Source: Olsenella sp. An293 (GTDB lineage: Bacteria; Actinomycetota; Coriobacteriia; Coriobacteriales; Atopobiaceae). From it: a DNA stretch of 64,000 nucleotides. Below the pieces are notes generated by a model. That model did no database searches. It worked only from the letters and a program-made list of their open reading frames with translations, and was not told where the DNA came from. The position numbers and the translations under genes were made by a program. Location: contig NZ_NFIT01000012.1 in assembly GCF_002159495.1 (NCBI RefSeq), positions 1 through 64,000 of the forward strand, given 5' to 3'. Of this stretch, positions 1 through 64,000 are shown piece after piece (the stretch's first letter is position 1; every line of letters begins with the position of its first letter).

Positions 1-32
1 CGCAGGCGCCGCACGCGCCGGAGGGGTGCCTG

Positions 33-1418
33 TCAAGAGCTCTTCGCGGTGAGGTACCCCGCGCCGCCCACGCCGTCGATCCTCATGTACTGGTAGCCCG
101 CGCGCGAGCCCGCGTAGGTCGTTCCCGCGCCGCCCACGAGGGACGTGCACTGGTAGAACGTCTGGAAGCCGGAGACGCCGGAGGCGGGCAGCGCCCAGTC
201 GGCGTCCGCCCAGATCGTCACGAGCGAGCCGCACCCGCCGAAGGTGTAGGCGAGGTCCTCGAGCGAGGACGGGTCGAGCCCGGAGAGGTCGATCTCCGTG
301 AGCCCCGTGCAGCTGTTGAAGGTGTGCTGCATCTCGCGCACGCCGTGGAGGTTCCCCATCCCCGTCACGTCGGTGATCGCCTGGTGCCCGTAGAACCAGT
401 AGTTCGTGTTCACGTGGTCGTAGGTCGCCATGTCGGCGGCGATCTCCACCGCCTCCACGTCGTTGCGGTGGTCGTACCAGGGCTGGTAGCCCACCGAGTT
501 GTACCGGGCGTTCGCGCACAGGCGCCCCGACGAGACCAGCTCCCGCCCCGCCTCGGGCGCGGTCGCCGCCGTCAGCACGAGCTCGCCGTCCGCATAGAGG
601 AAGCAGCGGAACCACTCGCGCTCGTCCTCCGACCCATCGGGGTGGGTCAGCACGCCGGTCGACTCGAAGTGCAGGTTCAGGTGGTCGTCCGACTGCTCCG
701 GGACGTACCCCCTCTCCCCGACGAGGCGCCGGCACCCGCTGAACATGAGCGTCCCGCTCTCGACGGACCCGTAGAAGCTGTCCGCCCATATCGTCTCGAG
801 CGAGGCGCAGCTCACGAACATCTGGTTCATGTTGGTCGGCGTGACGAGGTGGCCGAACCCCTCGACCTCCACGAGGTTCTCGCAGCCGTGGAAGAGGTAG
901 GCGGCGCTGGCGAGGGCGCTGCCCTCCATGTCCTCGTCGATGACCGCCCGCGTGACGGAGAGCTTGTCGTCGTCCCAGGGCCTCGAGCCCGCCGAAGAGT
1001 AGCCCTCCGGGTCGACCTCCCATGCCTTGAGGATGACCGCGCCGGGCACCGACGAGGACCGCCCGTCGCGGTAGTTGAACTCGAGCGTCCCGTCCGAGAG
1101 CAGCAGCGCGCGGATCTTGACGCCGGTGTCCCAGGAGAGCGCGAGGATCGCCGGCGCCATCTCGCTCGGCTTGTACGTATCGGCAAGGCCGTTCTGCGCG
1201 CGGATCGCGTCGGCGATGCCGTCGAAGACGGCATCCGAGATCACGCCCGTGCCCGTCGCCGCCACCGCCTGGTAGGGAGTCCCCGCCTGGGTCCCGTCGA
1301 GCGCCAGCACCGCCGCCGCCATCTCGGAGGGCAGATAGGTGTCGGTGCCGCCGTTCTGAACGCGGATGGCGTTGGCGATGTCGGTGAGCACGCCCTTGTC
1401 TATCGTCCCAACGGCCAT
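33..1418 (-). CDS. BspA-like phage tail fibre / receptor-binding protein
   Basis: Last tail gene of the leftward structural module (461 aa from the ATG at 1418). Residues ~1-100 hold two copies of a ~40-residue unit, each with an AIRxQNG core and a TYxPSEMA tail, a pattern I associate with N-termini of prophage tail proteins from gut bacteria. The remainder carries degenerate BspA/DUF285-type leucine-rich repeats, for example MFVSCASLETIWAD, TFNSCTGLTEIDLSG and TFGGCGSLVTIWAD. Such repeats are usually surface-binding, so a host-recognition role is inferred. The ATG overlaps the upstream fibre gene's stop as TGATG, indicating translational coupling. The lysis genes expected downstream lie outside the window. 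Confidence 0.75.
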   Translation of the reverse strand: MAVGTIDKGVLTDIANAIRVQNGGTDTYLPSEMAAAVLALDGTQAGTPYQAVAATGTGVISDAVFDGIADAIRAQNGLADTYKPSEMAPAILALSWDTGVKIRALLLSDGTLEFNYRDGRSSSVPGAVILKAWEVDPEGYSSAGSRPWDDDKLSVTRAVIDEDMEGSALASAAYLFHGCENLVEVEGFGHLVTPTNMNQMFVSCASLETIWADSFYGSVESGTLMFSGCRRLVGERGYVPEQSDDHLNLHFESTGVLTHPDGSEDEREWFRCFLYADGELVLTAATAPEAGRELVSSGRLCANARYNSVGYQPWYDHRNDVEAVEIAADMATYDHVNTNYWFYGHQAITDVTGMGNLHGVREMQHTFNSCTGLTEIDLSGLDPSSLEDLAYTFGGCGSLVTIWADADWALPASGVSGFQTFYQCTSLVGGAGTTYAGSRAGYQYMRIDGVGGAGYLTAKSS

Positions 1419-3154
1419 CAAAACTCCACCCCGCTCAGGTCGTCAAGGTCGGCGATCGCCTGGTCGACGTACTGCTTCGTCGCATAGGCCGAGAGGTCGG
1501 GCGTCGTACCCGGCGCGCCGTCGGAGCCGTCCTGCCCGGGCGCGCCTTGCGGCCCCTGCTCTCCCGCCTCGCCCTTGAGGCCGGAGAAGGCGAACGCAAA
1601 CGTGCGCGCCCCCGGCGTGCCGCCGAGCGTCACGGTCACGGACGGCGTGCCCGTGGACGAGTCCACCGTGGCGGTCGCGCCCGTGATCTCGGCGTCGGCC
1701 CCGTCCTGGCCGTCCGCCCCCGGTGCACCGTCCTGGCCGTCGGCCCCGTCCTCGCCGCGCAGCCCCTCGAGCTGCTCGGTGGTGAAGTCCGCGTAGGTAA
1801 AGGCGTCGCCCTTGGGGCCGCGCAGGTCGGCCGAGCTCGTGCCGCTCGCGCTCGTCACGGTGAGCACCGTGCCGCTCCACGAGTGCGTACAGCCCACGCC
1901 GTCCGCGCCGTCCGCCCCCGGCGCCCCGTCGGCTCCGTCGGTGCCGGGAGGGCCCTGCACGCCCTGCGGCCCGCGCAGCGCCTCCAGCTGCTCGGCGGTG
2001 AAGTCGGAGTAGAGGAAGGGATCCCCCTTGTCGCCCTTCTCTCCGTCCTGGCCGTCGGCGCCGTCCTCGCCCGGAGGCCCCTGGACGCCCTGTGGCCCCT
2101 GCAGCGCGGCAAGCTGTTCGGGCGTGAAGTCCCCGTAGGTGAACGGGTCACCCTTTTCACCCTTCTCTCCGCGCAGGGATTCGATCTCCTCCTCGGTGAG
2201 GTCGTCGAGCGTCATCTTGTCGCCCTTGGGGCCTCGGAGCGCCTCCAGCTGCTCGGCGGTGAAGTCGGCGTACTCGAAGGGGTCCCCCTTTTCGCCCCTC
2301 TCCCCGTCGTCGCCCTTGTCTCCCTTGGGGCCGTGCGCGAGCGTCGCCGTGGTGGTGCCCGTCGCGTCCGTGACCGTCACCACCGCGCCCGTCTCGGTCT
2401 GCTCCACCTTGGCCGTGGGGCTCACGCCGTCGGCGCCGTCCTGCCCGTCCGCTCCCGGCGCCCCGTCCTCGCCGTCGGCGCCAGGGAGGCCGTCGGCGCC
2501 GTCGAAGTCGCCGCGCTCGGCCGCCTCCAGCAGCCCGTCCTTTGCCTGCGTCGCGGCAGCGGCGGCCGCGTTGGCGGCCGCGACCGCGCCGGAGGCTCCC
2601 TGCGCCGCCTCGACGGCCTGCCCCGCCGTGGCCACCGCGCCCTGCGCGGTCGCCACGGCCTCCTGTGCCCTGGCCACGGCCTCGGAGATGAGGGCGTCGG
2701 CGTTCTCGTACTTCTGTATGGCGTCGAGGAACATCGAGTAGCCGTCGGAGCCCCCTCCCTCGCCGCCGACGAGCGCTGGCCCCACCAGCACCGTGAAGGA
2801 GAGCGACGACAGCGCACGCTCGTCCCAGGAGACCATGACCTGCGCGTCGACGGTCCCCTCGGCGCATGCCATCGCGGCGGGCCAGTAGACCCTGAACTTT
2901 CCCGCCTCGGCGTCGACCTCCTCGAGGGGCTCGCATCCGCGCACGCGCAGCTCGCGGTGGCGCCACAGCAGGTAGAGCGAGGCCCCGGTCAGGTCCACCG
3001 CCTCGCCGCCGCGCGTCACCGCGAGCGCGATGCCGCGCCCCACCGCGTCCGCGGGAGAGGCGACGAACGGCCCCGCGAAGGGCGCGTCGCACTCGTCCCA
3101 GACGACCTCGCGCAGCCCGTCGCCGTCCAGCGGGAACGTGCTCTCGTCACTCAT
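1418..3154 (-). CDS. Collagen-like tail fibre with BppU-type N-terminus
   Basis: 578 aa. Residues 1-~135 resemble the N-terminal domain of lactococcal-phage upper baseplate proteins (BppU_N family), which attaches the fibre to the baseplate. A coiled-coil-like Ala-rich stretch follows (~155-210), then long Gly-X-Y collagen blocks. The collagen is interrupted four times by a near-identical module of about 13 residues with core DFTxEQLxxL, giving a regular fibre made of repeating units. The C-terminus ends in [13 protein letters not shown], a short helical tail common in fibre trimers. It lies one base downstream of the Tal stop and overlaps the next fibre gene by one base. Confidence 0.8.
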
Positions 3155-3155
3155 G

Positions 3156-4328
3156 TCAGAACTCCTCGCTCCCCAGGTCCTCGTAGGAGGCGACCGTGTC
3201 CGACGCGGTCGCCGCCGTCTCCTCGACCGCCGTCACGCGCGCGGCAACGTCGGCCGAGGCCGCCCACGCCGTGCGCTCGACCGTGCCCAGCGTGAGCCGC
3301 ACCGAGGGCGCGCCCTCGCCGAGCTCGCGCACGCGCCGCACGCAGCGGGCGCGCAGGTGCCACTCGGGGGTTCTCGACGAGTCGATGACCGCCACGTCGT
3401 CGCCCAGGCGCACGCCCGCGCCGCCGTCCACGGCCGCGACATCCACCTCGTAGGAGACGCGCGGCTCGCACGCCGCCGCGAGCGCCGCCAGCGTCAGCGC
3501 CTTCAGCTCCGTTGCGTCCTCGCAGTCCGGGAACACCGCGTGCCCGAACCGGTGTGCCTTCCCGCCCGCGCCATCCGGCCTGCCCCACACCAGGCGCGCG
3601 GCCTCGTCTCCGACCCAGTTCGCGCCGCCGTTCACGGAACCGAAGGTCAGCCGCCGCGTGAAGCCTCCCGTCGCCACGCCCTGCTCGTCGTAGACCGGCA
3701 GGCCCTTCCCGTAGCCGTAGAGCGCCGTGAACACCTCGTCCTCGAGCACCGTGCGCGTGCACGCCGCGAGCGTCTTGCCATAGGAGAAGCGCGCCCCGCG
3801 CCATGCGCCCCGCCGCGCGGGCAGGTTCACCGTCCGCGAGCTCACGCGCCCGCCCGAGACGGCGATGACGGCTTCGGCCTCGCCGCCCCAGACCTCCTCG
3901 ACGCGCCGCAGCGCCGCGAGGGCGTTCACGTGGTAGAGCAGGCAGCCGCGCGTCGCGTCGCCGACGCCCACATCTCCCGCGGTCCAGCGCGTGACCCCGA
4001 GCACCGAGGAGAGCGCCTGCGCGGCCGTCTTGCTCACGAGCTGTATCTCCTCGACGAAGTCGCCCAGCAGCTCGCAGAGCGACGACTCCGCGTAGACGTG
4101 CGCCGGCTCGCCCATCGGCTCGTCGGTGCGCACCACCACATGCTCGTGCCAGACGCCGTCGGCCGGGTCGCGCCACAGCAGCCGCTCGCCCTTCTCGGGC
4201 GCGGCCAGGCAGTCGAACTCGATCGTGTCCTCGCCGCCGATCTCCTCTGCGTGCGTCACCGCGCCAACGGCGGGCAGGATCCCCAGCCGCTCGTCGAAGC
4301 GGTCGAAGAGGTAGAGCGTCGGCACCAT
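3156..4328 (-). CDS. Tail-associated (Tal-like) baseplate protein, prophage endopeptidase-tail family
   Basis: 390 aa. The N-terminal half ([18 protein letters not shown] through [17 protein letters not shown]) has the beta-rich architecture of siphoviral Tal/gp27-hub proteins, which cap the tail tube and often carry a peptidoglycan-cleaving domain. Here the protein is short and I see no obvious lysozyme or peptidase motif, so it may be only the structural hub. It follows the Dit gene directly (stop TAG at 4329-4331, ATG at 4328), which is the canonical Dit-Tal order and supports the call. Confidence 0.75.
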
Positions 4329-5045
4329 CTAGAGCCACCTCTCCACCCACTCGACGGTGTGCGCCGAGCACCCGGAGAAGGCCAGGGCGTGGGAGCCGGG
4401 TTCGAGCGAGAAGAACGTGCTCTCTACCGCGACGCCTGACGCCGCGTCCACGCCGTCAACGGTGACGGCCTCGGATGCGAAGTCCATTACCACCACGTCG
4501 CCTGCGGAGAACTGCCGCTCCACGAGCACGTAGCGCCCAAGCCCGTCCGCCACCTTCACGGAGGAGCCCGCCAGCGCCGTCAGCGTCACCACCGGCCACG
4601 TCGCCCACGTGCCGCCGACCGTCATTGTGCCCGCCGCGCTCGACTTCCCCTCCCCGTACGCCACCGGGTCGAAGCACGTGAACGCCAGCTCGCAGCTGCC
4701 GTCCTCGAAGAGCGAGTCCCAGTCGGAGGCGTCCGTCACCACGGCGTCCCGCCACGAGAGCCCCGGCTCGCCAGGCAGCTCGAGCTCGGCGCCCGAGGGC
4801 GCCACGAGCCACCCGTACAGTTCGTGCCTGATCTCGGAGCGCTCGTCAGCCGTCAGGGAGATCCCCGCGTCCAGGAAGAGCCGCACCCGCAGCACCCTCG
4901 GCGGCAGCTCGCACCCCAAGAGCGCCGCGCCAGGCCGCCCCGGCACCGCGAGCGCCCTCGGCTCCAGAGCGTGCCCCGCCGGCTCCACCAGCTCGGCCGT
5001 CACGTACCCCGAGAGGTCGTGCCCGTTGTACACGATGGAGCTCAC
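4329..5045 (-). CDS. Distal tail protein (Dit, siphovirus tail component family)
   Basis: 238 aa from a GTG start at 5045. The N-terminal strand pattern (SSIVYNGHDLSGYVTAELVE), the RVRLFLDAG segment, the YGWLVAPSGAELELPG stretch and the CELAFTCFDPVAYGE segment match the Sipho_tail/Dit family, the hexameric hub joining tail tube to baseplate. The start GTG overlaps the preceding frame's TGA as GTGA. That is the usual coupling between tape-measure and Dit genes, although the tape-measure gene is here only a remnant. Confidence 0.85.
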   Translation of the reverse strand: MSSIVYNGHDLSGYVTAELVEPAGHALEPRALAVPGRPGAALLGCELPPRVLRVRLFLDAGISLTADERSEIRHELYGWLVAPSGAELELPGEPGLSWRDAVVTDASDWDSLFEDGSCELAFTCFDPVAYGEGKSSAAGTMTVGGTWATWPVVTLTALAGSSVKVADGLGRYVLVERQFSAGDVVVMDFASEAVTVDGVDAASGVAVESTFFSLEPGSHALAFSGCSAHTVEWVERWL

Positions 5046-5227
5046 AGCCGCCCCCGCGCCCGCCCGTAGGCCGTCGCGCGGCGCTGCTGTTCGCGCCCCA
5101 TGCGGTCGGTCTCCGCCGAGCCCGCACGCTGCTCGCGCGCGCCCTGCGCCGCCCTCTGCAGCGGGCTGCTCCTGCGCACCACGTCGCGGTCGTCCACGCC
5201 GCGACCGGCCCTAACCCTGTCCGCCAA
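5042..5227 (-). pseudogene. C-terminal remnant of tape-measure gene (inferred)
   Basis: A ~61-codon basic, Arg/Gln-rich frame sits exactly where a siphovirus tape-measure gene should end, and its TGA overlaps the Dit GTG start. The composition (SSPLQRAAQGAREQR and similar) fits a helical tape-measure C-terminus but is not diagnostic. There is no convincing start (only TTG) or ribosome-binding site, and it overlaps the end of the upstream gene. Normal tape-measure proteins have several hundred residues or more, so if the assignment is right an internal deletion removed nearly all of the gene. Confidence 0.4.
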
Positions 5228-5669
5228 AGTCGATCACCACCGTCAGAATCAGCGTGAACCCCCAGAGCCAGCGCCCGGAGCCGTCGCGGCCCCTCGGCGC
5301 CGAGCCCCCGGAGTCCACGGCCGCCACCCTGCACCTCCAGCCCTCGCCGGAGCCCGTCCAGGAGTCCCGGCGCAGGTCGCGCTCCACCGCGCGGCAGGTC
5401 GCCTCCGCGTCGCGCGGGTCCTCGCAGCACACGAGCACGCCCACGGGCACCCGCCCGCGCTCCGCGCCGTCCGCGAGCCGCGCCTCGCGCTGCCAGGCGC
5501 CCTGCGTCAGCACGATCGGCTCGCAGCAGAGGCGCGCCGGCGGCGGCGAGCAGAACGCGTTGCCGTAGCCCAGCGCACGGAGCAGCGCGGCCACGGCGCC
5601 GGCGACCCCGCCGCCCTCGGCGTCCCAGTCGGTCGGCACGTACGCGCCGAGGGGCTCGGAGCATGCCAT
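5211..5669 (-). CDS. Head-tail joining / tail terminator-like protein
   Basis: 152 aa from ATG 5669 (overlapping the previous stop as TGATG). It holds a Cys-rich segment (YGNAFCSPPPARLCCEPIVL), a central VLVCCEDPRDAEATCRAVERDL helix-strand region, and a C-terminal strand LWGFTLILTVVID. Size and position fit the minor capsid / tail terminator proteins found after the head-tail connectors. The last residues (DFGGQG) lie at the suspected deletion junction, so the true C-terminus may have been replaced. Confidence 0.55.
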   Translation of the reverse strand: MACSEPLGAYVPTDWDAEGGGVAGAVAALLRALGYGNAFCSPPPARLCCEPIVLTQGAWQREARLADGAERGRVPVGVLVCCEDPRDAEATCRAVERDLRRDSWTGSGEGWRCRVAAVDSGGSAPRGRDGSGRWLWGFTLILTVVIDFGGQG

Positions 5670-5998
5670 CAGCCCACCTCCAGCTCCCAGTGGTGCACCT
5701 GGCCGCGCACCACGCAGCACCTCCTGCAGGCCCGCACGAGCATCGACGGCCCCGCGCCGATGAGCACGCGCGCGCCCGCCGGCACCTCGAGGGCGCCCTC
5801 GGAGTTCACCGCGTCCACGAACACCGTCCCGTGCCCCGCGTCGGCCGAGCGGTGCGCGTCGGAGACGACACCCTCCGTGCGCTCGAACCTCACGTGGCGC
5901 ACGAGGCGGCTCTCGCCGCGCCCGCCGCCCTCCGCGGGCAGGAACACCAGCATGTCGTCGGGCAGCAGCCTCCTGGGTATCGGCCTCAGGTACCTCAT
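5669..5998 (-). CDS. Minor capsid / head-closure protein (Minor_capsid_1-like)
   Basis: 109 aa. It begins MRYLRPIPRRLLPDDM, the RPIPxxLLP pattern of the putative minor capsid protein family that closes the head-tail interface in Gram-positive siphophages. The ATG overlaps the preceding gene's TGA by four bases (ATGA), and its own stop overlaps the next start. A longer in-frame extension upstream exists but would overlap the previous gene extensively and is Arg-rich shadow sequence, so the ATG at 5998 is preferred. Confidence 0.65.
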   Translation of the reverse strand: MRYLRPIPRRLLPDDMLVFLPAEGGGRGESRLVRHVRFERTEGVVSDAHRSADAGHGTVFVDAVNSEGALEVPAGARVLIGAGPSMLVRACRRCCVVRGQVHHWELEVG

Positions 5999-6381
5999 CG
6001 GCGCACCCCCGAGAAGCAGAGGCCCGTGCCCGCGAGCTCCGCGAGCGCGGCCCCCCGCGCCACCTCCGAGCCGGTCGTCCCGTCGTCGCGATAGTTGGTC
6101 ACCGAGAAGGACCCGATGGAGAAGCCGCCCACGCGCCCCTCGCCGTACTCGGCGAAGGCGTCCGCGGCCGCGCACACCGCGCGCCGCCAGGCGTCGGCGG
6201 CGCCCCCATCCCACTCATCGCGCACCTCGCGCGCCCCCGTGAGCGCACCCACGCACCGCACCGCCGCCGGCAGCGCCTCCGCGAACGCCTCGGCGGCGAG
6301 CGCCCCGCCGTACCCGTCGAGGTAGAAGCCGAAGGAGACGGGCGCGGGGCCGCAGCCCGCCGCGCCCGTCGCCCCGTCCAC
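5995..6381 (-). CDS. Head-tail connector protein (gp6-like, inferred from position)
   Basis: 128 aa from a GTG at 6381 that overlaps the capsid stop as TAGTG. The sequence is acidic and alpha-rich (AEAFAEALPAAVRCVGALTG, ADAWRRAVCAAADAFAEYG), like the small helical adaptor proteins that bind the portal. The C-terminal part includes SFSVTNYRDDGTTGSE. No strong motif identifies the family; the assignment rests on size, helix pattern and its place directly after the major capsid gene. The frame stays open upstream but that part is antisense-like capsid shadow. Confidence 0.5.
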   Translation of the reverse strand: MDGATGAAGCGPAPVSFGFYLDGYGGALAAEAFAEALPAAVRCVGALTGAREVRDEWDGGAADAWRRAVCAAADAFAEYGEGRVGGFSIGSFSVTNYRDDGTTGSEVARGAALAELAGTGLCFSGVRR

Positions 6382-7397
6382 TAGGCCAGCGGCGCGCAGG
6401 AGACGTGCACGCCGTCCAGCTTGTTGTCCAGGAGCTCCACGATGCCGTACTTGCGGTACTTCATCATGTAGCTGTCCAGGTTCTCCAGCTCGTCCGGGCT
6501 GAACACGCGGCTCGCCACGTGCTTGTCGAACTTGATCACGGCCGAGCGCTCCACCACCATGTAGTTGATCGGCGCGCCCGCCCCCACGAGCTCGTAGTAG
6601 TTGGTGAGGCTCCCCGCACTCGGCGAGGATACCTTGGAGTACACCCCGCCGCTCTCGGTGTAGTACGTCTTCCCCGGCGTGACCGAGCTGTCCGTCGTCT
6701 TGACGTAGCTGCCCTCGGCGCACGAGTACCCGAACTGGTCCTCCTCGCCGGAGTTCAGCGTGATGGCCGAGAAGAACCGCGTCTGCGGCACCTCCACGAT
6801 GCGAGAGAAGCGCTCGAGCACGCGGTTGCTGCGCGCCGGGTTCGCGAGCGAGAAGTCGTCCAGCACGCCCTTGAGCGTCGGCGTGATGAACAGGATGCGA
6901 CTGCCGGTCGTCACCTCCGCCTCGTCCATCGCGTTCGTCGCCGCGCGGAGCGACGCCAGCACGTCCTCGGCGTCGGCGTCCGAGAAATCCTCGACGGCGG
7001 GCGCCACGCCCTCGTGCCCCGCGATCTCCGCGAACGTGAACGCGTCGGCCTCGGGCGCCACCTGCGTGCGCTGGAGCTCGCTACCGGCTGCCACAAAGCA
7101 GTCGAGGACTCCCGCCTCCTCGACGTCCATCACGTCGGCGAGCAGCCTGATGCCCCGGTCGTAGTTGAACGTCTTGGTCTCGAACTCGTAGGTGATGCTG
7201 CCGGTCTTGTAGCCCACGTTGCGCGTGTAGTCGCCCAGGCCGGACACCTCAATCTTCGGGACCATGATCTCCTTTGCGTTGCGCCCCGCGCGCGCCATGC
7301 GGCGCGGCGAGTTCAGGCACGTCGAGCACGCCGCGCGCTTGTACACCTCGTCCAGGATGCTCGTGTAGTTCTTGGTGTATGCGATAGAGTTCGGCAT
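6381..7397 (-). CDS. Major capsid protein
   Basis: 338 aa, immediately downstream of the scaffold gene. Features typical of siphophage coat proteins are the N-terminal arm (YTKNYTSILDEVYKRA), an E-loop-like segment (MVPKIEVSGLGDYTRNVGY), the RGIRLLADVMDVEEAG helix and the late ILFITPTLKGVLDD strand-turn. Around residues 225-265 there is a small insertion (YVKTTDSSVTPGKTYY...GGVYSKVSSP) resembling the GKTYY-type surface domain that decorates many phage structural proteins. An HK97-like fold is inferred. Four cysteines lie in the first 30-110 residues. The head genes downstream are translationally coupled to it. Confidence 0.8.
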   Translation of the reverse strand: MPNSIAYTKNYTSILDEVYKRAACSTCLNSPRRMARAGRNAKEIMVPKIEVSGLGDYTRNVGYKTGSITYEFETKTFNYDRGIRLLADVMDVEEAGVLDCFVAAGSELQRTQVAPEADAFTFAEIAGHEGVAPAVEDFSDADAEDVLASLRAATNAMDEAEVTTGSRILFITPTLKGVLDDFSLANPARSNRVLERFSRIVEVPQTRFFSAITLNSGEEDQFGYSCAEGSYVKTTDSSVTPGKTYYTESGGVYSKVSSPSAGSLTNYYELVGAGAPINYMVVERSAVIKFDKHVASRVFSPDELENLDSYMMKYRKYGIVELLDNKLDGVHVSCAPLA

Positions 7398-7400
7398 GGC

Positions 7401-7937
7401 CTATTCCTCCTTCTCGTCCTCGATGCCGGCGATCTTCCGCCAGCGCTTGAGCTGCGCCCCCTCGTCCGTCGCCGCGCCCGCGTTCGGCAGCCCCGTCGCG
7501 CCCTCAAGCACGCCGGCACCCGCCCCGAACAGCCATGGCTCCGCAGCCCTCAGCTTGTCTATGTCGTTGTCGTAGTCGGGGAGCAGCGCGCGAGCAGCCT
7601 TGACGTTCCTTGCCCCAGCGATCTGCAGCTCGAAGCCCACACGCTCCTCGTCGCCGCGCCGTCGCAGCTCTTCCATCTCCTTGCGCAGGGCCTCCGCGCC
7701 CTCTGCGGTCCTGGCCGCCTCGGCGATCTCGCCCTCGAGCTCAGCGATGCGCGCGTCGCGCTCGGCGAGCGCAGCCTCGTAGTCCTTGCGCGCCTTAGCG
7801 GCAGCGTCGTCGCCGCCGCCGGCGTCCGCGCCCCGGAGCCCTGCCGTCACCGCCGCCTGCGCCGCCTGGTCGCCCTGCGCCTGCGGCTCACCCGCGACCT
7901 GCACCTGCGCGGCCTTGCCATCGTCCTCGCCACCCAT
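7401..7937 (-). CDS. Phage scaffolding protein (GP20-like)
   Basis: 178 aa, acidic and helical. A Gly/Gln/Ala-rich N-terminus is followed by a long coiled coil at ~45-115 (RKDYEAALAERDARIAELEG, EALRKEMEELRRRGDEERVG). Then comes the ELQIAGARNVKAARALL segment characteristic of GP20-type scaffolds, where a conserved helix precedes DYDND. The protein guides procapsid assembly and is absent from the mature head. It is the first gene of the capsid-tail half-operon, and the portal that normally lies just upstream is 9.4 kb away. Divergent SRAP transcription begins 145 bp upstream. Confidence 0.8.
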   Translation of the reverse strand: MGGEDDGKAAQVQVAGEPQAQGDQAAQAAVTAGLRGADAGGGDDAAAKARKDYEAALAERDARIAELEGEIAEAARTAEGAEALRKEMEELRRRGDEERVGFELQIAGARNVKAARALLPDYDNDIDKLRAAEPWLFGAGAGVLEGATGLPNAGAATDEGAQLKRWRKIAGIEDEKEE

Positions 7938-8082
7938 AGGGGCCCTGCCTTTCCATCCAGGCGGGCAGAGAAAGAGCCCGCACCCAAACGATGGGTACAG
8001 GCTACGGGGCTGTCACAAAGGGGTTCTGCCGGGGATAATGGGTGCAACGGGGCAAGCTGGAATGACGTAGGGAGGCGCGACC

Positions 8083-8709
8083 ATGTGCGTGAGGTTCTGC
8101 CCGCTCACGGCCGAGGAGGCCCAGGCCGCGCTCGGCGCGCGCGGGACGGGCCGCCACGCCATTCGCTACATAGAGGCGCCCGACCCCCTCCACGACGCGC
8201 GTCCCGGCTCGCAGGTCCCGCTCTTCGTGCCGGACGGCGCGGGCGGCCTCCGCGTGGCCACGCTCGAGTGGGGTTTCCCGCTCGACGGCAGGCCCCATGC
8301 CGTCTTCAACACGCGGATAGAGTCCGCCCTCGAGCAGCTGCGCCTGGGCAGGCGCGGCATGTGGGCAAAGGCAATAGCGGAGGGCCGCTGCCTCGTGCCC
8401 GTGCGGGCGTTCTACGAGAGCCATGCTACCGAGAAGGCTGTCAGCGAGCGCACCGGAAAGCCCGTAAAGCGCCAGTACCGCTTCCGCCTCCCCGGCGCCC
8501 GAGCGTTCCTGCTCGCCGCCGTCCAGCAGGACGGCCTCTTCTCCGTCGTCACCACCGCGCCCAACGCCAGCGTCGCGCCGGTTCACGACCGCATGCCCCT
8601 TGTCCTCGGCCCCGGTGAGCCGAGCGTGTGGCTGGGATCGAGCTTTGCCGCACTCGCAAACCGTAGTCGTATCGGGCTAATCGTAGAGGACGGGGGTAGG
8701 CAGGTTTGA
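8083..8709 (+). CDS. SRAP-domain protein (HMCES/YedK-like abasic-site DNA-protein crosslinker)
   Basis: 208 aa. It starts Met-Cys, so the catalytic Cys2 is exposed after Met removal, as required for the thiazolidine crosslink to an abasic site. Other conserved elements are present: FNTRIES (the Asn/Arg loop), CLVPVRAFYESH with the active-site Glu, TTAPNASVAPVHDRMPLVL with the catalytic His, and a terminal VWL motif. GGGAGG lies 8 bp before the ATG. The gene is on the strand opposite to the structural genes, so it is a cargo-type gene rather than part of the late operon. SRAP proteins protect ssDNA abasic sites and occur in phages and defence islands. Confidence 0.9.
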   Translation: MCVRFCPLTAEEAQAALGARGTGRHAIRYIEAPDPLHDARPGSQVPLFVPDGAGGLRVATLEWGFPLDGRPHAVFNTRIESALEQLRLGRRGMWAKAIAEGRCLVPVRAFYESHATEKAVSERTGKPVKRQYRFRLPGARAFLLAAVQQDGLFSVVTTAPNASVAPVHDRMPLVLGPGEPSVWLGSSFAALANRSRIGLIVEDGGRQV

Positions 8710-8737
8710 CTTTTGCGTACCTCTCGCCTCGCCGCGT

Positions 8738-9532
8738 CTATCCGAGGAGCTGCTGGATTGCGGTCTTGAAAAATGGGAGCATAATCCCGGCAAGAACAGA
8801 AGTGCTCTTTGCGATACTCGCAGCTCGCTCAAGCTTCTCCGCGAAGCCTGACTTGTCCTTGTTCCGCGCGGCAGCATCCAGCTCCTTGAGAGAGGCTTCT
8901 GCCTTTTCCTTTACCTCGGCTTCGAGTTCTGTGTCGAGAAGCGCCTGAATCGTCATTCCCAGTGTAACGGCGCTGCTTGCTTCGGCAGACGCCTCAGCAT
9001 TCGCGCTCGCGCTTCCCCCGTTAATTACGTTGTTGTTGGTGAAGTTGTTTTCGATATTCACGGTAGCCTCCATCATGAAATCGCCCTCAACGTATTCAAA
9101 TCCTTTGTCAGTAATCCGAACGTGGTAGGGCCTGTTGTCTGCCCACATGACATCTAGCAACCCCGCACGGCTTAGGGCCCGATAGTCATCAAGGCGGTCT
9201 TCGTAATACTTCGGAGGGACATCGCTGCCGTCCTTGTCGCAGTCAGCGCACAGCCGTCCTATGAGCTCATCGGCAGAGTCCCGCAGGTTCGCACAGCGCT
9301 TTCGAGCCTTGCGGGCCTTTGTGTAGTGATCGCGTCCCAAAGGTAGGAGGCACCGCACAAAGGCAAGCGTTTGTCCCCAATCAGTCTGCATGTCGATCAT
9401 GCCGCAGTCGCGGAGAACGAGAAGATCGTCCGTTATGCCCCATTCGGTAAAGTCGTCAGGGAGAGAGCGTTGTGCCATCCAGATTCGAGCAAGCGCAGAT
9501 TCCTGACTATTCGTAAGCCCTTCCAAAATCAT
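8738..9532 (-). CDS. Uncharacterised protein with winged-helix-like region, last gene of the R-M/Abi operon
   Basis: 264 aa, family not recognised. Residues ~1-150 are mixed alpha/beta ending in YHVRITDKGFEYVEGDFM, which looks like the wing and last strand of a winged-helix module. A low-complexity Asn-rich piece (NIENNFTNNNVINGG) and an Ala/Ser linker follow. The helical C-terminus (~195-264) ends in a hydrophobic stretch, TSVLAGIMLPFFKTAIQQLL, that could be one membrane helix. It starts 36 bp after the Abi_C gene. The ATG at 9532 directly abuts GGGAGG, so translation may begin at the TTG two codons later. Lower GC than the phage genes suggests transfer with the operon. Confidence 0.7.
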   Translation of the reverse strand: MILEGLTNSQESALARIWMAQRSLPDDFTEWGITDDLLVLRDCGMIDMQTDWGQTLAFVRCLLPLGRDHYTKARKARKRCANLRDSADELIGRLCADCDKDGSDVPPKYYEDRLDDYRALSRAGLLDVMWADNRPYHVRITDKGFEYVEGDFMMEATVNIENNFTNNNVINGGSASANAEASAEASSAVTLGMTIQALLDTELEAEVKEKAEASLKELDAAARNKDKSGFAEKLERAASIAKSTSVLAGIMLPFFKTAIQQLLG

Positions 9533-9568
9533 CCTCCCGTGCTGGTCTATCGCCTATCAGGACCCTGT

Positions 9569-10420
9569 CTATCTCAGATGCCCCTTCTCTTTTCTCCAAA
9601 GGTACGTGTCCCAGAGATACTCAACGAGAGTGACGCTCGAACCAACTGCGAGCTTGGCATGGCGCACGAACAGGGGCTCGAAGTCAGCCGCCTTTCCATG
9701 TCCGGAACCCCAGCTGTTCCGGTACTCGGCGATCCCCCCGACGAGGCCGGTGAGGCTTCCTAGGATTTTCTTGACCGTTTGAGCCTCAGGGAGATCGCTG
9801 GAAACGCTCTCCGTATCGATGTCGAGCCTCCTCTTTGTCTCCTTAATCAGCTCGTTCATTCCCCAGCTGCTGGGCACCTTGACGCCAGTCTCCTTGAGGA
9901 TGGTCCTGCAGCAGCTCTCCACGAGTTCCTTAGCCTTCCCGATGGCGTCTGTCGGATTCGTGGTGCGTAGCTCCATAAGCGAGTTGATCTGCGCGGTCAT
10001 GTACTCGGAGGAGAACTGTTCCTTGAGATACTCGGAGGCACCCTCGAACGGATTGTGTTCCGCAATCTCGCGATCAATGACGGCACGTGCCTTGCGATAG
10101 TAGCGGGCATACTCCGCAGAGTAGCGGATGTGGCTGTATGGGCGCTTTTCGCTCACGTCGGGCTTAACGTACTCATCTTCATAGTGAAGCTCGTAATACT
10201 CTAGTAAATCGTTCAATAGCTTGAGTGCGTCACCGTCTGCGCAATCGTCAAGGTATGCAGTGAGGGATTTCCCTTTGGACAATTGGTAACGCTCGCAGAG
10301 AGCAACCCCAACACTCATGAGGGTGAAGTTGTCGAAATCGTTGGTGGAGAAGTCGAGCACATATCCGCCCCTGTTAAACAAGGAGAGAAAGATACCCTTT
10401 TCTAACTGTGTTATCGCCAA
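9569..10420 (-). CDS. Abi_C-domain abortive-infection-like protein
   Basis: 283 aa from a TTG start (10420) preceded by GGAGGG; the next Met (residue 31) lies inside the conserved start of the domain. Residues ~1-110 form a domain I do not identify (NRGGYVLDFSTNDFDNFTL, SKGKSLTAYLDDCADGDALK). The C-terminal part (~150-275) matches the Abi_C family: AIGKAKELVESCCRTILKE, LPEAQTVKKILGSLTGLVGG, then EYRNSWGSGHGK with its RN..GxGHG core. That core is shared with RNase-like abortive-infection proteins. It begins 14 bp after the res gene in the same direction, so it is probably co-transcribed with the type III R-M genes. Confidence 0.8.
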   Translation of the reverse strand: MAITQLEKGIFLSLFNRGGYVLDFSTNDFDNFTLMSVGVALCERYQLSKGKSLTAYLDDCADGDALKLLNDLLEYYELHYEDEYVKPDVSEKRPYSHIRYSAEYARYYRKARAVIDREIAEHNPFEGASEYLKEQFSSEYMTAQINSLMELRTTNPTDAIGKAKELVESCCRTILKETGVKVPSSWGMNELIKETKRRLDIDTESVSSDLPEAQTVKKILGSLTGLVGGIAEYRNSWGSGHGKAADFEPLFVRHAKLAVGSSVTLVEYLWDTYLWRKEKGHLR

Positions 10421-10434
10421 ATGCCCTCCTTAAA

Positions 10435-13050
10435 TCACCCCAAAATCTCCGACCCGAACTCCGCCAGCGTGAACGCGTTCGCCTCGTCCAGCGCCTCGCG
10501 CTCGAACACCATGAAGTACCCGAAGCCCGCCCCCGCCATGTCGGACCACCGCGTGCCCAGCCTCAGCTTGCGCTTGGCATCTTCTGCCAGGTGCTCGCCC
10601 TTGGTCTCGATGGCCATGAGCACGCCGTCGTCGCGCAGGGCGAGGAAGTCCGGGTAGTGGTTGACGAACCCGTTGATGCTGAACTCGCCGGGCTTGCGCT
10701 CCACCACGCGGTGCCACCACACGACGCGCGAGCTGTTTGCCAGCAGGTCAACCATCCTGCGCTCCACGCCGTCGACGCGACCGTCCTCCGCTTCGTAGAG
10801 ACCCTTGTCGTAGCTGGTCATGGGGTTCGCCTGCACGAACGACTCGGGGAAGCGGTACTCGGGCGCGAGCCTCACGTCCCCGCGCGAGAGAAGCTTGCCG
10901 AAGCGCTCCTCGCAGAAGTCGTCGGCGAGCTCGCGCACCGCGTCCGTGACGGCGCGTGCGACGCCGCCCACGCTGTGGAGGCACGCGTCCACGACGGGTG
11001 AGTCCATGTCGTCCACCACGCGGGCGATGTAGCCCGTGAGCTGGGCGCTCCCGAAGGTGTTCTTGAACTGCGAGGCCATCGCCTTGAGGACGAGCGCCTT
11101 CAGGCTCTCGCGCTTGCCCTCGTCGGACATGTTGGCGAAGAGCATCGCCATGTTCTTTCTGACGTCGTCCTCGAGCCAGCGGATGCGGTACTCGTCGGAG
11201 TCGGCGGCGAGGTCGACCTCGCGCGCCTCGGAGAACGTCGCCGGGTTGATGCTCACCTGGTTGATGCCGTACTTGGACAGCCTGAAGTCCGCGAGCAGGT
11301 CCTCGCGGTCGAGCGGCTTCCAGGTCTCGTCGTCGGTGAATATGCCGCCGTCCACGCGAACCATGAACTGTGGGATCGCAAGGCTTGCCGCAGAGCCCGC
11401 CGCTTCGGTGCGCATGCCGTACACGTTCGAGCCCCCTCCCAGGCCGCCGAGCAGGGTGCCGGCCCCTTCCGGGCCCGCCCCCTCCTCGAAGCGCTCCTCG
11501 ATGTCGCCGGAGGCGGCGATGATGTCGTCAACGGTCGCCGCCTCGGTGCCGGCGCCGGCGTTGTCGGACGCGCTCAGGTCGAGTCCGTCCAGGTCGAGGT
11601 CGTCGCCCTCGGCGTCGTCCGGGGTTGCCGCGAGTCCTGAGGCGGGGAGCCCCGCTCGCCCTTGCCGGGGAGCGGGGGCAGGCGCGGTCCCGGCGGTCTC
11701 CACGTCCTCGCGGGAGAAGCCCACGCCGTTGAGGCCGTCGACCACCTGGGTGAGCGTCGCGTCGAAGTCCGCCGACGCCGTGAGCACGTAGGCGATGTTG
11801 AGGCTGCGCGCCCCCGCGCGCGCCGCGTGGGGCTGTCTCAGCACGCGGCCCACGACCTGCTCGACGCTCACCTGAGAGCTCTTGTTGGCGACGGTGGCGA
11901 GCACGTAGGCGAACGGGCAGTCCCAGCCCTCGGCGAGCGCCTCCACGGTGATGATGAAGCGGATGGGGCAGTCACGTGCCATGAGGTCCGCGCCGCCGAT
12001 CTCGTCGACGTCGCCGGTGCGCACGGCTACCTGCTCCTCGGGGATGTCGCCCTCCACGAGCTTCGCCTTGAGCTTTGCGTAGGTCTCCGCGCCCTCGGCG
12101 CCGCGCCGCTCGGCCTGGAAGAGAACGATGGGGCGTATGTAACGCCCGGTGCGCCCCTCGTCCCGCTCGGCGATGGCCTCGAGCCTCCTCTGCAGCGCCA
12201 CCGCGTCGGAGATGGTCGTCCGCTTGTCCGGGCGGCGGTACACCACCACGGGGAGCTTCACCATCTCCTCGGCCTTGAGCTGGCGCGCCGTCGCCTGGGC
12301 GATGACGTTCGCGCCCCTGGCCGGCGTCGCCGTGAGCTCCAGCACGAAGCGCGGGTTGAGGTTCTTGAGCATGTCGAGCGAGAGCTTGCTCCTCGCGCGG
12401 TGGCTCTCGTCCACGATCACGATTGGGTTCGTGCCCGCGAGCGCGGTGATGAGCGCGGTGTCGTCGGCGCCGTCCACCTCGACCGCCGTGCCCGCGTCGC
12501 GCTGGTGGGCCGTGAGCCCGGCGAGCGCCGAGTTCTCCGCGTAGGCGCGCCTCCCGTCCTTGTTCTTGAACGAGTCGTAGGACAGCACGAAGAGCGTGAG
12601 CTGCTCGCCCACGGTCGCGGCGGTGAACGAGCGGCCTCGCAGGCCGTCCTCCTTGTCGAGCACCTCCACGCGCCCGCCGAAGTCGCGGTCGAGCGCCATG
12701 CGCAAGAAGTGCTCCGGGTTCCTCATGTTCTTGATGGTCTGCGAGAGGATCTCGCGCCTCGGAACGAGCCACACCACGACGTTGGCGGCCGAGGGCAGCG
12801 CCTCTGTCAGCACGCGCACGGCGCTCGCGCCGATGAAGGTCTTGCCGCCTCCGGTGGGGACCTTCACGCACACCTTCGGAGCGCCGCCGAGGTCGTCGCG
12901 GTAGCGCTCGACGCCGCCCTGCCCGGGCGTGAGCCCGATCGCGTTCATGAAGACGCCGTACGCCGTCGCCGCGTCCCTGGTCATCGCGTACGTCCTTGCG
13001 AAGCGGCCGATCTCCCTGAGGACGTCCCTCTGGTACTGCTTCAGCTCCAT
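10435..13050 (-). CDS. res: Type III restriction enzyme, Res subunit (helicase-nuclease)
   Basis: 871 aa. The SF2 motor is complete. Motif I is VPTGGGKTFIG (~residue 65), the DEAH-like motif II is IVIVDESHRARS, and motif III is ELTATPARG. Late motifs EGWDCPFAYVLATV and VEQVVGRVLRQP (motif VI) follow. After an acidic linker (~460-540) comes a C-terminal nuclease-like region with FLALRDDGVLMAIETKGEHL, a D-E-K arrangement of the PD-(D/E)XK type. It starts two bases after the mod stop. Longer in-frame extensions are Arg-rich shadow of mod. It should cleave DNA with unmodified head-to-head sites together with Mod; full-length and apparently intact. Confidence 0.92.
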   Translation of the reverse strand: MELKQYQRDVLREIGRFARTYAMTRDAATAYGVFMNAIGLTPGQGGVERYRDDLGGAPKVCVKVPTGGGKTFIGASAVRVLTEALPSAANVVVWLVPRREILSQTIKNMRNPEHFLRMALDRDFGGRVEVLDKEDGLRGRSFTAATVGEQLTLFVLSYDSFKNKDGRRAYAENSALAGLTAHQRDAGTAVEVDGADDTALITALAGTNPIVIVDESHRARSKLSLDMLKNLNPRFVLELTATPARGANVIAQATARQLKAEEMVKLPVVVYRRPDKRTTISDAVALQRRLEAIAERDEGRTGRYIRPIVLFQAERRGAEGAETYAKLKAKLVEGDIPEEQVAVRTGDVDEIGGADLMARDCPIRFIITVEALAEGWDCPFAYVLATVANKSSQVSVEQVVGRVLRQPHAARAGARSLNIAYVLTASADFDATLTQVVDGLNGVGFSREDVETAGTAPAPAPRQGRAGLPASGLAATPDDAEGDDLDLDGLDLSASDNAGAGTEAATVDDIIAASGDIEERFEEGAGPEGAGTLLGGLGGGSNVYGMRTEAAGSAASLAIPQFMVRVDGGIFTDDETWKPLDREDLLADFRLSKYGINQVSINPATFSEAREVDLAADSDEYRIRWLEDDVRKNMAMLFANMSDEGKRESLKALVLKAMASQFKNTFGSAQLTGYIARVVDDMDSPVVDACLHSVGGVARAVTDAVRELADDFCEERFGKLLSRGDVRLAPEYRFPESFVQANPMTSYDKGLYEAEDGRVDGVERRMVDLLANSSRVVWWHRVVERKPGEFSINGFVNHYPDFLALRDDGVLMAIETKGEHLAEDAKRKLRLGTRWSDMAGAGFGYFMVFEREALDEANAFTLAEFGSEILG

Positions 13051-13052
13051 GG

Positions 13053-14801
13053 TCAGATCCTCGCTATCTGGTCGGGCACGCGCTTGAACACGATGCCCAT
13101 CTCGTCCAGGCGCTCGGGCGCGATGGCGCAACGGTCGGCGTAGATGACGGTCGGAGACCCCTTGCGCGGGAGCTCGCGTAGAAGCTCGTAGGTGAGCGTC
13201 ATCTCCTCCCCGGGTTCCCAGGCGAGGTAGTAGACCGCCTGCGCGTGCTCGCCGAGGAGGTAGGGGTGCTCGTCCGTGAGGTCCTCGTAGGGAGCGCGGG
13301 TCTCGTTCGCCCACACATAGCGCGCGAGGTCCGCGCGCTTGACGACGGGACTCAGGGCGCCATCGCTCTGGAAGAGCGCGGGGCCGAGCTCGTAGTAGGA
13401 GAAGCCCGAATCGACGCCCTCGGCAGCATTGTTCCCCTCGCCGTAACCCGAGATGACGCGACGAACACGCTCGGCGGTAACGGTATCTGCGTAGTCCATC
13501 ATCTCAACGAGAATGAAGCGACGGTTTCCGCCGTCGGCGGCGTTGAGTCGCATGACCGCGTGGGCCGTCGTGCCGGAGCCCGCGAACGAGTCGAGCACGA
13601 GGGCGTCGGGCTTCGCGGTGATCTGCAGCACCCGCTCTATGAGGCGCGTGGGCTTTGGGGTGTCGAAGGGAACCCTTCCGTCGAAGATTGCCTTGAGCTC
13701 CTTCTTGGCCTCATCGGTGTGGCCGACCTCTGAATGAGGCCAGTAGTTGGTCGGCAGGCGTCCACCAACGCTATCAAGATACGTCTTTCTCGCTATGCCA
13801 CCTTTGCCATTCCTCGTGAAGTAGAATCGAGGCCAAGGACCCGTCTTCAAAATCTTGGATGCCAGCGCTCGCGACTCCTCGACAGACTGGGCGAGCACGA
13901 TGCCCTTGACGCCCTCGCGCACCTCGGAGACATCGATGCCGCAGACCTCAGCCCTGCGCTCTGCATCATCCAAGTCCCTGAGAACGTACGGGCACCAGCC
14001 GGTCATGTAGTCGAGCATCAAATCCTGCTGGTATCGCCAACAGGAGCCGTTGTACGGGTACAGCAGCTCGCCGGTGAATGGGTGTTGTATCGCGTACACC
14101 ATGCCTTGGTGTGTGGCTGCTCCCGGCGCGAAGGCGTCGCTGCTCCTCCACGGCATATCGTCGTTGTCGGGGTTCTTATACTTCGAGTCCATCTCAGCGG
14201 TGCGCGGAAGCCTCCCCGGCTGCCACTCCGGCTGTTTACCGTAGACAAGCACGTGTTCGACCTCGGCGGGGATGCCTTTGGAGTCATTTCTCGTCGCATA
14301 CGTTCGCTGCCATGACACGTTCGCCACGAAGCAGAACGCCCCGAAAACCTCATCGCACACGAGCCGCAGGTTAGCGAGCTCCGTGTCGTCGATGCTGATG
14401 AAGATCGCCCCAGTCGGCGCGAGCAGCTTCCGCAGCAGCTGGAGCCTCGGGTACATCATGCACAGCCACTTGTCGTGACGGCTGAAGTCCTCGCCCTCCT
14501 TGCCGACGACCTGCCCGAGCCACTTCCTGATGCGCGGGTCGTTCACGTTGTCGTTGTAGACCCACCCCTCGTTGCCGGTGTTGTACGGCGGATCGATGTA
14601 GATGCAGTCGACTCCGCCCTCGTACTCGGGCAGCAGCGCCTTCAGCGCCTCGAGGTTGTCGCCGTGGATGACCATGTTCCCGCAGTCCGAACCGCGACTG
14701 TCAAGCACTCCCTTCTCGGGCACGCGCTCGAGCACGCGATACGGGACGTCGCGGTGGTGGTTGACCACCTTCTCCTTGCCCATCCAGTTGAGAGTCGGCA
14801 T
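13053..14801 (-). CDS. mod: Type III DNA methyltransferase, Mod subunit (N6-adenine, beta class)
   Basis: 582 aa from ATG 14801. The catalytic motif IV IDPPYNTGN is at ~residue 85 and precedes the SAM motif LDSFAGSGTTAHAV at ~395, the beta-class order. Between them lies the target-recognition region (~190-350), which sets specificity. FILVEMMDYADTVTAERV is the usual downstream segment. It is the first gene of a leftward operon with res, an Abi_C protein and an unknown protein. A promoter-like element lies ~55-80 bp upstream. Its methylation would protect both host and prophage. Confidence 0.92.
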   Translation of the reverse strand: MPTLNWMGKEKVVNHHRDVPYRVLERVPEKGVLDSRGSDCGNMVIHGDNLEALKALLPEYEGGVDCIYIDPPYNTGNEGWVYNDNVNDPRIRKWLGQVVGKEGEDFSRHDKWLCMMYPRLQLLRKLLAPTGAIFISIDDTELANLRLVCDEVFGAFCFVANVSWQRTYATRNDSKGIPAEVEHVLVYGKQPEWQPGRLPRTAEMDSKYKNPDNDDMPWRSSDAFAPGAATHQGMVYAIQHPFTGELLYPYNGSCWRYQQDLMLDYMTGWCPYVLRDLDDAERRAEVCGIDVSEVREGVKGIVLAQSVEESRALASKILKTGPWPRFYFTRNGKGGIARKTYLDSVGGRLPTNYWPHSEVGHTDEAKKELKAIFDGRVPFDTPKPTRLIERVLQITAKPDALVLDSFAGSGTTAHAVMRLNAADGGNRRFILVEMMDYADTVTAERVRRVISGYGEGNNAAEGVDSGFSYYELGPALFQSDGALSPVVKRADLARYVWANETRAPYEDLTDEHPYLLGEHAQAVYYLAWEPGEEMTLTYELLRELPRKGSPTVIYADRCAIAPERLDEMGIVFKRVPDQIARI

Positions 14802-14854
14802 TAACGCACATCCAATCCGGCACACGCCGTGACGGTCCATAACACAATGCAATC

Positions 14855-14883
14855 ATTATCCCACAGGGACCGGTCATGTTGAA
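14855..14883 (-). promoter_or_regulatory. Candidate promoter for the mod-res operon
   Basis: Read on the minus strand, TTCAAC (14883-14878) and GATAAT (14860-14855) are separated by 17 bp, about 54 bp before the mod ATG. The -35 is weak and the -10 is good. This is the only obvious AT-rich patch before mod. Confidence 0.4.
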
Positions 14884-14900
14884 AAGTCAGGGCCGTGCAA

Positions 14901-14931
14901 GGCGAGAAGAACGAGAAGAACGAGAAGAACG
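14901..14931 (+). repeat. Three tandem GAGAAGAAC units (GSCGAGAAGAACG motif)
   Basis: GGCGAGAAGAACG begins the block, and the 9-mer GAGAAGAAC then recurs three times without spacing. The same 13-bp motif occurs singly at 16105, 18967, 19014, 19134 and 19327, always intergenic and on the plus strand. Function unknown. Confidence 0.8.
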
Positions 14932-15049
14932 TCGGCACGTCACCATGCTCGATCCGAACGACCCGAGATAAACCCATTGCCGTAGCGACCACCTGGACGC
15001 AGCCCAATCCTGCTCGAGTTTTGCCCGCCGCCACCCGGGGTGCCGCCAC

Positions 15050-15440
15050 CGCCGTCCGCTGCCCATCGAGGGCTGTCCGCAGCCCGCCCGCCTCCGCTCC
15101 GTTGCGCGCACGGCTCGGGCCCGCCCCGCCCCACGCGCGAGGGCCGGTCCCACGGCCGCCCCGCCCGCTCCGGCTGTGTATTGCGCCGCGGCTCGCTCCA
15201 GCCGGCTGCGCCCTCGCATCGCGCCCGGCTCGGTCCGGCCGGCTGCGCCGTCCGCCCCTCGCGGCGGGCGCATGCTTCGGGCTCCGCCGTCTGTCGCTCG
15301 CACCGCGCGCATACACAGCCTCCGCGTCCGGGGCGGCCTGACGTCGGTCAACCTTCGCGCGGGGCGGGTCGGCCCCTCGCTGCGGCGCGCACTCCGCTAC
15401 GGCAGTCGGGCTGCTGCGCCGTCTCGCTCGTCCGCTGCCG
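15050..15440 (+). repeat. Dispersed GC-rich repeat, copy A
   Basis: About 390 bp, over 75% GC, with no convincing gene on either strand. It aligns end to end, with small indels, to the reverse complement of 35119-35512. Shared landmarks are CTCCGGCTGTGTATTGC, GCATACACAGCCTCCGC and GCGCACTCCGCTACGGCAG. Frame-breaking indels between copies argue that it is noncoding. It occupies most of the 780-bp gap between mod and the 15581-15976 gene. Confidence 0.75.
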
Positions 15441-15580
15441 GCAGTGTCGTCACCCAGCCCGGCGGCGGGCGTCCCGGCGCGAGGCCCGTGCCCGAGTGCG
15501 ACGGGGCCGTTGCCGAGGCCGCCTCCGGCAACCGCGCCGCGCGCGGTCCGGCTCCGTCGGTCCCGGTCGCGGCCGCGCCC

Positions 15581-15976
15581 TCAGCGGTCGCCAGCCTTCC
15601 GCCAGGCGTCCGCCTCGTCGTCCCAGGCGAGCTCGACGCCGCCGGCGAGCTCCTCGAGCCTCGCGAGCGCGACCCCGAGCCACTCGACCAGATCGTCGCA
15701 GGGGCCCATCGCCCAGTGGGTGATGTAGCGGCACTGCGAGAAGCACGCGTCCCCGAGCGTCTGCACGTCGTCGATGCGCGAGAGCTCGCGCCTGAGGCCA
15801 CGCGCGTCGTGCAGGGCGATGTCGTAGCGCTCCTCGTACGAGTGCCCGCAGTCCATCCTGAAGCCGAGCCCCCAGAAGCGCTCCGCCCAGTCGAACCTAT
15901 CGAGCGCGGCGGCGCCCCGTTCCTCGATCCTCTCCCTGAGCTCGCGCGCGAACCGCGCGACGTCGCGTCCCTCCAC
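15581..15976 (-). CDS. Uncharacterised 131-aa cytoplasmic protein
   Basis: Starts at GTG 15976, preceded by GGGAGG with 6 bp spacing; the frame remains open upstream but only as Arg-rich, motif-free sequence. The protein is acidic with amphipathic helices (VARFARELRERIEERGAA, LVEWLGVALARLEELAGG) and a central segment with Cys/His residues (GFRMDCGHSYEERY, ACFSQCRYITHWAMGP). I do not recognise the family. It lies between two GC-rich repeat elements in the prophage cargo region with no close operon partner. Confidence 0.6.
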   Translation of the reverse strand: MEGRDVARFARELRERIEERGAAALDRFDWAERFWGLGFRMDCGHSYEERYDIALHDARGLRRELSRIDDVQTLGDACFSQCRYITHWAMGPCDDLVEWLGVALARLEELAGGVELAWDDEADAWRKAGDR

Positions 15977-16104
15977 GGCGTCCTCCCTTCCTCGTCCGAG
16001 ACGATTGTCCCACAAGGGATGATGAGAGGGACGACGCTTCACAACAGTACGTCTGACCTGCGCCTCGTTTTCGACAGACGATAGAGAATTGTCGACAAGT
16101 ACAG

Positions 16105-16117
16105 GGCGAGAAGAACG
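16105..16117 (+). repeat. GGCGAGAAGAACG motif, single copy
   Basis: Exact copy of the 13-bp motif seen at 14901 and 18967-19339. It is preceded by the 10-bp palindrome TTGTCGACAA (16090-16099) and followed by a partial second copy, CGAGAAGGGCG. Confidence 0.75.
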
Positions 16118-16139
16118 TCGAGAAGGGCGATTGTTTCGC

Positions 16140-16450
16140 CGCCCGCCCGGCACCGCCGCCACCGGCCGCTGCCAACCAGGGGCCGAGCGCGCCGTGACCG
16201 CCGCCGCTGCGTCGCGCGCACGGGGCGTCCGTGCCGCCGTCGTGCGCGCGGGAGCCAGCCTCACGGCCGCGCCCCGCTCCGGTCGCGTCTTCGCCGCCGG
16301 CTCGGGTCAGCCCGCTGCGCGGTCTGCCCTCGCCAGGGGGCTCAGCCTGCTCCCTCCGCTCTCGCGCGGCCTACAGCAACCGATGCGGGCGCGCACGCCG
16401 TCGTCACGTCCGCCCTGCGGCGCGCGCCTTAGCGCCGTCGGCCCCGGCGC
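16140..16450 (+). repeat. Dispersed GC-rich repeat, diverged copy C
   Basis: Very GC-rich with no supported gene. It shares order and short blocks with the copies at 15050-15440 and 35119-35512, for example CGCGCGCACGG near its start and GGCTCGGGTCAGCC followed by GTCTGCCCT in the middle. Divergence is much greater than between the other two. It ends abruptly where the low-GC CPBP segment begins (~16456). Confidence 0.5.
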
Positions 16451-16477
16451 TGGCAAATGACCCTAATTGTGATACAA

Positions 16478-16507
16478 GTGAACCCCCTTTGGCGTTAGGG
16501 GGTTCAC
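16478..16507 (-). terminator. Intrinsic terminator after the CPBP gene
   Basis: Perfect 10-bp arms GTGAACCCCC and GGGGGTTCAC around a 10-base loop, 17 bp past the CPBP stop codon; on the minus strand it is followed by TTGTATC. A direct repeat of the right arm (GGGGGTTCA) abuts the stop codon. Confidence 0.75.
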
Positions 16508-16523
16508 TTTGCGCTAAGGGGGT

Positions 16524-17291
16524 TCAGACCTGGCTTTGCTGCTTTTGCCTGCGGCCCAATATGCCTACCAGAATCACAGAGAGGATAATTTCCACGCCGA
16601 CAAGCAAAGCTACTTTTGTTAAATTGCTCCCAACAAGCATGGTGACCGCCGCTGTGTCTATAAGCATATGGGCGAGAATGCAAGGAATGGAGCCGCGCGA
16701 CAATTCTTTTACTGCACCCAGGGTAAATGTGTTCCCAAGTATCATCAGGAAAAAGATGAGGTAATTGGAGGAACCAGCCGTGATCCACGGCAGACGATAG
16801 ATGGGGAAATGCCATATAAACCAGATGACGGATATAACGAGCATTTTCAGCACAAAACTTTTCTTTATGGATATATGGGTTTGCAGATACCATCGCCACC
16901 CCACCTCTTCCAGTCCGCCCTGCAAAAGCGTCCAGGGGAAATAGGCAATCATGGCCGAAAATGGGGAACCGGTAAAAGTCACATTTCCCAGTAAAACTGA
17001 TATTCCATAATAGATAAGCGGCACCGCCAGAGCGGTGACATAGGCATACCGGCGTTCGTGCGGTGAAAACGCCGCTTTAAGAATTTGCCCTATTCCAGAC
17101 ATTTCACCGGACATCTGCACGAAACCAAAGGCAACCAGCATCGGCAGCAGATTCATGAAAATGAACAGCACGGAAGCCCAGATATTCGTGTTGTCCGGTA
17201 CAAACCACAGGATAAGCTGACCTACCAGGAAGGTACAGACAATGGTGATAAGGGCGTATAAATAGGGCAATAAAATGCGTTGATTTTTTAT
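16524..17291 (-). CDS. CPBP-family intramembrane metalloprotease, possible ATA start
   Basis: Membrane protein with about seven or eight hydrophobic segments and the three CPBP motifs: GGLEEVGWRWYLQ (EExxxR), FIWHFPIY (HxxP-type) and a late LAHMLID. The nearest standard start is TTG at 17270 (248 aa), which begins inside the first helix with no spaced ribosome-binding site. Seven codons upstream an in-frame ATA (17291) sits 6 bp after GGAGAAGG and would give the natural-looking N-terminus (M)KNQRILLPYLY, so translation may use ATA or the ATG has mutated. GC is far below the neighbours (~43% by eye), indicating recent transfer from a low-GC Firmicute-type donor. Such proteins are often tied to bacteriocin immunity; the role here is unknown. 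Confidence 0.88.
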   Translation of the reverse strand: MKNQRILLPYLYALITIVCTFLVGQLILWFVPDNTNIWASVLFIFMNLLPMLVAFGFVQMSGEMSGIGQILKAAFSPHERRYAYVTALAVPLIYYGISVLLGNVTFTGSPFSAMIAYFPWTLLQGGLEEVGWRWYLQTHISIKKSFVLKMLVISVIWFIWHFPIYRLPWITAGSSNYLIFFLMILGNTFTLGAVKELSRGSIPCILAHMLIDTAAVTMLVGSNLTKVALLVGVEIILSVILVGILGRRQKQQSQV

Positions 17292-17353
17292 ATCCTTCTC
17301 CTAAATACCAGATTTACTTTATACTATCAGATTATTCTGAAAAGAGCAAGAAA

Positions 17354-17398
17354 AAGCACCGCAACCCTGATACACATTGTATCAAAATTGCAGTGCTT
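17354..17398 (-). terminator. Long hairpin at the edge of the low-GC segment
   Basis: Inverted repeat with outer arms AAGCAC/GTGCTT and inner arms TGATACA/TGTATCA. Read on the minus strand it ends in GTGCTTTTTC, so it would stop transcripts arriving from the portal gene before the CPBP gene. It lies at the right edge of the low-GC segment, and part of it encodes the last portal residues. Confidence 0.65.
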
Positions 17399-18890
17399 CT
17401 TTGGCGGATCCGGCTCGCCCGCGCCCGGCGTCGCCGGTGCCCGCCCGGGCGGCGCCCCTGCGGGCGGTCGCCTCGTCCTCGCCGCACCACTTGCGGCGGT
17501 ACTCCCACGGCTCCAGCAGGCCCGCCGCGACCTCGTCCATGTCCTGGCGCTTCTCCGCCGTCGTGTCCGTGATGATGCTGTCGTCGAACGTGACGCGCAC
17601 GAGCCCCTCGTCGGGCAGCCCCACGCCGAGCCTGCGCTCGGCCGCGAGCAGCGCGCGGCAGATGCCCGCGATCGCGCCCTCGAGCGCGTGCTCGTGGCGG
17701 CGGATGTTGCGCATCAGCGCCGAGTTGTCAGCCGACACCTCCGTGGCCGTCTTCACGTACCCCACGTTCTCGAGGTCGAAGTAGTTGATGCCGAAGCCGC
17801 AGAGGTCCCCGAGCGTCTGCAGCGCGACCCTGAACGCCCGCGCCTGCGCCTCGGTGCGCAGCGTCGGCGCGAACTCGTGGATCGTGTCCTCCGTGCTCAT
17901 GACCTTCCGGAACACCGTGCAGTCCTGGCGCCCGAAGGGGATGGAGACCTTGCCACCCTTGCCGTCGCGCTCCGTATCGAACATCACGTCCGAGAGGAAC
18001 ACGCGCATCTTCCCGTTGTCGATCTCCGACATCATCGCGTCGTAGCACAAATCGACCGCCTGGATGGCGTCCACAGCATCGGCGAACACCGACTGCCCGT
18101 ACGGTGACATGTCCACGCGCGTGTTGTCGATGGCCGGCTTGACGATCGAGAAGGTCGGCCACGACGAGCCCGTATCGTACACCGGGCACACGCCCTCCGG
18201 CTCGACGCGGTTCCCGTCGCGATCGAAGCAGGCCGTCACGATTCGGTACGTGCCCTCGCTTTCATCGTCAGTTAGGCGAGAAGGACCCGCCGCCGAAGCC
18301 CCTCCAGATGATTCGCCTGGCGAGAAGAGCGCGTCCGCAGCACCCTTCAGGTGCAGCTGCACCTGGTCGACCGCGCGCCCGCGCCAGAACGCCCTCGTCA
18401 CGAACGCGCACTCGGTGACGCCCTCCTCGTCCCACGTGAGCGGCACCACCATCCGCGCGTCGTAGCGCCTCACCCGCACCTCGCCCGAGCCCGCGTCCAC
18501 CCACAGGGCGAACGCCCCGGTCCCCAGGCCGAACGCCCGCACCACGCACTCCTGCGCGCTCGCGAGAAACCCCGTCCGAGCCATCCACGCCGCGAGCCAG
18601 TCCGTGCAAGCCTGCTCGTCGCACGCCACCTGCGTCCTGTCGTTCAGCAGCAGCGACCCCCACTCCCGACAGACCCTCATGGCGGGATGAATGGAACGCC
18701 GATGCACCTCGTACACGCGCCCCATCCCGTCGGTGTCCCGGTAGTCGTAGAAGTCCCCGAGCGCCCGCATCCACCTGTCCCACGCCCGTATGTGCGGCTC
18801 CATGTCCTCCAGCGGAAGCGTAAACCCCAGCCCCCGCAGCCACGCCCTCACATGCTCCGGCACCCAGTACTCGTCATCGCTCACGCCCAT
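17382..18890 (-). CDS. Phage portal protein (SPP1 gp6-like) with replaced C-terminus
   Basis: 502 aa from ATG 18890 (AGGTGAG ahead). Typical portal features: an N-terminal helical part with RRSIHPAMRVCREWGSLLLN, the wing segment GAFALWVDAGSGEVRV, the stem region VFADAVDAIQAVDLCYDAMM and the crown-side TEVSADNSALMRNIRRHEHA. The last five to seven residues (AKEALQF) are encoded by the low-GC segment that starts at ~17400, so the native C-terminus was cut by that insertion. The gene that usually follows portal (a MuF/gp7-type minor head protein) is missing. Confidence 0.85.
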   Translation of the reverse strand: MGVSDDEYWVPEHVRAWLRGLGFTLPLEDMEPHIRAWDRWMRALGDFYDYRDTDGMGRVYEVHRRSIHPAMRVCREWGSLLLNDRTQVACDEQACTDWLAAWMARTGFLASAQECVVRAFGLGTGAFALWVDAGSGEVRVRRYDARMVVPLTWDEEGVTECAFVTRAFWRGRAVDQVQLHLKGAADALFSPGESSGGASAAGPSRLTDDESEGTYRIVTACFDRDGNRVEPEGVCPVYDTGSSWPTFSIVKPAIDNTRVDMSPYGQSVFADAVDAIQAVDLCYDAMMSEIDNGKMRVFLSDVMFDTERDGKGGKVSIPFGRQDCTVFRKVMSTEDTIHEFAPTLRTEAQARAFRVALQTLGDLCGFGINYFDLENVGYVKTATEVSADNSALMRNIRRHEHALEGAIAGICRALLAAERRLGVGLPDEGLVRVTFDDSIITDTTAEKRQDMDEVAAGLLEPWEYRRKWCGEDEATARRGAARAGTGDAGRGRAGSAKEALQF

Positions 18891-19162
18891 GGGCTCACCT
18901 CCCCGCCTCGTCCGAACACGCCCATTGAACCCGCCCGTCACAAAGGGCAAAGAACAAAGAGCGCCAGGCGAGAAGAACGTTCGAGATTCAGTAGCCAACT
19001 GAATTGCGCTCTAGGCGAGAAGAACGCCCGAGCACGCACCGCCACCAGCGGTTTTGCACATTCCCGCGAGAACTTGTCGATAACATCCCGGCGCTCCGCG
19101 CGAAGCGTTGCCCCGTGTTCCAAAGCGTCTCATGCCGAGAAGAACGCCCGGAGGCCCCAATG

Positions 19163-19192
19163 TGGAAAACTCCCGCATGCCGCCCGTATAAT
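19163..19192 (+). promoter_or_regulatory. Candidate promoter with consensus TATAAT
   Basis: TATAAT at 19187-19192 with a weak -35 (TGGAAA, 19163-19168; 18-bp spacer) on the plus strand, antisense to the late operon. No ORF follows. Confidence 0.4.
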
Positions 19193-19215
19193 GGCCACAC
19201 GGGACGGCGCGCTGC

Positions 19216-19235
19216 CCTCCACAACTGGAGGTTTT
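19216..19235 (+). terminator. Small intrinsic terminator close after the candidate promoter
   Basis: CCTCCA-CAAC-TGGAGG followed by TTTT. It lies only ~25 bp beyond the TATAAT, so a transcript would be roughly 35 nt. Confidence 0.4.
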
Positions 19236-19348
19236 CGGCGCCGCCCCGCGATTATGTCGAGGACTCCGCCCGCAGCCAACCTGCGCTCACGCACGTCTCG
19301 CTCTTCGTTCTCACGTTTATTTAGCTGCCGAGAAGAACGCTCGCGTCG

Positions 19349-20626
19349 TCAACCCCTCAGCACATCGTCCATCATCGCGTAGCGCACCGCGTCGATGCTG
19401 TGGTCGTTGCCGTCCGGGATCTCGTCGACCCACGTGCCGTCCCGGTCGCGGTCGTACTCCTTGAGGCGGAACTCCTCGTAGGCCAGGGGCGCCCGCTCAG
19501 GGTCGATGCAGATCTCCCGAAGCCCCGCCAGCCACTCGTAGGACAGCCTGCGCATGTTCGACTTCCTCGCCGGCCGTACCCGCAGCCCCGCGTCGCGCCG
19601 CCACACGGCCATGCTCTGCTTGCCGTCCGGCGTGTCGTCGCACCACACCAGCTCGTCGTGCAGGTAGGCGTCCTCGCCGGGCCTGTCGGCGTAGGTGAGC
19701 GCCGAGACCACCATCGCCGCCGTCTCCGAGGGCGTCTTCCTGTTCGCCGAGAGCTCCTCGAAGATCGTGAGCCTCCTCTCGCCGGGTTCCCACCCGCAGC
19801 GCACGAAGCGCCACGGGTCCGGGAACCAGCCCCAGTCCACGCCGCACCGCGTGCGCGAGAAGCCCCGGCACGCCGCGTCGGACAGGCGCGCCGAGACCAC
19901 GTTGTTGAACACGCTGCCGCCAGTCCCCGTGACCTCGCCCAGGTACTCCGAGCGCCACGCCTGCTCGTCCACCTCGCGCAGGTACTCCGCCTCCTCCACG
20001 AAGGGCCCGCCCAGCCACTCCGGGTGGCTCTCGATCACGTCGAGGTACGAGCTCTGACGAACCAGCGTGTCAGCCCGCCGCTCGCGCTCCAGCTTCTCGC
20101 GGTTCACCCAGCTCCAGAGCGTCCGGGGCGGGTTGTAGCTGTAGAAGATCCAGAAGTCCTCGCCGCCGCGCCTGAGCGAGTTCAGGATCGAGCGCACCGC
20201 GTCGATGCCGTCGAACTGGTCGAGCTCCTCGAACCACGTCACTGCGCAGTACCCGCGCGTGAACTTCACGCCCTTGAGCTTGAGCGGGTCGTCCGCTCCT
20301 CTGAACACGATGCGCTGCCCCGTGGGCAGGTACGTTATCTCCATCGGCGAGATGCGCGCCCGGAACCACGCGTCGAGCCCCAGCGCCGCGATCGCCCACG
20401 TCACCTGCTGGAACACCGAGTCGCGCAGCGTGTTCGAGAATCTGCGCACCACCACCGCGTTCGCCTCCGGGTGCGCCAGGAGGAGAAGGACGATGCACAC
20501 GCTGATGAACGAGCTCTTCGTGGAGCCGCGCCCGCCGTGCAGCCAGTAGTGCGTGTGCCCGTGGGCCATCACGTCGCCGAGCACGTCGTGAAAGCGCGGG
20601 ATGACGAGCGAGGAGGCGTCAACCAT
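19349..20626 (-). CDS. Phage terminase large subunit
   Basis: 425 aa from ATG 20626, overlapping the end of TerS by 8 bp. The packaging ATPase has Walker A LHGGRGSTKSSF (~residue 33) and Walker B VTWFEELDQFD. The C-terminal RNase-H-like nuclease is seen in CGVDWGWFPDPWRFV and the late DGNDHSIDAVRYAM aspartate. It cleaves concatemers and pumps DNA into the prohead. The frame is open upstream but lacks homology features there. A ~460-bp repeat-filled gap to the portal gene is abnormal for this pair. Confidence 0.9.
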   Translation of the reverse strand: MVDASSLVIPRFHDVLGDVMAHGHTHYWLHGGRGSTKSSFISVCIVLLLLAHPEANAVVVRRFSNTLRDSVFQQVTWAIAALGLDAWFRARISPMEITYLPTGQRIVFRGADDPLKLKGVKFTRGYCAVTWFEELDQFDGIDAVRSILNSLRRGGEDFWIFYSYNPPRTLWSWVNREKLERERRADTLVRQSSYLDVIESHPEWLGGPFVEEAEYLREVDEQAWRSEYLGEVTGTGGSVFNNVVSARLSDAACRGFSRTRCGVDWGWFPDPWRFVRCGWEPGERRLTIFEELSANRKTPSETAAMVVSALTYADRPGEDAYLHDELVWCDDTPDGKQSMAVWRRDAGLRVRPARKSNMRRLSYEWLAGLREICIDPERAPLAYEEFRLKEYDRDRDGTWVDEIPDGNDHSIDAVRYAMMDDVLRG

Positions 20627-21047
20627 CGGCGCGCTCCTCGCCGAGCCCGTCAAGCGGCAGCGTCTGCTGCACCGGCTGCGCCACCACGCCGAGCACGATC
20701 CTCGGCGCGGCGTCCGCCTTGGCATCATCGCGCTGGCGATCCGCCTTGCCGAACTCGTCGGGGTACTTGCGCTCGAGCAGCCACGCCGCCGCCGTCCAGT
20801 ACTGGTTTCTCGCCAGCGCCGCCGAGCGGATGGTCGTGAGCAGCGTCCGCTTGAACGCGCTCTCCTCCTTTTTTAGTCCCTCGCTTAACTCGCGCTGCAG
20901 CTTGTTCTTCGGCTCGCCGATCCAGCGATAGAACGTCGACTCGTGAATCCCCAGCGCGCACACGATGTCACCATTGGAGAGGCCGTCCGCCTTGAGGCGG
21001 ATCGCCTCGTCAACCATCTCCTGCGTCAGCTTCGGACGCCTCGCCAT
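20619..21047 (-). CDS. Phage terminase small subunit
   Basis: 142 aa. It has an N-terminal helix-turn-helix (MARRPKLTQEMVDEAIRLKA, GLSNGDIVCALGIHESTFYRWI), as in DNA-recognising terminase small subunits, followed by helices for oligomerisation (ALARNQYWTAAAWLLERKYP). Two Met/Val codons precede ATG 21047, which best fits the GGGGGTG ribosome-binding site. It sits directly before TerL with an 8-bp overlap. Confidence 0.85.
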   Translation of the reverse strand: MARRPKLTQEMVDEAIRLKADGLSNGDIVCALGIHESTFYRWIGEPKNKLQRELSEGLKKEESAFKRTLLTTIRSAALARNQYWTAAAWLLERKYPDEFGKADRQRDDAKADAAPRIVLGVVAQPVQQTLPLDGLGEERADG

Positions 21048-21119
21048 GCGCATCACCCCCGCGAAAGTCGATAGAACCTCTCACGGTGGATTCTCCGGGC
21101 GCGTCACAAAAGGAGGGAA

Positions 21120-21160
21120 AGGCACCCGGCCGCCCGTGAATTAACCCGGGCAGGGTGCCT
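21120..21160. other. Stable two-part hairpin upstream of the terminase genes
   Basis: Outer arms AGGCACCC/GGGTGCCT and inner arms GCCCG/CGGGC in the 260-bp gap between TerS and the zinc-ribbon gene. A smaller hairpin, GTGCCT/AGGCAC, lies at ~21202-21224. No U-tract follows, so a leader structure, a cos-like site or a packaging element are all possible. No gene is seen in 21048-21309. Confidence 0.45.
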
Positions 21161-21309
21161 CTCCTCGCTACGAGGCCGTGTCCCGTCATCTCTGTCGGGG
21201 CGTGCCTCGCGATTTGCAGGCACACGCGCCGACTTTTCCTGATCGGAACGCTGCCTGTCTGGCGTGGGCCTCGGTTCCTCACCCAGGTGCACGCCCGCTA
21301 TCTACCATT

Positions 21310-21723
21310 CTAACCCTTCCGCCCCCGCTTCCCCTTGAGCCCGTACTTCCTGCACAGCCGGCTGTTCCGCTGCCGCATCATGTCCCGCTCGCGCCGCACG
21401 TCGGCGAGCTCGGCGGACTCCTCGCACGCCGCCCGCTCGCGCTCCAGCTGCTCGTTGAAGGCGCGCTCCTGCTCCAGGTGGTAGCGCTCGGTGCACAGCG
21501 GGCACATCCCCGTCTGCCGGTTGATCTTCACGCCCACGGCCCCGCACGAGGGGCACACCGTCTGGACGGCGAGCGAGCAGTGGATCCGGCTCGCCCGCAT
21601 CTCCACGGCCCGCACCGAGTGGCGCACTCCGCAGCGCCGCTCGATCTCGGCGGCGGCGTAGGCGGCCCCCCGGAAGCTCACCTCGCGCAGGACGTCGTCC
21701 TGCTCCTCGGTCCACCAGCTCAT
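21310..21723 (-). CDS. Phage zinc-ribbon / SANT-like DNA-binding protein
   Basis: 137 aa from ATG 21723. Residues 1-~45 (MSWWTEEQDDVLREV, AAAEIERRCGVRHSVRAVEMRA) resemble a Myb/SANT-type helix bundle. A zinc ribbon CPSCGAVGVKINRQTGMCPLC with two CxxC knuckles follows at ~58-78. Then comes a charged coiled coil (~80-120) and a basic tail (KYGLKGKRGRKG). Proteins with this architecture occur between the replication and packaging genes of Gram-positive phages and may be late regulators; the role here is inferred. Confidence 0.75.
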   Translation of the reverse strand: MSWWTEEQDDVLREVSFRGAAYAAAEIERRCGVRHSVRAVEMRASRIHCSLAVQTVCPSCGAVGVKINRQTGMCPLCTERYHLEQERAFNEQLERERAACEESAELADVRRERDMMRQRNSRLCRKYGLKGKRGRKG

Positions 21724-21742
21724 CGCGCGCACCTCCCTCCGC

Positions 21743-22013
21743 GTCTCAAGCCACCGCACCCGCGCGTCTCGCGCCCGCATGAGACGCCGACCAGCCCCGC
21801 CACCAGCGAGAACGCCGCCCGTCTCAACGTCTCGACCGAAACCGCGCCCAAGGCCCCCGCCCGCGCGTGCGCGCGCCCGCGCCCGCCCGCGCGCGACGTC
21901 CCCTCATGTCTCGTCCCCGTCAAGACGTTGAGACATGAGGAGGGGACGCGCACCCTCACCAGCCGCCAGGGGCGTCTCGACCCGTGTCTCAGCATGGCCC
22001 GCCCCCTTGAGAC
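21743..22013. repeat. Ten-site GTCTC/GAGAC iteron-like cluster (candidate phage origin)
   Basis: GTCTC occurs on the plus strand at 21743, 21766, 21821, 21829, 21908, 21974 and 21986, and its complement GAGAC at 21781, 21930 and 22009. Ten sites in 271 bp compares with about one expected by chance. Several extend to CGTCTCAAC or TTGAGACG, and CATGTCTC/GAGACATG (21905-21937) forms a 33-bp inverted repeat. The cluster covers the 3' end of the primase-helicase gene and the 260-bp gap behind it. Confidence 0.6.
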
Positions 22014-24715
22014 GGCGCCACCGAGGGAGGCGCGCCCGCCGAGCGCTCGAGCATGGCCTCGAGCGCCGCGTTGTCCACGCACACGCAGTACACCCGCGAG
22101 TCGCCGAAGCGCTTCTGCCGCGTGAAACCGCGCCCGGAGCCCGGCAGCAGCACGCCCTCGTCGGCCATGCGCCTGAGCGTCTTCTGCCGGTCGAAGTTGG
22201 CGCCCGCGAGCGCCTGGTCGAGCACGGACGAGAATACCCACCAGCAGAACCCCGGCCGGTCGCGGTACTGCTCCACCGACCCCCAGCGCTCGAGCCGGTC
22301 CATCTCCGCCGAGCTCTCGAAGTGCAGGCGGTTGCGCACCAGCCACTCGGCCACGAACTGGATCGCCTTCACGTCGGTGTCGCCGCCGTCCGCGCCCGTG
22401 GCGTTCACGAGCGCCCAGCGCGCCATCAGCATCGCGCCCTCCAGGCACGCCGCCCAGTCGCTGCCCGGCGCGAACACGTAGAACTGCGCGAGGGCGTCGG
22501 CGAGCGCGAGCAGCGCCACGTTGTCCGCCTGCGGGTGCCCGCCGGCGGCGGCGCACACGGCGTCGCGCACGGAGGAGAACTGCCCCGCGTAGAAGGCGGC
22601 GTCGTTTCGCCGAAGCGCGGCCACGTAGGCGCGCCCGGCGGTGCCGTGCTGCGCGGAGACGAGGTGGTGCATCGCCTGGGCGGCGCGCACGTCCTCGAAG
22701 GGCTCCGCGCAGAGCTCGAGGGTGCGGTTCGCCGCGCCCTGCTGGGTTGACGACCCAACGATGGGGATCTCGCCCGTGGCTATCGTGAGGCAGCGCCACG
22801 AGCCCGCCCGCATCATCGTGCGGTCGCTGTTGAGCGCCCCGCGCTCGTGCCCGAGCGAGAGCGAGTAGAGCAGGTCCTCCACGACCTGCCGCTTGCCCGC
22901 CTGGCCGCCCACGGCGCCCTTGCTCTGCAGCTCGTCGATGATCACGGGTATGTCGTGCAAAAGGGCCGCCGCGCGCACGATGCTCTTGGGCGTGTCGGCG
23001 AAGGTGCGGAAGTAGCTGTCCGCGCCCTCGGTGGGGTCGCCCCACACGCTGCCCGCGGCCTTGAGGGTCGGCGTCTTGCCGGAGCGCGAGCGCCCCCAGA
23101 GGTACACGATGAAGGTCTGCACGCCCAGGAGAGACACCAGCGGGGAGGCGAAGCTCGCCGCAAGCACGCAGCGGAACGCCATGGAGGCGGCCCGCGCCGG
23201 CGCGACGCCCTCCACCCACGCCGCGAGCGCGCCCGCGGGCTCCATGAAGGGGCGCGCCTTCACCGCCTCGTCCGGGCTGGGGTCGAAGCGCACGCCGCCC
23301 TCGCCCAGGTCGTAGGGCATGAAGGCGGAGAGCGGGCCGTCCGCCCACCCCAGGTGCACGACGCTCCTCGCGCGCGGACGCGCCCATCCGTAGCGGCGCT
23401 CAACGTCGGTCAGGTAGCGCACGACGTCCTTGGCGTTGGCCGAGGACACGTTGGCGCCCAGCGGCGCGAGCGCGCCGATCACCTTGCTCTGGTTGAGCAG
23501 CACCTCGCGGTCGAGCGCCCGCTCGCGCACGCCGCCGGGCACCGTCACGCGCACGAGGGCGCGCACGTCGCCGGTGTCCACGTCCACGAGGTCGGCCGCC
23601 ACCCAGGGCGCCGTCGAGGTCACGGAGCGCGTGGGCTCGCCGTCGCGGTCGCACGTCCAGAGCCTCCCGCGCGCGTCGACCATCCACCCCTCCACAGAGG
23701 GCGCCGTCTCGAAGTCCGGCGCCTCCTCGTCCGGGGATACCCCTTCGTCCGTGCCCGGCGCAGAGGTCGAACACATGTTCCTATCATTGACGCGAGAGGT
23801 GCGCGCGGGGCGAGAGGGACGTGCGGCCCTCGGCCGGTAGAACTCCGTGCAGCCCTCTATCGCCCGCTCTATCGTCTGCGCCCCGTAGGTGGTGCCGCCT
23901 CGCCTGCTGTCCCACTTGTCGCGCATGAGGCCGCTCCTGCGGAAGATCCGGTCCATGCGCGCGGCGTCGCCAGCACACCAGAACGCGAGGTGCGAGCACA
24001 GCGCCATGTCCGCCGCCGAGCGGTCGCCGCCCTGCGCCGAGCAGTCGCCCGCCATGAGGGCGCGGATCGCGCCCCCGCTGCGGGAGGCGTACATGCGCCC
24101 CAGCAGCTCCTCGTCGTCCACGCCGACACCGGCCGCCGGCGCCTCCGAGAGCGTCGGCTGAGCGGCGGCCCGCTCCGGCTCGATCCAGGTGCGGTAAGCC
24201 CTCTCGACCACGCCGGGGTTCGCGCTCACCGCGCCGTGCCCCTCGAACACCATTCCCGTCACCGTGAAGTACCGGTCGTGGTCGTACATCTCCACCACGC
24301 GCCCGCCGGGCTGCCCCTTGCGCGAGCGCTCGGCGCCCTGGGGCTTCGCGCCCCTGAAGATCAGGTGCAGCCCGTCGCCGGACGGCGAGACCTCCGTGTA
24401 GGTCCCGGCCTCCTCGACCACCCAGCGGTACGCGGGGTCGAGCACGCCATCCGAAATCACGTGGTCGAGGTCGAGCCCCGTGAACGCGCGGTCCGGCCCG
24501 AAGACGAACCCCACGCCGTCGCAGCGCCAGCGCGCCACCGCAGCCACGGCCTCCTCGAAGGTCGCCCAGGTCGCCGGGTCCGTGCTCTTGGCCATGCGCC
24601 CGGTATGGGCGTCAACGGGCAGCTTCGTCGCCCTGCCGTTGCGCTCCTCGCGCCGCCAGCACACCCAGCGCGGCTCGCGGCGCAGCTCCGCCGGCACGCC
24701 CCTCAGGTCAGCCAT
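21989..24715 (-). CDS. Phage primase-helicase (PrimPol-like N-terminus, DUF927 helicase)
   Basis: 908 aa. Residues 1-~170 resemble the PrimPol module of NrS-1-type polymerases: WVCWRREERNGRATKLPVD, GVGFVFGPDRAFTGLDLDHV with the catalytic DLD, and the conserved SPSGDGLHLIF. A helix bundle (~200-290) contains GDRSAADMALCSHLAFW and IFRRSGLMRDKW. The C-terminal half is a DUF927-type SF3-like ATPase with Walker A LWGRSRSGKTPTLKAAGSVW and IPVIIDELQSKGAVGGQ. It should prime and unwind phage DNA. The reading frame is intact. The iteron-like cluster at its 3' end may be the template site. Confidence 0.88.
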   Translation of the reverse strand: MADLRGVPAELRREPRWVCWRREERNGRATKLPVDAHTGRMAKSTDPATWATFEEAVAAVARWRCDGVGFVFGPDRAFTGLDLDHVISDGVLDPAYRWVVEEAGTYTEVSPSGDGLHLIFRGAKPQGAERSRKGQPGGRVVEMYDHDRYFTVTGMVFEGHGAVSANPGVVERAYRTWIEPERAAAQPTLSEAPAAGVGVDDEELLGRMYASRSGGAIRALMAGDCSAQGGDRSAADMALCSHLAFWCAGDAARMDRIFRRSGLMRDKWDSRRGGTTYGAQTIERAIEGCTEFYRPRAARPSRPARTSRVNDRNMCSTSAPGTDEGVSPDEEAPDFETAPSVEGWMVDARGRLWTCDRDGEPTRSVTSTAPWVAADLVDVDTGDVRALVRVTVPGGVRERALDREVLLNQSKVIGALAPLGANVSSANAKDVVRYLTDVERRYGWARPRARSVVHLGWADGPLSAFMPYDLGEGGVRFDPSPDEAVKARPFMEPAGALAAWVEGVAPARAASMAFRCVLAASFASPLVSLLGVQTFIVYLWGRSRSGKTPTLKAAGSVWGDPTEGADSYFRTFADTPKSIVRAAALLHDIPVIIDELQSKGAVGGQAGKRQVVEDLLYSLSLGHERGALNSDRTMMRAGSWRCLTIATGEIPIVGSSTQQGAANRTLELCAEPFEDVRAAQAMHHLVSAQHGTAGRAYVAALRRNDAAFYAGQFSSVRDAVCAAAGGHPQADNVALLALADALAQFYVFAPGSDWAACLEGAMLMARWALVNATGADGGDTDVKAIQFVAEWLVRNRLHFESSAEMDRLERWGSVEQYRDRPGFCWWVFSSVLDQALAGANFDRQKTLRRMADEGVLLPGSGRGFTRQKRFGDSRVYCVCVDNAALEAMLERSAGAPPSVAPSQGGGPC

Positions 24716-24840
24716 GGGAGCGCACCCCCTCGGAAACTCCGCGCGCGTGCGCTACACTGTGCCCCGCGATTCCGGCCAGGGATTCGCACTGGGCGGGCGC
24801 GGCGGCAACCGCGCCCGTCCGCTCTCGCGGGGCGGCGCGC

Positions 24841-25050
24841 CTACTCCCTCTTCCCACCGTCATACGACGTCCCCCTGCTCGCGTTCGGGAACACCACGTC
24901 GCGGCAGATGCGCCAGCGCCCGTTCACCTTGTCGGCCGGGATCCTGCCCTCGATGATGCCCCTCCTGATCGACCCCACGTGCTCGCCCGTCACCTGCGCG
25001 AGCTCGCTCGGCGTCATGAACAGCGGCACGTCCTCGAACCTCGCCTTCAT
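24841..25050 (-). CDS. Excisionase-like helix-turn-helix protein
   Basis: 69 aa from ATG 25050: VPLFMTPSELAQVTGEHVGS followed by IRRGIIEGRIPADKVNGRWRI, the standard MerR-like/excisionase layout (HTH and beta-wing ending in the Arg-Trp-Arg-Ile strand). It is the first gene of the leftward early operon, divergent from the repressor, which is where Xis or a Cro-like protein is expected. A longer frame upstream lacks motifs and covers the operator region. Confidence 0.75.
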   Translation of the reverse strand: MKARFEDVPLFMTPSELAQVTGEHVGSIRRGIIEGRIPADKVNGRWRICRDVVFPNASRGTSYDGGKRE

Positions 25051-25164
25051 CGCTTCTCTCGCCTTCCCCTCTGTCTCCTCGGTTGGCTCTGGACCGGGCG
25101 CGCGGCGCGGCGGTGCCACGTGGTGGGCCGCCGCCTCCCCGCGCAGCCGTAGAATATCACAGCA

Positions 25165-25183
25165 AATCTCACGGCGTGAGATT
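25165..25183. promoter_or_regulatory. Perfect operator palindrome between the lytic and lysogenic genes
   Basis: AATCTCAC-GGC-GTGAGATT, 8-bp arms, centrally placed in the AT-richer 280-bp divergent region between the excisionase-like gene and the repressor. The sequence TAGAAT (~25201), suitable as a -10, lies just to the right; ATATTCT on the minus strand lies just to the left. It is the likely binding site of the 25329 repressor. Confidence 0.7.
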
Positions 25184-25328
25184 GTTAGCGCTATTTGGTG
25201 TAGAATGGTGTTGTTCGGTTGTTCAGATTGTCGCTGAGTGCTATCTTCTGTTGCATAGTGTTGCGCCCTTCCAGTCAGGTGGGGCAACGCACCGCCACAG
25301 AACGCACACAACTCGGGAGGTATGGCAG

Positions 25329-26027
25329 ATGGCGAGCGCTCTTCTGGAGCTCAGGAAGGCGGCGGGGTTCAAGAAGTCGGCGGAGTTCGCGAAGGTCGTG
25401 AAGATCCCGGCGTCCACCTACGCGCGCTACGAGAGCAACCCCGACAAGATCACCATGAGCGCGGCGCGGAAGCTCGCGGACTGGTTCCGCGTGCCCATCG
25501 ACGTCATCGTCGGCCGCGAGGAGGTGGACGTGCGCGCCCTGCGCGGAGACGTCCAGGAGGAGTACGACTCCCTCTCCGAGGAGTCCAAGCTCGCCCTCGA
25601 CCAGTTCCTCTCCTTCCTGCTCCACCAGGACGGCCTCAGGCGCCAGCGCGAGGAGGCGGAGGCCGACCGCCGCTTCGACGAGCTCGCGTGGCGCTACGAG
25701 CGTCTGTGGCAGCAGGAGCTCGACGGGCGCGGCGAGCTCGACGACCTCATCGCCTTCGGTACCCGTGAGGAGCGCCGCGAGGGGTTCGAGGAGTTCGTCA
25801 CCAGGCGCGCGGAGGAGCGCCGGGGCAGGGCCTCCACAAAGGCGAGCAGAATCCTCGACGAGCAGAACATCGCGCGGATCATGCAGGCGTACGACCGCTC
25901 GCACGGGCAGATAGGTTCCGGGGGTGCCGGCATGTCGTACCACCCGTCCCTAGAGGGCGGGAGACGCGTGTTCATAGAGTTCGACGGAAGAGGCGGCCAG
26001 AAGGGGGGCGACGCGGGAAGGCCGTAG
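25329..26027 (+). CDS. Prophage cI-like XRE repressor
   Basis: 232 aa. The HTH covers residues 1-~65 (ALLELRKAAGFKKSAEFAKV, IPASTYARYESNPDKITMSA, ARKLADWFRVPIDVIVGRE). The remainder is charged and helical with no S24 peptidase motif, so induction is not by LexA-style self-cleavage. The start at 25329 is chosen because GGGAGG lies 8 bp upstream; an ATG at 25322 is out of frame and too close. The next XRE gene shares the same HTH pattern (PASTYxRYE, VGRE), so the two are paralogues. A strong hairpin follows at 26037. Confidence 0.8.
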   Translation: MASALLELRKAAGFKKSAEFAKVVKIPASTYARYESNPDKITMSAARKLADWFRVPIDVIVGREEVDVRALRGDVQEEYDSLSEESKLALDQFLSFLLHQDGLRRQREEAEADRRFDELAWRYERLWQQELDGRGELDDLIAFGTREERREGFEEFVTRRAEERRGRASTKASRILDEQNIARIMQAYDRSHGQIGSGGAGMSYHPSLEGGRRVFIEFDGRGGQKGGDAGRP

Positions 26028-26036
26028 AAAGAGGGC

Positions 26037-26068
26037 GGGCCCATGGGAGTTGCAGCTCCCGTGGGCCC
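26037..26068 (+). terminator. Hairpin after the repressor gene
   Basis: GGGCCCATGGGAG and CTCCCGTGGGCCC arms with a 6-base loop, followed by TGTTGT. It probably terminates or attenuates repressor transcription before the second XRE gene. Confidence 0.6.
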
Positions 26069-26111
26069 TGTTGTCCAGTCCAGAGCCAACTAGAGAGGAC
26101 GGTGACATTAT

Positions 26112-26501
26112 ATGCCACCACGTGACACTTCCACAAAGGCGGCCCCTCCCATCAGCGGGAAGAGGACGCTGCAGCGCCTCCGCCGCGAGGCGGGCTACCG
26201 CAGCGCCAGGGACTTCGCCGCGGAGCTCGGCATCCCCGCGTCCACCTACTCGCGCTACGAGCGCCAGCCCGAGGGTCCGGGCATGGCCGTGCCGCTCTCG
26301 GCGGCGTGGGCCATCGCCGACCGCCTCGGCTGCTCCATCGACCTCGTCGTCGGCCGCGAGGACATCGACGCCCCCGACGAGCACCCCGTCCAGTCCCGCT
26401 ACGACGCCCTCACCGGCGCAGGCCGCGCCCTCGTGGACAGCTACCTCGACTTCGTGGAGCATTCCGAGGCCGACGGCCCCCGTCCCCAGGGGAGGAGGTG
26501 A
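26112..26501 (+). CDS. Second XRE regulator, paralogue of the repressor
   Basis: 129 aa. The HTH (KRTLQRLRREAGYRSARDFA, GIPASTYSRYERQPEGPGMA, AWAIADRLGCSIDLVVGRED) is close to that of the 25329 gene but lacks its long C-terminal part. It may act as an antagonist or a co-regulator by binding the same operator; this is inference. It lies between repressor and integrase and probably forms an operon with the small gene and integrase. Confidence 0.8.
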   Translation: MPPRDTSTKAAPPISGKRTLQRLRREAGYRSARDFAAELGIPASTYSRYERQPEGPGMAVPLSAAWAIADRLGCSIDLVVGREDIDAPDEHPVQSRYDALTGAGRALVDSYLDFVEHSEADGPRPQGRR

Positions 26502-26505
26502 TCGC

Positions 26506-26670
26506 ATGGTTGCCGAGAGCGAGAGCCGCGACAGGAGGCCGGAGGAGCCGGCCCGCGCCGATGACAAGAGGGCGCTCGACGCGAGTCAGGAGCTCTTCTG
26601 CAGGGACATCGCGGCCCGCGTCCGCCGCTGGGTCGCGGAGGGCCGCCCCGTCCGCAGGAAGGGGGCGTGA
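26506..26670 (+). CDS. Small charged protein between XRE and integrase
   Basis: 54 aa, MVAESESRDRRPEEPARADD... ending in WVAEGRPVRRKGA. A strong GGAGGAGG precedes the ATG at 26506, four bases after the XRE stop, and the integrase ATG follows the stop by three bases, so it is tightly embedded in the operon. Family not recognised. Confidence 0.55.
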   Translation: MVAESESRDRRPEEPARADDKRALDASQELFCRDIAARVRRWVAEGRPVRRKGA

Positions 26671-26673
26671 GCC

Positions 26674-28098
26674 ATGGCTAAGGTCACAGGAGAGGGCACC
26701 ATCGTCCAGCTCGAGAAGGACAAGCCCAAGAGCAAGTGCCGCAAGTGGCAGCTCCGCGTCCCCGTGGGCCTCGACCCGCGCACGGGCAAGTACAAGACCC
26801 GCACGCGCCGCGTGAGCGACATGAACTACACCCAAGCCAAGAAGGCCCTGCGCGACTTCATCGAGGAGATCGAGGACGACAAGGTCTGGAAGCGCACCGG
26901 CACCACCTTCGAGGAGTGTGCTGCGGACTTCATGGACAGGCGCGAGCAGTCCGGGGAGTTCACCCAGAACACCAACAAGCGCTACCGGGTCCAGTTCAAG
27001 GCGATCTCGCGCCACATCGGGAAGGCCGACGTGGCGAGCATCACCCCCGAGATGATAGAGGACATGTACCTCGCCATGCGGCAGGGCGACACGCTCTCCG
27101 GGAAGCCGTCGAGCGGCGCCTACCTCAACCGCCTCCACAAGATGCTGAACCTGTTCTTCAAGCACCTGGTGAACGAGGAGACCATCGTCAGGAACCCCCT
27201 CGACAGGGTGGCGACCCCGGCGAACGACACCAAGGAGCGGCGGGCCCTCACCTCCGCGCGCATGCGCTCCCTCATCGACCAGCTGGAGGTCGAGACCTCG
27301 TGCGACATCGCGTACTTCCTCGCCATCACCATGGGCCTCAGGCGAGGCGAGATCTGCGCGCTGTCCTGGCGCGACGTCGACTTCGACAACCGCGTCCTCA
27401 CCGTGAGCCACAGCTTCGACTGCTTCCGCAACCTCAAGGAGACCAAGACGCGCGCCGGGACGAGGCGCCTTCCCATGCCCGAGTTCGTCTGCGAGGCGCT
27501 GCTGCGCCGGAAGGCGGCCCAGAGGGAGTACTTCAAGACCAGGAACTACGTGAACCGGCACCACCGGACCGGCTACGCGGAGCAGGACGAGGACACGCCC
27601 GTCGTCCTCGACTTCTACGCCCAGCGAGCCAATCCCGACACGCTCGGCAAGTGGTGGAAGCGCGACCGCGCGGCATTCGGCCTCGATGGCTGGTGCCTCC
27701 ACGAGCTGCGGCACTCGTACCTCTCGATGCTCGCCGAGCAGGGGGTTCACCCCAAGGTCATGCAGGAGCTCGCCGGGCACGCCAACGCGCAGATCACCAT
27801 GGACATCTACACGCACGTCAACATGGACCAGAAGCGCGAGGCTGCCGACGTCGTCGAGGACGCCTTCCTGAGCGTCGGGGCCGAGGAGGAGTTCATGACG
27901 AGATATGCGGAGGGGGCGCCTGCGGGGAAGATCTGCAAGGTCCGCCACTCGCGTCCCTCGCGACGCTCCTACGAGGTTCTCAGAGGGGCGGTACAAACCG
28001 GCGAACGATTCGTACCAGATTCGTACCAGCAGCAGGAGAGCCCTCGGCTTCAGCTTGTTGACGGTACCTCTGACCTGCAGGTTTCGGAAGCAATTTAG
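26674..28098 (+). CDS. int: Phage tyrosine integrase
   Basis: 474 aa. N-terminal arm-binding domain (KCRKWQLRVPVGLDPRTGKY), SAM-like core-binding domain (~75-160, TNKRYRVQFKAISRHIGKAD) and C-terminal catalytic domain with the full set: Arg in MGLRRGEICALSW, His-xx-Arg in LHELRHSYLSML, His in LAGHANAQIT and nucleophile Tyr in MDIYTHV. Residues after ~415 form an extension that reads into the attachment region. It lies at the edge of the prophage with its stop next to attL, the usual int-att arrangement. Confidence 0.93.
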   Translation: MAKVTGEGTIVQLEKDKPKSKCRKWQLRVPVGLDPRTGKYKTRTRRVSDMNYTQAKKALRDFIEEIEDDKVWKRTGTTFEECAADFMDRREQSGEFTQNTNKRYRVQFKAISRHIGKADVASITPEMIEDMYLAMRQGDTLSGKPSSGAYLNRLHKMLNLFFKHLVNEETIVRNPLDRVATPANDTKERRALTSARMRSLIDQLEVETSCDIAYFLAITMGLRRGEICALSWRDVDFDNRVLTVSHSFDCFRNLKETKTRAGTRRLPMPEFVCEALLRRKAAQREYFKTRNYVNRHHRTGYAEQDEDTPVVLDFYAQRANPDTLGKWWKRDRAAFGLDGWCLHELRHSYLSMLAEQGVHPKVMQELAGHANAQITMDIYTHVNMDQKREAADVVEDAFLSVGAEEEFMTRYAEGAPAGKICKVRHSRPSRRSYEVLRGAVQTGERFVPDSYQQQESPRLQLVDGTSDLQVSEAI

Positions 28099-28145
28099 AC
28101 AGTACAGTCAACGAACTGTCTCCTCGTGGGAGAACGGCAAGACCT
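28080..28145. other. Prophage attachment junction in a host regulator gene
   Basis: The integrase stop TAG is at 28096-28098. From 28106 the sequence reads as the recognition-helix part of an XRE domain (SQRTVSSWENGKTYPDV), whose first ~20-25 codons are absent. The crossover core must lie at or within this segment. The other end of the prophage is left of position 1, so the direct repeat itself cannot be seen. Two GATTCGTACCAG copies (28007, 28019) just inside may be integrase arm sites. Confidence 0.6.
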
Positions 28146-28654
28146 ACCCTGACGTCCAGAGCCTGCTGCTCCTCTCGCAGGTCTTTGGCACGACCATCGA
28201 CGAGCTCGTGAGAGGAGACGTGGACGCCATGAAAGAGACGGTCGAGAAGGACGCGCGGCTGGTCAAACGCCTGAGCTACGTGATGGTGGGTTTCATCGTG
28301 CTGATGGTACTCGCCCTGGTCTGGTGGGTGTGCCAGATGACCGTGTGGGACCTCTCGATTCTGCAAACGTCGCCCAGCCTGGCGCTGGTAATCGTGCTCT
28401 GGGGCATCGCCCTGTTTGCCGCGCGATGGGCCGACCGCATCAAGCGGGAGCATGACCTCGTCACCTACCAGGAGGTTCTTGCCTTTTGGAACGGTGAGCC
28501 GGTGGACCGCGACACCAAGCGCGGCCGGCGCGAGCGCCTCATTCCTCGCTGGATGAAGGTCGTGCGCATCGTAGGCTGGGCACTCTTTGGGATGGCGGTA
28601 GGTTTCTTCATCGGCTACGGAATCGCGTGGCTCATGGAGGCGCTGCTCAGATAG
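28106..28654 (+). pseudogene. Host XRE/membrane regulator lacking its 5' end
   Basis: The frame begins inside the HTH and continues VQSLLLLSQVFGTTIDELVRGD, then a helical linker and three hydrophobic segments (VMVGFIVLMVLALVWWV, SLALVIVLWGIALFAARW, VVRIVGWALFGMAVGFFIGY). This is the XRE-plus-membrane architecture common in Coriobacteriia and Firmicutes. The start codon and first half of the HTH are missing because the prophage integrated there. A leaky in-frame product from Met at 28231 would keep only the membrane part. Confidence 0.8.
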
Positions 28655-28655
28655 G

Positions 28656-28712
28656 TGGGTCAAAAGGGGTCTGTCCCCTTTTGATCTAAAAGGAGCTGTT
28701 CCCCTTGACCCA
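28656..28712. repeat. REP-like palindrome / bidirectional terminator
   Basis: Outer arms TGGGTCAA/TTGACCCA enclose AAAAGGGG-TCTGT-CCCCTTTT and a second, imperfect GGAG/CTGTTCCCC unit. It separates the convergent regulator remnant and AraC gene and overlaps the last AraC codons. The GGGxCTGTCCC core recurs at 33367 and 58293. Confidence 0.7.
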
Positions 28713-29675
28713 CGCACGTGGGGACATTCCCGTAAAGTCGGAGAAGGCGTGGCAGAAGGCCGAGGGGCTCGGGTAGCCGAGAAGGACGGCGACCTCGGAG
28801 ACACTACGATTCCCGTCCTCGAGGAGTCGGCGCGCGCGCTCCATCCGCAGCTGGCGCGCATATGCGCCCACGCTCTGTCCCATCTCGCGCCTGAACGCGT
28901 CGCAGAGCCGCGACCGGCTCACGTAGAGCCTGCGCGCGAGCGCGTCGACGGAAGGTGGCACGCCGCTCTCCTCGACGGCAGCCGACAAGAACCTCCTCGC
29001 GCGACTCACCAGTGAACCCTCATCTTGTTCGGTACCTCTCCCGTCCGCCGCCAGAGAAGCCATGAGGGAGGTGACGGTCGAGAGAAGTCCGAGCGACCCA
29101 CCGGGGCCGAGCGGAGGACTCGCGGGTATGTTGGCGAGCGCATGGCGAATCGCCCCCTTGGCCTTGGGGCCCCAGGAGCCTTCAAACGCCGAGAAGAGCC
29201 CACCGAACTCCCCCGGATAGCTGCGGTCCAGCTCGTCGAAGAAGTCGGGCAGCAAGATGACGGAGCGAGAGCGATAGGCGTGGTCGGCAAGCAGGCGGCT
29301 TGAGAGCGAGCGGGGGCCGTGCTCGACGAACGTGGCGACCTCGTCCCGCAGACGGTAGCCATCGCAGCCAAGAAGGCGCATCGGCAGCCCGCAGTCCCGA
29401 GAGCACGCCACCGCGTCGTCTCCCATCGTACAGGCGCAGGCGTACGGCCCGAGCGACCCCTCGAAGAGCGGCATGTCCTCAAGCGGAGTGACGTCGTGAC
29501 AGAGCACGAGGCAGTGCGGCGCCGGCGCGCAGAGCCACATCGAGCCTGTTGCCATGGAGCCTCGCGCCTCGCCCACCCAGATGCCGCCCCGGCGCTCGAG
29601 ACGCACGCCAAGCTGCTCGACCTGCGGCTCGAAGAGCGCAACGAGCTCGCGGGGAATGTCTCCCATGCCCGTCAT
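28686..29675 (-). CDS. AraC-family transcriptional regulator
   Basis: 329 aa. The C-terminal ~100 residues hold the two AraC helix-turn-helices: SVDALARRLYVSRSRLCDAF and RSVSEVAVLLGYPSPSAFCH, ending in FTGMSPRAWVKG. The N-terminal ~220 residues form a ligand-sensing domain of the type with an early Cys cluster (ACACTMGDDAVACSRDCG). It is divergent from a two-gene ABC exporter with a palindrome in between, so it probably controls that pair. The start could also be Met4; no clear ribosome-binding site decides. Confidence 0.85.
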   Translation of the reverse strand: MTGMGDIPRELVALFEPQVEQLGVRLERRGGIWVGEARGSMATGSMWLCAPAPHCLVLCHDVTPLEDMPLFEGSLGPYACACTMGDDAVACSRDCGLPMRLLGCDGYRLRDEVATFVEHGPRSLSSRLLADHAYRSRSVILLPDFFDELDRSYPGEFGGLFSAFEGSWGPKAKGAIRHALANIPASPPLGPGGSLGLLSTVTSLMASLAADGRGTEQDEGSLVSRARRFLSAAVEESGVPPSVDALARRLYVSRSRLCDAFRREMGQSVGAYARQLRMERARRLLEDGNRSVSEVAVLLGYPSPSAFCHAFSDFTGMSPRAWVKGNSSF

Positions 29676-29714
29676 CTTGAGGGTTCGTCCATCTCCCTTG
29701 AGGAATCGTCCAAG

Positions 29715-29734
29715 GTTAGTTAACCGTAGCTAAC
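29715..29734. promoter_or_regulatory. Palindrome in the AraC/ABC divergent region
   Basis: GTTAGTTAACCGTAGCTAAC: 8-bp arms (one mismatch) around ACCG. It lies ~65 bp before the ABC start and ~40 bp before the AraC start. A related GTTAGA/TCTAAC palindrome lies at 56418 before the DUF3793 gene. Confidence 0.5.
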
Positions 29735-29800
29735 AAGTAACGGCTCCCATGATACGGTGCGACGGAATGCCAATCAAGACACGAGGGCAAGGAGGCTTCG

Positions 29801-31636
29801 ATGTCTGACTCTCAAGCAAACAAGGCGAGCAACGCCCGCGGCAAGGGCGCCGTGAGCCGCCTGCTCGCCTTCGCCGGTCCGCGCAAGGCCCTCACGTACC
29901 TGGGCTGCGCGCTCTCGGCCGTCTCTATGCTCGTGAGCTTTGGCCCGTACGTCTGCGTCTGGCTCGTGGCGCGCGACCTCATCGCCGTGGCCCCCGACTG
30001 GGGTGCGGCCACCGGAATCGCTGCGTACGGCTGGTGGGCGTTCGGCCTTGCGGCCGCGAGCATCCTCATCTACTTCGCCGGCCTCATGTGCACGCACCTC
30101 GCGGCCTTCCGCTGTGCGTCCAACATGCGCAAGCGCACCACGGACCACCTCATGCACGCGAGCCTCGGCTATTTCGACACGCATGCGAGCGGCGCGCTTC
30201 GCCGCGTCGTGGACGGATGCGCCGCCGAGACCGAGGGGCTTCTCGCCCATAAGCTCCCTGACACCGCGGGCAGCATTGCCATGATCGTCGGCATGCTGGT
30301 GCTGTTCTTCGTCTTTGACTGGCGACTCGGCCTCGCGTGCCTTGTCGCGGTGATCATCTCGCTCGGCTGCATGTTCTACATGATGGGCGGGCGAGGCATG
30401 GACTTCATGACGCGCTACATGGAGTCGCTCGTCAAGATGAACAAGACCGGCACCGAGTACGTGCGCGGCATCCCCGTGGTCAAGGTCTTCCAGCAGACGG
30501 TCTACAGCTTCCGCGCGTTCCATGACGCCATCGAGGAGTTCACGCGGCTCGCGCAGGACTACGCCGTCAAGTGGTGCCAGACGCCGCAGTCGCTCTCGCT
30601 CACCATCATCAACGGCGTCGCGATCTTCCTCGTGCCGGCGGCGATCCTCGTTGCTCCCGGCGAGGGGGACTTCGCGCGCTTCCTGGCCAACTTCGCGTTC
30701 TACGCGATCTTCTCGGCCGTGATCCCCACCGCCATGACCCGCGTGATGTTCATGTCCGAGGCGTTCCAGTCTGCTGCGGACGCGGTCTCGCGCGTCGAGG
30801 AGGTGCTGGCCGCGCCCGTGATCTCCGCTCCCGGCGCGCCCCGCACGCCCGCGGGCAACGCCATCCGCTTCGAGGACGTGACCTTTACCTACGAGGGGGC
30901 AGACGCTCCGGCGCTTGACCACGTGAGCTTTGAGGTGCCGGCCGGCGCGACGGTGGCGCTCGTGGGCCCCTCCGGCGGCGGCAAGACCACGGCGGCGAGC
31001 CTCGTGCCGCGCTTCTGGGACGTGGACGCCGGACGCGTGACGCTCGGCGGCGTGGACGTGCGCGAGATGGACCCGCACGACCTCATGGACCGCGTTGCCT
31101 TTGTCTTCCAGGCCAACCGCCCCTTCCGCCAGACGATCCTGGAGAACGTGCGCGCCGCACGCCCCGAGGCCACCCGCGAGGAGGCGCTCGCCGCGCTTGA
31201 GGCCGCGCAGTGCGCGGACATCCTGGAGAAGCTGCCCCAGGGCGCCGACACGCTCGTGGGGACGGGCGGCACCCACCTCTCCGGCGGCGAGGTGCAGCGC
31301 CTCATGATCGCCCGTGCGATCCTGAAGGATGCTCCGGTGGTGGTGCTCGACGAGGCGACGGCCTTCGCGGACCCCGAGAACGAAGTCAAGATCCAGGCCG
31401 CCTTCAAGCGCCTCGCCCGCGGGCGCGACGGCTCGGCGCGCACCGTCCTCATGATCGCGCACCGCCTCTCCACGGTGCGAAACGCCGACAAGATCGTGGT
31501 GCTCGACGCCGGACGCGTGGCCGAGCAGGGCACGCATGACGAGCTGCTGGCGGCGGGCGGCCTCTACGCCCGCATGTGGGCCGACTACGAGAAGTCCGTG
31601 AGCTGGCGCATCACGAGCGCCACGGAGGTGGAGTAG
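29801..31636 (+). CDS. ABC exporter half-transporter (YbtP/IrtA-like), subunit 1
   Basis: 611 aa. Six-helix membrane domain (~residues 25-330), then an ATPase with Walker A VGPSGGGKTTA (~395), signature LSGGEVQRLMIARA and Walker B VVVLDEATAFADPENE. The TAFADPENE form is characteristic of siderophore-associated exporter/importer pairs of the YbtPQ/IrtAB group. The catalytic Glu is present. It is followed with no gap by subunit 2. Substrate unknown; iron or siderophore-related transport or drug export are the main options. Confidence 0.85.
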   Translation: MSDSQANKASNARGKGAVSRLLAFAGPRKALTYLGCALSAVSMLVSFGPYVCVWLVARDLIAVAPDWGAATGIAAYGWWAFGLAAASILIYFAGLMCTHLAAFRCASNMRKRTTDHLMHASLGYFDTHASGALRRVVDGCAAETEGLLAHKLPDTAGSIAMIVGMLVLFFVFDWRLGLACLVAVIISLGCMFYMMGGRGMDFMTRYMESLVKMNKTGTEYVRGIPVVKVFQQTVYSFRAFHDAIEEFTRLAQDYAVKWCQTPQSLSLTIINGVAIFLVPAAILVAPGEGDFARFLANFAFYAIFSAVIPTAMTRVMFMSEAFQSAADAVSRVEEVLAAPVISAPGAPRTPAGNAIRFEDVTFTYEGADAPALDHVSFEVPAGATVALVGPSGGGKTTAASLVPRFWDVDAGRVTLGGVDVREMDPHDLMDRVAFVFQANRPFRQTILENVRAARPEATREEALAALEAAQCADILEKLPQGADTLVGTGGTHLSGGEVQRLMIARAILKDAPVVVLDEATAFADPENEVKIQAAFKRLARGRDGSARTVLMIAHRLSTVRNADKIVVLDAGRVAEQGTHDELLAAGGLYARMWADYEKSVSWRITSATEVE

Positions 31637-33370
31637 ATGAGCATTCAGGAGAAGTACGCCCTCACCGACGAGGGCATGCGCAACGTCAAGCTCGGCGCCG
31701 TGTGGACCGCCGCCTCGAACCTCGTGGTCTTTGGCGGCGTGGGCGCCCTCTACCTGCTCATGAGCGAGCTCGTGGCGCACCTCACCGAGGGCGCGCCGCT
31801 GCCGAACCTCCTCCCGTACGCAGCTGGCCTCGTCGCCTTTGCCGTCGCGCTCTTCGTGACGGAGTACTGGGCCTACTACTACCAGTACGGCGTCATCTAC
31901 AAGGAGAGCGGTCGTCAGCGCATCGGCCTCGCCGAGCGCCTGCGCAAGCTGCCCCTGGGTTTCTTTGGCCGCCGCGACCTCGCCGACCTCACCGAGACCC
32001 TCATGACCGACGTCAAGACCACCGAGCACGCCTACAGCCACGTGCTGCCTGAGCTCTACGGCGCCTACATCACGCTCGCCGTGGCGGCCGTCTGCCTGTT
32101 CTCCTTTGACTGGCGGCTCGCGCTCGCGTCGCTCTGGAGCTGCCCGGTGGGGCTCGCCATCCTCTTCGGCGCGCGGCGCGCGCTTCAGCCCATGATGGAG
32201 GCCACGCGCATGCGCGGCCTTGCCACCTCGGAGGACATCCAGGAGGCGCTCGAGTGCGTGCGCGAGGTTCGCGCGACCAACCAGGAGGGGCGCTACCTCG
32301 AGCACATTCATGCGGACGTCGACGCCGCGGAGCGCCAGGCCGCCCGCTCGGAGATCGCCTGCGGCATCGCCGTCAACGGCGCCCAGATCGTGCTGCGCCT
32401 GGGCCTTGCCACCACGGTGCTCGTGGGCGCGGCGCTCATCCTGGAGGGCTCCTGCACGTTCATGACGCTCTTCGCGTTCCTTCTGGTGGTGAGCCGCATC
32501 TACGCGCCCTTCGACCAGTGCCTCATGCTCATCGCAGAGCTCTTCTCGGCCAAGACCGCCGCAGCGCGCATGAAGAGCTTCTACGAGGAGCCCCTCGCGC
32601 AGGGCGGCGAGGCGTACGAGCCTACCGGGCACGACGTTACCTTCGAGGACGTGTCCTTCTCCTACGACGGCGGCGAGAAGGTCCTGGACGGCGTGACGTT
32701 CACGGCGCGCGAGGGCGAGGTCACGGCGCTCGTGGGACCGTCCGGCTCCGGCAAGTCCACCTGCGCGAGGCTGGCGGCGCGCCTGTGGGATGCCGACGCG
32801 GGACACGTAACCGTGGGCGGCGTGGACGTGGCAGCCGTGGACCCCGAGGTCCTTCTCGGCGACTTCTCCGTGGTCTTCCAGGACGTGCTGCTCTTTGACG
32901 ACACGGTGATGGGCAACATCCGCCTGGGACGGCGCGGAGCCACCGACGAGGAGGTGCTCGCGGCGGCGCGAGCGGCCAACTGCGACGAGTTCGTGAGCCG
33001 CCTGCCGCAGGGCTACGACACGATGATCGGCGAGAACGGCGCCAAGCTCTCCGGCGGCGAGCGCCAGCGCATCTCCATCGCGCGGGCGCTGCTCAAGGAC
33101 GCGCCGATTGTGCTCCTGGACGAGGCCACGGCGAGCCTGGACGTGGAGAACGAAACCAAGGTCCAGGGCGCGCTCTCGCGCCTGCTCGCCGGCAAGACCG
33201 TCATCGTGATCGCCCACCGCATGCGCACCGTCATGAGCGCGGACAAGATCGTGGTGCTCGAGGACGGCCGCGTGGCGGAGCAGGGCGCGCCCGCCGAGCT
33301 GCTCGCCGCGGACGGCCTCTTCGCCCGCATGGTCCGCCTGCAGACCCAAAGCGCAGACTGGACTATGTGA
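31637..33370 (+). CDS. ABC exporter half-transporter, subunit 2
   Basis: 577 aa. It starts directly after subunit 1's TAG. Six-helix membrane domain, Walker A VGPSGSGKSTCARLA, Q-loop FSVVFQDVLLFD, signature LSGGERQRISIARA and Walker B IVLLDEATASLD, all canonical. Together with subunit 1 it should form a heterodimer with two competent ATPase sites. The operon ends at the REP-like palindrome at 33367. Confidence 0.88.
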   Translation: MSIQEKYALTDEGMRNVKLGAVWTAASNLVVFGGVGALYLLMSELVAHLTEGAPLPNLLPYAAGLVAFAVALFVTEYWAYYYQYGVIYKESGRQRIGLAERLRKLPLGFFGRRDLADLTETLMTDVKTTEHAYSHVLPELYGAYITLAVAAVCLFSFDWRLALASLWSCPVGLAILFGARRALQPMMEATRMRGLATSEDIQEALECVREVRATNQEGRYLEHIHADVDAAERQAARSEIACGIAVNGAQIVLRLGLATTVLVGAALILEGSCTFMTLFAFLLVVSRIYAPFDQCLMLIAELFSAKTAAARMKSFYEEPLAQGGEAYEPTGHDVTFEDVSFSYDGGEKVLDGVTFTAREGEVTALVGPSGSGKSTCARLAARLWDADAGHVTVGGVDVAAVDPEVLLGDFSVVFQDVLLFDDTVMGNIRLGRRGATDEEVLAAARAANCDEFVSRLPQGYDTMIGENGAKLSGGERQRISIARALLKDAPIVLLDEATASLDVENETKVQGALSRLLAGKTVIVIAHRMRTVMSADKIVVLEDGRVAEQGAPAELLAADGLFARMVRLQTQSADWTM

Positions 33371-33402
33371 CAAAGGGCGGCAAAGGGACAGTCCCTTCGT
33401 CA
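33367..33402. repeat. REP-like palindrome after the ABC operon
   Basis: GTGAC...GTCAC outer arms with an inner AAGGGAC-A-GTCCCTT. Same GGGACNGTCCC core as the elements at 28656 and 58293. It may act as the operon terminator. Confidence 0.65.
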
Positions 33403-33594
33403 CCTTTGCGGGCGTCGCGCTCGTCGCGCGCGGCGGGTCTCGCCCTCGGGCTTCCGTGAGGCGGTTTCACCTATCGCGAGAGCGCCCTCAGCGAGCAGCT
33501 CAAGCGTAATGCGCTGCTGGCGAAGCGCCAGGTCGAGATTGGCCGCAATGGTACGCATCGCACGCGACACCGGTATAGGGGTTCTTCCCGCCAT
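33400..33594 (-). pseudogene. Degraded XRE/antitoxin-like regulator
   Basis: A 64-codon frame. The first 35 residues (PVSRAMRTIAANLDLALRQQ, RITLELLAEG) look like the start of an XRE domain of the HipB/antitoxin type. The recognition helix that should follow is replaced by ALAIGETASRKPEGE and an Arg-rich tail. An operator-like repeat upstream (33605-33643) is well preserved. Decay of a small regulator or antitoxin gene is the best reading; no partner toxin remains. Confidence 0.4.
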
Positions 33595-33604
33595 AGCGCT
33601 CCTA

Positions 33605-33643
33605 ACAGAAAGAATTGCTTCTGTAATAATCTATAACAGAAAG
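33605..33643. promoter_or_regulatory. ACAGAA/TTCTGT operator-like repeats
   Basis: ACAGAA (33605) and TTCTGT (33619) form a palindrome with an 8-base spacer; a second TAACAGAAAG lies at 33634. The AT-rich stretch around it is the likely promoter of the degraded XRE gene. Confidence 0.45.
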
Positions 33644-33710
33644 ATATTATTGTATAAGCAAAGCTTTTGTGCTTGCGCGATCGCCGTGGGAGATCATACT
33701 GACAGGGCGA

Positions 33711-34364
33711 TCAGGCACCCTTGCGCGCGACGGCGACGCAGGCGGTCTGGCCCACGCGGAGCCAGGCAACGTCGCTGAACCAGGTGCCGAGGATGCGGCG
33801 CATCTCGGCCTCGGAGTAGATGCGGACGTCGCCCTCGCGCGAATGCGCCATCCACGCGTTCATGATCGCGCGGGCGGGCGCCGGCTGCCACGCATCGCCG
33901 ACGACGAGCGCGCCGCCGGGCGCGAGCACCCGCCACGCCTGGAAGGCGGCGCGCTCGGGGTCCGGGTAGTGGTGGAAGGAGTCGTTGCACCAGGCAGCGT
34001 CGAACGAGCCGTCGCGGAAGGGCAGGCGCTCGGCGTCGCAGAGGAGGACCTCGGCTCGCCCGCCCAGGCGCGCCCTCGCAGCCTCGGCCATCCTCGGCGA
34101 CAGATCCACGCAGCTGAGACTCGCGCCCGGGACCCCCTCGAGCACCAGCTCGGCGAGGGCGCCCGTGCCGCAGCCCAGGTCGAGCAGGCGCGGGGCGGGC
34201 CTCCCGGCCACGGCGCGCGCCACCTCCGCGAGCACGTGCGGGTAGAGCCGGCGCGCGTGCTCGCCTTGCATGCTCTCGTCGTAGGTCGGCGCCTGCGCGT
34301 CGAAGGCGGCGCGGGAGCGTGAGCGCAGCAGCTCGGCGTCCTTCTCGTCAATCTTATTCTCCAT
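33711..34364 (-). CDS. Class I SAM-dependent methyltransferase
   Basis: 217 aa. Motif I LLDLGCGTGALAE at ~residue 63, motif II CVDLSPRMAEAARAR, then LLCDAERLPFRDGSFDAAWC and the FHHYPDPERA segment typical of Methyltransf_11 proteins acting on small molecules. The start at 34364 is favoured by AAAGGA 7 bp upstream; a TTG further up falls in the operator. The substrate is unknown. A 15-bp TetR-type operator sits 16 bp before the start, and an identical-pattern site lies before the tetR gene upstream, so the two genes form one regulon. Confidence 0.85.
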   Translation of the reverse strand: MENKIDEKDAELLRSRSRAAFDAQAPTYDESMQGEHARRLYPHVLAEVARAVAGRPAPRLLDLGCGTGALAELVLEGVPGASLSCVDLSPRMAEAARARLGGRAEVLLCDAERLPFRDGSFDAAWCNDSFHHYPDPERAAFQAWRVLAPGGALVVGDAWQPAPARAIMNAWMAHSREGDVRIYSEAEMRRILGTWFSDVAWLRVGQTACVAVARKGA

Positions 34365-34379
34365 CTCGCGTCCTTTCTG

Positions 34380-34394
34380 TTGAGCATTGTTCAA
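34380..34394. promoter_or_regulatory. TetR-type operator before the methyltransferase
   Basis: TTGAGCATTGTTCAA, matching the palindromic pattern TTGANCATTGNTCAA also found at 35061. Confidence 0.75.
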
Positions 34395-34406
34395 TACAAT
34401 CGGCCG

Positions 34407-34431
34407 AAAAGAGCCCCGGCGACAGCCGGGG
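34407..34431 (-). terminator. Terminator of the tetR gene
   Basis: On the minus strand CCCCGGC-TGTC-GCCGGGG followed by CTCTTTT, 9 bp past the tetR stop, so the methyltransferase needs its own promoter. Confidence 0.85.
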
Positions 34432-34439
34432 CGGGATCC

Positions 34440-35024
34440 CTAGTCGGCGGCGGCCCCCGAGCGGAACTCGGCGAGCAGCGCGCGGAGGTAGCGGCGGGCG
34501 GCGGCCGCGGCCCCGTCCGGCATGCCCGGGCCCGAGGCGAGGCCCACCGCGCCGTAGGTCATGATCGCGGCGAGCTCGTCGGCGTCGGGCGCCGACGCGC
34601 CGCGCGAGGCGGCGTCGGCCTCGAGCGCGGCGCGCAGGTGCGGCCGCACCGCCTCGCACATGGCGAGCGAGAGCCTGTCGTGCAGCGCGCCGTGCCCCTC
34701 GGCGTGGAAGAATGCGGCGTAGGGGTAGTCACCGCTCGCGCCGAGATCAAGAGCTCGCTCGAGCCTCTCGTCCAAAGAGAGCTCATCGTCGTCCAGCGAC
34801 TCGCAGATGCCCTCGGCGCAGCGGCGGGCGTAGTCACCGATGGCCTCGGCGAACATCTTCTCCTTGGAGTCGAAGTAGTGGTAGGCGAGCCCCGGCGCCA
34901 CGCCCGCGGCGCGCGCCACGGCCCGCACGGACACGTTGTCGTAGCCCTCCTCGGCGAAGAGCCTCATGGCGCAGGCCAGCAGCTCGCGCCTGCGCTCCTC
35001 GGGGTCCATCACGGTTCTGGTCAC
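34440..35024 (-). CDS. TetR-family repressor (autoregulated)
   Basis: 194 aa from GTG 35024 (GAGGAGG 8 bp upstream); the ATG five codons later has no ribosome-binding site. HTH: RELLACAMRLFAEEGYDNVS, VRAVARAAGVAPGLAYHYFD, SKEKMFAEAIGDYARR. The C-terminal ligand domain is helical. It represses probably itself and the methyltransferase through the paired TTGANCATTGNTCAA sites at 35061 and 34380. Confidence 0.88.
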   Translation of the reverse strand: MTRTVMDPEERRRELLACAMRLFAEEGYDNVSVRAVARAAGVAPGLAYHYFDSKEKMFAEAIGDYARRCAEGICESLDDDELSLDERLERALDLGASGDYPYAAFFHAEGHGALHDRLSLAMCEAVRPHLRAALEADAASRGASAPDADELAAIMTYGAVGLASGPGMPDGAAAAARRYLRALLAEFRSGAAAD

Positions 35025-35060
35025 GGCTGACACCTCCTCGGGATGGATTGTACGCCTCGA

Positions 35061-35075
35061 TTGAACATTGGTCAA
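35061..35075. promoter_or_regulatory. TetR-type operator before tetR
   Basis: TTGAACATTGGTCAA, 37 bp upstream of the GTG start; 13 of 15 positions identical to the 34380 site, with the two differing bases at the N positions of the palindrome. Confidence 0.75.
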
Positions 35076-35118
35076 CAATGAGGAGCGCAGAGAATCCTCG
35101 CCCGTCCGGCCCCACACC

Positions 35119-35512
35119 CCACCACCACCCGCGAACGAGGGCGAAAGGGCAGCAGCCCATCTGCCGTAGCGGAGTGCGCGCCGCCGCGAGGAACCGACCC
35201 GCCCTGCGCACGTCAAACTCCCGGCAGGCCATGCCCAGAGCGGAGGCTGTGTATGCGCAGCGCCGCGAGGGACAGACGGCGCAGCCGGAGTGTGCGACCG
35301 CCGCGAAGGGCAGACGGCGCAGCCGGCTGACCTGAGCCGGGAGCAACACGCAGGCGGAGCTGGCTGGCCCGAGCCGCGGAGCAATACACAGCCGGAGCGA
35401 CGGGCATGGCCGTGAGTGGCGCTCTCCGCGCAGGGCGGGGCGGTTTCCGAGCCGTGCGCGCGACGGAGCGGAGGCGGGTGGGCTGCGGTCGACCCTCGAC
35501 GGGCAGCGGGTG
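35119..35512 (-). repeat. Dispersed GC-rich repeat, copy B (inverted)
   Basis: Reverse complement aligns along its length with 15050-15440. Shared blocks include GCTCCGGCTGTGTATTGC, GCATACACAGCCTCCGC and GCACTCCGCTACGGCAG. It fills the 570-bp gap between tetR and the XRE/zinc-ribbon gene. No gene is supported in the gap. Confidence 0.75.
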
Positions 35513-35596
35513 GTGGTGGGGTGTGGGCTATTGGATGATTCTGCTCTGCTTAGGCGTCAAAAGCCCTTATCGGCAATTCGGACTTGCGTAAGGCTC

Positions 35597-36043
35597 TCAT
35601 GCCCAGCGGCGAAGCGTCGGCAGCACCGCGCCGAGGAGCGAGGCCGCCTCGTCCACGGTCCAGCCCATCGCCTCCGCCATGCGCGGGGCGCAGTCCTCGA
35701 TCATCTCGTCCATCGTAACGTCATCGGTGTAGTAGCCGCCCTCGTAGCACCATCGGCAGAAGTCCTCGGCCTCGGATCCGTCGGCCTCGTGGCCGTGCTG
35801 GCCGGGGGCGGTGAACACCATGCCGCAGCTCTGGCAGTAGTGCTCGGGCATGTCGAGGAGGGCGGTCACGGGCACGTCCAGCTCGCGGGCGATGAGCTTG
35901 AGCATGTCGATGCCGGGCTCGGTCGCCCCGCATTCCCACCGGCTCACCGCCTGCCTCGTGATGTAGAGCCGGCGCGCCAGCTCCTCCTGGGTGAGCCCGC
36001 GCTCTCGGCGCAGGCGGGCGAGCGCGTCCTTGAGCATGATCAT
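35597..36043 (-). CDS. XRE regulator with C-terminal zinc-ribbon domain
   Basis: 148 aa. N-terminal XRE domain (ARLRRERGLTQEELARRLYI, TRQAVSRWECGATEPGIDML, KLIARELDVPVTALLD). Then the putative zinc-ribbon HYCQSCGMVF...DFCRWCYEGGYY, two CxxC pairs about 30 residues apart, and an acidic helical tail (MDEMIEDCAPRMAEAMGW). This fusion is widespread in gut Firmicutes and Actinobacteria; target unknown. Two Met codons at the start; the second (MLKDAL) is equally possible. Confidence 0.88.
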   Translation of the reverse strand: MIMLKDALARLRRERGLTQEELARRLYITRQAVSRWECGATEPGIDMLKLIARELDVPVTALLDMPEHYCQSCGMVFTAPGQHGHEADGSEAEDFCRWCYEGGYYTDDVTMDEMIEDCAPRMAEAMGWTVDEAASLLGAVLPTLRRWA

Positions 36044-36123
36044 CGGGGCTCCTCTCGTACGGGTCCTTCCCGCCCATTGTCCCGGAGGCCGGGCCGCCCG
36101 TCGAGAAACAAATCGTTGCGCGG

Positions 36124-36507
36124 CTACGCGCCCGCGACCTCCCGCTGCACGCGCTTGGGCAGCCTAGCGAAGACGAGGTCGTAGCTCATGTCGCAGAGGT
36201 CGAGCACGAGCCCCTCGGGAAGGTTGGCGTCCAGGTCGACGGAGACCCATGTGCGCCCGTCGGAGTAGTAGCCGGGCAGCACCGCGCCCGGGTGCTCGGC
36301 GCGCAGCTCCAGGATGCGGTCGGGGTCGCACTTGAGCGAGAGCAGGTGGCGCCCCGCGTAGGGCGGCTTGGCGTCGGGAGAGGCGACGAACTCGCAGGCG
36401 AACTGCCTGCCGCCGACCCAGTAGACCATCCAGCCCCACTTCTCGTGGAGGGCCTTCGTGGCGCCGGGGCGCGAGAGCAGACGGGCGTCTATGCGCGAGA
36501 GGTCCAT
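36124..36507 (-). CDS. MmcQ/YjbR-family protein
   Basis: 127 aa. Family hallmarks: LSRPGATKALHEKWGWMVY, SLKCDPDRILELRAEHPGAV, LPGYYSDGRTWVSVDLDANL and a C-terminal SYDLVFARLPKRVQRE. The fold is CyaY-like and DNA binding has been proposed. It lies 8 bp after the GyrI-like gene and is likely co-transcribed from the SOS-box promoter region upstream. Confidence 0.9.
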   Translation of the reverse strand: MDLSRIDARLLSRPGATKALHEKWGWMVYWVGGRQFACEFVASPDAKPPYAGRHLLSLKCDPDRILELRAEHPGAVLPGYYSDGRTWVSVDLDANLPEGLVLDLCDMSYDLVFARLPKRVQREVAGA

Positions 36508-36515
36508 GGTCGTCC

Positions 36516-37226
36516 CTAAGCGACCGGGTGCCGGATGACGGTCCTGAGGTTCTCGGGCTTCGTGCGCCTGGGGTCGCCCAGGTAGATCTCGTGGTGGAGG
36601 CGGAAGGAGGGGACGCCGCCGTCGCAGTCGAGCGCGCCGAGGACGTCGCTCGGGCGCGAGCCTCCTACCTCACCGATGTCGAGGCGAAGGCCCTGCGCGC
36701 CGACGAAGGCGGCGAGCTTCGAGATCGTGGCACCCTCCTCGTCGTAGGGACCTCTGTGCATGGACTGCGCGCAGCGCCCCTCCGAGAACCGCACGAGGCG
36801 GAGCTCGCCCGACTCGAGGGCTCCCGCCAGGTCGGGCTTCTTCTCGGCAGCCATCTCGCGAATCGCGGGGAGGGTGCCGGGCGCCACGAAGTCGGGCTGG
36901 CGGATGAGCGACACCCACGAGAGGGCCGCCTTGTCGGCGACGCCCGTCCCGTCGAACGCGCCCTCCCCGCCCCACCACAGGCCCTCGAGCGGCGGCACCA
37001 CGTAGTCGAAGTAGCCCTCGGGCTGCCAGTCGCCCATCTTCGACATCTTGACCGTGTAGGAGAAGGCGTACAGGAGCTCGAGGGCGCGCTTGTAGGCGCC
37101 CCCCTCTTCGTTGGGGTCCCCCGCGCCGGCGACGGCGGCGAAGGTCATCGCCGGAACGTCGACGAGCGCCGGAGCCGTCTTGGGCTGGTACAGGTCGCGG
37201 AACTCCCTCTTGAAGTCGTACGCCAT
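36516..37226 (-). CDS. GyrI-like small-molecule-binding protein
   Basis: 236 aa from ATG 37226 (GGAGG 6 bp ahead). The domain is recognised by YDFKREFRDLYQPKTAPALV, VPAMTFAAVAGAGDPNE and the later KAALSWVSLIRQPDFV and LRLVRFSEGRCAQSMHRGPY segments (the usual HxGPY motif). The family binds small hydrophobic ligands; some members protect against gyrase poisons or hydrolyse cyclopropyl toxins. A canonical GAAC-N4-GTTC box lies 41 bp upstream, consistent with DNA-damage control as known for E. coli gyrI. Confidence 0.85.
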   Translation of the reverse strand: MAYDFKREFRDLYQPKTAPALVDVPAMTFAAVAGAGDPNEEGGAYKRALELLYAFSYTVKMSKMGDWQPEGYFDYVVPPLEGLWWGGEGAFDGTGVADKAALSWVSLIRQPDFVAPGTLPAIREMAAEKKPDLAGALESGELRLVRFSEGRCAQSMHRGPYDEEGATISKLAAFVGAQGLRLDIGEVGGSRPSDVLGALDCDGGVPSFRLHHEIYLGDPRRTKPENLRTVIRHPVA

Positions 37227-37266
37227 CGTGGCCTCCGTCCTCGCTTGTGGTAGCATCATGGTACAG

Positions 37267-37278
37267 GAACATACGTTC
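37267..37278. promoter_or_regulatory. LexA (SOS) box
   Basis: GAACATACGTTC matches the Gram-positive consensus GAAC-N4-GTTC exactly, and 12 of 14 bases of the extended CGAACATRTGTTCG. It lies in the 70-bp divergent gap between the GyrI-like and DUF3795 genes. Confidence 0.65.
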
Positions 37279-37296
37279 GTTAACAAGGGGGCCCTC

Positions 37297-37674
37297 ATGA
37301 GGAGAGAGCTGGGAATCGCGCGGTGCGGGCTCGCCTGCTGCCTGTGCTCGGAGTGCGACGGCTGCGAGTCCGAGTCCTGCCCGGACGCCGCCACCTGCGA
37401 GGTGAGGTCGTGCTCGACGGGGCGGGGGCTCGCCCACTGCTACGAGTGCCCGAGCGGCTGCGACGCCATGGCGGGCGCCCAGCTCAAGGCGCGCGCCTTC
37501 GGCGAGTTCGCGCGCAGGTTCGGCGAGGGGCGCCTCCTGGACTGCCTCGAGCGGAACGAGGCCGCGGGGGTCGTCTACCACCGCGAGGGCATCACGGGCG
37601 ACTACGACGATTTCGACGACCTCGAGGAGCTGATCGCGTTCATCGAGACCGGGCGCCCTGTGTCCGCGCCCTAG
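37297..37674 (+). CDS. DUF3795 cysteine-rich protein
   Basis: 125 aa. The first ~55 residues contain eleven cysteines in CxxC-type pairs (CGLACCLCSECDGC, CPDAATCEVRSC, HCYECPSGC), as in DUF3795 proteins thought to bind zinc or iron-sulfur clusters. The remainder is helical (FGEFARRFGEGRLLDCLERN). Function unknown. It is divergent from the GyrI-like gene across the SOS box. Confidence 0.8.
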   Translation: MRRELGIARCGLACCLCSECDGCESESCPDAATCEVRSCSTGRGLAHCYECPSGCDAMAGAQLKARAFGEFARRFGEGRLLDCLERNEAAGVVYHREGITGDYDDFDDLEELIAFIETGRPVSAP

Positions 37675-37810
37675 CCGCTGCAACCTCGCCCGACGCCGCC
37701 CTTGGTTGACGGATTGCCAACCGTCGTTGGTGGCGCCCGTGCCCGCCGCGCGGTTCCATGGTCTCGCACCCGGGTGGTGCATACCTCAGAACCGACCGAA
37801 AGGAACGACC

Positions 37811-38197
37811 ATGAACTTCAACGACAGGCTCGCCGACCTCAGAAGGAAGCGGGGGCTCTCGCAGGAGCAGCTCGGCTACGAGCTCGGCGTCTCGAGGCAG
37901 ACGGTGTCGAAGTGGGAGCTCGGGCAGTCCTACCCAGACTTCCAGCGGCTCGTCCTGCTGTCCGACTACTACGAGATGAGCCTCGACGAGCTCGTGAGGG
38001 GCGTCGACGTGGGCGACGTGCGCGCCCTCAACGAGTCCGACAAGCGGATCTCGTCGATCTACTCGGACGTCGAGCGAGGGAAGGAGGCGGCGCTCAGGGC
38101 CTGGCGGGCGTTCCTCGTCGTCGGCTGCGTTGTCCTGGCGCTCTTCGCCCTGGTGGTGGCCTACGGGGTGCTCAGCGGGGGTCTCTTCGTGAGGTAG
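37811..38197 (+). CDS. XRE regulator with one membrane helix
   Basis: 128 aa from ATG 37811 (AAAGGA upstream). Residues 1-65 are XRE (ADLRRKRGLSQEQLGYELGV, SRQTVSKWELGQSYPDFQRL). After a charged linker comes one hydrophobic segment (AFLVVGCVVLALFALVVAYG), placing the HTH at the membrane. It resembles the regulator disrupted by the prophage at 28106. Confidence 0.85.
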   Translation: MNFNDRLADLRRKRGLSQEQLGYELGVSRQTVSKWELGQSYPDFQRLVLLSDYYEMSLDELVRGVDVGDVRALNESDKRISSIYSDVERGKEAALRAWRAFLVVGCVVLALFALVVAYGVLSGGLFVR

Positions 38198-38215
38198 GTG
38201 CCGGCGGCGGGAGGT

Positions 38216-38263
38216 GCCGGGGAGGGGCTGCCGTGGGGACTTCTCGTGACGGCCCCTCCCGGC
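38216..38263. terminator. Bidirectional terminator between convergent genes
   Basis: GCCGGGGAGGGGC pairs with GGCCCCTCCCGGC around a ~22-base loop, in the 67-bp gap between the XRE gene and the ABC permease gene. Confidence 0.6.
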
Positions 38264-38264
38264 G

Positions 38265-39938
38265 TCACTCGCCCCAGCCGGGGCCCGGAAACCCGCGACG
38301 GGCGACCGCACGGAGGGCGGCGAGGCCGACGAGCGCGCAGGCGGCGGGGGCGGCGAGGTTGATCGCGACCGACGTCGCGGGCCCGAGGGAGCCGACGGCG
38401 GTCGCCGAGAGGAACCCGAGGCCGAGCGAGGCGAGGGCCCCGCCGAGCGCCCCGACCATCATGGGCAGGCCGCGCTTGACGACCTCGGCGGGCGTGGTCC
38501 AGGAGAGGTTGGGGCGCGAGGCGTCGATGGCGAGCGCGAGCGCCGCGAAGCCCGTGAGCATGCCCATCGCGCAGACGACGCACTGGAGCACCAGGAGCGG
38601 GCCGGTGCCGCCCGCCAGCAGCGCGACGGCGGAGACCGCAACCGCCGCCCCGCCGAGCACGAGGTTGGCGAGGAGCTTGGAGCCAAGCACCGTCCCGGCG
38701 CCCACCGGCGCCGTGAGCATGAGCCAGCTCGCGCGCGCCTCGAGCGAGACCGCGGGGGCGGCGGTGAGCGACATCGCGCCGCAGAAACCGAAGACCCACG
38801 GAAGCGCCGCGTCGACCTGGACGCGCAGGGCCGCGACGGCCCGCGCGTCGAGCTGCACTCCGTTGATGATTCCCGAGGCGAGGAGCGCATCCACGCCGAA
38901 GAGCGCGACCGCGCCCGCGGCCACGACCATGAGGATGAGCCCCGCGCAGCTGTTCATCGCGTAGAAGGGCATGGAGCCGATCCGGCGGAGCTCCTTGACC
39001 GCGAGGGCGCGCAGCGGGCTCGCAGCCGAACGAGATGCCTCAGCCGCATGCGCACGGCGGCGCGGCCCGGAGGTCGCCACGGCGTTCGCGTGCGGATAGC
39101 ACGCCGCGAGGGTCCCCGTGACAAGCGCCGGAAGCGCAAGCGAGAGTGCGGCGAAGGCGGCAAAGCCCGCAGCCGAGGCCCCGCCCACCGCTGAGGCCGC
39201 CCAAGCGGCCGGCGGGTAGGCAGAGGCCACGGCCGCGGAGAGCGCGCCCGCGACGTCGCCCATCGCGGCGAGGGCGGCGGCGTCATCCGCCCCCGAAGAG
39301 GCGCCGCCGAGCGCGAACGACCCGACGACGACGCCCGTCACCACGAGCACCGAGAGCACGAGCTGCACCGCCCCCGCATGCCGGAACCGCACCGCGACCG
39401 ACGTGAGCGCAAGCGACACGAGCGTGGCCACCGCCGCCGGCGCGAGCGGCGCCAGCACGGACACGACGACCGCCGTCGCGACCGCTCCCGGGGTCGGAGA
39501 CACCGCCGAGAAGTACGCGACGTAGAGCGGCGCCGACAGCAGCGCGGAGAGCGCGGCGCCGAACCCGTATAGGGGTGCCGTCCGCGCGAGCACCACCGTG
39601 CGCACGGGGACCGGCAGCGCCGCCACGAGGTCGTAGTCCCGGCATCCGAAGACCGTGCCCGGGGCCTTCACGAACACGAGCGCGACCGCGGCCAGCGAGC
39701 CCGCAAGCGCGGCGAGCGCCGGGATCGCCCCGGCCGCGCCGACGGCGACCATGCTACCCCCGAGCACCCACATGTAGGCCGCCGCCATGCCGGCGAGCAG
39801 GACGACGAGCGCCGCGGCGCCGAGCAGCCGCGCGCGGCCCCTCCCGCCCCGGAAGCCGAGGCCGTAGAGGAGCGAGCGCGCCTGCAGCGAGAGCAGCGGG
39901 CGGAGCGCACGACCAGGACGAAGGGCGGGCATCGCCAT
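38265..39938 (-). CDS. ABC transporter permease (ABC-2-like, Ala-rich)
   Basis: 557 aa from ATG 39938, which overlaps the preceding stop as TGATG. A dozen or so hydrophobic segments fall in two halves separated by a long polar stretch (~280-320, GPRRRAHAAEASRSAAS). N-terminal RPLLSLQARSLLYGLGF and VKAPGTVFGCRDYDLVAALP (residues ~85-105) are hallmarks of the large ABC-2-type permeases of Firmicutes and Actinobacteria. It is the third gene of the operon with the ATPase and the DUF1648 protein. Substrate unknown; peptide or lantibiotic resistance exporters have this layout. Confidence 0.8.
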   Translation of the reverse strand: MAMPALRPGRALRPLLSLQARSLLYGLGFRGGRGRARLLGAAALVVLLAGMAAAYMWVLGGSMVAVGAAGAIPALAALAGSLAAVALVFVKAPGTVFGCRDYDLVAALPVPVRTVVLARTAPLYGFGAALSALLSAPLYVAYFSAVSPTPGAVATAVVVSVLAPLAPAAVATLVSLALTSVAVRFRHAGAVQLVLSVLVVTGVVVGSFALGGASSGADDAAALAAMGDVAGALSAAVASAYPPAAWAASAVGGASAAGFAAFAALSLALPALVTGTLAACYPHANAVATSGPRRRAHAAEASRSAASPLRALAVKELRRIGSMPFYAMNSCAGLILMVVAAGAVALFGVDALLASGIINGVQLDARAVAALRVQVDAALPWVFGFCGAMSLTAAPAVSLEARASWLMLTAPVGAGTVLGSKLLANLVLGGAAVAVSAVALLAGGTGPLLVLQCVVCAMGMLTGFAALALAIDASRPNLSWTTPAEVVKRGLPMMVGALGGALASLGLGFLSATAVGSLGPATSVAINLAAPAACALVGLAALRAVARRGFPGPGWGE

Positions 39939-40246
39939 CACCTCGTCCCCAGGAACACGATGGCGGCGGTCGCGAGGAGCGCGACGGCGGGGGCTATGTA
40001 GTACATGGCGGCGCGCCCCTCGCCCCTGCCCGCGAGCCTCGCCGAGACGAGGAGGTTGATCGCAACGCAGGCGGCGGGCACGCCGAACACCACGGCGTCC
40101 CGCGGCCAGAACGAGCTCGCCTCGCCCGTGAGGCCCCACTGCATGGGAACCTGCTCGGGCAGGATGCCGCGGGCGGCGAGGGTCACGGCGAGGGTGAGCG
40201 CGCACAGGGCAGTGCTGGCGACGATGTGGGTCTTTGCGGACTTCAT
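39938..40246 (-). CDS. DUF1648-like small membrane protein
   Basis: 102 aa, three hydrophobic segments (HIVASTALCALTLAVTLAA, VVFGVPAACVAINLLVSA, YYIAPAVALLATAAIVFLG). Between the first two is the motif PMQWGLTGEASSFWPRD, the W-G-x-x-G-xx-D signature of DUF1648. Located between the ATPase and permease genes, with the permease start inside its stop. Confidence 0.8.
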   Translation of the reverse strand: MKSAKTHIVASTALCALTLAVTLAARGILPEQVPMQWGLTGEASSFWPRDAVVFGVPAACVAINLLVSARLAGRGEGRAAMYYIAPAVALLATAAIVFLGTR

Positions 40247-40276
40247 GGCTGTTCCTCCTTGGTCTTGAGAACAGGT

Positions 40277-41023
40277 TTAGCGGCGCGACGGGATGGCGGC
40301 GTCCTTCTCGTCCACGAGCTCGAGGAACACGTCCTCGAGCGAGGCCGAGCCGCGCACCTCGTCGGTGGGGCCGGAGGCCACGAGCTCGCCGCGGCGGATC
40401 ACCGCCACGGTGTCGCAGAGCCGCTCCACGACCTCGAGCACGTGGGACGAGAAGAACACCGCGCCGCCGGCGTCGGCGCGCTCGCGCAGGATGGCCTTGA
40501 GCTCGTGGGAGGCCGAGGGGTCGAGGCCCACGAAGGGCTCGTCCAGCACCAAAAGCGCCGGGTCGTGCAGGAGCGCGCCTGTGAGCACGAGCTTCTGGCG
40601 CATGCCGTGGGAGTAGGCGGAGACGGGGTCGCCGAGGGCGTCCGCGAGCTCCAGGCGCCCCGCGAGTTCGTTCACACGTTGGCTACGCCTCGCCGCGTCC
40701 ACGCCGAACACGTCCGCGATCAGGTCCAGGTACTGCATGCCGGTGAGGAAGTCGTAGACGTCCGGGTTGTCCGGCACGTAGGCCATGAGGCGCTTGGCCG
40801 CCACGGGCTCGCGCCACACGTCGCGGCCGCAGACGCGGACCGTGCCCGACGTGGGCGGCTGCGCGCCCACCACCGAGCGGATGAGCGTGGTCTTGCCGGC
40901 TCCGTTGTGGCCGATGAAGCCGCAGATCTCGCCGGGCGTCACCGCGAGCGAGAGGTCGCTCACGGCGACCTTGCCCCGGTACTCCTTCCGGTAGCGGCTC
41001 ACATCGAGGACGGGCGTTTCCAT
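40277..41023 (-). CDS. ABC transporter ATP-binding protein
   Basis: 248 aa. Walker A IGHNGAGKTTLI at ~residue 38, Q-loop region YVPDNPDVYDFLTG, signature YSHGMRQKLVLTGAL and Walker B LLVLDEPFVGLDPSAS, followed by the H-loop FFSSHVLEVVERL. It energises the permease two genes downstream. Divergent from the gntR gene, with palindromes between. Confidence 0.93.
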   Translation of the reverse strand: METPVLDVSRYRKEYRGKVAVSDLSLAVTPGEICGFIGHNGAGKTTLIRSVVGAQPPTSGTVRVCGRDVWREPVAAKRLMAYVPDNPDVYDFLTGMQYLDLIADVFGVDAARRSQRVNELAGRLELADALGDPVSAYSHGMRQKLVLTGALLHDPALLVLDEPFVGLDPSASHELKAILRERADAGGAVFFSSHVLEVVERLCDTVAVIRRGELVASGPTDEVRGSASLEDVFLELVDEKDAAIPSRR

Positions 41024-41057
41024 GGTTCCTCCTGACGCCTCCAGTTGTTAGTTCTGC

Positions 41058-41128
41058 TATAGCTCAGCTATAACAGTTGACGGCATGCTACCACTCATCT
41101 GCTCCATTTGCTATAGTTCATATAGAAC
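41058..41128. promoter_or_regulatory. GntR-type operators in the divergent gap
   Basis: A perfect palindrome TATAGCT-C-AGCTATA (41058-41072) and a second related site with TATAG half-sites and GTTC/GAAC arms (GTTCATATAGAAC, 41117-41129). They lie between the ABC operon and the gntR gene. Confidence 0.65.
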
Positions 41129-41150
41129 AATTTTCGGAAACGGGCACGCC

Positions 41151-41528
41151 ATGGTCATCACCGTCGACAAGCTATCGGACGCCCCGCTCTACCTGCAGCT
41201 GCGCGACGCCGTCATCGCAGGCATCGCCTCAGGCGAGCTGCGGCCCGGCGACGCCCTGCCCTCCGTGCGCTCGCTCGCCGAGGACCTGGGCATCAACCTG
41301 CACACCGTCAACAAGGCCTATGCGACGCTGCGTGACGAGGGCTACGTTATCATGCTCGGCCGGCGCGGCGCCTACGTTGCAGACACACCGGCCGACCCCG
41401 CCGCCGGCATGGGCGAGGCCGCGCTCGAAGCGGCCCTTGCCAAGCTCGCCACCGAGTTCAAGGCGTCCGGCGGCACCCGGCACGCATTTCTCGCGGCCGC
41501 CAAACGCGCCGCACAGAACCTGGACTAG
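41151..41528 (+). CDS. GntR-family regulator (YtrA type)
   Basis: 125 aa from ATG 41151. Winged helix: LYLQLRDAVIAGIASGELRP, GDALPSVRSLAEDLGINLHT, VNKAYATLRDEGYVIMLGRR. The short C-terminal helix pair (~75-125) is typical of the YtrA subfamily, whose members control ABC transporters. Overlapping control of the divergent ABC genes and its own operon is inferred from the palindromes. Confidence 0.88.
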   Translation: MVITVDKLSDAPLYLQLRDAVIAGIASGELRPGDALPSVRSLAEDLGINLHTVNKAYATLRDEGYVIMLGRRGAYVADTPADPAAGMGEAALEAALAKLATEFKASGGTRHAFLAAAKRAAQNLD

Positions 41529-41537
41529 GGAGCGCAC

Positions 41538-42650
41538 ATGTCGCCTGACCTCATAGCACTCGCCACCAACGCGTCGATGGCGCTCATCACCTTCCTCTCC
41601 GGCTGCCTCATCGCCGCCACGCCCTGGCTCACCCGCGAGCGCGAGGCCTTTGCGGTAAGCGTGCCCGAGGCGGCACAGGGAGACCCCCGCATCCGCCGCA
41701 TGCGCCGGGTCTTTCTCGCCTGCGTCCTCGCGATCTCGGCCGCGTCCGCCGTCGCCACCTTGGCGCTTTCCTCCACGCTCCCGCTCGCGATGGCGGCGGT
41801 GGTATGCATACCGGTCGCGGCGGGCTTCGCGCTCATGCTCGTCTTCCGCGCCCGCGTGCGGGCGATCAAGCGCGCCGAGGGCTGGGAGACGCGCGCGGCC
41901 CGGCTCGCCGCCGTCGTCGGCGCCGCCGAGGCAAACGCGCCCCGCCCGCTCCCGCTCGCCTGGGACCTCCTCTACGTGCCCGTGATCCTGGCGACGCTCG
42001 CCCTCTCCCTTGCTCTCTACCCTGCGATGCCCGACCCCGTGCCCGTGCACTTCGACGCCGCGGGCATCGTCGACGATTACATGGCCAAGGGCTGGCAGGT
42101 CGTCGCCATGCCGCTCGCCGTCCAGGCGTTCATGGCGCTGTGCCTCACCGCGTCGCACTGGCAGATCCTGCGGAGCCGCAGGCCGGCCTCGCCCGAGCAC
42201 CCCGTCGCCTCCGCCATCGCGTACGGCGCGTTCGCCCGCGCCCAGAGCGCGGCGCTGCTGGTCACGGGAATCGTGGTGACCGCGTCGATCGCGATCATGC
42301 CGCTCGCCTTCGCCGGCGTCGTCACCGCGGACCAGTCGCTCGTGGCACTCGTCGTCGTCATCATCGGCGCAATCCTGCCCAACCTCGCCGTCTCGCTCGT
42401 CTACGGACAGGCGGGCTCCAGGCTTCTGCGGCGCATGACGGCGTCGAGCGCGCTCGACTACGATGACGACGAACTTTGGCGCCTCGGCGTCTTCTACGTG
42501 AACCGCGAGGACTCATCCGTCGTGGTGCCTCGGCGCTTTGGCATCGGCTGGGCCATGAACTGGGGTAACCCCAAGACGTGGGGGCTCGCCGCCCTCCTCG
42601 TTGCCGCGATTGCGGCGTTCGTCGTGCTCGTCGAGGTCTTGTTCAGGTAG
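41538..42650 (+). CDS. DUF1648/DUF5808 membrane protein
   Basis: 370 aa, 9 bp after gntR. About eight hydrophobic segments; DUF1648 motif MPDPVPVHFDAAGIVDDYM near residue 165. The C-terminus has a DUF5808-like tail with DDDELWRLGVFYVNREDSS and FGIGWAMNWGNPKTW followed by a final helix. Such proteins accompany YtrA-type regulators and ABC transporters (compare SdpI-like immunity proteins). A role in envelope stress or peptide immunity is inferred. Confidence 0.82.
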   Translation: MSPDLIALATNASMALITFLSGCLIAATPWLTREREAFAVSVPEAAQGDPRIRRMRRVFLACVLAISAASAVATLALSSTLPLAMAAVVCIPVAAGFALMLVFRARVRAIKRAEGWETRAARLAAVVGAAEANAPRPLPLAWDLLYVPVILATLALSLALYPAMPDPVPVHFDAAGIVDDYMAKGWQVVAMPLAVQAFMALCLTASHWQILRSRRPASPEHPVASAIAYGAFARAQSAALLVTGIVVTASIAIMPLAFAGVVTADQSLVALVVVIIGAILPNLAVSLVYGQAGSRLLRRMTASSALDYDDDELWRLGVFYVNREDSSVVVPRRFGIGWAMNWGNPKTWGLAALLVAAIAAFVVLVEVLFR

Positions 42651-42890
42651 GGCGGCAGCGAGCGTGCCCTAAGCGCGAGCCAGAACAGCAGGGGGACCGC
42701 GACGAGCGCAATGAAGCCCAAGACCGAGCCTGTGCCATAAAGCATCGCCGGCAGGCGGCCCGCCCCTCGCCTTCAGATGGCCAGCTTACTCCCCGTAGGC
42801 CATGCAGTCGATGCGCATGGCCTCGTAGGCGGCTGCCACGTGGGCGTAGCGCGCGGGGACGCAGCCCATGCGGTCGATGACATGGACTGA

Positions 42891-43040
42891 CAGCACCAGC
42901 ATGCGGCGTACGTCAGGACGCTCGCTGAGAACGGGTTCATCCGGAGCATGTCGAGGAAGGGCGATTGCGCGGCCAACGAGGCGACCGTGCAGATCTTCGG
43001 CCAAATGAGGGACGAGTTCTTCCGCGGCCGCGGCACGCAG
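42891..43040 (+). pseudogene. IS3-family transposase (OrfB) remnant
   Basis: The frame reads QHAAYVRTLAENGFIRSMSR, KGDCAANEATVQIFGQMRDE, FFRGRGT, which is the end of the integrase core of IS3/IS150-type OrfB (compare SMSRKGNCxDN and the E in the following helix). No start, no DDE remainder and no inverted repeats are evident. The flanks (42651-42890 and 43041-43194) carry no intact gene; a short minus-strand piece at 42786-42866 (ARYAHVAAAYEAMRIDCMAY) may be another gene fragment. Confidence 0.75.
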
Positions 43041-43194
43041 GTGATGTGTGATGCTCCGCAAAGCTGATTCCATTCCTCAATACATCCAGTTTGTTGGATA
43101 GATTTACCAATTCACCGATATCCGTCTAGATAAATGGATAAAATTAAGATATTTCCTTGGTTTATCCATTTGTTTGGACAGATTGGACTCGCTC

Positions 43195-44406
43195 ATGACA
43201 AACCAGCCAGTCATCGTCCCGCGCCCTCAGGCAACTGATTGGCTTCTCCGCTGGAAGGACCGTGACGTCATCAAAGTGGTGACCGGCCTGAGGCGTTGCG
43301 GTAAGTCAACCGCGCTCAAACTGGCCCAGCGAGCCCTTGTCGAATCCGGTGTGAACGAGAGGTCAATCGTCTCGGTTGATCTTGAGCGTCTGGACTTTGC
43401 TGCCCCCACCACGCCGCAAGAGCTCTACGATTACGTCGTCGCCCGCATCAGCTCCCCGAGCTGCTACGTGTTTATCGACGAGCCCCAGCGCGTCAAGGGC
43501 TTTGAGCGAGCAGTCGACGCGCTGTATACGCGCGAAGACTGCGACGTCTACGTCACCGGCTCGAACTCCGATCTGCTCTCGAGCGAGCTTGCCACGCTGC
43601 TTACCGGCCGTTATGTTGAGTTCCGACTCCTGCCGCTCTCGTTCGCGGAGTATCGTGGTGCCCGCGCCGCCTTTACGGACGACGCGGACGATACCGAGCT
43701 GCTCAACCGCTATCTCTCGCTGGGGGGCATGCCGTACGCCTCCCTACTGCCCGCCGAGGACGTGTCCGAGTACCTTGACGGTGTGCTCAACACCGTCCTC
43801 GTCAAAGACGTGGCGACGCGGCACCCCCGCATCAGCATTCCGGTCTTGCGCGCGCTTCTCGCCTTTCTCGCCGATAACGTTGGAAATCGCTTCTCGCTCA
43901 AAACGGTCGCGGACACGCTGACGGCCAACGGCTCAAAAGTCTCCCCGACCACCGTCAGCGAGTACCTCAACGCGCTCATGGAATGCTACCTCATCTTCAA
44001 GGCCGACCCCTATGACGCCAAGGGTCGGCGCCTGCTGCAGCAGGGGGGCAAGTACTACCTCGGCGACCTTGGCTTCAGACACCTGCTGCTCGGACGCGAC
44101 GGCAGCGACCTCGGGCATCGCGTGGAAAACGTCGTGTATCTAGAGCTGCTGCGGCGCTATCACTCGGTGCGCGTAGGGCGTGTGGGAGATCTGGAGATCG
44201 ACTTCGTTGCCGAGCGAGAGGGCAGACCGCATTACTATCAGGTCGCGCTGTCCGTACTGGACGAGGCGACGCTGCGTCGCGAGCTGCGTCCGCTCGAGCT
44301 GCTGGGGGACGCCTACCCCAAGACGCTGCTCACCCTGGACCGCATCGGCGCGACGGACCATAACGGCATTGAGCAGCGCAGCCTCGTTGATTGGCTGCTG
44401 AAATAG
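43195..44406 (+). CDS. AAA_14/DUF4143 ATPase
   Basis: 403 aa from ATG 43195. Walker A VVTGLRRCGKSTALKLA (~residue 30), Walker B SCYVFIDEPQRV, sensor YVTGSNSDLLSSEL and LLPLSFAEY. The DUF4143 part (~205-400) contains LRALLAFLADNVGNRFSLKT, YLNALMECYLIFK, GGKYYLGDLGFR and the PD-(D/E)XK-like EIDFVAEREGRPHYYQVALS. Function of the family is poorly defined. Weak TTG start eight codons upstream rejected. The AT-rich 150 bp before it contain several TCCATTTGTTTGGA-like inverted sequences. Confidence 0.88.
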   Translation: MTNQPVIVPRPQATDWLLRWKDRDVIKVVTGLRRCGKSTALKLAQRALVESGVNERSIVSVDLERLDFAAPTTPQELYDYVVARISSPSCYVFIDEPQRVKGFERAVDALYTREDCDVYVTGSNSDLLSSELATLLTGRYVEFRLLPLSFAEYRGARAAFTDDADDTELLNRYLSLGGMPYASLLPAEDVSEYLDGVLNTVLVKDVATRHPRISIPVLRALLAFLADNVGNRFSLKTVADTLTANGSKVSPTTVSEYLNALMECYLIFKADPYDAKGRRLLQQGGKYYLGDLGFRHLLLGRDGSDLGHRVENVVYLELLRRYHSVRVGRVGDLEIDFVAEREGRPHYYQVALSVLDEATLRRELRPLELLGDAYPKTLLTLDRIGATDHNGIEQRSLVDWLLK

Positions 44407-44784
44407 CTTGGGAGGGCGCTCCTCGGCAGCAACGCCGCAGCGTTCATACGAGACGTGTGCCAGCGCAGACTCGTGAAACTTGAGACGTAAGCGAAGTTGA
44501 GTGCGCGGTCGGTCTACGCGCGGCAGACACCTGCATCCGAAGAGGGACGCTCCGCGCCCGCATCAAACCAACAGAAACTTTACGCCGACGCCGTATTCCC
44601 ATTTTTCTCCCAAGCAGTATGTGGGGAGCAATTTCAAACGAGCCTTTTCTAGGCTCCAGGATTCCTGCCCAAACCAGCGTGTCCGCCATCCGATATGGCC
44701 AGCTCTGTTTGTGCCACCACCGTTGTCCGCAAATCCCCCTCGCGCGCACGGGTATACGGAGAGAAACGACCATCGGGAGGGCCC
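44407..44784. other. Intergenic region without a recognisable gene
   Basis: 378 bp between the ATPase and the tetR gene. No conserved frame is seen. The last 100 bp should hold the tetR promoter; GGGAGG at 44775 is its ribosome-binding site. Confidence 0.5.
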
Positions 44785-45399
44785 ATGCCAAGTCAGCTCA
44801 CTAAACGCGCGCTCGAGGAGTCGCTCAAGCGCCTTTTGCTTACGAAGCCCCTGAACAAAATCACCATCGCAGACATCACCAACGACTGCGGCATCAGTCG
44901 CATGACGTTCTACTATCACTTCCAGGACATCTACGACCTGGTCGAATGGGCGTGCGAAGAGGACGCCGCACGAGCCATCGCCGGCAACAAGACCGCCGAC
45001 ACCTGGCAGACCGGCCTTCTTGACACGTTTCTCGCCCTGCGCGAGAACAAGCCCTTCATCGCGAGCATTTATCACGACATGAGCCGTGAACAGGTTGAAC
45101 GGTTTCTCGTCCCTGTGGTGAGCGACCTGGTGAAAAGCGTGGTCGACGAGCACGCAGCACGAAGGCATGTGCGCGAGCAGGACAGGGACTTCATCGCGCG
45201 CTTCTTCGCCCATGCGCTCATCGGGACGGTTCTGGACTGGATCGCCCGAGACATGCGCGACGACCCGCAGCAGCTGGTGCAGCGCGTGGCTACCATCGCA
45301 GACGGCGCCATCGAAACCGCGCTTGACCGGCTCGAGATTCCCGGCGGCTACATCGCCGGAAGCGAGGGGAGCGTTCCGGAAGGATCTGCCGCTCCGTAG
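44785..45399 (+). CDS. TetR-family regulator (DhaS/TetR_C-like)
   Basis: 204 aa. HTH: LEESLKRLLLTKPLNKITIA, DITNDCGISRMTFYYHFQDI, YDLVEWACEEDAARAI. The C-terminal part (FLALRENKPFIASIYHDMSR, FFAHALIGTVLDWIARDMRD) fits the TetR_C domain of DhaS-like activators. It lies 170 bp before the oleate hydratase gene on the same strand and is the obvious candidate regulator for it. Confidence 0.88.
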   Translation: MPSQLTKRALEESLKRLLLTKPLNKITIADITNDCGISRMTFYYHFQDIYDLVEWACEEDAARAIAGNKTADTWQTGLLDTFLALRENKPFIASIYHDMSREQVERFLVPVVSDLVKSVVDEHAARRHVREQDRDFIARFFAHALIGTVLDWIARDMRDDPQQLVQRVATIADGAIETALDRLEIPGGYIAGSEGSVPEGSAAP

Positions 45400-45572
45400 G
45401 AACGCGGTACGGGCACCTCGCCCGCCTTTCTCGCCCATCTGTACAATCCGGCCGTATTGATAAGAAACCGTACAGAGGCACGGCACTGTCTATGGTGCGC
45501 CGCCCATCGCAGCTCCACCATGGAACGAGACGCACGGGACACGCCCGATGCGCACGTTAGAAAGGTGCTGTC

Positions 45573-47471
45573 ATGTACTATTCAAGCGGCAACTACGAAG
45601 CATTTGCTCGTCCCAAGAAACCCGCGGGCATCGAGCACAAGAGCGCCTACATCGTGGGCACGGGCCTCGCGGCGCTCTCCGCGGCGTGCTACCTCGTTCG
45701 CGACGCCCAGATGCCAGGTAAGAACGTCCACATCTTCGAGAAAGACAGCGTGCCCGGCGGCGCATGCGACGGTCTCGACATTCCCGGCCTCGGCTACGTC
45801 ATGCGCGGAGGGCGCGAGATGGACAACCACTTCGAGGTGATGTGGGACCTCTTCCGCTCCATCCCCTCCATCGAGACCCCCGGCGTTTCCGTTTTGGACG
45901 AGTATTACTGGCTCAACAAGGAAGACCCCAACTACTCGCTCTGCCGCGCAACGAAGAACCGCGGGCAAGACGCGGGATGCGCCGGGAAGTTCGGCCTCTC
46001 GGACAAGGCGGCTATGGAGATCATGGAGCTCTTCTTCACACCCGACGAGAAGCTCTACGACCGTCCCATCACCGACTTCTTTGACGACGAGGTGCTCTCC
46101 TCCAACTTCTGGATGTACTGGCGCACCATGTTCGCGTTCGAGAACTGGCACTCCGCACTCGAGATGAAGCTCTATATCAAACGCTACATCCACCATATCG
46201 CCGGGCTGCCGGACTTCTCGGCCCTGCGCTTCACCAGGTACAACCAGTACGAGTCGATGATCTTGCCCCTCGTCGAATACCTCAAGGCAGCGGGCGTGCA
46301 GTTCCACTTCAACACGAAGGTCGAGGACATCAGGTTCTCCATCGGAGGCGGCGCGGGCCCGGTGCGCCAGCACACCGGCACCGGCCAGGACACCATCCAG
46401 CGCATCCAGCAGGAGGCCTTCCCGCGCAACCCCTACAGCTCGCCCGCGAAGAAGGTGGCGACGCGCATCGTGCTGAGCCAGACCGCCGTGAGCGGCGAAG
46501 CCGAACCCGGCGCGACCACGGTCATCGACCTCACCGAAAACGACCTCGTCTTCATCACCAACGGCGGCTGCGTCGAAAACTCCACCATGGGCGCGCAGGA
46601 CAAACCCGCTGCATGGAAGCCTGAGCTTGCCCCTGGCGGCGGCTGGGATATGTGGCGCCGCATCGCGGAACAGGACCCCAGCTTCGGCCGTCCCGACACC
46701 TTCTGCGGCGACCCCGAGAAGACCAAGTGGATGAGCGCTACGGTGACGACCCTCGACGGCGAGATCCCGCCCTACATCCAGGCGATCTGCAAGCGCGACC
46801 CCTTCACCGGCCACGTGGTCACCGGCGGCATCGTGACCTGCACCGACTCCAACTGGCTCCTGAGTTGGACGCTCAACCGCCAGCAGCAATTCCGCGACCA
46901 GCCCAAGAACGAGCTGTGCGTGTGGGTGTACGGCCTCTTCCCCAACGAGCCCGGCAACTACGTGAAAAAGCCCATGTGCGACTGCACCGGCGAGGAGATC
47001 TGCCAGGAGTGGCTCTATCACATGGGCGTTCCGGAGGCGCGCATCGCCGAGCTCGCCGCGAACCATGCCAACACGGTGCCCGTCATGATGCCCTACATCA
47101 CGGCGTTCTTCATGCCGCGCGCCGCAGGCGACCGCCCCGACGTGGTGCCCGACGGTGCGGTCAACTTCGCCTTCATCGGCCAGTTTGCCGAGACACCTCG
47201 CGACACCATCTTCACCACGGAGTACTCCATGCGCACGGGCATGGAGGCCGTCTACACGCTCTGCGATGTTGACCGCGGCGTGCCCGAGGTATGGGGAAGC
47301 GTCTTTGACGTGCGCGACCTGCTCATGGCAAGTGTGAAACTGCGCGATGGCAAGCCGATCACCGATATGAAGCTCGGTTTGGTCGAACGGTTCGCGCTCA
47401 AGGAGGCGCTCAAGAAGGTCAAGGGAACGGACATCGAGAAGGTGCTGAAGGAGTTCGAGGCGACTAAATAG
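45573..47471 (+). CDS. ohyA: Oleate hydratase
   Basis: 632 aa, full length for the family. FAD site AYIVGTGLAALSAACYLV (~28), VHIFEKDSVPGGACDG, the diagnostic RGGREMDNHFEVMWDLF (~90), ELFFTPDEKLYDRPITDFFD, and FALRFTRYNQYESMILPLV-type C-terminal substrate segment (LPDFSALRFTRYNQYESM). It hydrates the cis-9 double bond of oleic or linoleic acid to 10-hydroxy acids, a detoxification typical of gut and skin bacteria. A CTGTAC/GTACAG inverted repeat with 25-bp spacing lies upstream (45439-45475). A terminator follows. Confidence 0.95.
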   Translation: MYYSSGNYEAFARPKKPAGIEHKSAYIVGTGLAALSAACYLVRDAQMPGKNVHIFEKDSVPGGACDGLDIPGLGYVMRGGREMDNHFEVMWDLFRSIPSIETPGVSVLDEYYWLNKEDPNYSLCRATKNRGQDAGCAGKFGLSDKAAMEIMELFFTPDEKLYDRPITDFFDDEVLSSNFWMYWRTMFAFENWHSALEMKLYIKRYIHHIAGLPDFSALRFTRYNQYESMILPLVEYLKAAGVQFHFNTKVEDIRFSIGGGAGPVRQHTGTGQDTIQRIQQEAFPRNPYSSPAKKVATRIVLSQTAVSGEAEPGATTVIDLTENDLVFITNGGCVENSTMGAQDKPAAWKPELAPGGGWDMWRRIAEQDPSFGRPDTFCGDPEKTKWMSATVTTLDGEIPPYIQAICKRDPFTGHVVTGGIVTCTDSNWLLSWTLNRQQQFRDQPKNELCVWVYGLFPNEPGNYVKKPMCDCTGEEICQEWLYHMGVPEARIAELAANHANTVPVMMPYITAFFMPRAAGDRPDVVPDGAVNFAFIGQFAETPRDTIFTTEYSMRTGMEAVYTLCDVDRGVPEVWGSVFDVRDLLMASVKLRDGKPITDMKLGLVERFALKEALKKVKGTDIEKVLKEFEATK

Positions 47472-47549
47472 GAACGGGCACGGCGCGCAGCGAGAACTTG
47501 CCGCGCGCCGACCGACGCCTCCGATTTCCCTCGCCTCTTAGATGAGCAC

Positions 47550-47585
47550 GGCCCTGTTTTCGCGTTACTTGGAGAAAACAGGGCC
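47550..47585 (+). terminator. Terminator after oleate hydratase
   Basis: GGCCCTGTTTT and AAAACAGGGCC, perfect 11-bp arms with a 14-base loop. An earlier GC-rich hairpin (GGCGCGC/GCGCGCC) lies at ~47483-47510. Confidence 0.7.
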
Positions 47586-47707
47586 GAAATACTCCATTGC
47601 CAGAGAACATCAGGTGGATATTGCTGCGACCGGAAAGCGGGAGCTGTCTTCAGCGTTCTCGCTTTCGTAGCGGATGAGTGCCGGCGCAGCTTCTTTTCTC
47701 CCTGCCT

Positions 47708-48187
47708 TTACGGGCGCGTCATGCCCATGGCGCGATAGAGATCCTCGAAACCGAGCCCCTTACGGTCCCGACGGCGGTACCACGTCGCATAGGTATTCCA
47801 ATCGGGCGCGAGAATGTGATTGCAGAGCAGAATCCACAGGGGAATGAACGGGATGAAGAGCAGCCCGGCAAACGAGAGCCACACAAGAACCCTGAGCTCC
47901 ATATCCATGGAGAGCGGAAGTGCCAGAAGGATTACCAGGGCCAGCACTGCAGCCGCCGCATAGCCGATCATCCCGCGGATTTGCAGCTTCTTCGCTTTTT
48001 CGTATCCAGAGAGAATACGCCCGAGCAGCTGCGCGTGGCCGCGGCTGAAGGTCTGGAGCGCATAAGCCAGCATCTCGTTACGCTCCGCAGCCGAGGCGGC
48101 AACCCCCGCCGCAGTCGCCGTCTCTGAAAACCCGTCGGGCGCACGCAGCGGAGCATCGGACGCCCACTCGTAGAAATCGTGGTCCAT
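47708..48187 (-). CDS. Uncharacterised two-helix membrane protein
   Basis: 159 aa. Soluble N-terminal ~75 residues (NEMLAYALQTFSRGHAQLLG) are followed by two membrane segments (MIGYAAAAVLALVILLALPL and VLVWLSFAGLLFIPFIPLWI) and a short C-terminal tail with WYRRRDRKGLGFEDLYRA. No family recognised. A single gene with no operon partner, convergent with oleate hydratase. Confidence 0.65.
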   Translation of the reverse strand: MDHDFYEWASDAPLRAPDGFSETATAAGVAASAAERNEMLAYALQTFSRGHAQLLGRILSGYEKAKKLQIRGMIGYAAAAVLALVILLALPLSMDMELRVLVWLSFAGLLFIPFIPLWILLCNHILAPDWNTYATWYRRRDRKGLGFEDLYRAMGMTRP

Positions 48188-48544
48188 GCGCCCCCTCCAA
48201 AACGTGAGGTGCCGACACTCGCCAGCGGTGATCAGACGGATTCATTTTATCATCTGCCCAGCTCGGCCTTCTGCCGCAGGGACGGGACCGAAGGAGCGCC
48301 CGAGGAAGCGCCTCGCCCCGCGGCGCCCCAGCATCGAGTCCCATGATTGCCTGCATGAGGCATGACGTGCCGCACCGGCAAATACCGGCGGATGCATCGA
48401 TCGCGACGCCATAGTAGCCGAGGGAGCAAACCCACTCGAGCTAGTCCCGCCGCCCAAACAAACGCATGCCAGCCCCAGCCTCTCGACTGGGACCGGCATA
48501 GCAAATATCGCGTTTGTCGGGACATTTTTGTCAAAAGTGACGAT
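48188..48544. other. Intergenic region without a recognisable gene
   Basis: 357 bp between two leftward genes. Several short frames are open but none has a conserved pattern or spaced ribosome-binding site. Confidence 0.45.
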
Positions 48545-49018
48545 TTATGCCCCCATAACTGCCAGATTTCCTATTCCCACTCTACAGGCAAGAAGTTCCC
48601 TCATTCTCTTCCTCGCCTTCGCGAGGCTGTACTTGACGGCGCGCTCGGAGCACCCCTCGCGACGGGCGATCTCCTTGACGGGGAGCTGTGCGACCGCGTG
48701 CATGAGGAGGCGGCGGAGCTGCACGGCGGGAAGCTGAACCAGGGCCGCAACGAGTTCGCCTGTCCTGCACTTGCTCAGGAAATCAAATCCCGGCTCGGAC
48801 TCCGGACCGGTAGACGCGACGAATGTGCCCATCGCGTCGAGGCTGAGCGTGTGTCGGGCCTCCCTGCGCTCGATCCGCCATATTTCGCGCTGCATGTCCC
48901 TGAGGGCGCTGGCGACCTCATCCGTCACCTCGACGGAGACTCTCGCTCCGCCGGGGAAGGCCACGGTGACGGAGGCGCCGCGTGCGCCACGTCGGACGGA
49001 ATCGTGGGAGTGCTCCAT
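48545..49018 (-). CDS. Sigma-70 region-4-like protein of mobile-element type
   Basis: 157 aa from ATG 49018. The N-terminal part (VTVAFPGGARVSVEVTDEVA, LRDMQREIWRIERREARHTL, then SLDAM) is the layout of short sigma-like proteins carried by conjugative transposons. The C-terminus is a region-4 HTH (QLPVKEIARREGCSERAVKY, SLAKARKRMREL). Such proteins usually control excision or transfer genes. No such genes remain nearby, and fragmented genes to the right suggest a decayed element. Confidence 0.75.
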   Translation of the reverse strand: MEHSHDSVRRGARGASVTVAFPGGARVSVEVTDEVASALRDMQREIWRIERREARHTLSLDAMGTFVASTGPESEPGFDFLSKCRTGELVAALVQLPAVQLRRLLMHAVAQLPVKEIARREGCSERAVKYSLAKARKRMRELLACRVGIGNLAVMGA

Positions 49019-49277
49019 CCTGCCCCTCTTTCTTTGAAGAGAGGCACGGGACACAAAAAGACGGCCCCTCTTGCCTTTACGGACAAAAAGGGCCGCCCAG
49101 GGGAAGCCTGCCGGCACCGCTTTTTGAGTGAATTGGCCTAACCGGGCAGAGCCGGAACGCGTGGAAAACGCCTCGGGAGCATGTCGGCGATACCATCCCC
49201 TAGCCGGGGCGCTGGCCAGGGGCTATGTGGGCCAGGGCGGTGCGCCCCGGCCCACGTCTCCCCACGAAGACCGTGCG

Positions 49278-49440
49278 CTATGCGCCCGTTGCGCGCCGAG
49301 AGATGCTCCAGCCGAGGCTCTCGGCCTGGATGCGGACGAGGCGGGCGTAGAGGCCGCCCGCCTCCATGAGTTCGGTGTGGGTGCCCCGTTCGGCCACGCG
49401 GCCGTCGTCGAGCACCACGACGGGGCGCTCAACGAGATCG
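49278..49440 (-). pseudogene. C-terminal fragment of an ABC exporter
   Basis: The minus strand reads ERPVVVLDDGRVAERGTHTE, LMEAGGLYARLVRIQAESLG, WSISRRATGA then TAG at 49278-49280. This is the end of an ATPase domain (compare the intact exporters at 29801-33370, which end with the same IVVLDxGRVAEQG block). Everything upstream is missing; the neighbouring bases belong to a plus-strand fragment. Confidence 0.75.
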
Positions 49441-49441
49441 C

Positions 49442-49700
49442 GCGTACGAACCCTGCGGCCCCGGAGGCGGGGCTCGTCTACGAGGGGGCGGCGAGGATGC
49501 TGCTCGGCTCCCTCGTCGGCACCGCGGTCGCGGCCCTGCCCGAGGACCGCCGGGCGCGGGTCGGGATCCTCGCCGCCATGGAGCTCGCGAACTCACGTTG
49601 GCGCGATGGCGCGAGCCAGGAGGAGGTGGCATCGGTCGCCGGCATGGGAGTTACCAGGTTCAAAAGCCTCTTCAAGCAGGCGACCGCAGGCACATCCGGT
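49442..49700 (+). pseudogene. AraC-type regulator fragment
   Basis: The plus strand reads RTNPAAPEAGLVYEGAARML, then GILAAMELANSRWRDGASQE, EVASVAGMGVTRFKSLFKQA. The last part matches the first AraC helix-turn-helix (xxLAxxAGMSxxxFxxxFK). Start and second HTH are missing. It abuts the ABC fragment on the opposite strand, so two broken genes meet at ~49441. Confidence 0.6.
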
Positions 49701-49780
49701 AATCGGAACCCCTCGGATGCCGCGGCGCGCCACACTTTGCTCGCCCTATCGCACCAGCCCTTCCCCTCAGGCACAACCCG

Positions 49781-51718
49781 CTACAAGAACAGCGAGCTCA
49801 CGTGATAAACGACGCACCCCAACAGCAGCGAGCAGCAGATGTAGAAGAGCGCCGTGATGACGGTCCACTTCGTGGAGTGCACCTCGCCCCAGGTGGCCGA
49901 CACGCTCGCCGCGCACGGCATGTTGAACGTGAACGCGAAGATGAACGCCAGCGCCTCGGGCGCGGAGATGGCCTGGGCCATGACCTCGCCGATGTTCGAC
50001 GCCGCGGCGGCGCCGCCGGTCATGACGCCCACGAGTACGGCGTTGGGCGTCGCGGCACCCGTGAAGAGCCCCGAGAGCACCCCGAGTGCGGACTCCTTGA
50101 GCACGAGGGCGCACAACCACGCGGTGAACGTCTGCCAACCCATGCCGAAGAAGCGCGTGACCGGCTCGATGGCGGTACCGAGCGCGTAGAGCACCGACCC
50201 CTCGACGCTGCCGGTCGCGGTGTAGGTGAGCGCCCAAATCGCGAAGGCGAAGAGGGCGACGACCCGGATGGCTCGCACGAACATCTGTCGACTCTTGAGC
50301 AGGGCGCCGCGCGCGACGTTGCCCAGATGCGGCCGATGGTACGGCGGAAGCTCCATGACCATGCCCGCACGCTCGCCCTCCGCCACCAAGCGCGGGCCGA
50401 ACACCCTACCCACGAGCCACATGATGAGAATCGTCACGGCGAAGATGCCCACGATCACGAGCGGCGCGCCGGCCACGCCGAAGAACGCCACGGCGAGCAC
50501 CGGAACCACGCCCCAGGTCGAGCCGCACGGGATGGCCCAGGCCATCATCACCGTGAGCATGCGCTGGCCCCACGAGTCGATGACGCGCGAACCCGACACG
50601 CCGCCCATCGTGCAGCCGAGGCACATGAGGAAGGGCATGAGCGACTTGCCCTGCAACCCGAAGCGCGCCATGGTGTGGTCGAACACGTAGGAGATGCGCG
50701 CCATGTAGCCCGCCTCCTCGTAGAGGCCGAACACAAGGTTGATACCGAAGACGTAGCCCACCATCATGGTGCCGAAGCACAAACTGTTGAACACCACGCC
50801 CGCGAGGAAGCTGCCCAGAACATCGGGGGCGCCCGCCTGCGCGAGCGCGCCCGCCACGACCTGCCCGAGCGACGAGATAGCGCCGCCGAGCATCATGATG
50901 GGGATGGCCGGTACGAACGCCAGGATGAACCCGAGCAAGATCATGCCGATGGTGATGGGCTTCGACCAGCGCGAGCCCGTGACCACGCGATCGAAGCGCG
51001 AAAGCGCGTGCGGGCGCGCGGGCGCCTCCACCGCTCCGTCGAGCAGCCCCTCGATCCAGGCGAACTTCGCCGCGGCCGTGCCCTGGATCGTGTCGGGGGC
51101 GGCAGCGATCCCCTCGCGCAGGCGCGCGCCATCCACGACGGGCCGCTCGCGCACCGTGCGTGCAAGCGCGTCAAGCAGCGCGCCGTACCCCTCGGGGCGC
51201 GAGGCGACGAGCGGCACCACAGGAACGCCCAGCCGCCGCGCGATAAGGACGGCGTCGATCCGCTTGCCCTGGTTCTCGGCGACGTCCATGAGGTTGAGAG
51301 CGAGCAGGCACGGCTGCTCCGGGCACGCCGCAACGAAGTCGGCGAGCATGTAGAGGCTGCGCTCGAGCTGCGACGCGTCGGCCATCACGAGCACGATGTC
51401 GGCAGCGCCCGATGCGAGGTAGTCGCGCGTCACCTCCTCTTCGGGCGAGTTGGCCGCGAGCCCGTACGAGCCGGGGAGGTCGACGACCTGGAACGCCGTG
51501 CCGCCGCGCTCGAACGTCCCCTCCTTCCGCTCCACGGTCTTGCCGGGCCAGTTGCCCACGTGCTGACGCGCTCCCGTGAGCCCGTTGAAGAGCGTCGACT
51601 TGCCCGAGTTGGGCTGGCCGAGCAGCGCGACCGTGACGCCGCCCGCCGCCTTGCGGGCGGCGGGCGCCTTCGCGCCTCCCGCCGCGGGACAGGAAGCCAC
51701 ACATCTCTCGCAGCTCAT
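49781..51718 (-). CDS. feoB: Ferrous iron transporter FeoB
   Basis: 645 aa from ATG 51718. A short Cys-rich start (MSCERCVASCPAAGG) precedes the G-domain: G1 VALLGQPNSGKSTLF, G3 VVDLPGSYGLAA, G4 LALNLMDV. The membrane domain has the Gate motifs LMPFLMCLGCTMGGVSGSRV and MVGYVFGINLVFGLYEEAGY. About nine or ten helices end in LLLGCVVYHVSSLFL. The start overlaps the feoA stop by four bases (ATGA). No FeoC is present. Imports Fe2+ under iron limitation. Confidence 0.93.
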   Translation of the reverse strand: MSCERCVASCPAAGGAKAPAARKAAGGVTVALLGQPNSGKSTLFNGLTGARQHVGNWPGKTVERKEGTFERGGTAFQVVDLPGSYGLAANSPEEEVTRDYLASGAADIVLVMADASQLERSLYMLADFVAACPEQPCLLALNLMDVAENQGKRIDAVLIARRLGVPVVPLVASRPEGYGALLDALARTVRERPVVDGARLREGIAAAPDTIQGTAAAKFAWIEGLLDGAVEAPARPHALSRFDRVVTGSRWSKPITIGMILLGFILAFVPAIPIMMLGGAISSLGQVVAGALAQAGAPDVLGSFLAGVVFNSLCFGTMMVGYVFGINLVFGLYEEAGYMARISYVFDHTMARFGLQGKSLMPFLMCLGCTMGGVSGSRVIDSWGQRMLTVMMAWAIPCGSTWGVVPVLAVAFFGVAGAPLVIVGIFAVTILIMWLVGRVFGPRLVAEGERAGMVMELPPYHRPHLGNVARGALLKSRQMFVRAIRVVALFAFAIWALTYTATGSVEGSVLYALGTAIEPVTRFFGMGWQTFTAWLCALVLKESALGVLSGLFTGAATPNAVLVGVMTGGAAAASNIGEVMAQAISAPEALAFIFAFTFNMPCAASVSATWGEVHSTKWTVITALFYICCSLLLGCVVYHVSSLFL

Positions 51719-51939
51719 GCGACCACCTCCACCTCGATGCGCATGCAGTCGCCGCGATCGAGCGCCACGTCGCTGTCGCGCACGTGCACGAGCACGGGCC
51801 GGTTCTTGACGTTTTGCAGGACCTCGACGGCGCATCCCTCCGTCAGCCCGATGGCCGTGACGCGCGAGACGAACCGGTCGTCGCCGGATACGGATGCGAT
51901 ACGGACAGAAAGCCCCGTCGCCACATCGCATAGTCTCAT
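51715..51939 (-). CDS. feoA: FeoA-domain protein
   Basis: 74 aa from ATG 51939. SH3-like FeoA pattern: MRLCDVATGLSVRIASVSGD, VTAIGLTEGCAVEVLQNVKN, RPVLVHVRDSDVALDRGDCM. It assists FeoB; the stop overlaps the feoB start. The upstream 170 bp, shared with a divergent AraC gene, contains the AT-rich AAGTTAGATAAAATAAACTT (52047-52066), a candidate metal-regulator site. Confidence 0.9.
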   Translation of the reverse strand: MRLCDVATGLSVRIASVSGDDRFVSRVTAIGLTEGCAVEVLQNVKNRPVLVHVRDSDVALDRGDCMRIEVEVVA

Positions 51940-52108
51940 GGAATCGCTCCTTTCCTTAAACGGGCATGACGCCCGCGGCCACCAAAGTAAGCCTGAAACG
52001 TATGCCCCCTCAGCTCCGCGATGTAGGTTCAGCTCCAAATCTCATCAAGTTAGATAAAATAAACTTTTGAGACGAATGGGGCTGGACTGCGCGAACGGGA
52101 GATAGCCT

Positions 52109-53140
52109 ATGGGAAACGCACCCTTCACCGATACGGAGAGCAACCGGGGGACGCGCCTGCGCGTCGCCTCCGGCGTCGAGCTCGTCCAAGACGCCGACGG
52201 CGTCTACGAGCTGGTGCTGTCGCACCCGGTCGGGAGCGGGTGCATGCGAGGCCGACCCCTGTCGCGCGACCTGTTCGTCGCCAACGTCGACTTCGCGTGC
52301 GAGCGGTGCCCCAACGTCCCAGAGGCCCCGTCCGTCCCCCTCCCCGCGTTCTCGCGGGGCAAATGGCTGACGATAAACCTGTGCCACGAGGGCCGCTGCG
52401 AGGTCGACGTCCCGAGCGGGGGTCTGGCGACGGTCTCGGCCGGCGAGGTGTGCATCAGCTGCTCGCAGGAGCGCCCCGCCGAGTTCCGGTACCCCTCGGG
52501 ACGCTACCGGGGCGTCGAGGTGTTCGTGAACACGCGTATCGCTCGATCGCCGCTCTTCTCGCTGCTCGATGACGAGGATGCCGTCGAGGCCATCGCGCGA
52601 CAGGCGGGCAGCGCCGCCGTGCTCAGCGGCGACGGCGAGCTCAACGGGCATATGAGACGCATCGCCGCCCTCGTCGAAGCACCCGACAGGGCTCTGGCCA
52701 CCTACGAGGTTCTCGGCTTGCTGCTTGGCCTCCAACGTCGCGACCTCTCCTGCGCCAGACCCCGCTTCATCCTCACACGCGCCCAGATGCGCATCGTTGC
52801 CGCCGTGCACGACGAGCTCGAGGGCTCTCTCGACTGCGCCCACGACGCCCGCGTGCTAGCGTCGGCGTTCGGTGTGAGCGCGGCGACACTCAACCAGTAC
52901 TTCTCGCGGGCATACGGGAGCACTGTCGCGGGGTACCTCCGCAAGCGGCGCATGGAGGTCGCCGCCGCCCTGCTTGCCAGCGGAGCGCGCGTCGCCGAAG
53001 CCGCCGTGCGCGTCGGCTACGCGAACCCGAGCAAGTTCTCCTCCGCGTTCAAGAGGGAATACGGAACCGCACCGAGCGAGTGGAGGCGGCGTCGATTCGG
53101 CGAGAGGGAGGGCGTTCACGAAGTCAAGGGGGAGTTCTAG
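52109..53140 (+). CDS. AraC-family regulator divergent from feoAB
   Basis: 343 aa. N-terminal sensor of the kind with a C-x-x-C-rich strand (FACERCPNVPEAP) and LTINLCHEGRCEVDVPSGGL, GEVCISCSQERPAEFRYPSG, as in iron/siderophore-related AraC proteins. The C-terminal double HTH is DARVLASAFGVSAATLNQYF and VAEAAVRVGYANPSKFSSAF, KREYGTAPSEWRRR. Divergent placement suggests it senses iron status or siderophore and controls feoAB; inferred. Confidence 0.85.
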   Translation: MGNAPFTDTESNRGTRLRVASGVELVQDADGVYELVLSHPVGSGCMRGRPLSRDLFVANVDFACERCPNVPEAPSVPLPAFSRGKWLTINLCHEGRCEVDVPSGGLATVSAGEVCISCSQERPAEFRYPSGRYRGVEVFVNTRIARSPLFSLLDDEDAVEAIARQAGSAAVLSGDGELNGHMRRIAALVEAPDRALATYEVLGLLLGLQRRDLSCARPRFILTRAQMRIVAAVHDELEGSLDCAHDARVLASAFGVSAATLNQYFSRAYGSTVAGYLRKRRMEVAAALLASGARVAEAAVRVGYANPSKFSSAFKREYGTAPSEWRRRRFGEREGVHEVKGEF

Positions 53141-53171
53141 GAACGCTGACGCGCGGCGGCTTGCCGGCGGC

Positions 53172-53281
53172 ATGGTCACCGAGCCGAATCATTTTTGACC
53201 CCGGGATACTCGACAATCTTTCAGCGCGAAACCGGCATGCTTCCAAGCGAGTATCGAAACACTCTCGCTCGTCGGCCGTGA
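53172..53281 (+). pseudogene. AraC C-terminal remnant
   Basis: Two adjacent frames read VTEPNHF and, after a shift, GYSTIFQRETGMLPSEYRNT, LARRP then TGA at 53279-53281. This is the second HTH and tail of an AraC protein with the frame broken. The rest of 53282-53624 shows no gene; it carries a TTGACA (~53566) suitable as a -35 for the tetR gene. Confidence 0.65.
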
Positions 53282-53624
53282 AGAGCGAGGACGTCGGCGG
53301 AGCGCGCCCGATGGCGCGTTGACGATCCCCTCGCTTCAAATACGACACGGTATCCGTCAAGAAGACGGCGTTTGGCCTGGATCCCGCAGGATGGCACCGC
53401 GCTCGAACGGAGCGGCTTCGTCGCGGCATTCTGCTGCGGGGTTCATGCCATGACCACCCTCGAGCGCTGCGGCTCCATTTTTCGTCGAGCCTCAAGTGAA
53501 GAACAGAGGATGCGCACGCCGGCGATGAAGGCGATGTGCTTCGCGACGAAGGAACTCTCCCCCTTGACAGGACTCCACGACCTGTTAGCGTCCAACCCGT
53601 AGGACCACGTTGGACGGAGACGCC

Positions 53625-54215
53625 ATGCCCGCAGCCATACCGCCGCAGCCGCTCGACCCGACCGAGGAGGCCCTCCTCGAGGCCGGGCTCGCCCTCATCC
53701 GGGAGAAGGGCGTGCGGAAGATGACCGTCGAGGAGGCGGTGCGTCGGGTCGGCGTCGGCAAGCGGACGCTCTACCGCCTCTACCCGACCAAGGAGGCGTT
53801 CGCGCTCGCCTGCATAACGCACGGCAAGGCCGCAATGTGGCGGGCCATCGACGGCCTCGCCCGCGAGCGGGGCGGGCTCGGCCGAGGCGAGGTCGCCGCG
53901 CTCCTCGGGCGCTTCTCCTTCGACGGCGGCGAGAGCGTCCTCGGCGAGGTCTCCCCGGAGGACATGGCGTGGCTCGCCGGGAAGCTGCCCGGGAGGTCCG
54001 TGCTCGACCCCGCGACCGACGAGGCGGTCTTCGCGGCGATCGCCTCGCGCCTGAGGGGGATGCGCGAGGGCGTCGACCCCCACGTCGCGGCGAACATGAT
54101 GAAGGTGATGGCGCTCGCCTGGGAGAACCGGGCGCGCCTGCACGCGGACGCCCTCGCGGAGAACCTCGCCCTCATGCGCGAGCAGCTCCTCGACTACCTG
54201 TTCGGGAGGGGGTGA
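53625..54215 (+). CDS. TetR-family regulator
   Basis: 196 aa from ATG 53625 (GGACGGAG upstream; an in-frame TTG five codons earlier is less likely). HTH: LLEAGLALIREKGVRKMTVE, EAVRRVGVGKRTLYRLYPTK, EAFALACITHGKAAMW. The C-terminal part is helical. It is followed after 3 bp by a small membrane protein gene with which it forms an operon. Confidence 0.88.
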   Translation: MPAAIPPQPLDPTEEALLEAGLALIREKGVRKMTVEEAVRRVGVGKRTLYRLYPTKEAFALACITHGKAAMWRAIDGLARERGGLGRGEVAALLGRFSFDGGESVLGEVSPEDMAWLAGKLPGRSVLDPATDEAVFAAIASRLRGMREGVDPHVAANMMKVMALAWENRARLHADALAENLALMREQLLDYLFGRG

Positions 54216-54218
54216 GCG

Positions 54219-54716
54219 ATGTCGCCCGCCCTCTTCGCCGCTGAGGCCGCGGCGGCCTGCCTGCTGTTCTCCGCCGCCGTATGGGCGTCGCTCAGGCGCG
54301 ACCCCATGTTCTGGTACCAGGACTTCCCGCCCGCGGTCCGCGAGCGCCTGAGGGCGCTCCCCGAGTATGCCGGCAGGATCCCCGAGCTCAGGCGCACCGC
54401 CGCCAGGAAGCTCTCCGTCGCGCTCGCGCTCGTGGCCCTGCTGGCCGCCGTGGCGCTGGCGTCCGGCGCGCGGGACTTCGCCGGCGCGCTCGGCTGGTGC
54501 TTCTCGCTGTGGTCCGTCGTCAACCTCTGGGACGCCCTCGTGCTCGACACCCTCTGGTTCTGCTGGGGGCGCGGCGTGAGGATCCCCGGGACCGAGGATC
54601 TCGAGGACGCCTACCTCGACGTCCGCCCCCACTGGCTGGGCTTCCTGGCGGGGGAGGCGATCGGGCTCGCCGTGTCCGTCGCGTCGGCCGCCGCGGTGGT
54701 CGCCCTCCCGCTCTGA
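54219..54716 (+). CDS. Small integral membrane protein in a tetR operon
   Basis: 165 aa, four hydrophobic segments (LFAAEAAAACLLFSAAVWAS, LSVALALVALLAAVALASGA, LGWCFSLWSVVNLWDALVLD, GFLAGEAIGLAVSVASAAAV). Between segments 1 and 2 is a conserved-looking MFWYQDFPPAVRERLRAL loop. No family named; it is probably the target regulated by the TetR protein. Confidence 0.7.
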   Translation: MSPALFAAEAAAACLLFSAAVWASLRRDPMFWYQDFPPAVRERLRALPEYAGRIPELRRTAARKLSVALALVALLAAVALASGARDFAGALGWCFSLWSVVNLWDALVLDTLWFCWGRGVRIPGTEDLEDAYLDVRPHWLGFLAGEAIGLAVSVASAAAVVALPL

Positions 54717-54868
54717 GGCGGCGCTCTGGGCCAGCCGACAATCCCCGCGACGCCCGGCCCGCCACGACAAATAAGGCGGAAAACGCTTTAGCACGGGTGG
54801 GGAGAAAAAGGCGATCGAGCGCGCGTGGGGGGCTGCTCAGGCAGGGCGGGCGGCCCTGCTCGTCTCCG

Positions 54869-56251
54869 CTAGAGCGGCGCCTTCCGGCAGCGCTCGCCCA
54901 GGCAAAACGCCGCATAGTGGGGAAGTTCGCGAATCTCTCGTCCATCGTCGTCCACGCTCCGGCCAAAGTCGCGTTCGGAGAGAATCACGGCATACGGGGA
55001 GTGGGCGTGGTCCATGAACGTCGCCAGCGTACGCGCGCGCACGCTCCGGGCGGACTTCACCTCAACGGGGATGACCCGCATCTCGTCGTCCTGCAGCAGG
55101 AAGTCCAGCTCACCCGTTCCGCCCCATGAGGACGGCGGGGCCCAGTAGAACGTCTGAAGGTCGTTGGCCGCGAGCGCCTGCATGACCGCATTCTCTGCCA
55201 AGGCCCCGCGGAAATCCGCGGAGACCGGCAGATTGGAGGAGGACTCCGCCTCGAGCCACAGACGCGGGTTGACGGCGAGCTTATAGAACATGAGCCCCGT
55301 GTCCGCCAGATACACCTTGAAGAAGCTGCCCTCGTCCTCGTCGTACGGAACGAGGGGGGCCTCCGTGCACGTGGTCAGCTCGTTCACCGAGACCATGCCC
55401 GCGCTCGCAAGCCAGTCGATGGGCTCCATGAGCTTTGTCCGCCTGCCACCGCGCTCTACCTCGGCGTACTTGAACTTCTTCGTCGAGGCTCGCAGGAGCT
55501 GTGCCGGAATGCTCCTCCAGACCTTGCGGGCAGCAACGGCGCTGATGCCGCTATCGGGGTCGGTCATGTCAGCGGTATAGATGTCGTCCACCTCCCGCTG
55601 CTGCACGCGCGCGGCGTCGATGTCACGCCCGTCAGCATAGGCGGCGACCGCCGCCGGCAGACCACCGATGACGAGGTAGCGACGGAAGAGCTCGAGCGCA
55701 CGACGATGCGCAGGATACGGCTCGAGCGTCTCCGCATGCCGTCGAATGTCGCCAGGCATCGCCTCCTCCCCCATGGCCCAGAGAAACTCCTCGAAGCTCA
55801 GGGGGTGCAGCGTCTCTTGCTGTACGCCACTGGGAAACGGCAGCCGACGCCTGCGCGTGGCGACGCCAAGCTGGCTTCCCGTCGCCGCGACGCGCCATCC
55901 GGAGCCCGAGAAGAAGCGCAGAGAGTTGAGCGCCCGCTCGCAGAGCTGCACCTCATCGAAGAGGACGAACGAGCGCTCGCGGTCAAGCGGCACGCGCTTG
56001 TACTCCGCGACGCGACGCATGATGGCATCGACGTCGTCAGTCGGACCGTTGAAGAGCGGGGCGACAAGGTCGAGGTCAGTCTGGAAGTCGAGCTTCACGA
56101 ACTGGCCCCCGGCAACACGCTTTCCAACCGCCTCGACCACATAGGTCTTGCCGACGCGACGCGCGCCACGTAGGAGAAGGGGACGCTCCGGCCGCTGAGC
56201 CCATAGCTCAATTTTCTGCTCAATAGCTCGTCTCAACGATTCCTCTTTCAT
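54869..56251 (-). CDS. AAA_14/DUF4143 ATPase, second copy
   Basis: 460 aa from ATG 56251; upstream extension in an AT-rich promoter rejected. Walker A LLRGARRVGKTYVVEAV (~30), Walker B FVLFDEVQLCERAL, RVAATGSQLGVA, LHPLSFEEFLWAM, and DUF4143 with WRSIPAQLLRASTKKFKYAE, FFKVYLADTGLMFYKLA, then the nuclease-like TGELDFLLQDDEMRVIPVEV. Only distantly similar to the 43195 protein. Physiological role unclear for the whole family. Confidence 0.88.
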   Translation of the reverse strand: MKEESLRRAIEQKIELWAQRPERPLLLRGARRVGKTYVVEAVGKRVAGGQFVKLDFQTDLDLVAPLFNGPTDDVDAIMRRVAEYKRVPLDRERSFVLFDEVQLCERALNSLRFFSGSGWRVAATGSQLGVATRRRRLPFPSGVQQETLHPLSFEEFLWAMGEEAMPGDIRRHAETLEPYPAHRRALELFRRYLVIGGLPAAVAAYADGRDIDAARVQQREVDDIYTADMTDPDSGISAVAARKVWRSIPAQLLRASTKKFKYAEVERGGRRTKLMEPIDWLASAGMVSVNELTTCTEAPLVPYDEDEGSFFKVYLADTGLMFYKLAVNPRLWLEAESSSNLPVSADFRGALAENAVMQALAANDLQTFYWAPPSSWGGTGELDFLLQDDEMRVIPVEVKSARSVRARTLATFMDHAHSPYAVILSERDFGRSVDDDGREIRELPHYAAFCLGERCRKAPL

Positions 56252-56417
56252 TTGCTTCAGTTTGTGCGTATATAGTACACAGAATTCTCTCATATTATGT
56301 ATTTCGAATACACGAAATTTCATTCGGAGCGTTCACGGGGCACATTCTTGCCCACCAAAGATCGCGTCGATCAACTCTGGACAAAGAGTTAGACAGTGTA
56401 TACTCTAGGCTCCATAA

Positions 56418-56433
56418 GTTAGACGTCTCTAAC
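56418..56433. promoter_or_regulatory. GTTAGA palindrome before DUF3793-flavodoxin
   Basis: GTTAGA-CGTC-TCTAAC, perfect 6-bp arms, 14 bp before the DUF3793 start. A second GTTAGACAG lies at 56389 next to TATACT (56400-56405), a likely -10. Similar bases occur before the ABC pair (29715). Confidence 0.5.
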
Positions 56434-56446
56434 TACTGGAGGGCCG

Positions 56447-57118
56447 ATGGGACAGGGCATGGATGTCTGCCTCGCCGACGACGCAGATTGCTCCTCCACG
56501 CGGGAGCGCCTCGAGGCGAGGTTCGTGCGCTGCCTCGTCTGTCAGGCAGGACTCGTGCTTTCGGGAAGCAAGCCCGCGGCGGTCTTTGGCTTCCGGACGC
56601 AGATCGAAGACCCCGCCACCGCCCCGTCGTGGATGCGACGCTTGCATGCGAGGCGCCTGATCGCGTGCTACGCCCACATCTCACGCAAGCTTGGCGTGCG
56701 CATCGACTTTCTCGGATGGCGCGAAGAACGGGCGATGCTGCTCGTCTGGCGTCCCCGCTGCGTCCGGGACCTTCTCTCGGGGACGGCGGTCCAAGAGTTC
56801 CTGGCAAGAAACCTCCTCCCCGCCCGCGAGCATGCCTTTATGAGGGAGCTCGGGCGGCGCCTGCGCGCCTACTACAGCGGTAGATGCCTGTTCCCACACG
56901 AGGTCGGACTCGCCCTTGGTTATCCCGTCGAGGACGTGAGCGGTTTCATGACCGACGGCGGGCGCGGCGCGCGTGCGTGCGGGCGCTGGAAGGTCTACGG
57001 GAACGTGGACGAGGCGCTGCGGCGCTTCAAAGAGCTCGAACGCGAGGAGCTCAGGATCAAGAGGCTCTACTCCGAGGGAACGCCCCTACGAGGGCTTCTC
57101 CGGATGGGAACGGCATAA
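56447..57118 (+). CDS. DUF3793 family protein
   Basis: 223 aa. ARFVRCLVCQAGLVLSGSKP, AAVFGFRTQIEDPA, VRIDFLGWREERAMLLVWRP, RAYYSGRCLFPHEVGLALGY, PVEDVSGFMTD and CGRWKVYGNVDEALRRFKEL are the successive blocks of this family. The gene commonly stands next to flavodoxin or FeoB in anaerobes, as here, pointing to iron economy; the biochemistry is unknown. GGAGGG precedes the ATG. Confidence 0.85.
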   Translation: MGQGMDVCLADDADCSSTRERLEARFVRCLVCQAGLVLSGSKPAAVFGFRTQIEDPATAPSWMRRLHARRLIACYAHISRKLGVRIDFLGWREERAMLLVWRPRCVRDLLSGTAVQEFLARNLLPAREHAFMRELGRRLRAYYSGRCLFPHEVGLALGYPVEDVSGFMTDGGRGARACGRWKVYGNVDEALRRFKELEREELRIKRLYSEGTPLRGLLRMGTA

Positions 57119-57154
57119 AGGGGCGGCAGGGTCCGCACGAAGAAGGGAGAACCC

Positions 57155-57583
57155 ATGAGCAAGAGCGTCGCGATCGTGTACTGGACGGGAACGGGCAACA
57201 CCGAGGAGATGGCCCGCGCGCTCGAGTCGGGCGTCGTCGCGGCGGGGGCCGAGGCCCGCGTCGTGCCCGTCGCTGACTTCTCGGCAGATGACGTACCCAA
57301 CTATGACGCATTCGCCTTTGGCTGCCCCGCCATGGGCGCCGAGGAGCTGGAGTCTGACGAGTTCGAGCCGGTCTGGGAGGCGTGCGTGGGCGCGCTGGGC
57401 GACAAGCCCGTGGCGCTGTTCGGCAGCTACGGCTGGGGCACCGGCGAGTGGATGGAAACCTGGCAGGCGGACGCCGAGGGGGCAGGCGTGAACGTGGTCT
57501 GCACCGTCATCGCCAACGAGGCCCCCGACGACGACGCCGTAGCCGCGCTCGAGGCTGCCGCAAAGAGCCTCGTCGAGGCGTAA
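57155..57583 (+). CDS. Short-chain flavodoxin
   Basis: 142 aa, standard length. FMN phosphate loop VAIVYWTGTGNTEEMA at the N-terminus, DAFAFGCPAMGAEELE loop and VALFGSYGWGTGEWME, the usual flavin-stacking region. An electron carrier that can replace ferredoxin when iron is short, consistent with the DUF3793 gene 36 bp upstream in the same operon. Confidence 0.93.
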   Translation: MSKSVAIVYWTGTGNTEEMARALESGVVAAGAEARVVPVADFSADDVPNYDAFAFGCPAMGAEELESDEFEPVWEACVGALGDKPVALFGSYGWGTGEWMETWQADAEGAGVNVVCTVIANEAPDDDAVAALEAAAKSLVEA

Positions 57584-57655
57584 GGCTTGCCCTGAGGCCC
57601 CGGGGGCCGGGCTGGCTCCGGGGCCATCTGACGCCCGCGATGGATGGGAGGCGCC

Positions 57656-58291
57656 ATGCCAGCGACGCTCGTTCTTCTCGCCCTGGGGCTCCTGGGGTCG
57701 ATCCTCATGTTTGCCGGGGACATGCTGCTCTACTTCACGACCGGCGCCTACGACATGGACGGCACGCTCAGGCCGTACATGCGCATCATGCGAGACGTGC
57801 CGGCAGGCCGCGTGCGTGTCGGGGGCGCGCTGGGGCCCGTCGCCGCGTTCCTGTACGTGCTCGGGTTCGCGGGGCTTGCGCTCGTCGCGCGCGGCGACCT
57901 CTCCTGGCTCGTCTGGCTGGCCGCGGCGCTGCTCGCCTTTGCCCTCGTCTGCGGCGGCGCCTACCACGCTCAGTACGTCTACCTCTCCGTCATCGCCAAG
58001 GCGGGGCGAGAAGAGCTCTACGACGAGGTCGCGGGCAACATCATGTTTGTCATGCGGTTTGCCACCGTGCCCATGTACCTGGGCTTCGTTGTGCTCGCCG
58101 CGGCCGTCGTGCTCGGACAGACCGTCTTCCCCGCCTGGCTTGTGGTCCTCACGCCGCTGGTCACGTCGCTTCTCGGCCTCGTGTGGATGCACGTGCCGCA
58201 GCCGGCACGCTGCGTACTCTTCGGCGGGTGGAGCAACCTCGTCTTCACGATCATGTTCGCCGCGATGCTCGTCTGCAAGCTCGCTGGGTAA
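57656..58291 (+). CDS. DUF6796-like membrane protein
   Basis: 211 aa from ATG 57656 (GGGAGG 5 bp upstream; the ATG at 57644 is too close to any site). Six hydrophobic segments; conserved-looking FAGDMLLYFTTGAYDMDGTL, IMRDVPAGRVRVGGALGPV and a His-containing AYHAQYVYLSVIA, with MHVPQPARCVLFGGWSNLVF near the end. Known only as a domain of unknown function; family assignment is from memory and moderate. Confidence 0.65.
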   Translation: MPATLVLLALGLLGSILMFAGDMLLYFTTGAYDMDGTLRPYMRIMRDVPAGRVRVGGALGPVAAFLYVLGFAGLALVARGDLSWLVWLAAALLAFALVCGGAYHAQYVYLSVIAKAGREELYDEVAGNIMFVMRFATVPMYLGFVVLAAAVVLGQTVFPAWLVVLTPLVTSLLGLVWMHVPQPARCVLFGGWSNLVFTIMFAAMLVCKLAG

Positions 58292-58292
58292 C

Positions 58293-58318
58293 GCGCAAAA
58301 GGGATGTCCCTTTTGCGC
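58293..58318 (+). terminator. Perfect terminator / REP-like palindrome
   Basis: GCGCAAAAGGGA-TG-TCCCTTTTGCGC, 12-bp perfect arms directly after the stop codon. GGGACAGTCCCC follows at 58323, the core shared with 28656 and 33367. Confidence 0.75.
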
Positions 58319-58442
58319 ATACGGGACAGTCCCCATTTGACCCCTTGCGGAAATCACGCCGACCATTCCTCAAATGTAAGCTACAGTTGACTTGAAACTG
58401 TTCACCAAGGCGTACTTTTGTGCGCGACGGAGGGAGTTCGAC

Positions 58443-58760
58443 ATGAGTGCTCTAGGTTTTCTCAAGGGAACGCACGGCCTGCTTTTGGGCGCGGGGGTGT
58501 TGATCGGGTCGGTCGGCGGCAAGGTGCTCACGAGCGACGCGGCCAAGCGCCTCTACGTCGAGGCCGTCGCGGCGGGCCTGCGCGCCAAGCGCACCTGCGA
58601 GGATGCCATCGAGCGCACCCGCGCCGAGATGGATGACATCGTCGCCGAGGCCACGTACCTTAACGAGACCGTCTACGACACCGAGGATGACGAGGACCAG
58701 GAAACGTCCAAAGCAACCGACGCAGCCGAGCCCGTCGAGCCCGCTCCCGCTGAGGCGTAG
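58443..58760 (+). CDS. DUF6110 family protein
   Basis: 105 aa from ATG 58443. LGFLKGTHGLLLGAGVLIGS, VGGKVLTSDAAKRLYVEAVA, AGLRAKRTCEDAIERTRAEM, ending in an acidic Glu/Asp/Ala tail. One hydrophobic N-terminal segment. It stands 8 bp before the P-type ATPase gene; the same pairing is common in anaerobes, so it is probably an accessory to metal transport. Confidence 0.75.
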   Translation: MSALGFLKGTHGLLLGAGVLIGSVGGKVLTSDAAKRLYVEAVAAGLRAKRTCEDAIERTRAEMDDIVAEATYLNETVYDTEDDEDQETSKATDAAEPVEPAPAEA

Positions 58761-58768
58761 GCGCGACC

Positions 58769-60844
58769 GTGCGATACGCCATCGAACATGAGGTGCCGGG
58801 GCGAGTGCGCCTGACGCTCATCGAGCGTCTTGTCGCATCCGACGTCGTCGCTCTCGAGACGACGCTCTCCTCTTGGGCGGGCGTCGAGCGCGTGCGCGCC
58901 TATCCTCGCATCCGCTCGGTTGCCGTCTGGTATCGCGACGCTCCCGCAAGGACGGCCCTGTTTGATCGACTGGATGCGCTCGCACTCCCCCAGCTCGAAA
59001 AGACGAGCGTCCAGACGCCTGCGGCGCTCGTGCCCGTGGGCGCGCCCGTTGCGCGCAGCATCGTCCGCCTCGTGGGCAACCACCTGATCCGCCGCTGGCT
59101 CCTCCCTCCCGCGCTGCGCGCGGTATGGGCCGGGCTTCACTACCTCGGGTTCCTGCGCGCCGGCCTCGCCTCGCTCAGGCGCGGGCGTCTCGACGTGCCG
59201 GTGCTCGACGCCTCGGCCATCGGCCTCTCGTTTGCCAAGCGCGACCCAAAGACCGCGGCAAGCACCATGTTCTTGCTCGATCTGGGCGAGGCTCTCGAGG
59301 ACGCCACCCGCACGCGCTCCGAGCACGAGCTCATCCGCTCTCTCATGGCCATCCCCCAAAGCGCGCGTCGCCTCGAGGACGGCGAGGAGGTCACCGTGCC
59401 CGCCCAGAGCCTCCGCACGGGCGACCTCGTCGTGGCGCGCACCGGTATGCCCGTGTGCGTCGACGGCGTGGTGGTGCGCGGGGAGGCCATGGTCAATCAG
59501 GCGGCGCTCACCGGCGAGCCGCTCGCCGTGGAGCGCATGGCCGGCGACGACGTCTTTGCCGGCACCGCGGTAGAAGAGGGCGAGATCGTCATCCGCGTGG
59601 GCGCCGAGCCCGCCTCGACCAAGCTCCGCTCCATCGTGAGCCTCGTCGAGGCAACAGAGCAGCTCAAGAGCGAGGTCCAGACGCGCCGCGAGCACCTCGC
59701 GGACCGCTTCGTTCCGTGGAACTTCCTGCTTGCGGGGCTTGTGGCGGCGACCACGAAAAGCCTCGCAAAGACGTCGGCCGCCCTCATGGTCGACTACTCC
59801 TGCGCCCTCAGGCTCACGTCGTCCATCAGCGTGCTCGCCGCCATGAGTCAGAGCGCTCACGAGGGCATGACCGTCAAGGGTGCCAAGCATTTCGAGGCCA
59901 TCGCCGCCGCCGACACCATCGTGTTCGACAAGACGGGAACGCTCACCGAGGCGACGCCCCGGGTCGCGCGCGTACTCGCCCTCGCGCCCGATTGGACCGA
60001 GGACGAGGTCCTACGCACCTCGGCCTGTCTGGAGGAGCACTTCCCCCACCCCGTGGCACGCGCCGTGGTGGCGGCGGCCGCCGCACGCGGTCTCGAGCAT
60101 CGCGAGCGCCACGCCGAGGTCGCCTATATCGTGGCGCACGGCATCGCGTCGGCGCTCGATGGCAAGAGAATCGTCATCGGAAGCCGCCACTTCGTGATGG
60201 AGGACGAGCACGTCGAGGTCACCCCCGAGGCAGAGGCGCTCATCGACGGCGAGCTCGAAGGCCTCTCTCCGCTCTACCTTGCCCAAGACGGAAAGCTGGT
60301 GGGCGCGCTCGGCATCGAGGATCCCTTAAAGGCAGGAGCGCCCGAGGCAATTGCGGCGCTTCGCTCGCAGGGCATCGACCACATCATCATGCTCACCGGC
60401 GATAACGAGCGCACCGCCGCACGCATCGCCGCCGAGGCGGGCATCACCGAGTACCGCGCTGACCTGCTCCCCGAGGACAAGCATGCCTACGTGGAGGCGC
60501 TCGTGGCCCGCGGACAACGCGTCGTCATGGTGGGCGACGGCGTCAACGACGCGCCGGCGCTCTCCGCTGCCGACGTGGGCATTGCCATGGGCACAGGTAC
60601 CGCCATCGCGCAGGAGGTCGCCGACGTCACGCTCGCCGCGGGCGGGCTCGACGCCATCGTGCGCCTGCACGCGCTCAGCCGTTCTCTCATGGGGCGGCTC
60701 GACCGCTCGTTCGTCGCGGTCATGGGCATCAACTCGGCGCTTCTCGCCGCGGGAATCGCCGGCATCATCCAGCCCCAGGTCTCGGCGCTCCTGCACAACG
60801 GCACCACCATCGCGCTGGCCGCAGAAAGCGCTCGACGTCTCTAG
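58769..60844 (+). CDS. P1B-type heavy-metal ATPase without CPC motif
   Basis: 691 aa from GTG 58769. An HMA-like N-terminal domain lacks the CxxC (EHEVPGRVRLTLIERLVASD). Actuator motif is ALTGEPLAVERM, phosphorylation site FDKTGTLTEATP, nucleotide domain MLTGDNERTAARIAAEAG, hinge VGDGVNDAPALSAADVG. In the transport helix the usual CPC/SPC is replaced by DYSCALRLTSS, as in a distinct manganese/iron/zinc-type subgroup. Metal specificity is therefore uncertain. Linked to the DUF6110 gene. Confidence 0.88.
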   Translation: MRYAIEHEVPGRVRLTLIERLVASDVVALETTLSSWAGVERVRAYPRIRSVAVWYRDAPARTALFDRLDALALPQLEKTSVQTPAALVPVGAPVARSIVRLVGNHLIRRWLLPPALRAVWAGLHYLGFLRAGLASLRRGRLDVPVLDASAIGLSFAKRDPKTAASTMFLLDLGEALEDATRTRSEHELIRSLMAIPQSARRLEDGEEVTVPAQSLRTGDLVVARTGMPVCVDGVVVRGEAMVNQAALTGEPLAVERMAGDDVFAGTAVEEGEIVIRVGAEPASTKLRSIVSLVEATEQLKSEVQTRREHLADRFVPWNFLLAGLVAATTKSLAKTSAALMVDYSCALRLTSSISVLAAMSQSAHEGMTVKGAKHFEAIAAADTIVFDKTGTLTEATPRVARVLALAPDWTEDEVLRTSACLEEHFPHPVARAVVAAAAARGLEHRERHAEVAYIVAHGIASALDGKRIVIGSRHFVMEDEHVEVTPEAEALIDGELEGLSPLYLAQDGKLVGALGIEDPLKAGAPEAIAALRSQGIDHIIMLTGDNERTAARIAAEAGITEYRADLLPEDKHAYVEALVARGQRVVMVGDGVNDAPALSAADVGIAMGTGTAIAQEVADVTLAAGGLDAIVRLHALSRSLMGRLDRSFVAVMGINSALLAAGIAGIIQPQVSALLHNGTTIALAAESARRL

Positions 60845-60892
60845 GAAGCATCAATCGGTCCGCTGTGGAGCCTGTCGTTGGGAAGTGGAGAC

Positions 60893-61774
60893 ATGGAACG
60901 GTTCACCGTCGAGCAAGACGGCTTCTTCGGATTCCTCCACTTGCCGGAGCGGCACGTCGAAGCGTACTCCGGCAAGGCGCTCATCGTGCTCGGCGGCAGC
61001 GAGGGCAACGAGAACATCCCGCGCAACCTCGGTGCGCGTTTCGCACGGGAGGGCATCGCCGCGCTCGGCCTGTGCTACTGGAACGTGCCGGGACTCCCCG
61101 ATGAGCTCATCGAGGTGTCGATCGAGCCAATCGAGCGTGCCGTCGCCTATCTCCGGCAGCGTGGCTTTGACCGCGTGGGGATCTACGGCATCTCCAAGGG
61201 CGGCGAGCTGGCGCTTCTCGCCGCCTCGCTCATGCCTCAGATCACCTGCGTCGTCGCCATCTCCCCGCTCGCCTGCGCCATGCCGGGCATCACCGGCAAC
61301 AAAAGCCTTGCCGGCAAGGGTCTGAGCGACCGCTCGAGCTGGACCTGGCGCGGCGAGCCCGTGCCCTGCGCGCGGGGCGGCGGGAGGCTCCCCTACCTCG
61401 GCATCATCCGCCGCATCGTCACCGAGCGCCAGCTCGACATGCGCTTCGTCTACGAGCGGATCATCGAGCGCGCGCCCAAGGAGGCCTGGATTGCCGTGGA
61501 GCGCATCAACGGGCCCGTCCTTCTCGCCAGCCCCTCGCATGACGCCATGTGGCCGAGCGACGAGGCCTGTCGGATCGTCGAGCAGCGCCTCGCCAAGCAC
61601 GCCCATCCCTTCGAGATCACGCGACGCTCCTACGAGTACGCGAGCCACATCCTCGTGCCCATGGAGACACCCTCGCTCAAGCTCTTCCGCGTCGAGCGCG
61701 CCCACCCCGAAGCATGCCGGCAAAGCCGCGAGGACGCCTTCACCCAGACGCTCGCGTTTCTCGCCCGGTGGTAG
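60893..61774 (+). CDS. Alpha/beta hydrolase, BAAT/acyl-CoA thioesterase C-terminal-like
   Basis: 293 aa from ATG 60893. ALIVLGGSEGNENIPRNLGA forms the oxyanion region; the nucleophile elbow is GIYGISKGGELALLAASL (GxSxGG, ~residue 105); the acid and His are in PVLLASPSHDAMWPSDEACR and YEYASHILVPME. This domain occurs in bile acid-CoA:amino acid N-acyltransferases and related thioesterases. A Ser instead of Cys nucleophile suggests hydrolysis. The role is unknown. Confidence 0.82.
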   Translation: MERFTVEQDGFFGFLHLPERHVEAYSGKALIVLGGSEGNENIPRNLGARFAREGIAALGLCYWNVPGLPDELIEVSIEPIERAVAYLRQRGFDRVGIYGISKGGELALLAASLMPQITCVVAISPLACAMPGITGNKSLAGKGLSDRSSWTWRGEPVPCARGGGRLPYLGIIRRIVTERQLDMRFVYERIIERAPKEAWIAVERINGPVLLASPSHDAMWPSDEACRIVEQRLAKHAHPFEITRRSYEYASHILVPMETPSLKLFRVERAHPEACRQSREDAFTQTLAFLARW

Positions 61775-61849
61775 CGAACGCGCGTGCGGAGCCGACTCGG
61801 GAGCATTAATCGTCATGCTCGCCGGTAGGTCGAATGCCCCCACGGCACC

Positions 61850-63302
61850 TCATCGGGCACGCGCCCTCCACCCCAGAAGGAGCGCGGAGTTGACGATGAC
61901 GAGCACCGACCCCGCATTGTGCACGAGCGCCCCCACCACGGGGTTCAGGACGCCCGAGATGGCGAGCGCGATCGCGATGAAGTTGAGCGTCATCGAGAAC
62001 GTGAGGTTGATCTTGATGGTCGTCATCATGCGGCGGGAGAGGCGCAGGAGGTGCGGCAGCTCGGCGATGTCATCGTTCACGAGTGCGATGTCCGCCGCGT
62101 CGACGGCGATATCGCTGCCGATGCCGCCCATGGCGATGCCCACGAGCGCGCGCTTGAGCGCAGGCGCGTCGTTGACGCCGTCGCCGACCATACAAACTCC
62201 CTTGCCCGCGCGCTCCGAGTCATCGATGAAGGAGAGCTTGTCCTCGGGCAGGCAGGCGGCCTTGTAGGTGGTGATGCCGAGTTCGGCAGCCACGTGGGCG
62301 GCCGCCGCCTCGTGGTCCCCCGTGAGGAGCACCGGCTCCACGCCCGTCTCCCGCACTGCCGAAAGCGTAGCGGTGGCGTTCTCGCGCACGCGGTCGGCGA
62401 GCGCAATGAACCCCGCTGCCGCGTCGCCCCAGCCGAGATAGGTAATCGTTGCCCCCTCGGCGCGCGCAGCGTCCACACGCCTCCCCAGCGCGTCCGGTAT
62501 AGCCAGACCGTGCTCCGCCAGCAGCGCGGCGCTGCCGGCGTACACCGTGCGCCCGCCCACCTCGGCCACCACGCCGCGACCGGGCACCATGGCAAAGGAC
62601 GTCGGGTCCTTCGGCGCCGCTCCGGCGTGCTCCGTGGCCGCGGCCACGATGGCGCGCCCGAGGGGGTGCTCGGATCGCTTCTCGGCCGCGCCGGCAACTG
62701 CGAGCAACGCGTCCTCGCTCACGTCCTTCTCGCCCGCGCACACGGAAACCACCTGCGGCTCCCCCGTGGTGAGCGTGCCCGTCTTGTCAAAGCACACGCG
62801 CCTGACCTGCGCCAGGCGCTCGAGCGCGTCCCCCTCGCGCACCAGAAAGCCGTGCCTGGTGGCATTGCCGATCGCCGCCATGATGGCTGTGGGCGTGGCG
62901 AGCACGAGCGCGCACGGGCAAAAGACGACGAGGATGGTGACCGAGCGGATGATCTCGCCCGTCACGAGATAGGTGAGAACTGCTGCCACAAGGGCGATGA
63001 CGACGATCCACACCGCCCAGCGGTCGGCGAGGTTCACGATCTTGGCCTTGCCGGCGTCGGCCGACTGCACGAGGCGAATCATCCGCTGGATGGACGAGTC
63101 CTCGCCCACGCGCGTCGCGGCCATGTCGAACGAGCCGAACTGGTTGACCGTGCCGGACGACACCTCGTCCCCCGGGCTCTTGTCCACCGGCAGGCTCTCG
63201 CCGGTCATGACCGCCTGGTTCACCGAGGTCTGACCGGAGACGATGACGCCGTCTACGGGCACGGCCTCCCCGGGCAGCACGCGTAGGATGTCGCCAGTGA
63301 CT
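61850..63302 (-). pseudogene. P1B-type (Zn/Cd) ATPase lacking its N-terminal third
   Basis: From ~63300 leftward the protein is standard: TGDILRVLPGEAVPVDGVIV, MTGESLPVDKSPGDEVSSGT, the metal-binding VVFCPCALVLATP, FDKTGTLTTGEP, VGDGVNDAPALKRALVG and a normal C-terminus. The metal-binding domain and first four helices are missing. Upstream of 63302 the frame reads unrelated residues for ~38 codons from a candidate ATG at 63415. The break at ~63300 marks an insertion or recombination. The truncated protein cannot be a working pump. Confidence 0.85.
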
Positions 63303-63534
63303 GATCCAGTACGGGTGCTGCAGATGCGAGTCGCGTCGTACCTCCTAAGGGCTGATTCGCGATTTCGGGAATGACTCAATTGATTTGCGAAACCGCAGGT
63401 CGCTCCTTTAATCACTCCCTGATTTCCGCCGGGGTTCGTAGCGGGTGGCGTGAAAAGGGGTGATTCAAAGGGTCGGAGAGATGCCTATAGCGCAATCGTC
63501 TGGTATTGGCGCGGTGGGGGACTTCTCGCCTCCA

Positions 63535-63774
63535 TCAGTCCAAATCGTCAAGCTCCGAAAGCCTTGCGAGCTCGATGGCCGAATCGACCGCCTCTTCGAA
63601 ATCGACGCCTTCCGCATAGGGCGATGCCGAGACGTAAGAGGACCAGATGCCCCGCATCATATCGGATCTTCTGACCTCGCCGAGCACGGCCTCGTAGTCG
63701 CCCATCTTGCCGAGTGAACCGCGCCTGGAGGCGGTAGCGACAGCGGCTTCGTGCAGGGAATCCCGCCAGCCACA
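63535..63774 (-). pseudogene. C-terminal fragment of an unidentified gene
   Basis: The minus strand reads WRDSLHEAAVATASRRGSLG, KMGDYEAVLGEVRRSDMMRG, IWSSYVSASPYAEGVDFEEA, VDSAIELARLSELDDLD then TGA (63537-63535). Composition and periodicity look like a genuine protein end. The frame is closed by a stop at 63777 and no good start exists, so it is a fragment or a 56-aa ORF from the internal Met. Family not identified. Confidence 0.4.
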
Positions 63775-64000
63775 TTAACCCGTCGCCCGCGAAAGACGTC
63801 GAGCTAGAGAAAAGGACCTATTTCCCGTCATGGATTGGGTTTACCAGCATGACTAGAGCCCTAGTGTAATTGGCTGGATCACCGTTCCGGGAACCGGTAT
63901 CGACCTACCTGTCCGCCAAGCTCCCTCTTCAGCTCCAGCCTAGTATCTGACTCGCGCCGCTATAAGCGAAAGCCGAAGAGATGCGTCTTAGCCAAGAAAA
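63775..64000. other. Window end without a recognisable gene
   Basis: About 225 bp with lower GC than average and no supported frame. CCGTTCCGGGAACCGG (63883-63898) is an imperfect palindrome. Confidence 0.4.

Follow-up and report, generated by a model that had tools for sequence, protein, structure and literature searches.

A putative SaPI/PICI-type iteron origin with a GC-alternating core beside the PrimPol-helicase gene of a Coriobacteriia prophage

Excerpts of published work on the SaPI helicase family place an iteron origin directly downstream of rep (PMC7581432, PMC6092414), and the SaPI and PICI origins described in excerpts of three reports have two sets of iterons flanking a central region, with letters that differ between elements (PMC7581432, PMC6092414, PMC9894130). 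The Cch2 origin of SCCmec, as given in an excerpt of PMC7581432, has AAGTG iterons downstream of the helicase gene, which the C-terminal domain of the helicase binds in vitro. For the NrS-1 phage primase-polymerase, excerpts of two papers describe a superfamily III C-terminal ring and a priming motif, TTTGGTTA or GTG (PMC8718748, PMC7102993). Here we compare with these systems an array of short repeats in a 64-kb stretch of DNA from Olsenella sp. An293 (the window, meaning the whole stretch analysed), and we consider it highly likely that the array serves a temperate siphophage as its replication origin, on the pattern of the SaPI/PICI Rep-ori.

A preliminary description of the window reported ten GAGAC/GTCTC sites at 21743-22013 (271 bp) next to a PrimPol-helicase gene. 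All ten sites were found exactly at the positions given, and the cluster is located 3′ of the 908-aa gene; eight sites fall inside the 265-bp spacer that is bounded by the stop of this gene and by the 137-aa gene, and two overlap the 3′ end of the 908-aa gene. GAGAC/GTCTC is depleted overall in the window (118 observed vs 194 expected), and a count of the background, which had been proposed as a check, gave only 3 sites in the densest 271 bp elsewhere in the 64 kb. GAGAC at 21743-22013 is the most extreme cluster among all 5-mers of the window, and dinucleotide-preserving shuffles of 21701-22050 (n = 5000) yielded a mean of 1.28 and a maximum of 7 sites vs the 10 observed. Two further details of the preliminary description could not be reproduced. 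Several sites were said to be extended, but CGTCTCAAC occurs exactly once within the cluster, at 21820, and a 33-bp inverted repeat was not found; instead, there are shorter arm pairs of 22 nt (21891-21912 and 21930-21951, 82% complementary) and of 16 nt (94% complementary, 82 bp between the arms). The 16-nt arms, which are kept in relatives, are the inner pairs of Table 1. The cluster holds 3 copies of CGTCTCAA, both strands counted, and GTCTYRAS is a better unit, with 7 of the window's 20 matches falling within the cluster. GAGAC is therefore clustered as claimed, but is merely the core of an 8-bp unit with letters that vary between phages.

Read in the orientation of the helicase, the array runs from one iteron pair (21934-21919) through the 82-bp core to an inverted pair (21836-21821), and single sites flank this arrangement at either end (Table 1); the inverted pairs around a GC-alternating core were absent from the preliminary description. 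A search of 121 family genomes for an exact double-pair pattern matched three of them, at one place in each, and a reversed control of the pattern gave no match. Equivalents of the first site of the outer group at 21974-22013 are present in relatives. GC skew showed no switch at the array beyond what gene direction explains.

Table 1. Features of the array and of the neighbouring genes, in window positions.
Feature	Position	Strand	Remark
Terminase small subunit (TerS), rival binder (packaging)	20619..21056	-	phrog_4102
P0002 (phrog_36956), 137 aa, rival binder	21310..21723	-	GcrA/Myb-like helix bundle, Cys-X2-Cys pairs, long coil
Outer GAGAC sites, three (21743, 21766, 21781), small-gene side	21743..21785		Outer sites also present in relatives
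Inner iteron pair 2, GTCTCAAC-GTCTCGAC	21821..21836	+	Inverted to pair 1; kept in relatives
82-bp core between inner pairs, 83% GC, proposed opening site	21837..21918		Nearest-neighbour stability
Alternating CG/CA tract, strongest predicted Z-DNA segment of 64 kb	21858..21895		Rank 1/261, sigma -0.05
GAGAC site within core, in one 22-nt inverted-repeat arm	21908..21912	-	Missing from some relatives
Inner iteron pair 1, GTCTCAAC-GTCTTGAC	21919..21934	- (helicase strand)	Position kept in relatives
Outer GAGAC sites, three (21974, 21986, 22009)	21974..22013		Two overlap helicase 3′ end
PrimPol-helicase, 908 aa, proposed initiator	21989..24715	-	NrS-1-like PrimPol and HBD, then DUF927 SaPIbov1-Rep/Cch-like helicase
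C-terminal winged-helix domain (HTH_56), proposed iteron binder	22070..22381	-	Pfam placement; predicted fold

Pfam assigned NrS1-1_pol-like_HBD (PF22763, 1.7e-33), DUF927 (7.1e-30) and HTH_56 to the 908-aa protein, and its sequence matched the PDB entries of the NrS-1 primase (6a9w, 3.5e-48), a SaPI protein (8tch, 1.9e-12) and Cch (5dgk, 1.1e-6). PF22763 and 6a9w place the PrimPol and HBD in the NrS-1 group, while Pfam, the PDB sequence matches and the top folds all identify the helicase as a self-loading DUF927 relative of SaPIbov1 Rep and Cch. An AlphaFold2 model of residues 333-908, made with 11 sequences, was poor (mean pLDDT 58.5) except for the C-terminal domain, which was good. The best fold match of the helicase model was 8tch, the PDB entry titled SaPIbov1 replication initiator helicase (Z 12.9, rmsd 11.1, 388 aligned), and Cch (5dgk) matched with Z 11.5. 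The predicted C-terminal domain resembled TcpK both alone (5vfy) and on oriT DNA (5vfx), with Z ∼11.5 and rmsd 2.7 over 98-99 residues; HTH_56 and this TcpK-like predicted winged helix point to a C-terminal domain that is predicted to bind double-stranded DNA. HTH_56 occurred in only 3 of 396 phylum genomes and led to no further high-GC lineages. A second copy of the helicase in the same genome (G000:C4:69634-71505, L002) is 91% identical over residues 4-622 and is truncated by the contig end.

The locus resembles the SaPIbov1-type Rep-ori in its DUF927 self-loading helicase with a C-terminal dsDNA-binding domain (binding is predicted here), in two sets of iterons that face each other about a centre just 3′ of rep, and in letters that vary by element. 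In contrast to the SaPIbov1 type, the array belongs to a full prophage with head and tail genes, the helicase is fused to an NrS-1-like PrimPol, and the core is GC-rich and predicted to be Z-prone; the SaPI core is AT-rich, and the AT-rich central melting region of the SaPI/PICI-type Rep-ori is absent from the array. Cch2/SCCmec likewise has short direct repeats just 3′ of the helicase gene, but, in the excerpt of PMC7581432, Cch2 is a D5-type helicase rather than DUF927, with three iterons only and a separate polymerase-primase. NrS-1 shares the N-terminal PrimPol and HBD but differs in its superfamily III ring, and an iteron array is not mentioned for it in the excerpts of PMC8718748 and PMC7102993.

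Diverse defence genes directly follow the portal gene in relatives, which suggested that the element is a satellite (PICI); this idea was rejected because it has its own head and tail genes further on. Genes for the major head protein, head-tail adaptor, Dit and tail fibre occupy 1.4-7.4 kb of the window, whereas a satellite would have no full set of its own head and tail genes. Variable defence cargo lies between the portal and head genes (8020-17380). In the window it comprises a type III restriction-modification pair (13053-14852, 10435-13314) and an Abi_C protein (9569-10420), and the same place elsewhere holds an EcoRII-like type II restriction-modification system with AbiJ (L214), a type III system (L215) or a type II methyltransferase with a mads-like ATPase (L216); the cargo flanks rejoin at ∼8018-8030 in several genomes. 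An AT-rich CAAX-protease-like (Rce1-like) gene beside the portal gene (16524-17270) is absent there in L213 and L215, where the flanks abut. The integrase end continues at 28100-28125 into the 3′ portion of a gene for an XRE-type regulator, and the junction is the same in L019, there with a different XRE gene. The second att half was not found within the window, which begins at contig base 1. Many related loci contain, after the portal gene, a copy (80-96% identity) of a 0.4-kb segment that in the window lies outside the prophage (35112-35526).

Searches with tblastn of 160 loci and the window returned 36 rows with the helicase 3′ end or the small gene (L016 and others had no helicase 3′ end). 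We analysed 33 of these rows (27 distinct spacers), omitting the window itself (L001), L084 (the same match as L083) and L034 (a partial small-gene match). The spacer in relatives measured 211-307 bp, and in 26 of the 33 syntenic rows it contained 16-31 GAGAC per kb vs 1.1-2.2 per kb in the remaining locus. The other 7 rows were GAGAC-poor (0-2 copies; five with none and two at 7 per kb) and showed the same inverted-pair layout in other letters: GTCACC (L020, L027, L090, L091), GTCTTC (L022, L089) or GTCTTG (L023). A GTCTTAC form of the unit was present in another genus (L182). Conservation of the cluster, which had been named as a test, was thus observed for the array, spelled with GAGAC where the relationship is close and with other letters where it is more remote. 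Neither of the two outcomes named in advance as refuting, a similar density elsewhere or loss of the sites in relatives, was therefore seen. The inner pairs and outer units change letters together, as expected if one protein reads all of them. The helicase was found in 32 of 396 genomes in a class search. In L181, clear iterons were absent from the right strand, and a 6-mer test was not significant for L008, L009, L022 and L092, in which the units are degenerate.

Beyond Coriobacteriia, the phages THSA-485A and FP_Epona have a different primase joined to the same helicase type, and iterons directly 3′ of the helicase (AGGTAACCGA in THSA-485A; TAGGTGAAAC in FP_Epona, in inverted pairs around an AT-rich core). 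Since phages with other primases share the array architecture, we dropped the reading of the iterons as PrimPol recognition motifs (TTTGGTTA, GTG). A clustered 6-mer was also found 3′ of the helicase in the satellite PT1028, the phages Jekyll, AC844P1, phiRg507T2_3 and phiAH14b, and three faecal contigs. Among 12 loci from phage records (L200-L211), 10 had iterons beside the DUF927 helicase (p 0.04 or better), and neither P0002 nor a related TerS was detected in any of the 12; the 6-mer test was not significant for L179 and L189, where units are visible by eye, or for L209 and L210. A wider sample combined 75 loci from a set of 80, of which five without the helicase end were dropped, with the whole of a second set of 19, and these 94 loci gave 87 distinct viral loci once 3 that were too short and 4 repeats were removed. 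A clustered 6-mer lay directly 3′ of the DUF927 helicase in 79 of the 87 (p≤0.02), many of which are mutually close so that the cases are not independent, and 8 failed this threshold.

On the basis of these comparisons, namely the helicase homology, the conserved layout with changing letters and the recurrence 3′ of DUF927 helicases, we conclude that the array very probably represents a Rep-ori of the SaPI/PICI type, carried by a temperate phage. The comparative evidence supports the original proposal of a candidate iteron origin beside the PrimPol-helicase gene. The argument first given for it, that phage origins are often found close to primase genes, is generic; a specific one comes from the helicase half, which is related to SaPIbov1 Rep and Cch and thus to a family with its iteron origin just 3′ of rep. 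Origin activity, winged-helix binding, double-hexamer loading and core opening are inferred. Several copies of the PrimPol-helicase would bind the 8-bp iterons via the C-terminal winged helix, and probably two hexamers would face each other on the inverted inner pairs. The hexamers would then strain and open the 82-bp core and thread onto single strands, and the fused PrimPol would lay the first primers. Among titles and abstract openings of open PubMed Central papers, we found none on iteron origins in Coriobacteriia phages.

Mantel tests over 12 Coriobacteriia loci compared iteron similarity with protein identity and gave a weak relationship for the winged helix (r 0.24, p 0.11), r 0.45 for PrimPol (p 0.016), r 0.41 for P0002 (p 0.025) and r 0.07 for TerS (p 0.33). 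Scores for the match of left to right arms discriminated poorly between the iteron types (own 11.3, other type 9.2 of 17); the 8- and 9-bp unit periods probably defeat ungapped matching. These two results do not show a fine coevolution of the winged helix with the iteron letters. One alternative is that P0002 binds the GAGAC sites as a regulatory array and controls its own transcription or late genes. Its gene begins at the spacer end and adjoins the array in all 33 analysed rows, its identity tracks the iteron letters, and its model (pLDDT 89) has a predicted GcrA-like DNA-binding domain (5yiu, Z 6.7, rmsd 1.2 over 44 residues), which may be just a common fold. However, phages in which P0002 was not detected have the same architecture 3′ of their DUF927 helicases, and the symmetric pairs and near-constant core length seem to suit a loading site better than an operator, so we regard a P0002 operator as improbable; P0002 could be a helper that binds at the array. 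Packaging sites are often near terS and may contain repeats. We considered a packaging function, in which the small terminase would recognise the repeats as a pac or cos-like site; the terS gene is ∼0.7 kb downstream and is followed on the same strand by the genes for TerL and the portal protein. This is less probable still: the near-zero Mantel correlation disfavors TerS as the reader, the TerS of L006 and of L027 are both 83% identical to that of the window and yet their units are GAGAC and GTCACC, respectively, and iterons accompany DUF927 helicases in 10 of the 12 L200-L211 loci although no related TerS was found there. Because both P0002 and TerS went undetected in those loci, neither is likely to be the common reader, and the helicase is the common element. 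Finally, although the GC content is 74% in the spacer plus 30 bp of flank at either end and the inverted pairs could pair in RNA, it is very improbable that the cluster reflects chance, the composition of GC-rich DNA or an RNA hairpin with no binding function, given that the shuffles never reached ten sites, that the direct and outer copies change letters with both arms, which a single hairpin would not require, and that an Rfam search gave matches below the gathering score only.

The new feature of this presumptive Rep-ori is its GC-alternating core; the cores of most relatives are AT-rich, and those in Coriobacteriia are mostly stable and predicted to be Z-prone. Core stability was calculated by nearest-neighbour energies with inner pairs picked by eye, leaving out L202 and L204. 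On a scale where 100 is least stable, the core of the window lies at the 1.3rd percentile of same-length windows in the 16-kb locus. Cores in 14 of 15 Coriobacteriia loci were at or below the 25th percentile (the exception is L023, at the 74th), whereas all 7 outside loci were above the 95th; these include phiAH14b (62% GC) and FP_Epona (57% GC), and GC-rich hosts alone thus do not force a GC-rich core. The wider sample included 78 loci with an inverted core; 70 of them were at or above the 90th percentile and two were at or below the 25th, L302 and L272, the latter with no significant iterons. A hidden AT mini-element in the core was rejected, as the weakest 20 bp did not stand out in most loci (a weaker 20-bp stretch than that of the core was present in 3.8 to 99% of windows, with L022 and L008 lowest).

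We predicted Z-DNA propensity with Z-Hunt dinucleotide energies and a simple superhelical term. The predicted Z score of the alternating tract exceeded those of all 94 GC-matched windows and of its own base shuffles, and at sigma -0.06 the predicted segment (21852-21895) ranked 1 of 1429 in the window. At this superhelical density, the spacer segment came first in 9 of 18 loci and in the top five in all 18, and it scored above every GC-matched window in 11 of 15 loci (not L012, L023, L092 or L029); at sigma -0.05 it did so in 13 of 15 (not L023 or L092). Only 11 of 113 loci passed a Z score of 5: ten of the Coriobacteriia clade and L302, an unrelated phage on a separate branch with a similar core, a locus of 49% GC and iterons GTCGTAACA. 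In a tree of 58 helicases, the label of a Z-prone core needed two changes, both forced by well-supported branches; because the L302 branch is long, the separation of L302 from the Coriobacteriia clade is more certain than its precise position. Alternating CGCGCGCG tracts also occur ∼115-145 bp after the helicase stop in the otherwise AT-rich cores of L301 and L281 (38% and 47% GC), and are possibly minimal forms of the same element.

One tentative explanation, which we regard as less likely than not, is that the core opens by a B-to-Z switch in place of AT melting, and that the AT element was replaced in this way at least twice, in the Coriobacteriia phages and in the L302 lineage. Negative supercoiling would flip the alternating CG/CA tract to left-handed DNA, absorbing torsion, and bases left unpaired at the B-Z junctions beside the iterons would offer single strands to the two Rep hexamers. 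The main alternative is that double-hexamer loading and shearing would open the GC core without an AT element, and the alternating tract may have cruciform or other roles. We found no paper on a Z-prone core in this Rep-ori type among titles and abstract openings of open PubMed Central papers.

The GC-alternating core runs counter to the rule that an AT-rich melting region is required in origins of this kind, and provides a natural system for studying the first opening of DNA by self-loading helicases. If the tract never flips, a natural origin that is pulled open as GC duplex would be a direct test of double-hexamer shearing. In addition, rep together with the spacer could seed a plasmid replicon for Coriobacteriia.
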